A DNA stretch of 51,281 nucleotides. Origin: Theionarchaea archaeon (GTDB taxonomy: Archaea > Methanobacteriota_B > Thermococci > Methanofastidiosales > SZ-28-30). How positions within the stretch are numbered: position 1 is the first letter of the stretch; each line of letters starts with the position of its first letter. The translations under genes were made by a program, and so were the position numbers. Positions 1 to 51,281 of this stretch are shown piece after piece. Under the pieces are notes generated by a model. It did not search any database and was not told where the DNA came from. It saw only the letters and a program-made list of their open reading frames with translations. The stretch is from the NCBI GenBank assembly GCA_018992565.1, contig JACVGW010000006.1:1-51281 (forward strand), given 5' to 3'.

Positions 1-891
1 TTGCCAGAAGGTACCACTCGTTACAAGCCCATCAATATTGAACTGGTCAATATGGACAAACTCATGCTATCTCTGGAACAGGACATGTTTACTGGATTTC
101 TGGACTTTGATACTGGTGACAATCAGGTTGTAATCCTTTTTGAAAGAGGTGAAATTCTGAGGTCCTTCAGTATGGGAGATGGGATTCCTGTTCTGCAGTC
201 TGTTAATGATATTCTCAGAGACCTCTATTCAGGGGAAGTGAGAGGGGTACTTCTCCCTCCAGAAATTGTTGAAATGATGGCCTGTCTCCTGCTGTGTACA
301 CCTGTGCACCACAACCTCTCTTCGTATTTCACTGATTTCAGGACATTGCTCAAGAGCCTGGAGGCACAGCAGTTCAGCGGCTTTGTGGAGCTCGAAACTG
401 AAGGAGGGGTCCACTACATCACCATGGAAAGGGGCGGGCCAAGATCTGCTCTCCATTTTTCATCAGGTCTCCTTATGAAAGGGGCACCTGCACTGGAACG
501 GATCTTTTACGACGTGGGTCGGATGCAGGCCTCTATTAGTGTGTACCCGCCTGCTACGTTACCGTTGATAGAAGCCTTCTCCACTATTTCACTGGGTCTC
601 CTTTCTGCATACATGGACCTCAAGGGCAAGATACTGACTCAGAAACTGTGGAAAAGACTATCAGCATGTGCTAAGAACGTGGAAGGAGTGAGTGCAGGAA
701 CCCTTGAATTCAGGCTGGAAGAGCTCCCTAGAGATCTCTGGGAGCGAGAAAAAATCCTGAAAACTCTCATGAAGTGTGAGATAACCCTTTTCAAGAGCGA
801 ACTGGGAGAAGAAGCAGCTCAGGCCCTTTATCGCCGGCTGCTGGAAGATGTGAAATCTCCCATAAAAGAAATCTTTGGAGGTATCTTATGA
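1..891 (+). CDS. Uncharacterised protein with two similar halves, possibly PATAN/DUF4388-like; may be 5'-truncated by the window edge
   Basis: Open from base 1 (TTG). Two similar segments: 'MDKLMLSLEQDMFTGFLDFDTGDNQVVILFERGEILRS' and 'LLKSLEAQQFSGFVELETEGGVHYITMERGG'. ATGA overlap with the next ORF. Confidence 0.5.
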   Translation: MPEGTTRYKPINIELVNMDKLMLSLEQDMFTGFLDFDTGDNQVVILFERGEILRSFSMGDGIPVLQSVNDILRDLYSGEVRGVLLPPEIVEMMACLLLCTPVHHNLSSYFTDFRTLLKSLEAQQFSGFVELETEGGVHYITMERGGPRSALHFSSGLLMKGAPALERIFYDVGRMQASISVYPPATLPLIEAFSTISLGLLSAYMDLKGKILTQKLWKRLSACAKNVEGVSAGTLEFRLEELPRDLWEREKILKTLMKCEITLFKSELGEEAAQALYRRLLEDVKSPIKEIFGGIL

Positions 892-1634
892 AAGTTGTGT
901 ATGGTATAGCTGCTTTCTTTCTGGCAGGTTCCGTGATAATCTATGCTGTCCACCCCAGCCCGGGACTGACTGACATGCTTGCTGTGGCAACGGCTTTGCT
1001 GGGGTTTGCTGCCTCAGTCTATACCTGGTCGCGCCTGAGAGAAAGGAAAGGAGAAAGTACTGTGTGGGCCCTGCTGTCTTTGGGATTACTTTTATGGCTG
1101 GGAGGAGAAACCCTGTGGCTCTACCTGGAAAGCACACTGCAGGAAGTGCCCTTCCCTTCTGTGGCAGACGTCTCCTGGCTTTTGGCATATCCTGTGCTAT
1201 TTGCTGCTCTCTTTCTGGAATATAAGAGGCTGGATGTGGATCTTGGCAGGGCAAGGAAAACAAGCATTCAAGCTCTCATTCTTGTTGCTACAGTCATAAT
1301 GATCTGGGCACTGCTATACTCCATTGCAGTATCCGATGAAATCTCTGTAACAGAAAAATTCCTGGACTTGGTATATCCCATAGGGGACCTGGCATTGCTG
1401 TACGTTGCCTTGCTTTTGTCATGTGTGTACCTTGGGGGCCGCCTGGGCAGATCGTGGATTCTGATTTCCGTAGGATTTATACTATTCTCTTTTGGTGATC
1501 TAGCTTTCTCCTATCTCACCTGGGAAGAGCTGTACTGGAGTGGTCATCCTGTAGATCTTTTATGGCTCTTTGGAGATATTTTCGTCTTTGTAGGATGCTC
1601 TCTGTACAGGCACGCCTATGAAAGACTGGGATAG
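888..1634 (+). CDS. Multi-pass membrane protein resembling the stand-alone N-terminal membrane domain of sensor/GGDEF proteins
   Basis: About 7-8 hydrophobic helices; motifs 'PFPSVADVSWLLAYPVLFAAL' and 'YPIGDLALLYVALLL'; translationally coupled to the upstream ORF. Confidence 0.55.
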   Translation: MKVVYGIAAFFLAGSVIIYAVHPSPGLTDMLAVATALLGFAASVYTWSRLRERKGESTVWALLSLGLLLWLGGETLWLYLESTLQEVPFPSVADVSWLLAYPVLFAALFLEYKRLDVDLGRARKTSIQALILVATVIMIWALLYSIAVSDEISVTEKFLDLVYPIGDLALLYVALLLSCVYLGGRLGRSWILISVGFILFSFGDLAFSYLTWEELYWSGHPVDLLWLFGDIFVFVGCSLYRHAYERLG

Positions 1635-1851
1635 ATGTACCGCCAGAAGATGATCCGAGGTTGACACCTGATGCTGGTCAACCTCCCTCTTTGAACCTTC
1701 ATGGAGGATGCAGTAATCAAGGGAGAAACCGATTTGGAGCCATGTGTGTACTGCCTCTGTGAACTTACGAGCTACACTGCCCTGCCAACATTTAGCTGGT
1801 CTGATGCGCACACGAGAATGGACTATCAAAAAAAAAGAGAAAGAAGAAGAA

Positions 1852-3003
1852 TCAGACTGCTGCTTGAGCATCAACTAGCCCATAGCCGTAGTATGGATCC
1901 CATCCTGGAGTTCCCAAGTCTTCTGCTGTTGTGCACAGGGTCTGTCTCACTTGACTGTTTGTATAACCGGGGTGAACAGCCCACACCAGGGCAGCAACAC
2001 CAGAAACATGGGGACAGGCCATGGATGTCCCTGACATGGTGGTATATCCACCCCTCTTGTAGGTGGAGTAGATACCAACACCAGGTGCTGCCAGTTCAAT
2101 CTCTGAACCACTGTTGCTCCACCAGATGATACTGTCGTCTGAGTCCATGGCAGAAATAGCCATCGCTGTGGAGTAGCCAGCTGGATAAAGATCTGGTTCC
2201 TCATATCCTTCATTCCCGGCTGCTGCTACCAGGAGCAATCCCGCGTCCCAGGCAGCATCAATAGCATCATGGAAGGTCTGATCGTCTTCGTATCCTCCGA
2301 AACTCATGGAGAGCACCTGAATACCATTGTCCACGCACCACTGGATTCCCTCAATAATGTCTGAGTCATAGCCTGAACCAGAACCGTCCAGCACTTTAAC
2401 ACCATACAGCCATGCCTCGGGAGCTACGCCAATGACTCCTATCTCATTGTCTACAGCTGCCACAATACCTGCGCAGTGACTTCCATGACCATGGTCATCG
2501 TCAAAGTTGTTGGGATCTTTGTACTTCCCGGAAGGTGCAATGGCATTGAATCCGCCTTTAATGTTTGCCTCCAGGTCTGGGTGGTCCATGTCAATTCCTG
2601 TATCCACGATAGCTACCTTCACACCGCTTCCCGTGCTGGTACTCCAAGCCAGATCAGCATCGATCCTGTCAACGCCCCACGGAAGTTCTTCAGGGGGAGG
2701 TCCGGGCTTGCCTTTTACATCCACTGGGGGGGCCACGTATGGCCTGTAGTGGTCTATCTGAATGTACTTAATGTGAGGATTCCTGGATAGAGCTTCAATA
2801 GCATGTTCAGGCAACGATGCCACCACAGCTGGAATCAAATGGAGTGTCTGATGAACCTGTCCATACTGGCTTACCAGCCCTACATCTGGTCCTGTGTTGA
2901 AGACTATAATCACCCTCTCAGATGCAGGAGCAGACACTGAATACAATGACAACAGTAGAAATGCAATGAGAGTTCCGGCTGCAAATCTCTTCATGTCTCT
3001 CAC
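1852..3003 (-). CDS. Secreted subtilisin-like serine protease (S8 family)
   Basis: Signal peptide; catalytic triad motifs 'VAIVDTGID', 'HGHGSHCAGIVAA', 'GTSMACPHVSGVAAL'. Confidence 0.95.
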   Translation of the reverse strand: MRDMKRFAAGTLIAFLLLSLYSVSAPASERVIIVFNTGPDVGLVSQYGQVHQTLHLIPAVVASLPEHAIEALSRNPHIKYIQIDHYRPYVAPPVDVKGKPGPPPEELPWGVDRIDADLAWSTSTGSGVKVAIVDTGIDMDHPDLEANIKGGFNAIAPSGKYKDPNNFDDDHGHGSHCAGIVAAVDNEIGVIGVAPEAWLYGVKVLDGSGSGYDSDIIEGIQWCVDNGIQVLSMSFGGYEDDQTFHDAIDAAWDAGLLLVAAAGNEGYEEPDLYPAGYSTAMAISAMDSDDSIIWWSNSGSEIELAAPGVGIYSTYKRGGYTTMSGTSMACPHVSGVAALVWAVHPGYTNSQVRQTLCTTAEDLGTPGWDPYYGYGLVDAQAAV

Positions 3004-3329
3004 CTCCTTTTATTTCTCTTTCTTAGGGGTCTTGTCCATATAAGGTTTTCTCTATCAGAGCTAAAAAGAAATTACTGTTGTGTAACCATCCTGTTATACA
3101 TTACAGTCTGTCGAATTTGGCACACAGACAACTCCGATTCTCCGAATCTGAATTGATTCCGCCCTGAACACATGCCACCAGGCTACAAGGTTCTCGTTGA
3201 GAACCGCTACAAGTATGGAAGAAAAACGAGGGAGAGAGAAAATAATTAAACAATGTACTCAGGCAAAGAAAAAACCCACAGGAGAATTTAAATACCTTTT
3301 ATTGATATGGTAGTGAGGAAGTGAGTATC

Positions 3330-4808
3330 ATGTCATCAGAGGAGAGTGCAGGACCTGCCCATAGTCCAGGCTATGAAATAGTGTATCCACAAACATCCTT
3401 GTCCACCGAGAAGAAGGAACGCATCCTGGCGAACCTTCAGAAAATAGTGGGTAAGAGGAATGTCTCCTGCAGGGAAATTGACAGACTGTCATATTCCAGA
3501 GACTACTGGCCCATCGCACTGAGATGGATGCTGGAGGGAAAGGTCCCTGCCCTTCCTGATTTTGTGGTGTGGCCAGAAACCACAGACCACATTTCACACA
3601 TTGTAAGAATTGCCAGTGAAGAAAAAATACCTGTTGTCCCTTTTGGAGAAGGATCAGGGGTGCTCGGAGGTGCAATCCCTGTTCAAGGGGGGATTGTTCT
3701 GGATATGAAAAAGATGAGTGCAGTCTTGACTCTCAATGATGATAATTTGACCATAACTGTGCAGCCAGGTATCAATGGTATGAACCTGGAACGTTTCCTC
3801 AATCAAAAGGGGTATACCATGGGGCATATACCACAGTCATTGTACTGCTCCACCGTTGGCGGATGGCTTGGTTGTAGAGCAGCGGGCCAATTCTCCACCA
3901 AGTATGGCAAAATTGATGACATACTCATTTCTCTGGAAGCCGTTCTCCCCCAGGGGACTATTATCCGGTCAAAACCTGTTCCCAAATCATCGACATGTCC
4001 CAGGATCGACACGCTTTTGCTGGGAGCAGAAGGAACCCTTGGGGTTATCACAGAAGCAACCTTCAAGATCTGGCCGTACCCTGAAAAGAGGGCATTGCAG
4101 TCCTACGCTTTTTCCACATTGAAGGATGGATTGGAATCTGTGAGAACCATTCTGCGAAGGGGAATCTTCCCTGCTGTGGTCCGTCTGTATGACCAGGCGG
4201 AGACAGAAAGGCATTTTTATAGTACAAAGAAGGCAAGAGGAAAATGCATTCTCATTTTGGTGGAAGAAGGGGACAGAGAGCTTGTAGACCTTGAAGAGGC
4301 AGTGTCTCACACAGTATGCACAGACCATGGTGGATTCCCGACAGGAGAGGCACCTGCGGCCCACTGGATGGAGACTCGATTCAATGTGAAAGAAATTTCA
4401 GAATTTACTCCTCGAGACGTTGTTTTTGATACTATTGAGGTTTCTGTCATGTGGGACAAATCCATGGAACTGTATCAATCTGTAATTTCTGCAATGAAAT
4501 CAATTGAAGGAGTGATTATTGCGTCAGCCCACGCCTCGCATTTCTACCCCCAGGGAGTGTGTTTCTATTTTACATTCGGGGGGACATCTCTGACTGGTAG
4601 TCCTACAGACTTTTATGAGACGGTATGGAATGCTGCTATGAAAGCCTGTCTGAATGCGGGAGGTTCCATAAGTCATCACCACGGAATTGGAATTCTGCGA
4701 AGCCGGTGGATTCGAGAAGAGTTGGGACCATCTCATGATATCCTGAAGAGTATAAAGAAAGCATTGGATCCTGAAAATGTAATGAATCCGGGAAAAATGG
4801 GGTTATAA
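3330..4808 (+). CDS. FAD-binding oxidoreductase, alkylglycerone-phosphate synthase (AGPS)/GlcD superfamily
   Basis: PCMH-type FAD domain ('VPFGEGSGVLGG', 'STVGGWLGCRAAGQFSTKYGKIDD', 'LLGAEGTLGVITEATFKIWP') and C-terminal 'SISHHHGIGILRSRWI'. ATG at 3330 inside a slightly longer ORF. Confidence 0.85.
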   Translation: MSSEESAGPAHSPGYEIVYPQTSLSTEKKERILANLQKIVGKRNVSCREIDRLSYSRDYWPIALRWMLEGKVPALPDFVVWPETTDHISHIVRIASEEKIPVVPFGEGSGVLGGAIPVQGGIVLDMKKMSAVLTLNDDNLTITVQPGINGMNLERFLNQKGYTMGHIPQSLYCSTVGGWLGCRAAGQFSTKYGKIDDILISLEAVLPQGTIIRSKPVPKSSTCPRIDTLLLGAEGTLGVITEATFKIWPYPEKRALQSYAFSTLKDGLESVRTILRRGIFPAVVRLYDQAETERHFYSTKKARGKCILILVEEGDRELVDLEEAVSHTVCTDHGGFPTGEAPAAHWMETRFNVKEISEFTPRDVVFDTIEVSVMWDKSMELYQSVISAMKSIEGVIIASAHASHFYPQGVCFYFTFGGTSLTGSPTDFYETVWNAAMKACLNAGGSISHHHGIGILRSRWIREELGPSHDILKSIKKALDPENVMNPGKMGL

Positions 4809-4809
4809 C

Positions 4810-6009
4810 ATGCTGGAAGAATTCAAGAAGTATCTCTGGGTAGCAAAAGCCATCTCCAGGCTTACCCTGTCAACACAGAAGGAAGTTGTCATCAGGTTCC
4901 TCACAGCTAAGAAGAAGTACCTTCCAGAGGACAACCCTAAGGCACAGGTAGAGGATATTCTGAAGTGCGCACTCTGTCCCAACATGTGCCGATTTGATTG
5001 TCCTGTGCTGCAGGCTGCGAAGTCCGAAACGTACTCGCCGGCAGGGAGAGCACGGATAGCGTACTTGCTGGAGATGGGAAGGGTTTCCTCTCATGATGCA
5101 GTGGAGTTGATGTATGCATGTGCTGCATGCTCTGCGTGCCAGCAATGGTGTCCTTTTGATTTTTCTGTGGATGATCTCTTGATGGGAGTGAGAAGAGATC
5201 TGGTAGATAGAAATCTAGTTCCAGAGACATTGATGGATATTAAAGATCAGATTGTCAGGACCCGTACCATCTATCAGAATTCTAGGACTTCTCTGGGGCT
5301 GGAGCCAAGAAAGGCAGATATCCTGTATGTTGCAGGGTGCACCGTGTTGAACAAGGAACGCATTATTGCTCAGACTGCCATGAAGATTCTGGAGAAAGCA
5401 GGGATTACGGTGACTACGTTGCCAGAGGAATGGTGTTGTGGAGCTCCTTTGAACCTTTTGGGGTTCGAAGATGATTTTAAGAAATTTGCAGCACACAATG
5501 CGGATAGTATTAAGAAGAGTGGCTGCAAAAAGATGATCTGCAGCTGCCCGGAATGTGTGTATACGTTCAAAGAAGTGTATGCTAAAGAAGGGCATCCTCT
5601 CCAGGTTGAGGTGATGCATACATCAGAATATTTCCTGGAATTGATTGAACAGGGAAAAATACAGTTCAAAGAGCTCCAGAGAGATCTGGTATACCATGAT
5701 CCATGTGTCCTGGCAAGAAAACTGCATATTACTGAACAGCCAAGGAAAGTCTTGGAAGCCATTCCAGGAGTGTCCGTGAAAGAGCCGCCTCTCACTAAAG
5801 AGCATACGCGATGCTGCGGAATAGGTGGGTTGCTGGCCATAACTAATCCTGAGCTCTCTGTGACTCTCCTGAGAGCCAGGGATAGTGAGTTGTGTAAGCT
5901 TGCTGATACCGTAGTCACTGCCTGTCCTGCCTGCAAAATAGCCTTCAAGAGGACCAGGAACGCTGAATCACGCGATCTGTCGGAAATCGTGCTTGAGGGC
6001 ATGAACTAA
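4810..6009 (+). CDS. (Fe-S)-binding oxidoreductase, GlcF/HdrD-like with two CCG domains
   Basis: CxxCxxxC clusters 'CALCPNMCRFDC' and 'CAACSACQQWCP'; CCG motifs 'EEWCCGAP' and 'HTRCCGIGG'; adjacent to the FAD oxidase. Confidence 0.9.
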   Translation: MLEEFKKYLWVAKAISRLTLSTQKEVVIRFLTAKKKYLPEDNPKAQVEDILKCALCPNMCRFDCPVLQAAKSETYSPAGRARIAYLLEMGRVSSHDAVELMYACAACSACQQWCPFDFSVDDLLMGVRRDLVDRNLVPETLMDIKDQIVRTRTIYQNSRTSLGLEPRKADILYVAGCTVLNKERIIAQTAMKILEKAGITVTTLPEEWCCGAPLNLLGFEDDFKKFAAHNADSIKKSGCKKMICSCPECVYTFKEVYAKEGHPLQVEVMHTSEYFLELIEQGKIQFKELQRDLVYHDPCVLARKLHITEQPRKVLEAIPGVSVKEPPLTKEHTRCCGIGGLLAITNPELSVTLLRARDSELCKLADTVVTACPACKIAFKRTRNAESRDLSEIVLEGMN

Positions 6010-6247
6010 GGTGAGTTGGGATTCCAGTAGAGAAGAGGTTGGAGACCGTCTTGGTAAAAAGCATCTGGAGGAGGGAGCTCCTATCCCTATTATGAATAGA
6101 TCTTGTATCTTGGATCCTGAAGTCTCTTTCCCTTCTCTTTTCTATTCTGGTGGGGAATTTCCTCTTTCTTCTCAACCCAGTATGTAGTATAGAAACCTTT
6201 AAAATCTAGCCCTTTCTAATGATCCTGAAGCTAATGGAGGGACTGCC

Positions 6248-8005
6248 ATGACTGCAGAGGAGAGAATCGAGAGGAAGTTAAGAAAATTCTTAAAAGAAAA
6301 GGAATTCTTAACTGTAACGGTTTCTGTAAGGGATGGAATTGTAGTCTTTGATGGATCGGTTAACACTTGGGATGATGTGATCCAGATAGGTCATTTTGCA
6401 GGCTTGCTGAAAGGTGTTAAGGGGGTCATCAATGAGGTCAGACATAGAGACATGAAAGCATCCAGGGAAAAACCTCAGAGGTCTATGAGAGAACATGGAG
6501 AAGGAATAACCTTTCCAGAGAAGGCAGATGTGGTCATTATTGGAGCGGGTGTAATTGGCTGTTTCATTGCCAGGGAGCTGTCCCGGTATGATCTTGACGT
6601 CATAGTGGTCGAAAAAGAATCAGATGTAGCATGTGGGGCTACTAAGGCCAACAATGGACAAATCCACACAGGGATTGGAGAGAAATCTGGCACTCTCAAG
6701 AAAGAGCTCTGTGCCGAAGCCTGGCCCCTTTACCAGAAGATTGCAGCAGATCTGGATATTCCTTACAAGAGAAATGGACTGCTCGTCTTACTGACAGAGG
6801 AGAGTCTGCCCCAATGGGTTCCTTCGTTTCTTTCCCGGCCTATTCTCAAGTACCTATTGCCATATTTAGCAGTCAGAAAGGGTAGAGCTGCAGGAGATAC
6901 ACCCCGCATCGTAAGCAAGAAAGAGTTGCTGCAGATGGAGCCCCATATAACGAAGAAAGCAGTGAGGGGAGTACTCATGCCAGGATATGGTGTGACCTGT
7001 CCATATAAGTTGACTATTGCTCTGGCGGAAAACGCCGTTGAGAATGGGGTTGCCTTTGTCTTGGACACTGAGGTGCTGGATATCATAGTGGAGGACAATG
7101 CTGTCCAGAAGGTGGTAACCTCACGAGGAGATATAGTGTGTAAGACCATAGTCAATGCAGCCGGTGTGTATGCGGATGTAGTGGCAGAGATGGCAGGGGC
7201 CAGAGAGTTCACAATTCACCCCCGGAAAGGAAGCATCCTCTTATTTGACAAGACTGAAGGATATATCAAGCACCAGCTCAGCGAGTTGCGATTTCCCCAA
7301 GACCCTCACACAAAGGGGGGTGGAGTTCTGGAGACAGTGGATGGTAACATGTTGTGGGGACCTACAGCAGTGGAAGTCCCAGACAAAGAAGATAGATCCG
7401 TCAGCAGAAGTGAACTTCTAAATATGGTGGAAAAATACCATCCTGCAGTTCCTGAATTACCCTTGAATTCTGTCATTACCTATTTTGCAGGAGTAAGGGC
7501 TGCCACCTACACTGAGGATTTTGTAATTGGACCATCCAGAGTTGCAGGATTCATTCATGCAGCTGGTATACAATCTCCAGGGTTGACAGCTGCCCCTGTG
7601 ATTGCCAGGAAGGTAGTGGATACATTAAGAGATACAGGGGTTCAGTTGAAGGAGAAAGAGGGGTTTAGCCCAGTGAGGAGAGCACCTCCAGTATTCAAAG
7701 CACTATCTGCAGCAGAAAAGGCAGAATTTATCAAGAGGGATTCAAGGTATGGACATGTGGTATGCCGATGTGAACAGATAACTGAAGCTGAAATTGTCAA
7801 TGCAATCCATGGGTTGATACCTGCTGTTACTCTGGATGCAGTGAAGAGGAGAACCAGGGCAGGGATGGGGAGGTGCCAGGGTGGGTTCTGTGGACCCAGG
7901 GTGGCTGAGATACTGGGGAGAGAATTAGGCATACCCTTAGAGAAAGTGACAAAGAAGGGCGGAGAATCGTACATTGTTTCCAGGAAGACTAAGGTGGTCC
8001 CGTGA
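6248..8005 (+). CDS. FAD-dependent glycerol-3-phosphate dehydrogenase-like protein (GlpA type) with N-terminal BON domain and C-terminal BFD-like [2Fe-2S] domain
   Basis: BON-like residues ~1-70 ('VTVSVRDGIVVFDGSVNTWDDV...GVKGVINEVRHRD'); 'DVVIIGAGVIGCFIARELSRYDLDVIVVEKE'; 'VVCRCEQITEAEIVNAIH...GMGRCQGGFCGPRV'. Confidence 0.85.
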   Translation: MTAEERIERKLRKFLKEKEFLTVTVSVRDGIVVFDGSVNTWDDVIQIGHFAGLLKGVKGVINEVRHRDMKASREKPQRSMREHGEGITFPEKADVVIIGAGVIGCFIARELSRYDLDVIVVEKESDVACGATKANNGQIHTGIGEKSGTLKKELCAEAWPLYQKIAADLDIPYKRNGLLVLLTEESLPQWVPSFLSRPILKYLLPYLAVRKGRAAGDTPRIVSKKELLQMEPHITKKAVRGVLMPGYGVTCPYKLTIALAENAVENGVAFVLDTEVLDIIVEDNAVQKVVTSRGDIVCKTIVNAAGVYADVVAEMAGAREFTIHPRKGSILLFDKTEGYIKHQLSELRFPQDPHTKGGGVLETVDGNMLWGPTAVEVPDKEDRSVSRSELLNMVEKYHPAVPELPLNSVITYFAGVRAATYTEDFVIGPSRVAGFIHAAGIQSPGLTAAPVIARKVVDTLRDTGVQLKEKEGFSPVRRAPPVFKALSAAEKAEFIKRDSRYGHVVCRCEQITEAEIVNAIHGLIPAVTLDAVKRRTRAGMGRCQGGFCGPRVAEILGRELGIPLEKVTKKGGESYIVSRKTKVVP

Positions 8006-9270
8006 AGGTTGATATTGTAATCATTGGGGGAGGTCCTGCAGGCCTAGCGGCCGCTCTAAGTGCATACAAGGCCGGAGTCACCCACGTGATGGTTCTAGAG
8101 CGAGATTTCGAACTGGGAGGTATACTTCCTCAGTGTATTCATGATGGGTTTGGAAATTTCGTTTTTGGTGAGATGTTAACGGGTCCTGAATATGCTCAGA
8201 GATACATCGCAGAGATGGAGAATACGGGAATTACAGTGATGCTAAACAGCATGGTAGTGGACTTAGACTCTGATAAGAAGGTGACTGCTGTGAACCCCGA
8301 ACAAGGAGTGGTTACTCTGGAGGCGAAAGCTGTAATTCTTGCCATGGGGTGCAGGGAGAGAACCCGGTCGCAGATCTTGATCCCAGGAGAAAGGCCATCA
8401 GGCATCTATACTGCAGGGGTTGCTCAGCGGTTCATCAACATGGAAGGGTTACTTCCTGGGAAGAAGGTGGTCGTTCTGGGCTCAGGAGATGTGGGGTTGA
8501 TCATGGCGCGGCGATTCACTCTGGAAGGCGCAGAAGTGGAAGGTGTGTATGAGATCTTGCCCAGACCTGGGGGATTAACCCGAAATGTGGTCCAGTGCCT
8601 TGAGGATTATGGGATACCTCTGCACCTTTCACATACAATTGTTGATATTAAAGGAAAGGAGAGAGTCGAAGGTGTGACAGTGGCACAAGTAGATGAGAGG
8701 TTCAGGCCTGTGCCTGGGACGGAACGGTACATCCCCTGTGATACAGTATTGCTATCTGTGGGGCTCATTCCAGAAAATGAGTTATCAAAGAGAGTTGATA
8801 TTGAAATGGACTTGATTACAGGGGGGCCGGTGGTGGATGAGTCTATGCAAACGTCCGTTCCGGGTATATTTGCCTGTGGGAATGTGGTGCATGTCCATGA
8901 TCTGGTAGATGATGTATCACGAGCTGCTGAAGTCGCTGGAAAAGGTGCTGCAGCCTACATTAAGGAAACTTTAGAGAGAAGAGACACTGTCATTTCGGTA
9001 AAAAAGGGAAGAAATGTCAGCTACGTTGTTCCCCAAATAATTCGGGGATATGCCAGAGAGGATATTGTACTTTACCTACGTGTAAAAGAAATCGAGAAAA
9101 ATGTAAAGGTCGTTGTATCTTCAGAAGGAGAGATAATCAAAGAAAGAAGGGAGAGGATTGTAAGACCTCCTGAAATGATCAAAGTGCAGGTGGGGAAAGA
9201 CATGCTTGAAAAGGTTAAAGATGGACTGCAGGTTGATGTTAGTGGATCAGACGCAGGAAGCGGTGTATGA
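8002..9270 (+). CDS. NAD(P)/FAD-dependent oxidoreductase, GlpB/HcnB-like subunit
   Basis: 'VDIVIIGGGPAGLAAALSAYKAG', second dinucleotide motif 'VVVLGSGDVGLIMARR', 'VPGIFACGNVVHVHDLVDDVS'; ATGA-type overlap with the GlpA-like ORF. Confidence 0.85.
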   Translation: MKVDIVIIGGGPAGLAAALSAYKAGVTHVMVLERDFELGGILPQCIHDGFGNFVFGEMLTGPEYAQRYIAEMENTGITVMLNSMVVDLDSDKKVTAVNPEQGVVTLEAKAVILAMGCRERTRSQILIPGERPSGIYTAGVAQRFINMEGLLPGKKVVVLGSGDVGLIMARRFTLEGAEVEGVYEILPRPGGLTRNVVQCLEDYGIPLHLSHTIVDIKGKERVEGVTVAQVDERFRPVPGTERYIPCDTVLLSVGLIPENELSKRVDIEMDLITGGPVVDESMQTSVPGIFACGNVVHVHDLVDDVSRAAEVAGKGAAAYIKETLERRDTVISVKKGRNVSYVVPQIIRGYAREDIVLYLRVKEIEKNVKVVVSSEGEIIKERRERIVRPPEMIKVQVGKDMLEKVKDGLQVDVSGSDAGSGV

Positions 9271-9404
9271 CCAGTGTGAGAATCCTGAATACACCAGCCA
9301 GCATGAACCTACTCCAGGCAGAGACTCACACCTTACTCGTCGTGAATTCCATGAGAAGGTATTTATTGACACTCTGCATTGAGAGTTCAAAGGGTGATTC
9401 ATGA

Positions 9405-10388
9405 ATGGATCTCATATCTCATGGGCTGGTAGGAGTCGTGGTCGGCAAGGGATTGAACCTGGATAAGAAATCCTGGTTCCTCTTCGTGGCAGCATGTACT
9501 CTCCCTGATTTTGATGGAGTCTCCATTCTGGGGGGGATAGATGCAGTATTCCAGTACCACAGAGGGATCACCCATTCAATAACCGGAATCATTGTGGGTT
9601 CTGCCATTCTGGGACTGCTATATCTTGTGATGACTGTTCGATCACCTGGTTTCCAAAAGAGGGACGTCCTCATGATGTTCAGCCTGTTTTTGGCTGGAGC
9701 TTTCGGTCATCTATTCCTGGATTTGTTAACTCCATGGAGCATGGCTATACTGTGGCCGTTTTCAGATGCAAGAGCAGTCTTTGATATCACCAGTTTCTTT
9801 GATCCTGTCTTTTTTGCTGTTTTCCTTTCAGCCGCCATTATCGGTTACTATCGCAGGGATAAAAAGACCTGGAAGGTACTTACCGTAGTATCCCTTTGTC
9901 TTGTGTCCTCGTTTTTTGGCATCCGGTACTACGAAAAAGGGGTGGCTATCAGCACTGTTGAGGAACAGACAGGTGAAGAGGTTCAAGCACTTCCTACCAG
10001 TCTGCCCCACCTGTGGTCAGTAGTCGCACAGACAGAAGGTGAGAAGGTCTGGACCTATCACATCTACACAGTGAACGCTCTTTCCAGGGAGATACTGGAA
10101 ACCCGCACTGTTGAAACTCTTCCCCTGACAGATACTGCTGTTGAACCTCCCATCGATTCCCCTGAAAAAGCAGCTTCTTATTCCAGAAAAGATGGGAAAA
10201 TACGGGCTTTCCTGGCCAAAGCACGGCTCCCGGTAGTGGAAGTCACTGAAGCTGGAGAAGAAGGGTGGCAGGTTCTCTGGTATGACGCATTCATGGGGGA
10301 CGAACCCAGACACAGCGGAATTACTGCACGTATTGGGAAGGATGGGACTATAACTGTCCACTATTCGCTATTCCCAGAAGCAAAATAG
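9405..10388 (+). CDS. Metal-dependent membrane hydrolase (YdjM/DUF457 family)
   Basis: N-terminal 'MDLISHGLVGVVVGK...LPDFDGVS...YHRGITHSI' His/Asp motifs and TM helices. Confidence 0.8.
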   Translation: MDLISHGLVGVVVGKGLNLDKKSWFLFVAACTLPDFDGVSILGGIDAVFQYHRGITHSITGIIVGSAILGLLYLVMTVRSPGFQKRDVLMMFSLFLAGAFGHLFLDLLTPWSMAILWPFSDARAVFDITSFFDPVFFAVFLSAAIIGYYRRDKKTWKVLTVVSLCLVSSFFGIRYYEKGVAISTVEEQTGEEVQALPTSLPHLWSVVAQTEGEKVWTYHIYTVNALSREILETRTVETLPLTDTAVEPPIDSPEKAASYSRKDGKIRAFLAKARLPVVEVTEAGEEGWQVLWYDAFMGDEPRHSGITARIGKDGTITVHYSLFPEAK

Positions 10389-10390
10389 GT

Positions 10391-11950
10391 TCATGCCCAG
10401 TCAAATGATCTCTTGACTGCTTTCTTCCATTTTCCATACAATTTCTCTCTTTCTGCGTGATCCATTACAGGGTGAAATCTTGAATCTACTTTCCGGTATT
10501 TCTTGAGTTCTTCCTGTGATTTCCAATATTTGACAGACAGTCCCGCAAGAAATGCTGCTCCCAGGGCAGTCGACTCCAGCAAGACAGGTCGTTCAATTTC
10601 CACATCCAGGAGGTCAGCCATGAACTGCAGTACGAAATTGTTGGAGGAAGCATTTCCATCCGCCTTTATAGTCTTGATTGCGACTCCAGAGTCTTCCTCC
10701 ATTGATACCATAATGTCCCTGCAGCAGTACGCAATGGCCTCCAGAGTTGCTCTAACCACATGCTCTTTTCTTGTCCCCCTGGTCAGCCCAACTACAATTC
10801 CCCTGGCCAGAGGATCCCAATATGGCGAGGTCAGTCCCTGGAAGGCTGGGACAACGTAGACTCCTCCTGTGTCATCAACAGAACACGCTATACCATCCGT
10901 TTCTGAGGGGGTGCCGACAATCTGTAGTCCATCACACAGCCATTGCACAGCAGACCCTGTGGCTCCCAGATATCCTTCCAGCATGTAGGTTACCTTGTTA
11001 TCGAGACACCAGGCAATAAGGGGTACAAGCTTGTGAGAAGAGGTTACCGGCTCCTGTCCCACGTTCATGTCAATGAAGGTGCCTGTTCCATGAGTGCACT
11101 TCACATCGCCGGGATTGAAACAGGTTTCACCAAAAAGGGCAGCCTGCTGATCAGCACACGTACCAGTGATGGGAATGGGAGTGCCGAATAGTCCAGGATC
11201 AGTTTCGCCAAAATTCCCGCTGGACTCTCTGACTTCAGGCAAGAGGGAAAGGGGGATATCAAATAGTCCCAGAAACAGGGTGCTCCACTTCAAGCTGAAG
11301 GTATCAAACATGTTGGTGGCACTGGCATTGCTGTAGTCTGTTGCATGCACCTTCCCTTTTGTGAGGTTCCAGATTAACCAGGTATCGACAGTCCCTGCCA
11401 GAAGGTCACCGTTTTCTGTTTTTTCTCGTGCGCCTTTTACATTACTAAGAATCCACGCAATGTGGGCTAATGAGGTAGCGGGACTAAATGAAAGGTCTGA
11501 CACTGTCATCAACAATTTTCCAGTGCGTGTTTTCCTGATTGACTTAACTACACCACTTAGAGAATTGGCTGCAGAACCTACACCTCGAAAGACTCTCATC
11601 TTGAAGGCTTTGTCCTTTTTCTTACATAAATGAGCTGTTCTGGTGTCCTGCCAGGTAATAGCGTTGTAGACGGGGATACCAGTTTTCTTGTCCCAGAGCA
11701 GACTGGTGGACCTCTGGTTGGTTATTCCAATGGCTGCCACATCCCTTGAGGATAACCCAGCTTTCTCTAGAGATTGCTTGATCACAGTAACGCATTTCTT
11801 CCAGATAACAACAGGGTCCTGCTCACACCAGCCCGGCTCAGGGTAAAGCTGGGGGATTTCTTCATATGCTTGTGACACAATAGCGGTCTCTTTATCGAAA
11901 ATAATGGACCTGATGCCTGTGGTCCCTGCATCAATTACCAAAATATACAT
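10391..11950 (-). CDS. glpK: Glycerol kinase (FGGY family)
   Basis: 'ILVIDAGTTGIRSIIFDK', 'AIGITNQRSTSLLWDKKTG', 'AITWQDTRT', 'IKADGNASSNNFVLQFMADLLD'. Confidence 0.85.
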   Translation of the reverse strand: MYILVIDAGTTGIRSIIFDKETAIVSQAYEEIPQLYPEPGWCEQDPVVIWKKCVTVIKQSLEKAGLSSRDVAAIGITNQRSTSLLWDKKTGIPVYNAITWQDTRTAHLCKKKDKAFKMRVFRGVGSAANSLSGVVKSIRKTRTGKLLMTVSDLSFSPATSLAHIAWILSNVKGAREKTENGDLLAGTVDTWLIWNLTKGKVHATDYSNASATNMFDTFSLKWSTLFLGLFDIPLSLLPEVRESSGNFGETDPGLFGTPIPITGTCADQQAALFGETCFNPGDVKCTHGTGTFIDMNVGQEPVTSSHKLVPLIAWCLDNKVTYMLEGYLGATGSAVQWLCDGLQIVGTPSETDGIACSVDDTGGVYVVPAFQGLTSPYWDPLARGIVVGLTRGTRKEHVVRATLEAIAYCCRDIMVSMEEDSGVAIKTIKADGNASSNNFVLQFMADLLDVEIERPVLLESTALGAAFLAGLSVKYWKSQEELKKYRKVDSRFHPVMDHAEREKLYGKWKKAVKRSFDWA

Positions 11951-11951
11951 A

Positions 11952-12320
11952 TTACGGCCTCCTTTCTAGGTCTCGCGATGCTATTATATCGACACCTGTA
12001 TCCAGGATGTTGCAGCAGATGATCTGTCCACACATTACTGGTGCCTCAATCTCTGTAGTACTCAATACGCTAACACAATCAGGGATCAATGATTTTGGCA
12101 AGGGGGCCCTGCTTCGAACCGGGACAACGGGAAGTATCCCTTCAGTGACTCGAATAGTAGTGGTAAGCATTCGCAGAGGGTTGCTGAATTCATCAAGAGC
12201 ATATTGTTCCCCTTGGTTACAGGTCCATCCTTTTATCTCTAAGACAGTACCCGTGTCTTCAATGAGTTCTACTTGACAGCTTAATGGGCACTTGATACAG
12301 GTGAAGTGGTGAGTTTTCAT
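11952..12320 (-). CDS. DUF1667 protein (small Cys-containing partner of the anaerobic GlpA/GlpB system)
   Basis: 'FTCIKCPLSCQVEL', 'GWTCNQGEQYALDEFSNPLRMLTTTIRV' typical of DUF1667; 1 nt from glpK. Start refined to the ATG at 12320. Confidence 0.85.
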   Translation of the reverse strand: MKTHHFTCIKCPLSCQVELIEDTGTVLEIKGWTCNQGEQYALDEFSNPLRMLTTTIRVTEGILPVVPVRSRAPLPKSLIPDCVSVLSTTEIEAPVMCGQIICCNILDTGVDIIASRDLERRP

Positions 12321-12667
12321 GCGTAACCTCTTCAAGTTCTGGTCTGACTTCCTTTGGATATACGACATATTTAATGGTATCGCTGCCAGATGACCCACCA
12401 TGAGGGTTCATACTGCTGTCACATGAGTAATAGAGAAATCGATTAGAGTCCGCTTGTTGCCTCTGATCCCTATGGTGAGAGACCATCAACTGGATAGAAG
12501 AATACTCCCTGGAGACATGTCCACATAAATGAAAAAGATGAACCACCTGAATAGCGGTGGAGACCCTCACCCGAAATGCGGTCTGCGTGCAGATAGACCA
12601 TATCACTGCAAACATTTATTAGAGAAAGATCAACAACCCTTACATACATAAAGAGGAGTTGAATTCT

Positions 12668-13072
12668 ATGCCCTTTTTTGGAACACAGGAATGGTGTGAG
12701 GAATATATGGACAGGTTGAACAAGAACCCAGCTTATGCTGAAGCTGCCCGAACATGGGAAGGTGACTTCGTTTTCATAATCAGAGCAGACGGTCCACTGG
12801 ATCATGACATGTACTTGTGGATTGATCTCTGGCATGGAAAGGCCCGCGATGGACGGGTTCTCCAGTCTCCTGACGAGGTGCAAGCTGCTTTCACATACGA
12901 AGGTCCTTACTCAAACTATGTCAGACTGGTAGAAGGAAAGCTGGACCCTATACAGGGGTTGATGACTGGAAAATTCAAGCTCAAAGGTGATATGGCCAAA
13001 GTCATGCGAGCAGTCAAGGCGGCTCAAGAACTCGTTAGCACTATCACGTTGATCGACACACAGTTCTACTAA
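12668..13072 (+). CDS. SCP2-like (sterol carrier/lipid-binding fold) protein
   Basis: 'YLWIDLWHGKARDGRVLQSPDEVQAAFTYEGPYSNYVRLVEGKLDPIQGLMTGKFKLKGDMAKVMR' fits SCP2 'GKLKIKGD' patterns. Confidence 0.75.
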   Translation: MPFFGTQEWCEEYMDRLNKNPAYAEAARTWEGDFVFIIRADGPLDHDMYLWIDLWHGKARDGRVLQSPDEVQAAFTYEGPYSNYVRLVEGKLDPIQGLMTGKFKLKGDMAKVMRAVKAAQELVSTITLIDTQFY

Positions 13073-13075
13073 TCC

Positions 13076-13083
13076 TTTTTTTT
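13076..13083 (+). terminator. Oligo-T tract, probable archaeal terminator between two convergent genes
   Basis: T8 just after the stop codon at 13072, followed by a second T6 run. Confidence 0.45.
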
Positions 13084-13092
13084 CTGACTTTT

Positions 13093-13503
13093 TTATTTGC
13101 CGTAGTCTCCTTCAAATTCCGTGGGAATTGTTTTGAGCACTTCAACAAAGCGTTCTGTAGCCTTTGAAGTCTTCAGCATGCGGGCAAGAGACCCCTTTAT
13201 CTTCAATTTCCGGGTGACAAACGCTTTAGTAACATTGAGGGTTCCTGTCAGGATGTCCACAAAGTCACCATACTTTGCAGAGAGCACAAAGTCAGTTCTC
13301 CTGTCACCACGCCAGATATCAGTCATCTTTCCCTCAGAAATCTGAAACCCTAAAACCATGGAATTGGGGACTCCCTTGCTGGGTTCTGCCTCCATCACCA
13401 GGGTATAGGAATCATTGACCTCTCTTGCCAGTTCTTCGTATTGAGAATCTTCATTCACTCGGTTTTTGGCTTCTTCCAGATATTTGTCACAACCTAAGAG
13501 AAT
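13093..13503 (-). CDS. SCP2-like protein, paralog of the convergent neighbour; probable non-canonical ATT start
   Basis: 'GDFVDILTGTLNVTKAFVTRKLKIKGSLARMLKTSKATERF'. The homologous N-terminal segment 'CDKYLEEAKNRVNEDSQYEEL' extends upstream of the GTG at 13458 to an ATT preceded by AGGAGG. Confidence 0.7.
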   Translation of the reverse strand: MLLGCDKYLEEAKNRVNEDSQYEELAREVNDSYTLVMEAEPSKGVPNSMVLGFQISEGKMTDIWRGDRRTDFVLSAKYGDFVDILTGTLNVTKAFVTRKLKIKGSLARMLKTSKATERFVEVLKTIPTEFEGDYGK

Positions 13504-13517
13504 ACAATCACCTCCTT

Positions 13518-14549
13518 TTATGATATTTTTACCAGGAGCTTCACAACTTCTGATTGGGGATTTGTCAGGATTCTAAATCCCTTCTCAACAACATCTTCTA
13601 AAGCTATTTCGGTGATCAAATCGCCAACGCGAATCATTTTCTTTTCAAGCAGTGTCAACGCAGTGGAAAATTCTGAATATCCGCAGTAGCTGTACTGGAA
13701 GGTCAGCTCATTGAGGACTGCTGTCATGAAATCTGCCTCCACAGGTTCTTCAGATATTCCCAAGATCAGGACAGTACCGCCTTTTCTTGCTAGGGAGAAG
13801 GTCTCTGCTGCGGCGTGAGGTGACCCTGAGCATTCCACTACCAGGTCAGGTAGGCGGCCTGCCTTTTCACTGAATTCCACCCACACATTGGATCCAGAAG
13901 GGTCAATGACCAGATCAGCACCCAGTTTGGTTGCAATACCCCTCCTGGCAGAATTAGGCTCAGAAACAGCCACGAAAGAACTACCTACAGCCAGGACTAC
14001 CTGCATTGCCAGCAATCCCAGAGTACCTGCACCTGTCACCAGTGCTTTATGACCCACTTCCCAGCGACTCCGGATCAGACTGAACCCATGTAAGACAACA
14101 GCCAGCGGTTCTGTCAAAGCGGCTTCTCTCGCAGCAATAGAATCGGGTATCTGTAGTACCGAATCAGCAGGGAGTGTAAGGAGCTCTGCAAGACCGCCAT
14201 TAACAGTGATACCAGGCATTTTCACGTTGTCACATAAGCTGTATTTTCCCTCAGCGCAGAAAGAACAAGCCCCACAGGGAATGACAGAATTGGCCACCAC
14301 CATATCTCCTGGATGCCATCCCTCCACTTCAGGACCGCATTCTACTACTCTGGCGGAAACCTCATGACCCAATACTACGCCCGGGGCATACATGCCACGG
14401 TTCCAGGCATCCACATCTGTGCCACAAATCCCGCAATACAGCGGACGGAGCAGGACTTCACCAGGTCCAGGGGAAGGATCATCTACATCCTCAACGCGGA
14501 CATCCTTTTTTCCGTAAAATACGGCCGCTTTCACCTCATCACCAGTCAT
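13518..14549 (-). CDS. Zinc-dependent medium-chain alcohol/polyol dehydrogenase
   Basis: 'GICGTDVDAWN', 'GHEVSARVVECG', structural zinc 'CGACSFCAEGKYSLC', 'VTGAGTLGLLAMQV'. Confidence 0.9.
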   Translation of the reverse strand: MTGDEVKAAVFYGKKDVRVEDVDDPSPGPGEVLLRPLYCGICGTDVDAWNRGMYAPGVVLGHEVSARVVECGPEVEGWHPGDMVVANSVIPCGACSFCAEGKYSLCDNVKMPGITVNGGLAELLTLPADSVLQIPDSIAAREAALTEPLAVVLHGFSLIRSRWEVGHKALVTGAGTLGLLAMQVVLAVGSSFVAVSEPNSARRGIATKLGADLVIDPSGSNVWVEFSEKAGRLPDLVVECSGSPHAAAETFSLARKGGTVLILGISEEPVEADFMTAVLNELTFQYSYCGYSEFSTALTLLEKKMIRVGDLITEIALEDVVEKGFRILTNPQSEVVKLLVKIS

Positions 14550-16285
14550 TCATCAGGCATTTCACAGCCTTCCAGCCAGAGTGCAGCCACCGTCTTGAAA
14601 TCAGGAGGCTCCAGGTTAATATCACTGTCCACAACTACGTCAAGCAGAGCAGGCTTTCCCGAATCTGCGGCTCTCTTCAGAGCAGGGATAATTTCATCAG
14701 GAGAGTGGACGCGCTCCCCATAGCATCCCATGGCTTCTGCAATCTTGTCATATCTCGCATCAGTGAAGTCCACCCCAATAAACCGTGAGTCACACACAGC
14801 CTTCTGACCTGCCTTTATCATCCCGTACGCCCTGTCATTAACCACTACAACAATAATTGGCACAGATAATCGTGCTGCAGTCTCCAGTTCCTGGATATTG
14901 AACATTACTGAGCCGTCACTGGTAATACAGTACACCTTCCTGTCAGGCCGAGCCAGTTGAGCACCAATCGCATATCCAATGCCCGTACCTAAATGGCCGG
15001 AATCGGATGCCCAGATGAAGGTTCGAGGCTCATAGATACGATTGAGGTACACTGCCCAGATTGCAGTATTCCCCCCGTCCACGATACTGATGGCCGATCT
15101 GGGGAAGAAATCCCTCACTTTTTGGATGAGGACCAAGGGATGGATGGGCTCCTGGTCAGACTTACTCAATTCCCTGAAATCTTCAAGCCATGCCTCCTGA
15201 GCTGCTCTATCATCATCGAGATCCTCTCTGGGAGATTTCTTCTCAGGGTGAATCTTCCTGACTTCTTCCAGTAATTGTTGAAGGGTGGCTTTTGCATCTC
15301 CTGTTATAGCCAACTCCACAGGACGATTCAGAGCGTGCATGGTGGGATCAATGTCTATCTGGATCACTTTCTGTTCATCAGGTTCCCCCCATCCAGGCGG
15401 CTTTCCCCAGAAATCCAGATCACCGAACCTCCCTCCTACGGCTAAGACGACATCTGCTCCCACCTGTGCAGCCAATGAGCCATACCCTGCAGGCAGTAAG
15501 CATAACTCGTGATCTTCGGGGATGACCCCTCTGGCCATCAATGATGTAGTAACAGGGGCCTGCAGGTACTCTGCCAGCTCCACTATTTCAATGGATGCTC
15601 CAGATTGTAAGACGCCTCCTCCCGCATGTATCAAGGGTGCTCTTGCCTCCACCAGCATGTGTGCAGCTCTCTTTGTAGCATCAGGATTTCCTAATGGGGG
15701 TACCAGCGCCCTATACTGGTAGGGAGGTAAGACCGGGCTTTCCAGTTCTTCAGGGTAGCCTGCATCAAACAAAATATCTGCTGGAAAATCTAACAGCACA
15801 GGACCAGGCCTGCCTGAAATTGCATTGCGAAATCCCCACTGGACTAGGGAAGGAATCCTCTTCCAATGATTCACCAGGACTCTCCACTTCGTAATCGGCT
15901 GAAACAGAGATTGCTGGTCCAGAGCCTGCATGGAACCATGATCAGGATGTATCTTCCAGGATTGATTCTGAGCTGTTAGTACAATCATAGGAATAGAATC
16001 TGCATACGCAACATACACACCAGGAACGAGATCTGCTGCCCCTGGGCCTACAGTCCCCACGCAGACTCCCGGTTCACCTGTCACCCGGGCCCAGGCATCT
16101 GCCGCGTGAGCTGCAGCCTGTTCATGCCGGGTAGTAACAAAATCGATCTCATCTGATTTATATAGAGCATCAAGGAACGGGTATAATTGATCTCCAGGAA
16201 CACCGAAAACCTTCTTGACTCCTTCCTGAATCAAACATTGCGCAAGAACGTCGCCACCAGTTACCTTGGGTTTTTTTTCTGCCAT
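14546..16285 (-). CDS. Thiamine-pyrophosphate enzyme (acetolactate synthase/2-oxoacid decarboxylase superfamily)
   Basis: 'TRHEQAAAHAADAWARVTGEPGVCVGTVGPGAADLV'; TPP motif 'ITSDGSVMFNIQELETAARLSVPIIVVVVNDRAYGMIK'. Confidence 0.9.
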   Translation of the reverse strand: MAEKKPKVTGGDVLAQCLIQEGVKKVFGVPGDQLYPFLDALYKSDEIDFVTTRHEQAAAHAADAWARVTGEPGVCVGTVGPGAADLVPGVYVAYADSIPMIVLTAQNQSWKIHPDHGSMQALDQQSLFQPITKWRVLVNHWKRIPSLVQWGFRNAISGRPGPVLLDFPADILFDAGYPEELESPVLPPYQYRALVPPLGNPDATKRAAHMLVEARAPLIHAGGGVLQSGASIEIVELAEYLQAPVTTSLMARGVIPEDHELCLLPAGYGSLAAQVGADVVLAVGGRFGDLDFWGKPPGWGEPDEQKVIQIDIDPTMHALNRPVELAITGDAKATLQQLLEEVRKIHPEKKSPREDLDDDRAAQEAWLEDFRELSKSDQEPIHPLVLIQKVRDFFPRSAISIVDGGNTAIWAVYLNRIYEPRTFIWASDSGHLGTGIGYAIGAQLARPDRKVYCITSDGSVMFNIQELETAARLSVPIIVVVVNDRAYGMIKAGQKAVCDSRFIGVDFTDARYDKIAEAMGCYGERVHSPDEIIPALKRAADSGKPALLDVVVDSDINLEPPDFKTVAALWLEGCEMPDE

Positions 16286-16571
16286 GACATCACCATTTCC
16301 CTATATATTGCTGTCATGCCTTAAAAATCTGCAGGAGACGTTCGAAACCAAGAGAAAGATGTCATCACGCTCATAGAGAAAGAAGGGTGCAACCTCTGTC
16401 ACTTCCTGTTGTATCCCCCTTGGAACTCATGATTCCAGGCTGAGAAAATTCAGCAGACTGTCCTATCCTGTGGATGTGCGAGAGCAAAGGTGAAAGTCAG
16501 GAAAAAGACACAAATGGAAGAGTTTATTAGATTCCAAGAGTATGGTTCCAAGAATCTTTGCAGGTGGTAAT

Positions 16572-17276
16572 ATGAAGGATACCGACAAGAAAACTGTCAC
16601 GTGCGGGATTTGCGGAGAACAAAAGGATCCGGATGAAGTCATTCCGGGGGATCTCGTTCGAGAGCCCTTAGTTGAAATCATCCAGAGGAAGTATCCAGAA
16701 TGGTCCCCCGCTCAATTCATATGTATAACTGACCTCAATCATTTCAGGTCAGAATATGTCAGGGAGATACTGGAAACTGAGAAAGGTGAACTCTCCTCAT
16801 TGGAGGAACAAGTGATGAATAGTCTCAAAGAACAGGAACTCATATCCAGGAACATCAATGTTGAGTTCGAGCAAAAACTGTCCTTTGGAGAACACCTTTC
16901 AGATGCTTTGGCTAAATTTGCCGGAAGCTGGCTTTTTATCATGATTTTCTCAAGTACACTCGTGGTATGGATTGTCATAAACAGCGTGATGCTCTTATCC
17001 AAGCCGTTTGATCCGTTCCCTTTCATTCTCCTCAACCTCATACTGTCATGTCTTGCTGCAGTACAGGCACCCGTTATCATGATGAGCCAGAATCGCCAGG
17101 AAGCAAAAGACCGTCTGCGTTCAGAACATGACTATGTGGTTAACCTCAAAGCTGAACTGGAAATAAGAAACCTTCACGAAAAGATAGACCATCTCCTGGC
17201 AAACCAATGGCAGAGGCTCCTGCAAATTCAGGAAATCCAGATGGAGTTGATGGAAGAACTGGCTCGCAAACACTGA
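16572..17276 (+). CDS. DUF1003 membrane protein with N-terminal Cys motif
   Basis: 'CGICGEQKDPDEVIPGDLVREPLVEIIQRKYPEW', two TM helices, 'VQAPVIMMSQNRQEAKDRLRSEHDYVVNLKAELEI' typical of DUF1003. Start refined to ATG at 16572. Confidence 0.85.
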   Translation: MKDTDKKTVTCGICGEQKDPDEVIPGDLVREPLVEIIQRKYPEWSPAQFICITDLNHFRSEYVREILETEKGELSSLEEQVMNSLKEQELISRNINVEFEQKLSFGEHLSDALAKFAGSWLFIMIFSSTLVVWIVINSVMLLSKPFDPFPFILLNLILSCLAAVQAPVIMMSQNRQEAKDRLRSEHDYVVNLKAELEIRNLHEKIDHLLANQWQRLLQIQEIQMELMEELARKH

Positions 17277-17308
17277 TCACTAGCATTGCAGGATGCGAGA
17301 TAAAAGTG

Positions 17309-19150
17309 TCAACGAAATACTGAAAGTAATCCCAGCTCTTTCAGTTTTGCTTCTGAAGGAGCTCCCGTCCGTGAGTCCCACTCCCGGAATTCATAGTACT
17401 GCGCGAGCATCTTCCTCCAGTCAGGACACTTACCTGCTGATCCTCCTTCAGACACTGGATGCGTCAGTATACCGGGGAGAGTGTCCCAGTCTGCAGTGAG
17501 GCCCATCTTGATATTGAACAGCCTTTTCATTGTTAGAACGCGCTCTCCAATTGTTTTAATCTCCGGTATTCCAGTATCCCATCCGGTAGCCAGAGTGAGC
17601 AGGTTACCAATGGAAGATGGGGAAGGGTTGCAGAACATGCAGAGGATAACAGTGCTGTAAAAAGCCCGATAGTCCTGAAGACGCGCACAGGTATCAGTCA
17701 TTACACTGCTGTCATCATAATGATCTGGAACAGGGATATCCAGTTCTGGAAATGGCTGCCCTGTGGAAGTCATGTACATATCGCACGAGTTGTGACCAGG
17801 TCCTCTGGGGCCTGTAGCATATGCAATAGCCATCCCATACGTGGAGCGAATATCATGGTATGTCACTTCCATGCCATCCACAGTGGCAATCTCATCACGG
17901 GGAACACCGAAGTAGTCCCCAACGGCATTAGCACCTTCAGCAAGGATGTCCCCTATCCCTTCACGGTGGGCAATCCTGGAAATGAACTGCAGTGCCGGAT
18001 CAATATCCCCGAAGTGAGGGTTGATGCCATCAAGATCATCAGCATGGATGATTCCTTTTTCTGAAAGGTAATAAATAAGAGAAATAACTCCGCTGGAGGA
18101 GATAGTGTCAATTCCATAATCATTGCACAAATAATTTGCCCTGGCTATAGCTTCTAGATTGTTATTGAGAAGTTGAGACCCAAATCCTGCCACTGTCTCA
18201 TATTCCGGGCCTTCTACTTCCCCTGGGATTCTATGTTTCCCCTCTTTCACGCTGACAACCCGGCCGCATCCAATAGGACAGGCAAAACAGTGACGGGAAC
18301 GCACCAGGATGGATTCTTTCATTGTTGAACCAGAAATATCGTAGGCACCATCGAATTCCCCTCTTGTCCAGTATTTGACTGGAAGCTGTCCCCTGACGTT
18401 GTACATGTCAACACCACCTGAGGTTCCCAGTTCCCCCATCATCTGGGCAGTAAATATGCCCATGATCTCATTCCTGATAGTCTTTGCCAGCTGGTTATAA
18501 TGCTCGGGGTCAGCGAGGTCAATATCCTGTGATTTTCCCCTGACTACAACAGCCTTCAGGTTCTTCGAGCCCATAACAGCTCCCATTCCTGTCCTTCCTG
18601 CTGCCCGTTCCTCAGATCCAATGCTGGCATATTTCACCAGGTTTTCCCCTGCGGGGCCTATGCAGGCAACCCTTGCCAGATCATCTGGACTTTCCTTCTT
18701 CAGTGTGAAATGTGTTTCATAGATACCTTTGCCCCACAGGTGGGAGGCATCCTTCAAATCCTGTTCATCGTTGGTAATCCACAGGTACACAGGGCGCTCA
18801 GAAGCTCCTTTCACCAGGACACCATCAAATCCAGCAAATTTCAGCTCTGCTCCAAAGAAGCCGCCACAGTTGGATTCTCCCCAGATCCCGGTAAGAGGTG
18901 ATTTGGCGCAGACCACCCATCTGCCTGCTGTGGGAGCACGAGTCCCTGTCAGAGGCCCTGTCATAAAAAAGAGAGGATTCTCTGCTCCCAGAGGATTGGT
19001 GCACTCATCCACAAGGTCATAGAGGTACCGCACCGCATACCCCGCCCCACCCAGAAAAGCTCTGGCAATCTCTTCATCTAGTGGTTCTGTGCCAATGCTC
19101 TCTCGGAGCAGGTCCACCACAAGAATCGTGCCGCAAAATCCTTTCATCAT
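17309..19150 (-). CDS. Aldehyde:ferredoxin oxidoreductase (tungsten/molybdopterin family)
   Basis: 'GGAGYAVRYLYD', 'NPLFFMTGPLTGTRAPTAGRW', 'GRTGMGAVMGSKNLKAVVVRG', 'CFACPIGCGRVV'. Start refined to ATG next to AGGTGAT. Confidence 0.93.
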   Translation of the reverse strand: MMKGFCGTILVVDLLRESIGTEPLDEEIARAFLGGAGYAVRYLYDLVDECTNPLGAENPLFFMTGPLTGTRAPTAGRWVVCAKSPLTGIWGESNCGGFFGAELKFAGFDGVLVKGASERPVYLWITNDEQDLKDASHLWGKGIYETHFTLKKESPDDLARVACIGPAGENLVKYASIGSEERAAGRTGMGAVMGSKNLKAVVVRGKSQDIDLADPEHYNQLAKTIRNEIMGIFTAQMMGELGTSGGVDMYNVRGQLPVKYWTRGEFDGAYDISGSTMKESILVRSRHCFACPIGCGRVVSVKEGKHRIPGEVEGPEYETVAGFGSQLLNNNLEAIARANYLCNDYGIDTISSSGVISLIYYLSEKGIIHADDLDGINPHFGDIDPALQFISRIAHREGIGDILAEGANAVGDYFGVPRDEIATVDGMEVTYHDIRSTYGMAIAYATGPRGPGHNSCDMYMTSTGQPFPELDIPVPDHYDDSSVMTDTCARLQDYRAFYSTVILCMFCNPSPSSIGNLLTLATGWDTGIPEIKTIGERVLTMKRLFNIKMGLTADWDTLPGILTHPVSEGGSAGKCPDWRKMLAQYYEFREWDSRTGAPSEAKLKELGLLSVFR

Positions 19151-19157
19151 ATCACCT

Positions 19158-20351
19158 TCAGAAATCGACGTTCCTTCCAGAGTACATGTATTCAAAAAGC
19201 TTTCTGAATTCTGCAACTCCAATACTGCGGGGGGTCATTACAGTACTGGCTGATTCCATGCACAGAGTGATAAGGTGATCCATATTCTCATCCAGGTCTT
19301 CCTGAGAGATCCCCAAGGCCTGTAAGGAAGGAGGTAGTCCTGTCTCTTTCTGCAGCCATTTTACCTTTTCTACAAGCTTATCAGCAGCTTTGGTATCCTC
19401 ATCTGACCAGTGGGCAACTCCAACTGACTTTGCAGCCAAAGAAACCTTCTTAGTAGAACTACTGCTCTCAGGATCACGTATACAGTATTCCATGGCGTAG
19501 GGTAAGCACAACCCTACAGCAGTACCGTGAGGAATGTGAAAAACGGCACCCAGAGCATGAGCCATAGCATGTCCCAGTGTCACCTGTGCATTGCCAAATG
19601 CCAGCCCACCCATGCTGGCTGCATCATGCAACAGCTCTCGTGCTTTCATATTGTCCCCATGGTGCACAGCTTCAGGCAGATATTCAAGAATGAGGCGGAT
19701 AGCTTCGATAGCAAGCGCATCTGAAAATACGTTCTGCCAGGTGGATATCAAGCATTCCACACTGTGAGCCAGGGCATCGAACCCTGTTCCTGCTGTGAGC
19801 CCTGGAGGCATTCCTCTCGTGAATACAGGATCAACCAGGGCAAAGGTGGGAATGACTCCTTTGTTTCCCTGCTCAAGTTTCAGGTCCCTCCCTTCCTGGG
19901 TTCGGGTAATGACTACTGCCCAGGTCGTCTCAGCACCGGTCCCTGAAGTAGTGGGGATGGCGATCAACTGAGCTTTCTTTCCTGTATTCAGGTTCTGAAA
20001 GGGATGGATCTCATCCACACTGGTAAACTCTGGATGTTCATATAAGACCCAGACAGCTTTCGCAGTATCAAGAGATGAACCTCCTCCAATTCCTATGATG
20101 AGATCTGGGTTATACATCTTACACTGCTCAGCTGCTACATAAACTGTCTCCTCTCTGGGATCAGGTTCCACATCTGCAAAGACTTCCCAGGCCTTGCCAG
20201 AACCCGCCAGTTTTTCAGTAAGAATGTCCAGCAATCCCAGGCTCTTGATGCCCGGGTCTGTCACAATAAAGCATTTCTTCCCTTCAATGGTTTCCAGGTG
20301 ATCCAGGGCATCTTCCCCGAAAACCACGATCGGCGAGTAGAAGTACCACAT
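19158..20351 (-). CDS. Iron-containing (type III) alcohol dehydrogenase
   Basis: 'IIGIGGGSSLDTAKAVWVL', 'AIPTTSGTGAETTWAVVIT', 'HAMAHALGAVFHIPHGTAVGLCLPYAMEY'. Confidence 0.95.
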   Translation of the reverse strand: MWYFYSPIVVFGEDALDHLETIEGKKCFIVTDPGIKSLGLLDILTEKLAGSGKAWEVFADVEPDPREETVYVAAEQCKMYNPDLIIGIGGGSSLDTAKAVWVLYEHPEFTSVDEIHPFQNLNTGKKAQLIAIPTTSGTGAETTWAVVITRTQEGRDLKLEQGNKGVIPTFALVDPVFTRGMPPGLTAGTGFDALAHSVECLISTWQNVFSDALAIEAIRLILEYLPEAVHHGDNMKARELLHDAASMGGLAFGNAQVTLGHAMAHALGAVFHIPHGTAVGLCLPYAMEYCIRDPESSSSTKKVSLAAKSVGVAHWSDEDTKAADKLVEKVKWLQKETGLPPSLQALGISQEDLDENMDHLITLCMESASTVMTPRSIGVAEFRKLFEYMYSGRNVDF

Positions 20352-20756
20352 GTTTGAACCTCCTGATACCCTGGATAATATCTGTCAGAATTTAAATGAT
20401 ACCCCTCATGACCTTTGTGACCCATGTTCCAGTTGTGTGCTCATTGTACAGATTGTGGATTTCGCATATAATATAGTCCAGAGCAGATGTGACTTTCATG
20501 GTAACATCAATACATTTTGTGCAGGGCTAATCTGGATTTCATGGTAGAAAATGTGACTATTTGGACAAGAAAGGGCATACCTGTTGTAGCACAGAAAACG
20601 TGCGAAAAGTTGCTTGAATAAAGAAAAACAGGATTTATATATAATGTAACTAGAGGCAAAGGGAGCTGTGACAGATACTGAATATTCTGACTCTGTCGAG
20701 GAGAGTCCTGCCACACCCGAATCACAACTGAACTGTAAAGGGAAAAGGTGACAAGA

Positions 20757-21128
20757 ATGGCGAAAACAAAAATTGAAGCTCTTACTGACCTTTTAAAAGA
20801 ATTAGAAGCTACAACACCCGATATTGAAGCCTCTGCTGTCGTTTCTGTAGATGGGTTGATGATTGCATCTGCTCTTCCTCGAGATGTGGAGGAGGACAGG
20901 GTTGCTGCCATGTCTGCTGCCATGCTCTCACTGGGTGAAAGAACTGCCAAAGAACTGGCTCGAGGAGACTTGTCAGAGGTCTACGTCAAAGGGGAAAATG
21001 GATATGTAGTGCTCATGGCATCAGGTGAGAACGCAGTCCTGACTGCACTGGCACGAAAAGATGCCAAACTGGGGCTGGTCTTTCTGGACATGAAGAGAAC
21101 TGCAGAAGAAGTGGCCAACCTCGTGTAG
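20757..21128 (+). CDS. Roadblock/LC7 domain protein
   Basis: 'LTDLLKELEATTPDIEASAVVSVDGLMIASALPRDVEEDRVAAMSAAMLSLGERTAKEL' and C-terminal 'LGLVFLDMKRTAEEVANLV'. Confidence 0.9.
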   Translation: MAKTKIEALTDLLKELEATTPDIEASAVVSVDGLMIASALPRDVEEDRVAAMSAAMLSLGERTAKELARGDLSEVYVKGENGYVVLMASGENAVLTALARKDAKLGLVFLDMKRTAEEVANLV

Positions 21129-21129
21129 A

Positions 21130-21352
21130 TTGAGAAGCCAGAATGAGATTTTCCCATCGAAATATGATCTCGTGACTGGAGAGCAGATAGACAACCTCAC
21201 TTTGGGAGCTTTTCTGGAAAGCTCGGAGAATCTATGATTGCTGGGTTGATGCATGGATCACTGGTATCTATGATGGAGAGGAAATTGAAGGGAGAGTCCA
21301 GGGATTCCCTGTTGATGCATTGAGAATATTGACAACAAGGAAGGCGATCTGA
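21130..21352 (+). pseudogene. Candidate frameshifted small gene downstream of the Roadblock gene
   Basis: Frame from 21130 reads 'LRSQNEIFPSKYDLVTGEQIDNLTLGAFLESSENL*'. A 1-nt shift at 21235 continues 'DCWVDAWITGIYDGEEIEGRVQGFPVDALRILTTRKAI*' to 21352. Confidence 0.35.
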
Positions 21353-21464
21353 ATCTCTCAAGAAATGTCGAAATATCTGGAATTGGGGCTGACAGAGCCC
21401 GATATCCCTGTGTCAGGACCGGGACGTGGAGAAAGATTTATATTTCTACGGGCTCACTACGCAC

Positions 21465-22229
21465 ATGAACCTTTCGCAGGCTTTAACCAAAGCTTTTGAC
21501 ACAGTGAGTGAAACCCCATCCATGCTGATTCCCTCTGTCGTGCCATTTGTCATCAAGGTTGCCAGTTCACTGGCTGATTATCACCACACGTTTCAAACAG
21601 ATGTTGCGAGGTTTTTCAGTGAAGCGCCGGAAGCCATGGAACCAGAAGAAGCCTTCAGAATAATGGAACCTTTCTTTGACAGGATTGTACAGGATGTGAC
21701 ACTGATGGCTGCCGTAGACCTACTTGCATGGTTGGCGGGTGTGGTGGCTTTTTCAATGGTTATAGCCCTCACTGCAGCCCACATCCAGGGCAAGGAGATG
21801 AGCCTGTCCGGGGCCTTACACAGTACTTCTAGGAAGCTATTGGGCCTCATTGCGGCTTCTGCTGTTGTATGGGTACTCATCAGAATGGGATTTTGTGCAT
21901 TGTGCATTGGTGCTTTTTTGATCTGGGTTCTTCTGGCTCTGGTTCGTCAGGGTATCATAGTCGATGGACTTGGAATTGGAGAAAGCTTCTCCCAGAGTTA
22001 CAATCTCGCACGGGTCAATTTCTTCGACATTATGCTTGTGCTTTTGATGTTCTTCCTTGTAAAGCTCTTTCTTGGCTTCATTCCCTTTATTGGTGACGGG
22101 CTGGGCTACTTTGTGGATGTGTTTTCAGTGACTGTCCTGACTATTCTGTATTTTGATCGGAAGGAGTTGAAGCTGCCATCAGCGGGAGTATCACCATCGG
22201 GACAACCAACCCTGCCAGAAACCCCGTGA
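21465..22229 (+). CDS. Multi-pass membrane protein (glycerophosphodiesterase-membrane-domain-like)
   Basis: Hydrophobic helices; 'LSQALTKAFDTVSETPSMLIPSVVPFV', 'GESFSQSYNLARVNFFDIMLVLLMFFLVK'. ATG at 21465 lies ~25 nt after TTTATAT. Confidence 0.6.
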   Translation: MNLSQALTKAFDTVSETPSMLIPSVVPFVIKVASSLADYHHTFQTDVARFFSEAPEAMEPEEAFRIMEPFFDRIVQDVTLMAAVDLLAWLAGVVAFSMVIALTAAHIQGKEMSLSGALHSTSRKLLGLIAASAVVWVLIRMGFCALCIGAFLIWVLLALVRQGIIVDGLGIGESFSQSYNLARVNFFDIMLVLLMFFLVKLFLGFIPFIGDGLGYFVDVFSVTVLTILYFDRKELKLPSAGVSPSGQPTLPETP

Positions 22230-22647
22230 TGCATCGCAACAGGGTTGTACTCTCCCTCAATCCCAGGAACTGGGTCACTCCATCCAGTGCCATGGGCAAA
22301 AGCAGTGCGCCAAGTACTATCGCTGGAGGCATTGCAGGATTATGAATGTTACGTGTTCGCGGGTAGGCAGCAGTTCCCAGCAAGGCGCCCACGTACAGTG
22401 AAAAATCTCTGGCACAGACAGGAACCTGAGCTCCCCAAAAGAAGAGAGATCGTTCAGGGTTCTGGTGACATACAAAAGAGAAGCAGTAATAAAGAACCTC
22501 AGAACGTGCTTGATACCCTCTTGCTGACACGTATGGAGTGAGTACTATGAGGACTATCCATATAGATTCACCTGCAAGGAAGAGGAAGTACAAGGTCTTA
22601 AGTTGCATATGTACGTCACTAGAAATACCTTCCAAAAAAAGGTTCAT
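22141..22647 (-). CDS. DUF2085 membrane protein
   Basis: 'VLYYCFSFVCHQNPERSLFFWGAQVPVCARDFSLYVGALLG' and 'PMALDGVTQFLGLRESTTLLRCITGFLAG' match the DUF2085 pattern. Confidence 0.85.
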   Translation of the reverse strand: MNLFLEGISSDVHMQLKTLYFLFLAGESIWIVLIVLTPYVSARGYQARSEVLYYCFSFVCHQNPERSLFFWGAQVPVCARDFSLYVGALLGTAAYPRTRNIHNPAMPPAIVLGALLLPMALDGVTQFLGLRESTTLLRCITGFLAGLVVPMVILPLMAASTPSDQNTE

Positions 22648-22798
22648 ATGATATGAACATCCTGAGGTAGAACCCGTTCAGAAATCCAGATTGTCTATTC
22701 TTCACATGCATGGGAAGTTCCTGCTAAGCACCTGGACCCAAAAAGAGAGCAATAGATCCCTTTGAAGTAATATTCTAAACTGAAATCTGAAATCAAGG

Positions 22799-23749
22799 TC
22801 AGGAGCGTTCCATGGCATGGAGATATATTCTCTTGATCAAGGTTTCAAAGGTCAGCCCCTGTAGTCTGGCCATGGTGGGAAATGCACTGTAACCGATATA
22901 GAGTCCAGGAAGCGTGTTGATTTCAAGGACATACGGAACGTTATCCTGGAGCCGAATGTCGACGCGGGCGTAATCTCTGCAGTGGAGCGCTCTATATGCT
23001 TTCATTGCAGCTCGAACAACAATCTTCCTCTCATGAGGAGTCAGTTGGGCACGGAATGTATGTTCAGTGGTATACCCAATGCGCGCTTTTACTTCAAAGT
23101 CGTATACAGCAGTGTCAAGGTCCTTGAAATCAGTTTCCAGGATGGGAAGTACGTCCAGGGATTCATTTCCCATAATACCCACTGTGAGTTCTCTTCCCTC
23201 CACAAAAGGTTCAATCATGACTGTGCTGTGCTTTGGAATGGTCTCTTTGACTGCCTTCTTGAGCTGGGAATAAGAGTTTACTTTTCGCACACCTCGGCTT
23301 GAACCCCCATCTGTAGGTTTCACCACCATTGGGAAATCTATGCCATCCAGATCATTACGGGTTACCTGAATGGTATCCAAGATCTCAAAAGGAGGAGTTG
23401 GGACTTTATTTGCCATGAAGACTTCCTTTGATTTTGGCTTGTTCAATCCCACTGCATGCGTCAGTACCCCTGAGCCTGTATATGGTATTCCAAGTCGTTC
23501 CAGAATGGCAGGAATGTGTGCTTGCTTGCTCTCTCCATTTAATCCTGTGCTCAAATTGAACACAGCATCCATCTTTCTCAACGTGGGGAGCGTAAATCTG
23601 TCCTCATTCATGAGCACCGGCTCGCACATATCTTTTAGCGCTCTGTAAATCGACTGGAGTGTCTTTCCCTTCATTTCAGGGGTATCAGCATAGATTTTTT
23701 CTTCCAGTTGTTCCATGCAGGTCTGGCTGTACACAATTCCTACCTTCAC
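22799..23749 (-). CDS. D-alanine--D-alanine ligase-like ATP-grasp enzyme
   Basis: 'HIPAILERLGIPYTGSGVLTHAVGLNKPKSKEVFMANKVPTP', 'FPMVVKPTDGGSSRGVRKV', 'VMIEPFVEGRELTVGIMG', 'DYARVDIRLQDNVPYVLEINTLPGL'. Confidence 0.85.
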   Translation of the reverse strand: MKVGIVYSQTCMEQLEEKIYADTPEMKGKTLQSIYRALKDMCEPVLMNEDRFTLPTLRKMDAVFNLSTGLNGESKQAHIPAILERLGIPYTGSGVLTHAVGLNKPKSKEVFMANKVPTPPFEILDTIQVTRNDLDGIDFPMVVKPTDGGSSRGVRKVNSYSQLKKAVKETIPKHSTVMIEPFVEGRELTVGIMGNESLDVLPILETDFKDLDTAVYDFEVKARIGYTTEHTFRAQLTPHERKIVVRAAMKAYRALHCRDYARVDIRLQDNVPYVLEINTLPGLYIGYSAFPTMARLQGLTFETLIKRIYLHAMERS

Positions 23750-24531
23750 CTGAACACCTCAGAGGGCAATTCTGGTACTGAAGGAGGAACTCTCTTGTAC
23801 GCAGTACTCTCTACTCTCTTGAGGACTTTCTTGATTACCTGTTCATCAATCCCCATGTCCACCAGATCTTCTGTGGAATGACCTCTCTCAATATGACATA
23901 AAATGATGTCGGCTTCAGAATAGCTGAATCCGAATTCTTCCTCATCTGTCTGACCGGCCCAGAAATCTGCAGTGGACTTCTTCTCTACAATACGTTCAGG
24001 GACTCCCAACTCTCGTCCCAGAATGACAATCTGAGTCTTGTATAACCCCGATATGGGATCTATGTCCCAGGCAGAGTCCCCGTGGTTGGTAAAATATCCC
24101 AGGAGGTCTTCAGATTTGTTGCTTGTTCCAAGAACCAGAGCCTTGTACTTGTCTGCATAGTAGTACAGAATGCTCATGCGCTCTCTTACCATCTTGCTTC
24201 CCAGTCGCCTCTTGTCAGTGTCATTGACCACTGCTTTAAAAGAGTCCACCATGGGAGAAATATCCACTTCGAGAAAGGATATTCCCAAATCCTCGATGAC
24301 GGCTTGTGCATCCTCCTTGTTCTGTTGAGACATTGTCCTGTAGGGCAAGAAGATGCCTATAACGTTCTCTCTTCCTAAGGCTTCAGTGGCCAAGTATGCG
24401 ACTACAGCAGAGTCGATTCCCCCTGAAATACCAATAACAGCTTTGTCAAAGGGAGACTTTTCCACTTCGTTCTGGACAAAATTAATCAAGTGTTCTTTCA
24501 GTAGTGTTGTATTAATATCCACAAATAACAT
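23746..24531 (-). CDS. nadE: NAD+ synthase, ammonia-dependent type
   Basis: 'AVIGISGGIDSAVVAYLATEALG', 'VLGTSNKSEDLLGYFTNHGDSAWDIDPISGLYKTQI', 'KKSTADFWAGQTDEEEFGFSYSEAD'. Confidence 0.93.
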   Translation of the reverse strand: MLFVDINTTLLKEHLINFVQNEVEKSPFDKAVIGISGGIDSAVVAYLATEALGRENVIGIFLPYRTMSQQNKEDAQAVIEDLGISFLEVDISPMVDSFKAVVNDTDKRRLGSKMVRERMSILYYYADKYKALVLGTSNKSEDLLGYFTNHGDSAWDIDPISGLYKTQIVILGRELGVPERIVEKKSTADFWAGQTDEEEFGFSYSEADIILCHIERGHSTEDLVDMGIDEQVIKKVLKRVESTAYKRVPPSVPELPSEVFR

Positions 24532-26161
24532 CCTCCGCTAATCCATCTATTCGTTCCTGTTCAGTCATGATCTGACCTTCATTCACCGCGTAGCATGCTC
24601 CATTGATCATTTGCGTTCTGACTTCGCCTCTGGCTATAGTGCTGCCCTTCAACTGGGGAGCATCCAGCAACCCACATCTCACTGCTTTCTCCAGTACCTC
24701 TGGATCAGTGAGAGGCTCTTCAGCACTACTCCCCAGAGTCTTTATGGCATCAATGAGGATATACGCTTCTCTCAACAACTGGTTCTTTCTCTGGATCACT
24801 CTGGGGTCAGCTGCCGCATCTGGCATTCCCATGAGACAATTCTGTATGACACGTCTCGCAATCTTCGATGTCCTGATGACATCTTCGGGCGTGGCTGCAT
24901 GGTCTGCCTCGCTGTAGGACACACAGTGCACTATGTCGGGGTGAATGGCCATTCCCACGCTGACCGCAAATGCCAGCTGCCCCATTGCATAGTCGGTATC
25001 CACAGGATAACTCAGCAATCCGGCCACCCGCACCTGCCGCAGCGAAGTGAATGTCTGGTCATGCAACGATTCGATCAATGTCATCTTGGCAATCATCTTG
25101 GCCACATCCATCAAAGGAGATGTACCCAGAGGGGTGTTAAACATATACTGAGACACATAGGTGCTCACCCCCATGTTCTTTGCATTGTAAGCTGCCAGAT
25201 ATGCCATGACCACAGCCAGAGTATCATGTGCATTTCGCAGCGACCACTGATGGGCTTCATTGACTTCCACAGGAATCCCTCTTTCCGCATTCCACCTCAT
25301 GTTCTCTTGATTCTCAGAAATGGCCTCTCTCAAAGGCCTGGCACTCCTTCCATCCAATTCACTATACCAGGTCAAAGGAGTAGCAGTCCATGCATTGTTG
25401 ATTGTCTCACAGAGAAGCCTTGACATCCTCATCAGGTCCCGCGTCCCGCTGTAACATCGTAAGAGAGGATAGTTCCCCCGTCTTGACGCCCTGTACATCC
25501 TGACAAGGTCCTCCTTCCTACGGAAGGGGACGCCTCCAGAACCTGTCTCCTCTGTCATCTCTTCCGGGCGGAAGAAGCTCTCCTGCGCATTCTGGTCAGG
25601 AGCAATACTAATAACGTCCACTACCTGAGCTTCGGCAATCCTTTGTATACCCCTCGTGGTTTCCTCCAGTGAAGGCAAGCCAAAGTGATGACGTAGAATG
25701 GGGAAGGGTTTCTTGAGAAAAACCCGCTCAATCAATGTCTGAGGATAGTAGTCTTTTTCCTGGGTTACCTCCTCGTGCTTCAAATACGAGATAGTATCTT
25801 CCATGGTAGATAATCCGTCAAATACTCTTTCAAACAGTCCCGATTTTTCAGCAACACTGCACACTGGAGCAGTTCCTCCACATATCCATCTCTTATTCTT
25901 AATTCCATGGTGTGAAATCTTCTTCTTTAACTCCTCAAACAGCACCTGAGCGTTTTCTGGAGTCAACCGGTATGACACACCAATAATGTCAGGATCATAT
26001 TCCATGATCTCCCGAATAAGATCATCGATACGGACTGCAGGTCCTAAGAACTTTGTTTGATATTCCAATTTCTCAGCAAGGTCCAGGAAGTTCAAAACGC
26101 CTGCCACGTGGATGCAACTTCCAATTGATGCACCCAGTATTCTCTTACTCATGCTATGCAC
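24512..26161 (-). CDS. Cobalamin-dependent, glutamate-mutase-like protein: N-terminal B12-binding domain fused to catalytic barrel
   Basis: N-terminal 'ILGASIGSCIHVAGVLNFLDLAEKLEYQTKFLGPAVRIDDLI' (DxHxxG-like CIHVAG); barrel segment 'NNAWTATPLTWYSELDGRSARPLREAISENQENMRWNAERGIPVEVNEAHQWSLRNAHDT'. Confidence 0.7.
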   Translation of the reverse strand: MHSMSKRILGASIGSCIHVAGVLNFLDLAEKLEYQTKFLGPAVRIDDLIREIMEYDPDIIGVSYRLTPENAQVLFEELKKKISHHGIKNKRWICGGTAPVCSVAEKSGLFERVFDGLSTMEDTISYLKHEEVTQEKDYYPQTLIERVFLKKPFPILRHHFGLPSLEETTRGIQRIAEAQVVDVISIAPDQNAQESFFRPEEMTEETGSGGVPFRRKEDLVRMYRASRRGNYPLLRCYSGTRDLMRMSRLLCETINNAWTATPLTWYSELDGRSARPLREAISENQENMRWNAERGIPVEVNEAHQWSLRNAHDTLAVVMAYLAAYNAKNMGVSTYVSQYMFNTPLGTSPLMDVAKMIAKMTLIESLHDQTFTSLRQVRVAGLLSYPVDTDYAMGQLAFAVSVGMAIHPDIVHCVSYSEADHAATPEDVIRTSKIARRVIQNCLMGMPDAAADPRVIQRKNQLLREAYILIDAIKTLGSSAEEPLTDPEVLEKAVRCGLLDAPQLKGSTIARGEVRTQMINGACYAVNEGQIMTEQERIDGLAEDVICGY

Positions 26162-27227
26162 CTCTGGTAACGTATTCTATCATCTGTTGACTATTCATTC
26201 CTTCAAGACCCAGACTCTTCACTGTCCTTCCTTCTAATCCAAAATCAATTCCGTACAGGTGAGTGGCAATCCCAATGACACTCTCAATGGCTGGGGCAGG
26301 TGCTCCCAGATAATTCCCCAGCGAAGCAATAGGCACCAGTCCTGTAGGAATGTCTTCCATGATATACCGATGGACAGGGGTTTGCGGCGATCCTACTCCG
26401 CTATATTTCCCATTATCCTGGATGCGTTCGAACAACGTCTCTCCCTGGGCATTGTAGACTCTTCTCAACCACTGGCGCGCAGACAGTGTTGAAACACCCA
26501 TAGCATGAGCAACTCGCTGCCTTTCTTTGTCAACCCGCTCAAGAAACCGTGCCACGTAAGGAGTTATTCCATCAAAATAGTAGCTAAACTTCTGGCTTGA
26601 TTCAATTCTGCCCATATTGAGAATCATGGTGGACGGATGGAAAATGGCACCTATGTTGGCCAGACTAGTTTCCATCACATTTTCTGCCTTTTCGAAAGAG
26701 GGGTGAACCTTCTTCAACAGGCTGATTACTCTGCTGGTATCTGAAGCGGGAAAGGCTGCTACAGGCACTGATTTCTTGATGCCTGTGATCCTGGCCTGGT
26801 TATCCACCACCCGGCTCACGAATAAAAAAGTCTGTGTTTCTGCAATGTATATTCTTCTTGAGAATCCTTTCCTTTCCAGAGCATTTTTGAATTCCAGAGC
26901 ACCCCCTGTACGCCCGGGATTGAGAACAACAACCTGGCCATCTTCCAAATGAGGAGCACAGATTTCGGCAATAAACCTATGTGCCTGAGCGGGCACTACC
27001 ACCATAACCAGATCTACATTAGAAAGTGCTTTCTTGATATCTGTCGTAACAACATTCAGAGGGGCAACCTCCTCAAAAAGCCCCCTTAAATGAATGCCCA
27101 TATCATTTTTTATGTGTTCTATTCTCTTTTCGCTTCTATTAAACAAGTTCACAGAGAATCCTCTCACGGAAAGGTACCCTGCCAGTGCCTGACCTCCATT
27201 ACCTGCTCCCAAAACGGCTACATTCAT
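26154..27227 (-). CDS. NAD/NADP octopine/nopaline dehydrogenase family protein
   Basis: 'MNVAVLGAGNGGQALAGYLSVRGFSVNLFNRSEKRIEHI' Rossmann motif; C-terminal 'RYIMEDIPTGLVPIASLGNYLGAPAPAIESVIGIA' typical of the family. Confidence 0.9.
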   Translation of the reverse strand: MNVAVLGAGNGGQALAGYLSVRGFSVNLFNRSEKRIEHIKNDMGIHLRGLFEEVAPLNVVTTDIKKALSNVDLVMVVVPAQAHRFIAEICAPHLEDGQVVVLNPGRTGGALEFKNALERKGFSRRIYIAETQTFLFVSRVVDNQARITGIKKSVPVAAFPASDTSRVISLLKKVHPSFEKAENVMETSLANIGAIFHPSTMILNMGRIESSQKFSYYFDGITPYVARFLERVDKERQRVAHAMGVSTLSARQWLRRVYNAQGETLFERIQDNGKYSGVGSPQTPVHRYIMEDIPTGLVPIASLGNYLGAPAPAIESVIGIATHLYGIDFGLEGRTVKSLGLEGMNSQQMIEYVTRGA

Positions 27228-27252
27228 GCTATCACCTCTTATCTACCAACGT

Positions 27253-27519
27253 TCACTTTTTCAACCTTATAAAAGTCTTTCTCTTCCCCAAATCACCCTT
27301 ACCATATGATTTCTCTACTAAATCGCATTTTAACAGCTTTTCGACTCCTTTTGAAACGGCTGCTTCCGTAAATCCGATTTCGTTCGCAATGAAGCAAATT
27401 GAATTTGAACCCTCCTTCTCTGCCAGATACAAAAGTATCAAGAGAGCTGTAGGATTCCGTTTGATCTCGTAGGGAAGAGCCTTTATATCGGTGGTGGTCA
27501 TGTTCATCTCGTGTTCCAC
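27253..27519 (-). CDS. Small winged-helix transcriptional regulator
   Basis: 'RNPTALLILLYLAEKEGSNSICFIANEIGFTEAAVSKGVEKLLKCDLVEKSYGKGDLGKRKTFIRLKK'. Confidence 0.75.
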   Translation of the reverse strand: MEHEMNMTTTDIKALPYEIKRNPTALLILLYLAEKEGSNSICFIANEIGFTEAAVSKGVEKLLKCDLVEKSYGKGDLGKRKTFIRLKK

Positions 27520-27539
27520 CTTGTCTAACTCTTGTTATA

Positions 27540-27577
27540 TCACATTTGTTATGTGACAATTATTATATGATAATTGT
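27540..27577. promoter_or_regulatory. Two adjacent palindromes (putative operator) between TATA box and start of the wHTH-led operon
   Basis: TCACAT-TTGTT-ATGTGA (27540-27556) and ACAATTAT-TATATG-ATAATTGT (27556-27577). Minus-strand TATA-like TTTATATA lies just upstream (~27582-27592). Confidence 0.6.
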
Positions 27578-27765
27578 TAAACTATATAAAGCTTTCGGTT
27601 AAGAGGTGCTGGGGGTCATGAAAACCAAAAGGAAATCCACCTTCGCAAAGCAGTGCAGTGTCGCTCTTTCCTCTGGGTGTCGACGAGAATACTACTTGAA
27701 ATTCTGGGGAAGAGTAGTCCCTGGTTCTTGCGAAAGATTTTTATCCTGTACCATTCAGTTGGATC

Positions 27766-28248
27766 ATGGCTGAATCCACGTGTATCGACATCGAGCTACC
27801 TGAATTTATGAATTTGCTGGAGGCAGAGGCAAAGAAAAAAATGATCAAAGAGGTATCGGACAAGATACGGCCCGCTGTTTCTGACATGTTTGCCACAGAA
27901 GTGAGAAAAATTCTTGCAGAGAGAATTGATGCATTCCATGAAGGCCCGGGGAGACTCAACGATGAACCCGCGGAACTGGTAGAACCTGACATAGTGCAAC
28001 CCGTTGATAACCCTCAAGAGATCAAAAAAGCCCTCGCAGAAGAGATTTTGTCGTTACCCGAGAAAGAAGCGTATCAGAAGCTCAAACTCTCTCTGGCTCA
28101 GGGAAAAATCGATGAATCTACCTTTGAAGAATTGAAGGGATTACTTTCAGCAAGCGCTGCTCATGAATCTCTCATCTGCAAGAAATGCGGCAGGAACCTG
28201 GAACCATCCGCCAAGTTCTGCCGATTTTGTGGCACCAAAGTTATGTAG
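27766..28248 (+). CDS. C-terminal zinc-ribbon protein with helical N-terminal region
   Basis: 'CKKCGRNLEPSAKFCRFCGTKVM'; TATA-like TTTTTAT ~25 nt before ATG. Confidence 0.75.
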   Translation: MAESTCIDIELPEFMNLLEAEAKKKMIKEVSDKIRPAVSDMFATEVRKILAERIDAFHEGPGRLNDEPAELVEPDIVQPVDNPQEIKKALAEEILSLPEKEAYQKLKLSLAQGKIDESTFEELKGLLSASAAHESLICKKCGRNLEPSAKFCRFCGTKVM

Positions 28249-29896
28249 CCACAGCCACAGAGTACACTTTTCCAAGATCAAGCTCAAAACAGGCAGCGGG
28301 AACCTCCAGGCCCCATGCCAGTAGGACTTCAGGAGTTACCTCTCCAATAATTCCCACCTTTTCCCCCATGACAATGGATCCACATCGTCCTTTAATGAAG
28401 GCAGGATGTTCAGTGAGCTCAAGAGTAACAGGTGTTCCCACATTCTGAGCAAGGGCTTTGAGTATTTCCTTGGCTTCGGTGAAGGATGCTTTGGGGTGGC
28501 ACAGTACCACAGCAAGATGATATTCCTCTTCAGTGCGTTCCTGAGCTTTTGAAGAGGGGAGGATTACTTCTCCCACTTCGAAGATATTCTGCGGATATTC
28601 ATAGTGTTTATTTGATGAAAGCGTGTACAACATCTCAGGAAGGAGCCAGGATCGCAGCACATTGTATTCAGCTGTCACTGCATTTACCACCTCTACCACA
28701 TCCTCTGCAATGAGGGTTTTCGCAAAGAATTCCCGTGAGGTCAGGTAGTAATTCTTTACTTCCAGCAAGCTGAACCCGTTCATTAAATGGGCAACCTTTC
28801 TGACGAATACCTCCAGGGGGTCCTCTTCACCAATAGTAGAAACTCTGGGTATGACAGGCTCCATCTTATCCAGGCCGTAGGCTTTTGCAACATCCTCTAT
28901 GATATCAACAGGGTGAAGGATGTCTGCCCTGTAGGGAGGTATTCTGGCTGTGTGTCCTTCCAGGGAGCACCGCATCCGTTCAAGGTAGGATCTGACTTGT
29001 TCCCAGGTTAATGTGAGACCCAGCCACCTGTTGACGTAATCCAGGTCAACTTCCATCTCCTGGGGGTTCAATTCAGGATACCAGCGTTCTTTTCCCTGTT
29101 CATGGACATGCACTGCATGAATAGTCCCACCTCTCCTGGCCAGACTGCACACCAGTATATTCAGGGCCTGTTCCAGGGCCTGCCGGGAATATCCCGTGAC
29201 ATCCAGGAAGAGATGTTTCGTGTCTTTTTCAACCTTGGTGTCTTCAGAATTGATTATGGGGGGCATTGACAGGACAGTCCCCTTCTTATCGAGCCACAGG
29301 GGATATTCAGAATAGTCTTTGAGTAGGTGAGCGAATTCAATCCCTTTCTTATGGCTGGTGAGTATCTCCTCCAGGCTTAGATCGGAATACCATTCGAGAG
29401 GGACAAACCTGAAATCGAGAGGGCGGGTTGTATAGGTGACGGGAAATTCTATTTTGTCCAGATCATGCACCCCTATGGCAACCTTCTTTCTGTTCCGTCC
29501 ATGGGTTATGTGCAGTTTCTCCTGCACCTGCATCAGGGATTTCACTGCCCCATCAGACAGGCGAACATCCCGAACCACAGCACACACTGCAAAGGGTCTC
29601 ACGAGAGCCACCTTCTCATCAATGTATGCAGTATAGCGTTCTTTCCCTTTGTCAGGTCTTGTCACGTGAAAATCGGGAAGCCCCGTCCTGATGCCAAGGT
29701 ATCCCTCCAGGGCCATGACAAATCCTTCTGTTGACAGCATATCAGGGCGATCGGGGAATATTTCCACTTCAATAGTATCTGAGACCTGCCTCAGGTCTGT
29801 GCCCATCATAGATATATTGTGAGCCAGATCATCATCAGAGATGGGCTTTCCCAGAAGGTCCAGTACGTCCTGTTTATCAAGAGTTATGAGAGGCAT
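28241..29896 (-). CDS. pheT: Phenylalanine--tRNA ligase beta subunit
   Basis: B3/B4 region 'LFLDVTGYSRQALEQALNILVCSLARRGG', B5 'RADILHPVDIIEDVAKAYGLDKMEP'; archaeal-length PheT following pheS. Confidence 0.95.
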   Translation of the reverse strand: MPLITLDKQDVLDLLGKPISDDDLAHNISMMGTDLRQVSDTIEVEIFPDRPDMLSTEGFVMALEGYLGIRTGLPDFHVTRPDKGKERYTAYIDEKVALVRPFAVCAVVRDVRLSDGAVKSLMQVQEKLHITHGRNRKKVAIGVHDLDKIEFPVTYTTRPLDFRFVPLEWYSDLSLEEILTSHKKGIEFAHLLKDYSEYPLWLDKKGTVLSMPPIINSEDTKVEKDTKHLFLDVTGYSRQALEQALNILVCSLARRGGTIHAVHVHEQGKERWYPELNPQEMEVDLDYVNRWLGLTLTWEQVRSYLERMRCSLEGHTARIPPYRADILHPVDIIEDVAKAYGLDKMEPVIPRVSTIGEEDPLEVFVRKVAHLMNGFSLLEVKNYYLTSREFFAKTLIAEDVVEVVNAVTAEYNVLRSWLLPEMLYTLSSNKHYEYPQNIFEVGEVILPSSKAQERTEEEYHLAVVLCHPKASFTEAKEILKALAQNVGTPVTLELTEHPAFIKGRCGSIVMGEKVGIIGEVTPEVLLAWGLEVPAACFELDLGKVYSVAVAT

Positions 29897-29897
29897 G

Positions 29898-31385
29898 TCA
29901 CCACATCCACAATTTCAGGTCTCTGATCTGCTTGAGGTCATTCTTATACAAATCCCTCAAATCAGTTATCCTGTAGTAGTCCATAATGATCCTTCCAAAT
30001 CCAGGTCCCCACGCCAGTACGGGGATGTCCTCTCCCAGGAGAGGTACGACTACTTCTGGTCTGAATACTCCTGACCCGATCAATTCCACCCATTCTCTGG
30101 TGCGTGGGTTGTACACTTCTGCTTCCACTGAGGGCTCTGTATAAGGGAAGTAGGCTGGTCTGAACCTGAAGTTCTGTATTCCCATCTTCTGAAGGAACCG
30201 TGCTAGATACCCCAGGAGATTCCTCAGGTTGACACCTTCACCAACTACTATCCCGTCTGTCTGGTAGAATTCTGCCAGATGGCTCCAGTCAGGTTTCTCA
30301 TTTCTGAAGCATTTCCCCACAGAGAAAAACTTCAAAGGCAAATCACTTTTCTTTATTGCCGCCAATGTTCTAGCCGATAGAACGGTAGTATGGGTTCGCA
30401 ACACGAGTTTTTGGGCTTCTTTCTCATCCCATTGATAGTTCCACCCTGTTGAAGAGATCTCTCCTCCGTGTATGTGCATTGCTTTCACCCTTTCCACCAG
30501 AGAGTCATCAGGGAGGTCTGCTTCTCCTGCTACGAAGAACGTATCCTGCATATCACGGGCAGGGTGGTCCTGGGGCTGAAAAAGAGCATCGAAGTTCCAG
30601 AATGCAGAGGATACCATGGGGCCTTTCATTTCTTTAAACCCCATCTCCAACCAGATCTTTCGGACGTATTCGATAGCCTGGTTGACAAAGTGCCTCTTGC
30701 CATAGGTGATGTCTCTCACGTCTGCTGTAATGTCGTACGGTCTGAACCCAGTGGCAACCCACTTTCGTTCTCGAATCACCTCCGGTGTCACCTGGGAGAT
30801 TTGTTCTGTAAATTCAATGCCTTCTCTGATCTTCTGGGCTCCTTTCTGGGTTAGGATGATTTCTCTGTGTATTTTCTCTTTGACAGTGATTGCTTTCCTG
30901 GATTTTAATGTCTTGAGAGTCTCAGGAGAAAGCGTATCTCCTCCCATTCCTGATAGTATCCTGGCAAGGACTTCCTCTTCGGGCAGTCTTTGCTCCTGAT
31001 ATTCTCTTCCTCTTTCAGTGATCTTCAGAATGAGAGACTCATCTTTTTTCAGAATATCAACGAGTCCTTTTCTCTTGAGCCATCCCAGGGCAATGGTCAC
31101 TTCTGAAGGGTCCATTGAGGTATCTTTTACATCTAGTGTATCAGTCGTTCTGAGAAGGTCGAGGATCTTTCTTTCAGGGAGCTTCTGAGAGAGGCGTTCA
31201 CCCTCCCTTGTCAGCTCAACGACAGACTCTGTGCGCTCATGAATTTCTGCTAGGTTGGTGTCCTGTAAAGTGAGGGCACTCCTCATGATAGCCACTTCAG
31301 GGAGCTGTGTCTTCTCCATCAATTCCTGAATGTCACCAGTTTCCTCTAGGGCCAGCAATACCTTCTTATCTTGTACAGTTAACAT
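29898..31385 (-). CDS. pheS: Phenylalanine--tRNA ligase alpha subunit
   Basis: Class II motifs: 'SAFWNFDALFQPQDHPARDMQDTFF', 'FFSVGKCFRNEKPDWSHLAEFYQTDGIVVGEGV', 'LAWGPGFGRIIMDYYRI'; winged-helix N-terminus. Confidence 0.96.
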   Translation of the reverse strand: MLTVQDKKVLLALEETGDIQELMEKTQLPEVAIMRSALTLQDTNLAEIHERTESVVELTREGERLSQKLPERKILDLLRTTDTLDVKDTSMDPSEVTIALGWLKRKGLVDILKKDESLILKITERGREYQEQRLPEEEVLARILSGMGGDTLSPETLKTLKSRKAITVKEKIHREIILTQKGAQKIREGIEFTEQISQVTPEVIRERKWVATGFRPYDITADVRDITYGKRHFVNQAIEYVRKIWLEMGFKEMKGPMVSSAFWNFDALFQPQDHPARDMQDTFFVAGEADLPDDSLVERVKAMHIHGGEISSTGWNYQWDEKEAQKLVLRTHTTVLSARTLAAIKKSDLPLKFFSVGKCFRNEKPDWSHLAEFYQTDGIVVGEGVNLRNLLGYLARFLQKMGIQNFRFRPAYFPYTEPSVEAEVYNPRTREWVELIGSGVFRPEVVVPLLGEDIPVLAWGPGFGRIIMDYYRITDLRDLYKNDLKQIRDLKLWMW

Positions 31386-31640
31386 GAAAACACCTCAGAA
31401 TAAGTGGTTGAGTCTATTTCGGGCCGACATATCAAAATTGGCACATATCACACACCTTTGGAGCCAGTATTGTGGGAGACTTATAAAGGTTGTGGTTGCT
31501 GTTACTGGTGGTTGTTGCTATTAACCCCAGCAGCACTGAATGAGAATAGTGAAAGCATGGCATCTCAACAGGATAGAGGACAAAGAAATAATTTGGCATG
31601 CCTAACCAACCTTTAAAAGCACCATAAAGAGGTATCTGTC

Positions 31641-32777
31641 ATGGAAGCTCTCACAGAAAGAGAAAGGGCACATTACGGATATTTGGAGGGTGGAGTAAGC
31701 ATAGTGGTCAATTTATCACTCTCCTTTCTCAAATTTGGGGTTGGATTTTACATTAATTCAATCGCTCTCATTGCAGATGGATTCCATTCCCTATCAGACA
31801 TCCTAACATCCCTTGTGGTTATTCTAGGATTCAGATTCTCTCAGCAGCCACCAGATAAAGAACATCCCTTCGGTCATGGGCGCTATGAAGATATTACCTC
31901 ATTGACTATAGCAATCTTGCTGGCTGTAGTAGGAGCTCAATTCTTTATATCCTCAGTGGAGCGTCTCTATCACCCCGAAGTTGTCAAGGGGAGTTTCCTC
32001 TTCTTCTTGGTTATACTTCTGGCTGCTGCGGCAAAAGAACTCTTGGCTCGCTATTCTTTGTATCTTTCCCGTAAGATAGGCTCTCATGCCCTGCTTGCAG
32101 ATGCCTGGCACCACAGAAGCGATGCTCTGACATCTGTTCCTGTAGCCTTCGGTATACTGGCTTCAACGTATGGTTACTACTGGGTGGATGCTCTTTCAGG
32201 GATAGTACTCTCTGGAGTCATTGTGTATTTTAGCTTTACACTGGCCCGGGATGCGGCCAGCCGATTGCTGGGAAAGGCTCCTCCAGATGAGGTCATCTCT
32301 CAGATCAAGAGACTTGCTTCATACCCAAGAGTTACTGATATACACAGTATCAACGTCCACAACTATGGGGAAAGAAAGGTCATTTCCCTGCACATGCAGG
32401 TTGAACCTATGGGACTAGAAGAAGCTCACGCCATTGCAGATATAGTGGAACAGAGAATCGCAGAAGGACTGAATGCGTCTGTTGTGGTACACATTGATGG
32501 ATCCACTGTAGATGAGTCCATGAAAGAAGAAATCTCGAAGATTGTTGAGGCACATGACGACGTTGTGTCCTGTCATGCTGTTGATATCGGGCAGAAGATT
32601 GACTTTCATATTCTAGTGGACAAGAACATGAGATTGCAGGAGGCTCACGATCTCGCTCACCATCTCGAGAATGACATTTCAAGAAAGTTCAAAAAGGAGG
32701 TGGTCATTCACGTGGAGCCCTGTTCCCACGTGTGCAATGACTGCAGTCAGAAATGCGATGTACGGTCCGCCCAGTGA
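31641..32777 (+). CDS. Cation diffusion facilitator family transporter
   Basis: 'INSIALIADGFHSLSDILTSLVVILGFRFSQQPPDKEHPFGHGRYEDI', 'LLADAWHHRSDALTSVPVAFGI'; His-rich cytosolic domain. Confidence 0.95.
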   Translation: MEALTERERAHYGYLEGGVSIVVNLSLSFLKFGVGFYINSIALIADGFHSLSDILTSLVVILGFRFSQQPPDKEHPFGHGRYEDITSLTIAILLAVVGAQFFISSVERLYHPEVVKGSFLFFLVILLAAAAKELLARYSLYLSRKIGSHALLADAWHHRSDALTSVPVAFGILASTYGYYWVDALSGIVLSGVIVYFSFTLARDAASRLLGKAPPDEVISQIKRLASYPRVTDIHSINVHNYGERKVISLHMQVEPMGLEEAHAIADIVEQRIAEGLNASVVVHIDGSTVDESMKEEISKIVEAHDDVVSCHAVDIGQKIDFHILVDKNMRLQEAHDLAHHLENDISRKFKKEVVIHVEPCSHVCNDCSQKCDVRSAQ

Positions 32778-32840
32778 CTTTTTCGACACCTGGATGATTC
32801 AACAGAAATATTCATAAGACCTCCCTATGAATGCATCATA

Positions 32841-33677
32841 ATGATCATCAAGAGATTAGAAACTTCTGAAGAGTACATTGCGTGCGAAAAGACCATGAAA
32901 GAAATCTGGAAATTTGATGATCGTGATGTCATTCCTCACCACATACTCAAACCAATCAATGAGAATGGTGGACTCGTACTGGGTGCATTTGACAATGGGC
33001 TAATGGTTGGCCTGTTAGTGGGATTTCTTGCTTACTACAAGGGGAAACTCCATCACCACTCCCATGTAACAGGTGTTCTCAATAGATACAAAGGAGTGGG
33101 ATACCAGCTAAAGCAGAAGCAGAGGGAATTTGTGATCTCCCAAGGGCTTGAACTGGTCACCTGGACATTTGATCCACTGCAGAGTTCAAATGCATATTTC
33201 AACTTTGCAAAACTGGGCGTAGTGAGCAATACGTACCTCGAGGACTACTATGGCAAGATGAGAGATTCCTTAAACGAAGGATTGGTCTCTGATCGATTCC
33301 TGGTGGAGTGGTGGATCACGGCTGATGATGTGGTGCGCCGAATTGAAGGTACCTTCCAGCAGCCCCGTCTTGATAAGATTTCCAAAGTGGGAATTATCAA
33401 TACAACTGAAAGCCGAGACGGGTTCAGGAAGTGTGCATCGCTCGACCTGAAGTTGACCAACAGGAGACTGCTTTTGGAAATACCTTCAGACATCACCCTT
33501 GTCAAAGAGAAGAATATGGATGTGGCTCACGAATGGCGTGATGTCACCAGGCGAATATTTGAAACGTACTTTTCTGCAGGGTATTCCGTTTACAACGTGG
33601 CATCAGAAATAAAGAACAAGGAGAGGAGAACTTACTATCTGTTGCGGAAGGATGTTCATGAAAATAGAGGAAGTTGA
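32841..33677 (+). CDS. Predicted GNAT-superfamily acyltransferase (COG3375-like)
   Basis: 'GLVLGAFDNGLMVGLLVGFLAYYKGKLHHHSHVTGVLNRYKGVGYQLKQKQREFVISQGLELVTWTFDPLQSSNAYFNFAKLGVVSNTYLEDYYGKM'; overlaps the racemase gene. Confidence 0.85.
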   Translation: MIIKRLETSEEYIACEKTMKEIWKFDDRDVIPHHILKPINENGGLVLGAFDNGLMVGLLVGFLAYYKGKLHHHSHVTGVLNRYKGVGYQLKQKQREFVISQGLELVTWTFDPLQSSNAYFNFAKLGVVSNTYLEDYYGKMRDSLNEGLVSDRFLVEWWITADDVVRRIEGTFQQPRLDKISKVGIINTTESRDGFRKCASLDLKLTNRRLLLEIPSDITLVKEKNMDVAHEWRDVTRRIFETYFSAGYSVYNVASEIKNKERRTYYLLRKDVHENRGS

Positions 33678-34761
33678 GTTACGGATTGTTGAGATCCCCT
33701 ATGTTAGCCCCTTTGAAACCAGTTTTGGAAGGGAACAGAAAAATCAAGAAGTTATTGTGCGCCTTTACAGCGGAGATGAGGAAGGATTCGGCGAATGCGT
33801 AGCTCTGGACAAACCCTCTTATTCATATGAGACAGTGAAAACTGAATGGCACATTCTGGAAGATTTCATTATACCGGAAGTGAAACTCCGGGATTTTGAA
33901 ACTCCGGAGGAAATTCAAGAAATATATAGGGGGATTCGAGGACACCCGATGGCCAAGGCTGGATTTGAAGAAGCATTGTATGATCTCTACGCAAAACAGA
34001 AGGGAGTATCATTATCACAGGTTCTGGGAGGAACAAAATCCGCCATTGAAAGTGGGGTGAGTATAGGCATTGATACAATGGATGTCCTCCTGAAGAATAT
34101 CGCCGAAAAATGGGGGGAAGGGTACAGGAGAATTAAGATCAAGATCAAACCGGGATGGGATGTCCAGGTGGTAAAGAGGATCAGAAGAGAGATGGGAGAT
34201 ATACCGTTAATGGTTGATGCTAATGCTGCCTACACGCTGGATGATATGAATGTTATGAAAGAGCTGGATCAATATGAGTTGATGATGATCGAACAGCCCT
34301 TGGGCCATGATGATCTGTATGATCACGCTGCACTTCAGAAGGAACTGACCACTCCAATCTGTCTTGACGAGTCTGTTGAATCCATCAAGGATGCAGAGAT
34401 AGCCTTGAAGATGGGAAGCTGCAGAATAATCAATATCAAGCATGGACGTGTGGGCGGGCTATCAGCTTCCAAGAAGATCCATGATCTGTGTGTAAAGAGC
34501 AAAATACCTGTCTGGGCCGGCGGCATGCTGGAATTTGGCGTAGGAAGGGCCACAAATATTGCGCTCAGCTCCTTGCCTGGGTTTTGCCTGCCAAATGATA
34601 TTTCAGCCACTGATCGGTACTATCATGAGGATATTACAGATTCATTTGTACTGAACCCGGATGGAACTATCACTGTTCCCGATGGGCCAGGAATCGGTGT
34701 GCAGGTTTATGATGACATACTGGAGAAGTACACAGTAGAACGAAAGAAATTCTCATTTTGA
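33652..34761 (+). CDS. Enolase-superfamily o-succinylbenzoate synthase/N-succinylamino acid racemase-like
   Basis: KxK 'RIKIKIKPGWD', metal ligands 'LMVDANAAY', 'MMIEQPLGHDD', 'ICLDESVES', and 'RIINIKHGRVGG' catalytic Lys. Confidence 0.88.
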   Translation: MFMKIEEVELRIVEIPYVSPFETSFGREQKNQEVIVRLYSGDEEGFGECVALDKPSYSYETVKTEWHILEDFIIPEVKLRDFETPEEIQEIYRGIRGHPMAKAGFEEALYDLYAKQKGVSLSQVLGGTKSAIESGVSIGIDTMDVLLKNIAEKWGEGYRRIKIKIKPGWDVQVVKRIRREMGDIPLMVDANAAYTLDDMNVMKELDQYELMMIEQPLGHDDLYDHAALQKELTTPICLDESVESIKDAEIALKMGSCRIINIKHGRVGGLSASKKIHDLCVKSKIPVWAGGMLEFGVGRATNIALSSLPGFCLPNDISATDRYYHEDITDSFVLNPDGTITVPDGPGIGVQVYDDILEKYTVERKKFSF

Positions 34762-34936
34762 ATTCCTGTAATCCCTGTTAGAAGGACATATTGGCTCAGG
34801 CATGAATGAGCAGGGCTCCTTTCTCAGACTACTCTACGCGGACTGCCTCAGCGGAAATCCTCTTGAAGAATAATTCTAGAAGAGTCATACGAAACCCCTC
34901 GATACTGTATTGATAATCATGGGTTATCCTGGACTA

Positions 34937-35974
34937 TCACCTGGCTGGCTCAGACACCGCTGACAAGTTTCCCATTCTCACATTCTTGAGCCCTGTATTT
35001 CGCACGACTTCATATGCACACACCATTTCATCATATGTGGGGGATCTTTCCGTCATCTTGTAACTGGGGAAGGAGGCCAGCAGTGTGAAAGGTATTCTCG
35101 GATCAACTTCTACCAGTAGCTGGGCGATGTGTTCAATCTGGTCTATTTCCACCCAGGAAGGTATATATAATGTCGAAACCTCCAGAACGAATCCCATATG
35201 CTTAATCTCCCATGGCAATTCCAGTATGAACTTGTTGGAGACACCAGTCAACATCTTGTGAATGGTATCCTTAAATGCTTTCATATTCAGCCTGAAAGAG
35301 TCTACCCCTGCCTTCTTGAGGATATCCAGATTCTTAGGAGTCAATCCAAATCCATTGGTCTCTATGAGAACATACAGATCTGTCTGTTTCTTGATTAACC
35401 TGGTACATTTGGCATAGAATTCGGGACAACAGGTTAAGTCTCCTCCTGTGAATCCGATAATATTGCGTGCCGGCCCCCATCCCTGTGGCGTGAGGATGAC
35501 CTGTGTGGGATCAACAACACCTGGACATGATCGTGGCCTCACATCAGTAACACATCTTCCACATCCTTTGCACATGTCAGCCCCATGGTAGGAGGTCACC
35601 CGCTCCTTTTTCTCACTGTAGGTAACCTGAAGTTCATAGCTTCTGGCCAGATCCAGGACTTCAGAGGGAGAGAGCCAGTGCCCTGTAGCCACCTGAGTGA
35701 ACTCATGAGAATGGCAATTTAGACAGGTGAAGCTGCATCCAGACTGATACACAGAGAAGTAGTGTTCTGGCCTGGATAGGTGGGCGCTCTTTACCAGCCT
35801 GTACACTGTCTCCTGGTTCAGGGAAGTAGCTTCACATGCAGGAATCATCCGGCTCCCACTCTTTGTGATGCAGCTTCCTCTGGCATATCCCTGGTGTTCA
35901 AGGTTGCACATCATCTTCCAATACCGGATATGAACATAAAGGTTTCCAATTCGCAGAGTCCTGCAACCTGTCAC
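34937..35974 (-). CDS. Radical SAM protein with an additional Cys-rich insert
   Basis: 'SVYQSGCSFTCLNCHSHEFT' (CxxxCxxC), 'FTGGDLTCCPEFY', 'YVLIETNGFGLTPKNLDIL'; additional 'CKGCGRCVTDVRPRSC'. Confidence 0.85.
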   Translation of the reverse strand: MTGCRTLRIGNLYVHIRYWKMMCNLEHQGYARGSCITKSGSRMIPACEATSLNQETVYRLVKSAHLSRPEHYFSVYQSGCSFTCLNCHSHEFTQVATGHWLSPSEVLDLARSYELQVTYSEKKERVTSYHGADMCKGCGRCVTDVRPRSCPGVVDPTQVILTPQGWGPARNIIGFTGGDLTCCPEFYAKCTRLIKKQTDLYVLIETNGFGLTPKNLDILKKAGVDSFRLNMKAFKDTIHKMLTGVSNKFILELPWEIKHMGFVLEVSTLYIPSWVEIDQIEHIAQLLVEVDPRIPFTLLASFPSYKMTERSPTYDEMVCAYEVVRNTGLKNVRMGNLSAVSEPAR

Positions 35975-36010
35975 AGAAATACTTATAAATTAGGTCCCCC
36001 TTCATGCCGT

Positions 36011-37237
36011 ATGATTGGGAACCTCAAGTATGTAGCGCTGTTCATGATTCTGATAGCTGCAGTGTCTTCTGTATCTCCTGACGAAACCTTCATTTCAGTA
36101 GATCGAGGATGCGGCTCTTCCTACTTTGCGGGAGAATCCATTCTCGTTACCTACCAGGTGAAGGCAGAACCTTCAGACACTGTCCTCATTACCATCAAGG
36201 AAATCCTTCCCGATTCCACACTCAGTGTACTTGTTTCGAACAGAAAGACTGAGCCAAATACCCTGTATACCATGAGAATGTTTGCACAGCCAATATATGG
36301 AAGAGAGACCTTGCTTTTAGAATATGTGGTGAGATCAGACACAGAAAGCTCATGGCATGCCACTGAATGCTCTTTCCATATCAAAGAAGGTAATTATGAA
36401 ACAGGATCTCTGAAAATTCAATGTAGTCAAACTGGATTTGACATGTACCTGGATGACGCTTTTGTCGCCCATTCTGAGTCAGAGACAGTACAGATTGATG
36501 GGATTATTGGAGGAGGACATACCCTCAAAGTAACAAAACCCGGATGCAGCGACTATACAACACCTGTTACTGTCAACCCTGGACTAGTAGTCACATTAGA
36601 AATTACCCTCGACTGCACCATTAGAGACAGAGATGGAGATCTCATTCCTGACTCAGAAGACAAATGCTATAACCCATTGTGCGACCTGGTGGATGAAGAA
36701 GGATGCCCCCTGGATAGTGATAGTGATGGCGTCAACGACTGCGAGGACATCTGTCCGGAAGAACATGGAGATAGAGAAAGCAGGGGATGTGCTTATGGAG
36801 ACAGTGATGCAGACGGTGTTGCTGACAATCTGGACCAATGTGACAACCCAGAATGCGCCATTGTGGACGAGAAAGGATGCCCCAAAGACAGTGATGGAGA
36901 TACTATTTCAGATTGTGAGGATGACTGCCCGCTGGAAGCAGGAGATAATCAGCATTTCGGCTGCCCGGAGCGGGATTCAGACGGAGATGGCATTGTAGAT
37001 GATGAAGACCGGTGTTATAACCCAGACTGCATGATCATAGATACTGTGGGTTGTCCTGTAGATACGGATAAGGATACAGTGCTGGACTGTGAAGATGAAT
37101 GCCCTGAAGAGCCTGGAACGAGAGAGAATGCTGGATGCCCTCCACCAGAAGAAGAAAAAGACACTGGTGGTGCTGGCGGAGTCCTGGTGATTACCGGAAT
37201 TATCCTGGCGTGGCTGGGAAGACGGGCTACTCGTTAA
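36011..37237 (+). CDS. Secreted/membrane-anchored protein with PEGA-like domain and thrombospondin type-3-like Ca-binding repeats
   Basis: Signal-like N-terminus from ATG 36011; 'LKIQCSQTGFDMYLDDAF...GGGHTLKVTKPGCSDYTTPVTV' (PEGA-like); DxDxDG repeats; C-terminal TM 'GGVLVITGIILAWLGRRATR'. Confidence 0.8.
   Translation: MIGNLKYVALFMILIAAVSSVSPDETFISVDRGCGSSYFAGESILVTYQVKAEPSDTVLITIKEILPDSTLSVLVSNRKTEPNTLYTMRMFAQPIYGRETLLLEYVVRSDTESSWHATECSFHIKEGNYETGSLKIQCSQTGFDMYLDDAFVAHSESETVQIDGIIGGGHTLKVTKPGCSDYTTPVTVNPGLVVTLEITLDCTIRDRDGDLIPDSEDKCYNPLCDLVDEEGCPLDSDSDGVNDCEDICPEEHGDRESRGCAYGDSDADGVADNLDQCDNPECAIVDEKGCPKDSDGDTISDCEDDCPLEAGDNQHFGCPERDSDGDGIVDDEDRCYNPDCMIIDTVGCPVDTDKDTVLDCEDECPEEPGTRENAGCPPPEEEKDTGGAGGVLVITGIILAWLGRRATR
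36626..37147 (+). repeat. Three in-frame tandem repeats of exactly 58 aa (174 nt)
   Basis: Units begin DRDGDLIPD, DSDADGVAD and DSDGDGIVD; Cys at positions 14, 19, 27, 39, 43 and 55 in all three. Confidence 0.85.
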
Positions 37238-37415
37238 GACATTTCAAAGCATTTTCAGGACACACGGTAATACAAAGCCGACATACATTGCAGTATTCCA
37301 TACTCTTAATTTCTTTTTTATCAATATCGAAAATCAGTGGGCCTTTGTGGCAGATTTCAACGCATTTTCCGCACTGCGTGCACCGGTCCTCTATTATATA
37401 TAACTTCACACACAT
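37227..37415 (-). CDS. Small 2x[4Fe-4S] ferredoxin
   Basis: 'DRCTQCGKCVEICHKGPLIF' and 'CNVCRLCITVCPENAL'; start refined to MCVKLYII. Confidence 0.85.
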   Translation of the reverse strand: MCVKLYIIEDRCTQCGKCVEICHKGPLIFDIDKKEIKSMEYCNVCRLCITVCPENALKCLNE

Positions 37416-37508
37416 TCTCGGTTTCCTGCTATATATAGTAGATGTCATCCACACCTGCCAGTGAGTAGCAATGGACAACCTTTTTAACCATGACAAAAAC
37501 CACTATAT

Positions 37509-39056
37509 ATGGAGCAGCTGAAACTGGATGGATACATAGCTCAAGAAAGAGGATTCGTTTCTCACCCTGCCATCAAACCCAAGACGGTACTGGAAAGGGC
37601 ATTTCAGATAGATATTGCTGAAAAAGCCAAAAAGGAAAATACGCTTGTTGTTATTCCCACTGGACTGGGAAAGACAGTAATAGCCGTTTTGGTGGCAGCG
37701 GACGTCGCGAAAAAGGGAAAAGTTGTCATGCTTGCTCCTACCAGACCGTTAGTACTCCAGCATCAGCACTCATTTGATGAAATGCTGTTCATGCAATCCA
37801 GCATTGTTCTCACCGGAAAGATTGCCCCGGGAAAGAGAAAGGATCTGTGGAAGGAAACACAGTTCATATTTTCGACCCCGCAGGTAGTCCGGAATGATCT
37901 ACAGAATAATCTCTATACTCTGGAAGATACTGCCCTCATAATATTTGATGAAGCACACCGGGCAGTAGGGGATTATGCATACGTGGAGATTGCGCAATCA
38001 TATGTCAATCAAAGAAAGTCACCCCTGATCCTGGGATTGACCGCCTCTCCGGGTTCTCAGAAGGCAAAAATAAAAGAGGTAATGGAGAATCTCTCCATCC
38101 AGAATGTGGAGGCCAGGGTACGACAGGATGAGGATGTTATCGACTATGTGAAAGACATCAAGATTGAGTGGCACAAAGTAGAACTGACTCCAGAAATGGA
38201 AACCTTGAGAGCGAGCCTGGAACCCCTTCTTTACGAGAAGATTGGAAAATTGAACAATGTAGGACTGCTCACCTACAAAAAGAAGGAATACATATCCAAG
38301 AAAGACCTGCTGGATCTGAGGGGGTACATACCACGGTATCTCACTGGATACAGGTCAAAATACCGATTTGCTGCTTATTTGAATCAGGCAATGGCCATTT
38401 CTCTGTATCACTGCCTGGAACTTCTGGAAACCCAGGGTGTGAGTCCGTTGCGGGATTATCTGAAACGGATGATTGAAGGCCCCTGCGAAAAACGTTCCGA
38501 GAAAATTCTGGTCAGTGATAAGAGGATTCAGGCACTGTACCAGCAGGTACAGGACTCCTCTGAGATCTCTCATCCTAAGCTACGTGCTCTGCGTGCGGTA
38601 CTGGAGAAACAGCTCTATGTCAAAAAATCGTCTCTCATCATTGTGTTTGCCCAGTACAGGGATACCATATCCTCTATCCTGGAGGAGGTTCAGACTATTG
38701 TCCATGCTGCCCCTGTACGATTCGTGGGGCAATCGTCTCGAACAGACAAGGGGTTGAAGCAGGAAGAACAGAAGAAGATCCTGGAAGAATTCAGAAGAGG
38801 AGAACACAACATCCTGGTGGCAAGTTCAGTTGCAGAAGAAGGATTGGATATCCCAGCTGTAGACCTCGTCGTATTCTATGAGCCCATTCCTTCTGAAATC
38901 AGGTCTATACAGAGAAAAGGAAGGACTGGAAGGTCTGAAGTGGGAAAGGTAATCATCCTGATTACCAAAGACTCCAGAGATGAGGCCTATCTGTGGGCAG
39001 AGCGAAGCAGGGAAAAGAAAATGCAGAGTATGGTCAAATGGTTGAGGAGCCAGTGA
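37509..39056 (+). CDS. Hef/FANCM-family superfamily 2 helicase (helicase part only)
   Basis: 'VVIPTGLGKTVIAVLVAADV', 'LAPTRPLVLQH', 'IIFDEAHRAVGDYAYVEIA', 'LGLTASPGS', 'ASSVAEEGLDIPAVDLVVFYEPIPSEIRSIQRKGRTGR'. Ends ~40 aa after motif VI. Confidence 0.92.
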   Translation: MEQLKLDGYIAQERGFVSHPAIKPKTVLERAFQIDIAEKAKKENTLVVIPTGLGKTVIAVLVAADVAKKGKVVMLAPTRPLVLQHQHSFDEMLFMQSSIVLTGKIAPGKRKDLWKETQFIFSTPQVVRNDLQNNLYTLEDTALIIFDEAHRAVGDYAYVEIAQSYVNQRKSPLILGLTASPGSQKAKIKEVMENLSIQNVEARVRQDEDVIDYVKDIKIEWHKVELTPEMETLRASLEPLLYEKIGKLNNVGLLTYKKKEYISKKDLLDLRGYIPRYLTGYRSKYRFAAYLNQAMAISLYHCLELLETQGVSPLRDYLKRMIEGPCEKRSEKILVSDKRIQALYQQVQDSSEISHPKLRALRAVLEKQLYVKKSSLIIVFAQYRDTISSILEEVQTIVHAAPVRFVGQSSRTDKGLKQEEQKKILEEFRRGEHNILVASSVAEEGLDIPAVDLVVFYEPIPSEIRSIQRKGRTGRSEVGKVIILITKDSRDEAYLWAERSREKKMQSMVKWLRSQ

Positions 39057-39059
39057 TGA

Positions 39060-39602
39060 CTATCGGTCAAAGAAGGGATTCTTGCCTGCCAGGGCCAGCC
39101 CCAATCCAATGATGACGTCTGCTTCTTCCAGGAATCCCAGTGCGTGTGCCGCAGTTCCAGCAGTATAAAAGAGGCGGTTATCCACATTGAGAATACTGGC
39201 AGTCTTGGCTGCAGATCCTAGAGCAACTCCCAGGTCCATCAACTTGAAAACACAATTCGGTCCTGTGAAGTCCACTCCCTGAAATCTCGGTTTGCTCCTG
39301 AGTTCCTCACACGTATCGAAGCCGCATCCGCCACAATTGAGGTCGACAGGCTCTCCCTTGACTCCCACCAGGATCAATGCCTGTGCTTTTTCCACACATA
39401 TTCCGTCTCTCTCAAAGTAGGCTGCCGTTTCTTTCCGAGCTTTCAACCAATCAGCTATTTTCTGTTTTTCTGTCCCTGTTACTATACAGGAATAGACTGT
39501 GTCCCGTCCTCTCGATTTGGGGGCAGTCCTGATGGAAGCCAATACCAGCTTTGCAGCTTCCATTACTGCCTCATATTCCGTTTGTGAGCCAGCTAGAATC
39601 AT
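39060..39602 (-). CDS. DUF2148 (ferredoxin-like Cys-containing) protein
   Basis: 'CGGCGFDTCEEL...GPNCVFKLMDLGVALGSAAKTASILNVDNRLFYTAGTAAHALGFLEEADVIIGLGLALAGKNPFFDR'. Confidence 0.9.
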   Translation of the reverse strand: MILAGSQTEYEAVMEAAKLVLASIRTAPKSRGRDTVYSCIVTGTEKQKIADWLKARKETAAYFERDGICVEKAQALILVGVKGEPVDLNCGGCGFDTCEELRSKPRFQGVDFTGPNCVFKLMDLGVALGSAAKTASILNVDNRLFYTAGTAAHALGFLEEADVIIGLGLALAGKNPFFDR

Positions 39603-39969
39603 GGTTTCTCTTCTTATGCATTTATAAAAGGTTTTCCCATGGCCCAGAAAGTGGGACTGCTACCCCTCCACACTCAATGCCAATTCAGAAGTACATCTCT
39701 GTCCCGTACCATTTCGACAGAGAATCTGCACGGGGAGCGCAAGTATCCGTGACTAGTGTGTCATCTGGGAAAAATGATGAGGGTCACTGCCTCTCTATAT
39801 GCTACCGGCTCAAGTATCTGGTCTGAATCTGCTTGAATCACTCGCACAATCGGTCTTGTGAGTATTCTCTATATCATGGTCCTCCTAGAGATCTCTGATC
39901 TGGTGAACATGCAATAATCTGTATTCTATGGTATCTGGCTACAATCCCGAGCGCACAGACACACATTGT

Positions 39970-42450
39970 TCAGTCAATGGCACAAAGTAAGAAGGGGTCG
40001 CCCCATGGTTTTATACCTATGTCCAGCAGTGTGTATCCTTCGGGTACATCTAAAATAATGGTCTTTGTGATCCCATCATTCTCCCTGTAAATGGTAGTCA
40101 CTTTCTGCCATTCACCCTCTATATAAATATTGAAGTCCACGTTACCTTCTCCTGTGTCTATGTAGGTCAACTCCACGATCCCTGGAGTACCTGTCAGGTA
40201 GATATGTCCCTGATCGTACAACTCAAACCCCGATTCGACCTTCTTCCATGAGGTTCCAATAAGGACTGCGTCCCCACAGGGAAGGCTGGCTCTGAATGCT
40301 GCGGTGACAGACGCAGTAGCCATCATTGATTGATCTGTACTGGTAAGTGTAACCTTGTCCACATCAGGAGGAAGCCTGAATGCTGCGTGAACCATGCTCC
40401 TGCTGTCAGTCTGAGGAATCACTGCCAGCACAGTATCTCCCGTTCGCAGTTCAATTTGCCCCCATCCTCTATCTTCGAAGTGAATGTCCAGAATTCTATC
40501 CACTGGAAGACTCAACAGCCCGAGAGACACATCGAGTTCGGCAGGGTCACCTGGTACTAAATCGATTTCACCCAGTTCTTTCAATTCGAAGGTGTTACTA
40601 TAGGCGAATTCAGGTCTCACTCTGAAGATGTAGGTATACCCTTCCTGAAATACTAACTCATAGTTGGGACTCTCCATCAGTACAAAAGGATTCCACAAAG
40701 CACTTCTCCACTTGGATTCCTCCAGGACATAGCTGGACAAGAATACGTAGTCCACTGCCCATTCTTTAAGATATGTATGGGCCTCTTGGGAATCTGGATA
40801 TGCAGCGATCAAGAAGCTTTTTTGTTCTTTTGGGGCCAGATCCAGCGCTTTGACATAATCTTCGCGAGCAAAGACATTTATGGAGAAAGCATTCACCGTA
40901 TATGGAAAGACTACTCTTCTCCTGGTGAGACTTGGAATCCATGCAGACCCTGTTCCCGTCCACCAGTCATTGAGTATTACCGCATCTGGTTCTGCCTGCA
41001 AGAGCCATACCATCCCCTTCTGATCATCCTCGAAAAATGGGGAGGTAGTGGGAAACAGCTCACCCCTGTCCGCCCGAGGTACCTGGAGGATGTGGGAACA
41101 TCCGGATACCAGCAGAACTGCAGTAAGGACAGCAGCTCCTGGTTTGGAGAATTCTTTCATCTGCATAAGAAAAAGGGCTCCCAGCATAGAAAACGGGATG
41201 AAAAGCTGGTCTATCATCCGAGGAGCAAAGAAAGCATACCACAGGGGAAATTTGATTCCCAATATGCTATTCAAAGCCAGGAAAACAAATGTGCAAATCC
41301 ATACGCCAAAGAATAATCGGTATTTATGCAGCAGGAAGAATCCCAGTGCACCTACCAGAAGTATCCATATTCCAATACCTCTGGGAAGCATGTCAGCAGT
41401 GAACCGTTCAAAGAAGTGACTCTCCTGTCTCACAAGATATTCCACAGATGAAAAGGTTGCTTCTCTGGAGGGGACGTAGGCTGTAGAAATACGCAGCAGG
41501 AAGGGGAGACAGACAGCAGCAGCCAGCCCAAGAAGGAGGATGTATTTCAGCAATGCGCGAGGTAGAGTGCCCAGCTGCTGTATCAGGAGTATTGAGAGGG
41601 GTATTAAGACCACAAAGAAGAGGAGATGGCTCTCTGCTCCCGCTGCCAGGAGAACAGCCAGTACAATCCACAACATATGATCCTTCCTTGAGTTGAGATC
41701 AGCTATCACTCCTACTGCAGCACAGGTCATGACGTAAGCCAGCAAGGTGGAATAATTGCTCAGGATAATGCTGTTCAAGGGAGGAAGTGTGGAGAATACA
41801 GCAAGAATCGCTGCCAGAAGTCCCATTTCAAAGGAAAACATGGTTTTGGTAGCCCAGTATATGGATAAACAGAGAAGAACAACCAGAACCGAAGCCACCC
41901 CAAATATGAGGTTCTCCATTCCAGAAAAGAGTTCCAGCTGAGCAGTGAGAATATGAACTCCTAAAGGATAAATGATTCTGGGAATCTCAGGATATAGTAG
42001 GTACGTTTGGGGAATAGCTGCCTCCTGGACAATATCCTCAGTGATTAATAAGTGAGCAATCGCGTCTTCCCCTGGTACCACGTTCCAGGTTGCCATCCCG
42101 AAAAGAATGGCAGGGGCAAAAATGAGGAGAGTTTTCCTGTCAAAGGTCAAAGGATGGAGCCCTCTAAAATCTGTCAGCAGAGAACATGCCACAGCAGGGA
42201 GAATCAAGGTCACCAGAGAGAAATGGTATGCCAAAGAAATAAAGTAGGCATATACAATCTGAAACCCCAGGCCACACAGCATGGAAAAGATCAGCTGATC
42301 CACAAGATCTCTCTGGGGGTACACGTTGAGAGAAATGCCCACTCCTGGCATGAGAAGCAGTACAAGAACGGCTGCCAGTTTCAGTTCAGGAGGCGCCAGT
42401 ACAACCACCGCAATACTGCACAGCGTGAGTACGGTCAAGAAGGGTTTCAT
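39970..42450 (-). CDS. Large multi-pass membrane protein (GT-C glycosyltransferase-like topology) with soluble C-terminal domain
   Basis: Many TM helices in the first ~450 aa, then 'AVILNDWWTGTGSAWIPSLTRRRVVFPY' and a beta-rich C-terminal region; paralog of the next gene. Confidence 0.6.
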   Translation of the reverse strand: MKPFLTVLTLCSIAVVVLAPPELKLAAVLVLLLMPGVGISLNVYPQRDLVDQLIFSMLCGLGFQIVYAYFISLAYHFSLVTLILPAVACSLLTDFRGLHPLTFDRKTLLIFAPAILFGMATWNVVPGEDAIAHLLITEDIVQEAAIPQTYLLYPEIPRIIYPLGVHILTAQLELFSGMENLIFGVASVLVVLLCLSIYWATKTMFSFEMGLLAAILAVFSTLPPLNSIILSNYSTLLAYVMTCAAVGVIADLNSRKDHMLWIVLAVLLAAGAESHLLFFVVLIPLSILLIQQLGTLPRALLKYILLLGLAAAVCLPFLLRISTAYVPSREATFSSVEYLVRQESHFFERFTADMLPRGIGIWILLVGALGFFLLHKYRLFFGVWICTFVFLALNSILGIKFPLWYAFFAPRMIDQLFIPFSMLGALFLMQMKEFSKPGAAVLTAVLLVSGCSHILQVPRADRGELFPTTSPFFEDDQKGMVWLLQAEPDAVILNDWWTGTGSAWIPSLTRRRVVFPYTVNAFSINVFAREDYVKALDLAPKEQKSFLIAAYPDSQEAHTYLKEWAVDYVFLSSYVLEESKWRSALWNPFVLMESPNYELVFQEGYTYIFRVRPEFAYSNTFELKELGEIDLVPGDPAELDVSLGLLSLPVDRILDIHFEDRGWGQIELRTGDTVLAVIPQTDSRSMVHAAFRLPPDVDKVTLTSTDQSMMATASVTAAFRASLPCGDAVLIGTSWKKVESGFELYDQGHIYLTGTPGIVELTYIDTGEGNVDFNIYIEGEWQKVTTIYRENDGITKTIILDVPEGYTLLDIGIKPWGDPFLLCAID

Positions 42451-42552
42451 TGCTGTTGATGGAAGATTCTCCTATTTAAGAATTGTGAGTCCGGAACCCT
42501 TCTGGGCTGTGACGTCTGTTTTGATGGACTGCCTTTCTTGGAACCCGGCAGA

Positions 42553-45159
42553 TCATTCGCAGGACAGAGAGAGTATGATGAAATCACTGTTCCAGGCGAA
42601 AACTCCGATATCCACGAAGGAATACCCCTTGGGCACGGGAATGCTCACGCATTTCACCTTCCCATCTCCTGTTCTCTCCAGTATGAGTCTCTCCAGCTGG
42701 TTGCTCTCAAGCACGATATTGAAATCAATATTCCCTGGAGCATGATCCACATACGTGATATTCAACCTCGTTATTAAAGGAGAAAGCACATAGATGTGAT
42801 TGGTTTTGGCAGACTTTCCAGCATGGTAGGTCGTGTTGACCTGGTTCCATGAATCCCCAATGAGAACCACTCTATCAGATACTTTGATCCCCTGGAAGCA
42901 TGCCACGACAGCAACATCACGTACAGTAACAGGTTCTCTATAAGGGGCTAGAATCACGGCAGTCCCACCTTCAACCTCAGCAGGGAGCCGGAAGTAGAGG
43001 GTCTCCCAAGTGCCTGAATCTGTTCTGGGTACGGTGGCCAGATAGAATTCCTCCTGCTTTCTCACCAGAACATCAAATGGATCATAGCCAGAATCTAGAT
43101 AGGTTATCTTCACATAGAGTGTAGGACGAAAACTCAGGCTGCCCCAGGCGACACTCACCGAGCTGTCCCTGTCAAGATCAACAGGGCCAGGGGAGACATT
43201 AGCCTGTACCGAGCTATCCTCAAATGGAGAGTGCGCAGACCTTCCTTGGTATACTGGAGTCTCTGATATACTGTATATATTTGAAAAGGTGAAGGAAGGC
43301 CGAACCTGGAAGAGATACGTATTGCCCTTATGGAATACCAGATCATAGTTCGGGCTCTTTACCATGGGTTCAGGTTTCCACAGATTTCTCCTCCAGGCGA
43401 CATCAGGTTGCACATAACCTGATAGAAAAATGTAATCCACCCCTTCCTCTCTCAAGAACAGGAGGGATGGTTCAATGTCAGGAAGTGCTGCCACTACAAA
43501 GGATTTTTTCTCTTTTTCAAGGACTGCCAACCTGGAACCAATCGCATCGTACCTGTATAAGTTTGGGAACATCACTCTTTTTCCGATAAGGGGGAGTATC
43601 CATGAAGAGCCTGTCCCTGTCCACCAGTCATTGAGGATGTAGACAGTGGGATAGGGTTCCAGAACCTGCATGGCCTCCTGGTCATCCAGGAAGTATTGCG
43701 AATCTGAGGGGATATATGGTCCTGAGAGGAGAGGGGGAGTTCCCTGGATGATAGGGTGTGGAGTCACCGATACCAGCAGAAGGAGAAAAATGATGCCCCA
43801 GGATGGCTTGATAAGGCGGACAAATCCAATTCCTGCAAGAACAGAGAGAGGGATAGTAAGAATCTTCAGTGCCTCTGCACCTGAAATTAGAAACCACAAG
43901 GGTATGTCCATGAACCCACTCATTACCACAAAAACACAACCACCTATCCAGCCAGCAAAAAAGAGGGCATGCTCTCTTCTCACAAAAAGGAATCCCACAG
44001 CTCCCAGAAAGATGACCCAGACTCCCACAGTTGCGGTAACAAATCCCGGGGTTAGTGCAGTCTTGATCACACCTGCCCAGTACGCAACCTCGTGGGCAGA
44101 ATATGTGACGTCATACACTCGTCCTGCATACGGGATAAGAAACAGTAAAAGACTGCCAGCAAGAATCACGGGAGACATGTGCAATTCCCTTGAATTACGG
44201 ATTGTACCGTACAGCACGAGAGCAAGGACTACTGGAAGGACTGTCACAAAGGAAGGATGTATCTCGATTCCCGCTGCGCAGCCCAGACCCAAGAGGACTG
44301 CTCTCTTAGGACTGGAATGCTCCCGAAAATTCAAAGCCCAGTATACAACCATTCCTCCCAGCGCCAGCGATAGTCCGAGATCATAGAACCCCTGGTCTAC
44401 ACAATTGATGACGGCGGCAGAAGCAAAAAGAGCGCAACCTCCCGCTGCTATCCCAGCGTTCTCTGAGTGGAAATATTTTGCCATCAAGTAACAAGGAACA
44501 AAAGCAAAAGACGCCATAATCACTCCACAAAGAGGTAGATAATGCCAGGTTCCTGCAAAGAAGAGTATTTCATACACCAGGAAATGGAACCCAAGGGGTG
44601 TCCTTACAGGAATGTCATACAATGGATAGTCAGAAGGTATGAATCCTTTGTCCATAATTGATTTCAGAGCAAAGAGGTGGGACTGATTTTCAGATAGGGG
44701 ACTACAGCTCAGAATGACAAAGAGGAATAGGATGACCAGAACTGCAGTGTTCTTCCAGGTCACATTTAAAGAGCACTTCTTCCAGGTTACCGAAGCTACA
44801 GCGAGTGCACTTGGAGCTATCAGCAGCCATACGTTCATTTCCACATGAAGGAGCCCTAACCAATACCCATACACCACATGAGCACACATTCCTGCCAGTA
44901 CAGAGGTTAACACCACATCCAGGTCCACAGTAGACTCCAGGTGTAACATGATGCCAGCCCCCGTGACAAAGAAGAGTCCTGCACCCCACGCTATAATACA
45001 AAAAGGGTATGGTACAACGACGCCTGCAAGAACGCTACATCCCAGAACAAGAGTCAGAACTAATCCAGTCCGCAGCACCATGATGGGTATGACCCCAGCA
45101 TGTTTATATGAATTGTGATTCCTGACAGCCTCCTCTGGAATACCTGAACCTTTTCCCAC
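42553..45159 (-). CDS. Large multi-pass membrane protein, tandem paralog of 39970-42450
   Basis: 'TVYILNDWWTGTGSSWILPLIGKRVMFPN', 'FLREEGVDYIFLSGYVQPDVAWRRNLWKPEPMVKSPNYDLVFHKGNTYLFQVRPSFTFSNIY' matches the sibling. Start could be 45081. Confidence 0.6.
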   Translation of the reverse strand: MGKGSGIPEEAVRNHNSYKHAGVIPIMVLRTGLVLTLVLGCSVLAGVVVPYPFCIIAWGAGLFFVTGAGIMLHLESTVDLDVVLTSVLAGMCAHVVYGYWLGLLHVEMNVWLLIAPSALAVASVTWKKCSLNVTWKNTAVLVILFLFVILSCSPLSENQSHLFALKSIMDKGFIPSDYPLYDIPVRTPLGFHFLVYEILFFAGTWHYLPLCGVIMASFAFVPCYLMAKYFHSENAGIAAGGCALFASAAVINCVDQGFYDLGLSLALGGMVVYWALNFREHSSPKRAVLLGLGCAAGIEIHPSFVTVLPVVLALVLYGTIRNSRELHMSPVILAGSLLLFLIPYAGRVYDVTYSAHEVAYWAGVIKTALTPGFVTATVGVWVIFLGAVGFLFVRREHALFFAGWIGGCVFVVMSGFMDIPLWFLISGAEALKILTIPLSVLAGIGFVRLIKPSWGIIFLLLLVSVTPHPIIQGTPPLLSGPYIPSDSQYFLDDQEAMQVLEPYPTVYILNDWWTGTGSSWILPLIGKRVMFPNLYRYDAIGSRLAVLEKEKKSFVVAALPDIEPSLLFLREEGVDYIFLSGYVQPDVAWRRNLWKPEPMVKSPNYDLVFHKGNTYLFQVRPSFTFSNIYSISETPVYQGRSAHSPFEDSSVQANVSPGPVDLDRDSSVSVAWGSLSFRPTLYVKITYLDSGYDPFDVLVRKQEEFYLATVPRTDSGTWETLYFRLPAEVEGGTAVILAPYREPVTVRDVAVVACFQGIKVSDRVVLIGDSWNQVNTTYHAGKSAKTNHIYVLSPLITRLNITYVDHAPGNIDFNIVLESNQLERLILERTGDGKVKCVSIPVPKGYSFVDIGVFAWNSDFIILSLSCE

Positions 45160-45461
45160 ATAAGGATCGTTTCAGGTCTGCCCGAGTTATGAGGTTCTGC
45201 TGGGACTCACCTCTCTGAACAGTACTATCCCATCAAAAGCATCTGAAAGACTGGCACCACATTCCAGATGGCAGTTACCGTTTGCCTGCCATGGTAGGCT
45301 GAGTAGGGTAGTCGTTGACTACCACACTTACTATATACTGTAGTAATTATATACGTGACGACTGGATGATAAATTGATACATCATTCTTCGTGCTAATTC
45401 ATGAATACCTCCCACCTCGGCTATCCCATAGATATAAAAACGGGTAAAAAAATGAGAATCA

Positions 45462-48086
45462 ATGGATGTAAAGAAGACCAAAGAGATGTTCAGACAGATA
45501 GCATCCAAACAGCCGGAAAAGTACTTTGGAGTGGAAACGTTAAGGAATTTAGGGTTTTCCAGGCATCAGTGCACAACATGCGGCAAGTACTTCTGGAGCG
45601 TACACGAAAGAACAGTATGTGGTGACCCTCAATGCCAGGGCACCTTCCAGTTTGTGGGTAGACCTCCCTACCGCTCTCTTGCCTACACTGAAGTATGGAA
45701 TGAGTTCAGTGCCATGTTTGAGACGTTCGGGTATACTCCTATCCAGAGATATCCCGTGGTAGCCAGGTGGAGGGATGACACCGATTTCGTGCAGGCCTCA
45801 ATCTACGATTTCCAGCCTCACGTAGTATCAGGTGCTGTGGACCCTCCTGCCAATCCCTTGGTTGTGCCCCAGTTCTCCTTGAGATTTGTAGATGTGGAAA
45901 ACGTTGGGATTACTGGCATCCACTACACAGGATTTGTCATGATAGGGCAGCATGCCTTTGAACCCCCTGAAACCTATGATCAGAATGTATATCTTGATCA
46001 TATTTATTCCTGGCTAACTCAAGGATTGAGAATACCCCAGGATGAAATCATCTTTCATGAGGATGGCTGGGCGGGAGGAGGAAATGGAGGAGCCTGTATG
46101 GAGTATTTTTCAGGCGGATTAGAACTGGGAAATCAGGTGTACATGTTGTATGCCTTGACTGAATCAGGATATGATGAATTGAACCTCAAAGTCCTTGACA
46201 TGGGGATGGGTCAGGAACGGAATGCATGGTTTTGCTCTGGGTTGCCCACATCATATGATGCTGTCTTCCCCACTGTCATGGACATATTGTACAGGATGAC
46301 AGGGTTTCACCCTGATCGTCCCTTAATGGAGAAATTTGCTCCCTATGCGGGATTATTCAATATAGATGAAATTGATGATGTGAATCAAGCATGGGACCAT
46401 ACCGCTCGTGTTTTAGAAATTGATCCGAAATCTCTCAGAAAGAAGATCGAGAAGCAGGCAGCTTTATACTCTATTGGAGAGCATACGAGAGGACTTCTGG
46501 TCGCTCTCAATGACGGTGCCCTTCCTTCAAACATTGGGGGAGGATATAACCTCCGTGCTTTGCTGAGGCGCTGCTTGAATTTCATTCAGACATACGACTG
46601 GGATATTTCCTTAGAGAAATTGGTTGAAGAACATGCCCGGTACTTGAAACCACAATTTCCTGAATTGACAGAAAACCTAGAGGATATTTACAGGATCATA
46701 GATGTGGAGAAGAGAAAATACGGGAAGGCACGCATTAAAGTGGAAAAAGAACTTGAGAAGGCACTTTCCTCAAAGAAGATTACTCACCACAAGCTTGCAG
46801 AACTCTATCAATCTCATGGAGTCAATCCTGAACTACTGGAGAAAGCAGCCCGGGCTGCAGGGTTATCATTTTCAATACCGCGATTTGAAGAAGTTGAGAA
46901 GCCTGCTCCCGCACAAGAGCAGGGACCTGCAGTATTTCCACCCTATGAGACAGAGCCCCTGTACTATACAAACGAGAAGATGAGGGAATTTACTGCCGCT
47001 GTTGTGGACAGCTGCGACACACTTGTTGTCCTGGATAAGACTGCATTCTATCCTACAGGAGGCGGTCAGGAACATGACACGGGATGGATTGATGACAAAG
47101 AGGTTATTGATGTATTTAAGGAGGGAAAAACTGTAGTCCACAGGCTGAAAGAAGGAAATATTAAGAAAGGAAAATCTGTTTCCTGCAAAATTAATGGAGA
47201 AAGAAGAGATACTCTTACGAGACACCATACAGCAGCCCATCTAGTCAATGGAGCCTCTCGCATGGTACTGGGTAACCACGTGTGGCAGGCAGGCTCACAT
47301 ATATCAGAATCCTGTGGAAGACTGGATATCACTCACTATGAAACCTTGACTTTACAGGAGCTTCACCAAATAGAGAAAATTGCCAATGAAATGGTCCTCA
47401 AGGGAGTCCACATCCAGAAGATGGTTCTGGACCGCAATGAAGCAGAAAAGGAGTACGGGTTCAGGTTGTACCAGGGAGGTGCTGTACCGGGAAAAGTCCT
47501 GCGGGTATTAAACATTCCTGGGTTTGATGTGGAAGCATGTGGAGGGACTCATGCAGACAACACCAGTGAAGTGGGATTCATCAAGGTAGTCAGCTTCGAG
47601 AAGATATCAGATGCCGTGCTGCGACTGGAATTCACTGCAGGACTGACAGCTTTAACATGCGTACAGGAAGATGCAGATATTCTAAAGGAAATTGGGGACA
47701 TTTTCAGGGTTGAAAAATCACAGGTGGTGAAGACTGCTCAGCGCTTTTTTGATGAATGGAAGATGAAGTCAAAAGAAATAGATGCTTTAAAGCGAGAATT
47801 GTCTCAGATAAGAAAAACACGGCTCAACGAATGCTTTACAGAAGAGGGGGATATCCTCTTTCTGGAAGAAGAGGTGGAAGGAGATAGAGATGTGCTTCGG
47901 GAAACTGGGCTCAATCTGGTATGTGAAAACGGAATCGTAATTCTTCACAATGAAAAAGGCGACCTCGTAGTCTTCTGCGGAAAAAAGGCTGTGGAGAAGG
48001 GATATAAGGCTAATGATCTCATCAAGAAGTATGGCAGGGGTGGGGGAACTTCTGAGTTTTCTCAAGGCATTAAGGAAAAAGAGTGA
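45462..48086 (+). CDS. alaS: Alanine--tRNA ligase (archaeal type)
   Basis: 'CGDPQCQGTFQFVGRPPYRS', 'WAGGGNGGACMEYFSGGLELGNQVYM', 'FYPTGGGQEHDTGWI', 'RHHTAAHLVNGASRMVLGNHVWQAGSHI', 'VEACGGTHADNTSEVG'. Confidence 0.97.
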   Translation: MDVKKTKEMFRQIASKQPEKYFGVETLRNLGFSRHQCTTCGKYFWSVHERTVCGDPQCQGTFQFVGRPPYRSLAYTEVWNEFSAMFETFGYTPIQRYPVVARWRDDTDFVQASIYDFQPHVVSGAVDPPANPLVVPQFSLRFVDVENVGITGIHYTGFVMIGQHAFEPPETYDQNVYLDHIYSWLTQGLRIPQDEIIFHEDGWAGGGNGGACMEYFSGGLELGNQVYMLYALTESGYDELNLKVLDMGMGQERNAWFCSGLPTSYDAVFPTVMDILYRMTGFHPDRPLMEKFAPYAGLFNIDEIDDVNQAWDHTARVLEIDPKSLRKKIEKQAALYSIGEHTRGLLVALNDGALPSNIGGGYNLRALLRRCLNFIQTYDWDISLEKLVEEHARYLKPQFPELTENLEDIYRIIDVEKRKYGKARIKVEKELEKALSSKKITHHKLAELYQSHGVNPELLEKAARAAGLSFSIPRFEEVEKPAPAQEQGPAVFPPYETEPLYYTNEKMREFTAAVVDSCDTLVVLDKTAFYPTGGGQEHDTGWIDDKEVIDVFKEGKTVVHRLKEGNIKKGKSVSCKINGERRDTLTRHHTAAHLVNGASRMVLGNHVWQAGSHISESCGRLDITHYETLTLQELHQIEKIANEMVLKGVHIQKMVLDRNEAEKEYGFRLYQGGAVPGKVLRVLNIPGFDVEACGGTHADNTSEVGFIKVVSFEKISDAVLRLEFTAGLTALTCVQEDADILKEIGDIFRVEKSQVVKTAQRFFDEWKMKSKEIDALKRELSQIRKTRLNECFTEEGDILFLEEEVEGDRDVLRETGLNLVCENGIVILHNEKGDLVVFCGKKAVEKGYKANDLIKKYGRGGGTSEFSQGIKEKE

Positions 48087-48129
48087 TCAATAACAGTCTG
48101 ACAGAGAAAGAAATAAAATAAAAAAAAGA

Positions 48130-49335
48130 TCAAGCTTTGTGGGCTTTGATCTCTCTTTCAATGACCCTCCCCAGTCGCTTAATTCCTTCCTGGATCTTCT
48201 CATTGGATGCATATGAAAAACACAGCCGCATAGTATTGGTTTCCGATCCATTAACGAAGAAGGCTGCCCCTTGGACATAGGCTACTCTTTCTTTGATGGC
48301 TTCTCCCATCATGTTCTTCGTATCGATGTATTCTGGGACGCGCGCCCATAAGAAGAGACCTCCATCCGGTTTCGTCCATGAACATCCTTCGGGGAAATAC
48401 TCTTCCAGGCTCTTCAACATGATGTCCCTCTTTTCTTTGTACATCTCCCTAATCAAATTGATATGATTTTCGATCAGATCCCTGCGGCAGTACTCATAGA
48501 GAATGCGTTGCACAAATGAATTGGTACAGAGATCAGTACTCTGCTTTGCAATGATGAATTTCCGAATGAATGGTTCATCTCCAATAACCCAGGCCAATCG
48601 CATTCCAGGCGAGAAAATCTTAGAGAAGGTTGACGTGTAGATGACTCTCCCTTCATCATCAAATGCTTTGATAGCTTTGACAGGAGTACCGGAATACCGC
48701 AGATCTCCATAGGGATTGTCCTCTATGATAACGAAGTCATAGTCATGAGCCAGATCCACAAGTTGCTTTCGTCTCTTCTCGACCATGGTCACTCCTGCTG
48801 GATTCTGGAAGGTGGGTACCGTATATACCATCTTGGGAGGGGTTTCCATCTTCTTGATCGTTTCCTCCAGCTGGTCTATCATCATTCCGTCGTCATCCAT
48901 TTTCACTGCAGTAAACGAGGCCTGGTATGCTCGAATGGCTCCCAATCCTCCCAGGTAACTGGGAGCTTCCACGATAACCATGTCATTCTTGTCAATCAAG
49001 ATCTTTGACGTAATATCTAGGGTTTGCTGAGATCCACTGGTGATAACAACATCCTCTGGACTAGAATCAATTCCTTCCTTTTTTGACCAGTACGAGCAGT
49101 ACTCTCGTAATCGACTGTATCCATCTGTTGTACCATACTGTAGTGCTTCCTCAGCAGCAGTCAGCATGACATGTGTTGTCACCTCTGCAATATCCACTGT
49201 GGGAAACGAGTCGGGACTGGGGAGTCCTCCTGCAAAAGATATGATATCCGGTTGTTGTGTTAGCTTGAGCAGTTCACGTATCTCAGAGGCCTTCATTCCT
49301 CTGGCCCTTTCTGAGTAGCGAGATTCCCATTCCAT
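48130..49335 (-). CDS. PLP-dependent class I/II aminotransferase (2-aminoadipate/aromatic aminotransferase-like)
   Basis: 'IISFAGGLPSPDSFP', 'VVITSGSQQTLDITSKILIDKNDMVIVEAPSYLGGL', 'YTSTFSKIFSPGMRLAWVIG'. Start refined to MEWESRYS at 49335. Confidence 0.93.
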   Translation of the reverse strand: MEWESRYSERARGMKASEIRELLKLTQQPDIISFAGGLPSPDSFPTVDIAEVTTHVMLTAAEEALQYGTTDGYSRLREYCSYWSKKEGIDSSPEDVVITSGSQQTLDITSKILIDKNDMVIVEAPSYLGGLGAIRAYQASFTAVKMDDDGMMIDQLEETIKKMETPPKMVYTVPTFQNPAGVTMVEKRRKQLVDLAHDYDFVIIEDNPYGDLRYSGTPVKAIKAFDDEGRVIYTSTFSKIFSPGMRLAWVIGDEPFIRKFIIAKQSTDLCTNSFVQRILYEYCRRDLIENHINLIREMYKEKRDIMLKSLEEYFPEGCSWTKPDGGLFLWARVPEYIDTKNMMGEAIKERVAYVQGAAFFVNGSETNTMRLCFSYASNEKIQEGIKRLGRVIEREIKAHKA

Positions 49336-49608
49336 ATAAACACCCTGCCCTATCCTTTCCTGTACATTTAAAAGGCTTTTGTTCCCGTCCCTACACCCCA
49401 GTAGAGAATCAAAAATCCAAGAGATACATACTGAATCAGATAGTGTGATGCTGTCATTTGCCAAACAGTCCACACTGAAGTGCTGTAATCCCCTAACTCG
49501 TTGGAATCGTATTGGTCGGTTCTGGAGTGTCCACCACATATCAAACACATCGAGATATGTATCCCTGTTGACCAATACGTATTTATTTACTGCACATGAT
49601 GACGCTGC

Positions 49609-50508
49609 ATGTTGGAAGGGATTCACATTCTACTGACGTATGCATGCAATTTTGAATGCGATCACTGCTTCCTGTACTGCACTCCAAGATCTGAAGGAAC
49701 ATTCACGTTGCAGCAACTAAAAACTCTATTTGTGGATGCAGAGAAAATCAAATCCCTGAAATGGGTGTATTTTGAGGGAGGCGAACCTTTCTTATACTAT
49801 CCTCTGTTGGTAGAAGGCGTTCGAATGACTCGAGCCTTGAGGCTGAAAGCAGGAGTAGTCACCAACGGCTACTGGGCAACTGCTGCAGAAGATGCAGTCC
49901 TTTGGTTAATCTCGCTCTCTGAAGCCGATCTTGCTGATCTGAGTGTCAGTGATGATTTGTTCCACTATGAGGACGATTTGAATCTAGCTAAAAGAGCTGT
50001 GGAAGCTGCTGAAATGGTGGGCATTCCAGTGAGTACCATCTCCATAGAGAAACCGACCTTGGAAGTGGACAAAGACCAAGAAAAGGGAGAACCTGTGGTG
50101 GGTGGCGGCTGCATGTTCAGGGGGAGGGCTGTTGAAAAGCTGACTGAAGGATTGCCACGGAGGTTATGGCATCAGTTCAATCAATGCCCGTACGAAGACT
50201 TAGAAGACCCCAAGAGGGTTCACGTAGATTCCTTTGGGAATGTACACATCTGCCAGGGTATATCCATGGGGAACATGTGGGAGACACCTCTGCATCAGCT
50301 GCTTGAGGAATATGATCCCTATACCCACCCTGTGGTGGGGCCACTGGTTCGAGGAGGTCCCGCCCAGCTGCTCAGAGAGTACCAGATAGACCATGAGGAC
50401 TCCTACGTTGATGCCTGTCACTGCTGTTACAGTGGAAGGATGAAACTGCTGGATCAGTTCCCGCAGTATTTGACACCACGGCAGGTTTATGGAGAAGGGC
50501 TATCATGA
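49609..50508 (+). CDS. Radical SAM protein with SPASM-like C-terminal Cys residues
   Basis: 'LLTYACNFECDHCFLYC', 'VYFEGGEPFLYY', 'FGNVHICQGISMGNMWETPLHQLLEEY', 'CHCCYSGR'. Confidence 0.88.
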   Translation: MLEGIHILLTYACNFECDHCFLYCTPRSEGTFTLQQLKTLFVDAEKIKSLKWVYFEGGEPFLYYPLLVEGVRMTRALRLKAGVVTNGYWATAAEDAVLWLISLSEADLADLSVSDDLFHYEDDLNLAKRAVEAAEMVGIPVSTISIEKPTLEVDKDQEKGEPVVGGGCMFRGRAVEKLTEGLPRRLWHQFNQCPYEDLEDPKRVHVDSFGNVHICQGISMGNMWETPLHQLLEEYDPYTHPVVGPLVRGGPAQLLREYQIDHEDSYVDACHCCYSGRMKLLDQFPQYLTPRQVYGEGLS

Positions 50509-50701
50509 AAAGATGGCACGTGAGTGATTCATCAGATACAGCCCAGATCCAGCATGCACGTCTCAGATGAAGAGGCAGTATTCAACCACACTGAGAAAGA
50601 CATTACGCATAGAGAGCACGTTCCAGTTAAAGGCTAGGACCAATTTCTACCCATGTACCGCAACACCTAAAACCTTTTAAGAACTTCCAATAACTAAGAG
50701 C

Positions 50702-51172
50702 ATGGAGAAGGAGTACCTTCACTGGTCCAAGGTGGACGAAGCGATATGGACACTGGTCGACTATGTGAGAAAAGACTATAAAGTAGACATTATTGTTGGA
50801 ATAGCCCGAGGTGGCCTGATTCCTGCAGTGCGAATGTCACACATCATGGACAACATTCTCATGCGAGTCATGGATGTCAAATTCTATACTGATGTTGAAA
50901 AACATACAGAATTCCCTGAGATCACTGTTCCCCTAACTGAGCCCATACAGGGCAAAAATGTTCTCATCGTAGACGATGTGGCAGATACTGGGAAAACCTT
51001 GAAAGTGGTAAGAGAAGACATCAAGAAAAAAGGTGCACGCGATGTGCGCATTGCAGTCATTTGCAAGAAGCCTCAGAGCATAATAGACCCCGATTACTAC
51101 ATTTTTCAGACTGATAGGTGGATTATATTCCCGTGGGAGAAAATGCCTGTGTGCAAGAAGGTGGCTCCATGA
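50702..51172 (+). CDS. Purine phosphoribosyltransferase-like protein
   Basis: 'VDIIVGIARGGLIPAVRMSHIM', PRPP motif 'VLIVDDVADTGKTLKVV', 'DRWIIFPWE'. Confidence 0.9.
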   Translation: MEKEYLHWSKVDEAIWTLVDYVRKDYKVDIIVGIARGGLIPAVRMSHIMDNILMRVMDVKFYTDVEKHTEFPEITVPLTEPIQGKNVLIVDDVADTGKTLKVVREDIKKKGARDVRIAVICKKPQSIIDPDYYIFQTDRWIIFPWEKMPVCKKVAP

Positions 51173-51281
51173 GGAGTTTCATTGCGGTGAATCTGTCAGA
51201 AGAGTTGATTCCCACTGTCGTTGACATGCAGACCCACATAACGGAGGGGAAGATAAAATTCGTAGAACCTGAGAATCTACA
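51169..51281 (+). CDS. thpR: RNA 2',3'-cyclic phosphodiesterase (ThpR/LigT), 3'-truncated by window end
   Basis: ATG at 51169 (ATGA overlap with the PRTase stop); 'MRSFIAVNLSEELIPTVVDMQTHITEGKIKFVEPENL'. Confidence 0.8.
   Translation, partial: MRSFIAVNLSEELIPTVVDMQTHITEGKIKFVEPENL

Follow-up and report, generated by a model that had tools for sequence, protein, structure and literature searches.

Many sediment archaea carry, as direct neighbors, an opine-dehydrogenase-family gene (ODH) and a gene for a fused adenosylcobalamin (AdoCbl) mutase (MUT). The pairing suggests a previously undescribed amino-acid pathway of two steps. The safest statement of function is that of a two-enzyme module, in which an AdoCbl mutase and an opine-family dehydrogenase serve one metabolite line. 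Both proteins have recognizable homologues, their genes are coupled in two archaeal phyla, and the cofactor site of MUT is largely conserved. More specifically, the pair is read here as a B12-dependent mutase and NAD(P) dehydrogenase module for the turnover of amino acids, perhaps D-amino acids, with a probability of about 0.55. It is also rather likely that MUT represents an undescribed class of AdoCbl mutase that has a distinct, invariant substrate site, nearly always comes with ODH as its partner, and would define a new B12-dependent amino-acid pathway in Theionarchaea and (probable) Asgard archaea.

Organization of the operon

The window, the whole stretch of 51,281 nucleotides that was analyzed, is part of a 2.8-Mb Theionarchaea MAG. 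Five minus-strand open reading frames form one block (27519-22799), and their coordinates, gaps, and overlaps are all as described in the sequence-only reading (Table 1). The wHTH and ODH genes are separated by 25 nt, NadE overlaps MUT by 20 nt, and the Ddl-like gene overlaps NadE by 4 nt (GTGA). The ODH/MUT junction is an 8-nt overlap if MUT starts at GTG 26161 and a 1-nt gap if it starts at ATG 26152. Although the wHTH frame extends to GTG 27519 (27253-27519), ATG 27507 is the more likely start. The wHTH gene is kept upstream of ODH in families f1 and f2, and the promoter region preceding it, AAAGCTTTATATAGTTTAA, is common to four genomes from two families; two of the four genomes have a single mismatch. 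The retention of the TATA-like element in these four genomes fits a single transcription unit. The adjoining palindrome is a possible operator for the wHTH protein, a weak candidate because no such palindrome is reported in the sister genome.

Table 1. Features of the operon in the window
Feature	Position	Strand	Basis
Putative BRE/TATA promoter element of the operon, CGAAAGCTTTATATA	27583..27597	-	Sequence reading; kept in G020, G003, G004
Palindrome, 11-nt arms ACAATTATTAT/ATGATAATTGT	27556..27577	.	Directly downstream of TATA element
wHTH regulator, ArsR-type HTH_5, 84 aa	27253..27507	-	PF01022, E 4.9e-6
ODH, opine-dehydrogenase-family NAD(P) enzyme, 357 aa	26154..27227	-	PF02317, E 4e-44; alignment to PDB 1bg6
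MUT, fused AdoCbl mutase	24512..26152 (ATG; 26161 if GTG)	-	PF02310, AF2 model, Foldseek, hhalign
NadE, NH3-dependent NAD synthase, 261 aa	23746..24531	-	NF010587, TIGR00552, SGGIDS PP-loop
Ddl-like ATP-grasp ligase, 316 aa	22799..23749	-	PF07478, E 2.6e-43; under all Ddl family cut-offs

Distribution and coupling of ODH and MUT

The same five genes occur in the same order, with 79-86% identity, in a sister genome (Theionarchaea MAG JACVGT01), and the complete arrangement is limited to these two genomes (family f1) in the comparison. Within the window's taxonomic order, wHTH-ODH-MUT is found in f1 and f2 and ODH-MUT in f3, family f4 is missing both ODH and MUT, and the two genes are together wherever they are found. 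Outside this taxonomic order, a profile search among archaea recovered full-length MUT in family f20 and in a second phylum, where 90 of 228 genomes, spread over ten families, carry it when counted at E < 1e-40. This phylum is probably Asgardarchaeota, since gelsolin genes are present in all seven of its genomes that were tested and absent from the others (0/5 other genomes, 0/14 controls). A tblastn search of plasmids gave no match to MUT.

Of the 98 loci, 93 have ODH directly beside MUT and in the same orientation, as ODH-MUT in 56 and as MUT-ODH in 37; because both orders occur, rearrangement has not broken the link. Among the five exceptions, three are loci in which the MUT gene is cut by a contig end, and the other two, from one genus, have an Asn-synthetase-like gene after MUT in place of ODH. 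The two genes overlap in 41 of the 51 pairs measured, the overlap being exactly 4 nt in 31, and the widest gap is 30 nt. The distances of ODH and MUT are correlated (Mantel r 0.92), a value that shared vertical descent would also give and that is therefore no proof of a functional tie. The suggestion that the mutase and the opine-type dehydrogenase work as one unit is thus supported by genes that are adjacent and mostly overlapping, in either order, across two archaeal phyla. A search of the open-access literature found no paper joining octopine dehydrogenase with glutamate mutase, and none joining Asgard archaea with glutamate mutase.

Identity of the mutase

Pfam recognizes only a B12-binding domain in MUT (PF02310, E 1.5e-7, 31.7 bits against a cut-off of 32.1) and no second domain; PF06368 is matched by 9 of 15 family members (E up to 0.1, best 5.8e-5), with no match for MUT of the window. 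Pfam alone is insufficient to call MUT a B12 carbon-skeleton mutase-like enzyme, but profile-profile and structural comparison uphold that earlier assignment. The protein consists of a MutS-like B12-binding domain (residues 1-130) followed by a MutE-type TIM barrel (about 140-546). The alignment of the barrel to a single GlmE sequence with hhalign was not significant; a MutE profile of nine sequences resolved the match over 378 columns (P 6e-8 local, 2e-11 global). Furthermore, a Foldseek search of the PDB with an AlphaFold (AF2) model built on 45 sequences (pLDDT 91.3, pTM 0.85) returned glutamate mutase as the top match (1cb7_B, E 7.5e-18), followed by ornithine and lysine aminomutases. MUT is homologous to glutamate mutase, in a fused and diverged form.

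The residues of MUT were mapped onto a GlmE sequence identical to that of PDB 1cb7_B, at about 16% identity, such that single-residue equivalences are provisional. Glu330 of GlmE stabilizes the adenosyl radical state, and the barrel Glu that contacts the adenosyl ribose is E330 in GM and E338 in OAM (PMC4413051). The equivalent residue in MUT, E415, is invariant (45/45). In contrast, the arginine claw of glutamate mutase, R66, R100, and R149 (PMC10947579), is replaced in this provisional mapping by H156, Q190, and Y234 (45, 44, and 45 of 45 sequences), while Y177, Y181, and K326 of GlmE correspond to W262, R269, and V411, each invariant or nearly so in the 45 sequences. Since E415 is invariant and the claw residues have given way to other invariant residues, the cofactor chemistry looks kept and the substrate site looks rebuilt; the loss of the claw likewise suggests that the substrate is probably not glutamate. 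In the B12 motif, His15 and Gly18 are invariant (43/43), and the Asp position of DxHxxG is Cys in 38 of 43 sequences (CxHxxG) and Asp in 5.

These residues bear on what MUT could be. A fused glutamate mutase would convert glutamate to 3-methylaspartate, with ODH replacing methylaspartate ammonia-lyase by oxidative deamination. Glutamate mutase is indeed the best match by both structure and profile, and GlmL genes occur beside the pair in some genomes; however, the (nearly) invariant replacement of R66/R100/R149 and Y177/Y181/K326 across 45 sequences makes this reading improbable, and no methylaspartate ammonia-lyase-like neighbor was recognized among the genes read. Assignment as glutamate mutase itself was rejected on the missing claw. 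Assignment as an ornithine or lysine aminomutase was also rejected, as the B12 domain has no PLP-binding lysine (no invariant or near-invariant Lys in residues 1-135). It is very improbable that MUT is a corrinoid methyltransferase or B12 sensor rather than a radical mutase. Taken by itself, the B12 domain is also similar to methyltransferase corrinoid proteins, and the pair has neighbors in family f123 that resemble MttB/MttC-type methyltransferase genes by eye, but the barrel is homologous to MutE and its adenosyl-binding Glu is invariant.

Identity of the dehydrogenase

ODH scores 150.7 bits against PF02317 (cut-off 30) and is homologous over its full length to CENDH (PDB 1bg6, E 8e-72). 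His197 and Asp292 align with the catalytic His and Asp of 1bg6 and are kept in the aligned mutase-linked copies; the family match and this conserved pair confirm the opine-dehydrogenase-family assignment made from the sequence. A separate ODH paralogue with 32-34% identity is encoded elsewhere in these genomes, near D-serine-dehydratase-like and fumarate-reductase-like genes and, as read by eye, genes for threonine synthase, RidA, and Asp racemase.

NadE and the Ddl-like ligase

NadE scores above its curated cut-offs (NF010587, 311 bits against 255; TIGR00552, 235 against 64), matches PF02540 with an E-value of 1e-76, and contains the PP-loop SGGIDS, in agreement with its assignment as an ammonia-dependent NAD synthase. 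The window genome carries a second, longer NadE (531 aa, contig C67). Genome G020 has the operon NadE and one weak NadE match only, so that the operon copy may be the sole NAD synthase there. By its sequence the operon NadE looks like an ordinary NAD synthase, and it is most simply a housekeeping passenger because it exceeds the curated cut-offs and may be the only such enzyme in G020; it probably just supplies NAD. Of the roles offered for NadE in the sequence-only reading, passenger or NAD supply is thus favored over repurposing.

The Ddl-like protein reaches 190 bits against TIGR01205 (cut-off 246) and falls below every Ddl cut-off shown. It keeps the ATP-grasp nucleotide and Mg residues K97, K144, E180, D257, E270, and N272 and is without the D-Ala-binding E15 and Y216 of DdlB. 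Its assignment as Ddl was rejected on these scores and missing residues. Because the ATP-grasp residues are kept and the D-Ala site is gone, the enzyme probably joins substrates other than D-Ala, which could belong to the ODH-MUT pathway.

The neighborhood comparison separates these two genes from the conserved pair. NadE lies beside ODH-MUT in no lineage besides the two Theionarchaea f1 genomes, and neither NadE nor the Ddl-like gene is beside the pair in f2 or f3. Six genomes from a single Asgard genus have a different Ddl-like gene some 1.5 kb upstream of MUT-ODH. Consequently, NadE and the Ddl-like gene were rejected as part of the core, NadE being absent from all other lineages and Ddl from all but this genus. 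The five-gene functional grouping proposed earlier therefore stands for its widely conserved ODH-MUT core and fails for NadE; for Ddl it fails only in part, given the Ddl-like gene of the Asgard genus. A dedicated pathway of all five genes, with NadE and the Ddl-like ligase performing pathway chemistry, is accordingly improbable despite the tight overlaps, the preservation of all five genes in the sister genome, and the second NadE of the window genome, as the two genes follow MUT in only two Theionarchaea genomes and the operon NadE may be the sole NAD synthase of G020. In Theionarchaea, the operon with its single small wHTH regulator includes the NAD synthase and the Ddl-like ligase as additions to the pair.

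Other neighbors of the pair

GlmL (NF040745, above the cut-off) is the next gene after ODH in family f20 and flanks MUT in f120, and none is found in the window's own taxonomic order. The corrinoid adenosyltransferase CobO is encoded upstream of the pair in f2 and elsewhere in the window genome. In the six-genome Asgard genus, an Orr-like (ornithine-racemase-like) gene (NF040742, 370 bits against a curated cut-off of 480) accompanies the Ddl-like gene upstream of MUT-ODH, at a distance of 413-447 nt; one of the six loci ends at the contig end after MUT. A D-glutamate-cyclase-like gene follows MUT in f2, and an Asp/Glu racemase is near one ODH-MUT pair. An Asn-synthetase-like gene lies on the same strand within 16-110 nt of the pair or of MUT in seven loci from four Asgard families; in an f2 genome it lies two genes after MUT. 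All readable N-termini of these proteins are without the catalytic Cys of Gln-dependent Asn synthetase; one N-terminus is masked.

The recurrence of ligases near the pair is what suggests a biosynthetic reading. ODH would condense an amino acid and a 2-oxo acid reductively to an N-(carboxyalkyl) amino acid, MUT would rearrange this product or its precursor, and a ligase (the glutaminase-dead Asn-synthetase-like protein, the Ddl-like protein or, in Theionarchaea, NadE) would make an amide, lactam, or peptide bond, yielding an osmolyte, metal ligand, or signal. The Asn-synthetase-like genes without a catalytic Cys and the presence of Ddl-like ligases in two phyla are in keeping with this scheme. 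It is nevertheless unlikely, if the most serious of the alternatives: most loci have no ligase nearby, such that the ligase is not part of the core; by its scores, NadE is an ordinary NAD synthase; and transporter or secretion genes are not among the recurrent neighbors of the pair.

Proposed function

In the preferred turnover reading, the B12 domain of MUT would bind adenosylcobalamin in the base-off/His-on form, and the glutamate-mutase-type barrel would generate the 5'-deoxyadenosyl radical. MUT would then rearrange an amino-acid-like substrate bound otherwise than glutamate, after which ODH would oxidize the product at its C-N bond in an NAD(P)-linked step or, in reverse, perform a reductive amination. 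This logic would parallel ornithine fermentation, which uses a racemase, a B12 aminomutase, and an NAD-dependent diaminopentanoate dehydrogenase; the mutase and the dehydrogenase of the pair differ from these. In ornithine fermentation, the mutase product is oxidized by the NAD-dependent dehydrogenase (PMC4413051). We infer the order of the steps, their direction, and the substrate from such parallels. A D-amino acid is the leading guess for the substrate of MUT because racemases and D-amino-acid enzymes lie beside the pair in some lineages. The ornithine fermentation model and these D-amino-acid neighbors are the reasons for preferring the catabolic over the biosynthetic reading.

Several observations count against the turnover reading. 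The racemase link is seen in one genus only, with an Orr-like protein below cut-off; the B12 motif carries a Cys at the Asp position in most members; the window's taxonomic order is without GlmL; the residue mapping rests on about 16% identity; and ODH could equally make an opine.

Few adenosylcobalamin carbon-skeleton or amino mutase reactions have been described, and each defines a pathway. MUT is a mutase family scarcely recognized by Pfam, and its fixed dehydrogenase partner in 93/98 loci means that a coupled NAD(P)H assay is at hand for substrate screening. The module also bears on the little-known amino-acid metabolism of Asgard archaea.

Comparison with known systems

The closest relative is glutamate mutase (MutS/GlmS and MutE/GlmE, with the accessory GlmL). 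MUT has the same domains and fold, with a barrel homologous over its full length, Glu330 kept as E415, and GlmL beside the pair in two families. In contrast to glutamate mutase, the B12 domain is fused N-terminally, most members have CxHxxG for DxHxxG, other invariant residues stand in place of the arginine claw, Y177, Y181, and K326, and the partner is ODH, with no methylaspartate ammonia-lyase seen.

Ornithine fermentation (Orr, OraSE 4,5-aminomutase, and 2,4-diaminopentanoate dehydrogenase) shares the sequence of B12 mutase and NAD-linked dehydrogenase, the Orr-like racemase upstream in six Asgard genomes, and OraE as the next-best structural match of MUT. However, OraE holds PLP by a lysine of its B12 domain, whereas MUT has no conserved one, and the dehydrogenase of the pair is of the opine family.

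The Ddl-like protein shares the ATP-grasp fold and the nucleotide and Mg residues of D-alanine-D-alanine ligase but differs in its missing E15 and Y216, its scores under the cut-offs, and its archaeal host. Finally, ODH is a full-length homologue of CENDH (N-(1-D-carboxylethyl)-L-norvaline dehydrogenase, 1bg6) and the opine dehydrogenases and keeps their His/Asp pair; what sets it apart from them is its link to a B12 mutase.

Paralogues and neighbouring genes

The window genome carries a second opine-dehydrogenase-family (ODH) paralogue that is split into two reading frames, and its counterpart in the sister Theionarchaea genome is intact and neighboured by D-serine-dehydratase-like, fumarate-reductase-like, and RidA-like genes.

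Variants of the B12 mutase-like protein (MUT) were also observed. In family f123 (L203, L207, L217) the MUT C-terminus is about 40 residues shorter, and the ODH-MUT pair adjoins genes that by eye resemble MttB/MttC-type corrinoid methyltransferase genes. A more distant MUT barrel (33%) lies at a contig end in genome G375, with no ODH neighbour recognised; this barrel possibly represents a second subfamily.

Genes for Asn-synthetase-like proteins that lack the catalytic Cys at the N-terminus repeatedly sit tightly beside the ODH-MUT pair or MUT (L188, L198, L216, L228, L230, L262, L024); three of them (L024, L188, L198) additionally have a shortened glutaminase domain. In L216 and L262, from one genus of probable Asgardarchaeota, such a gene directly follows MUT, and no ODH was found near MUT in either locus (L262 covers about 5 kb on either side). 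Aldehyde-ferredoxin-oxidoreductase (AOR)-like and iron-alcohol-dehydrogenase-like genes lie nearby downstream of the window operon, and AOR-like genes also occur near the pair in L029, L123, L126, and L127.

Locations of paralogues and neighbouring genes
Feature	Genome	Location
Second ODH paralogue, broken	Window genome	G000:C16 (L130:9085-11339)
Second ODH paralogue, intact	Sister genome	L132:8644-9753
Distant MUT barrel	G375	L129:7732-9117
AOR-like and iron-alcohol-dehydrogenase-like genes	Window genome	window 17309-20351
Second NadE-domain protein	Window genome	G000:C67:21390-22133

Finally, the window genome encodes a second NAD synthase (NadE)-domain protein in a 531-aa open frame, which is similar to the long NadE of family f2.
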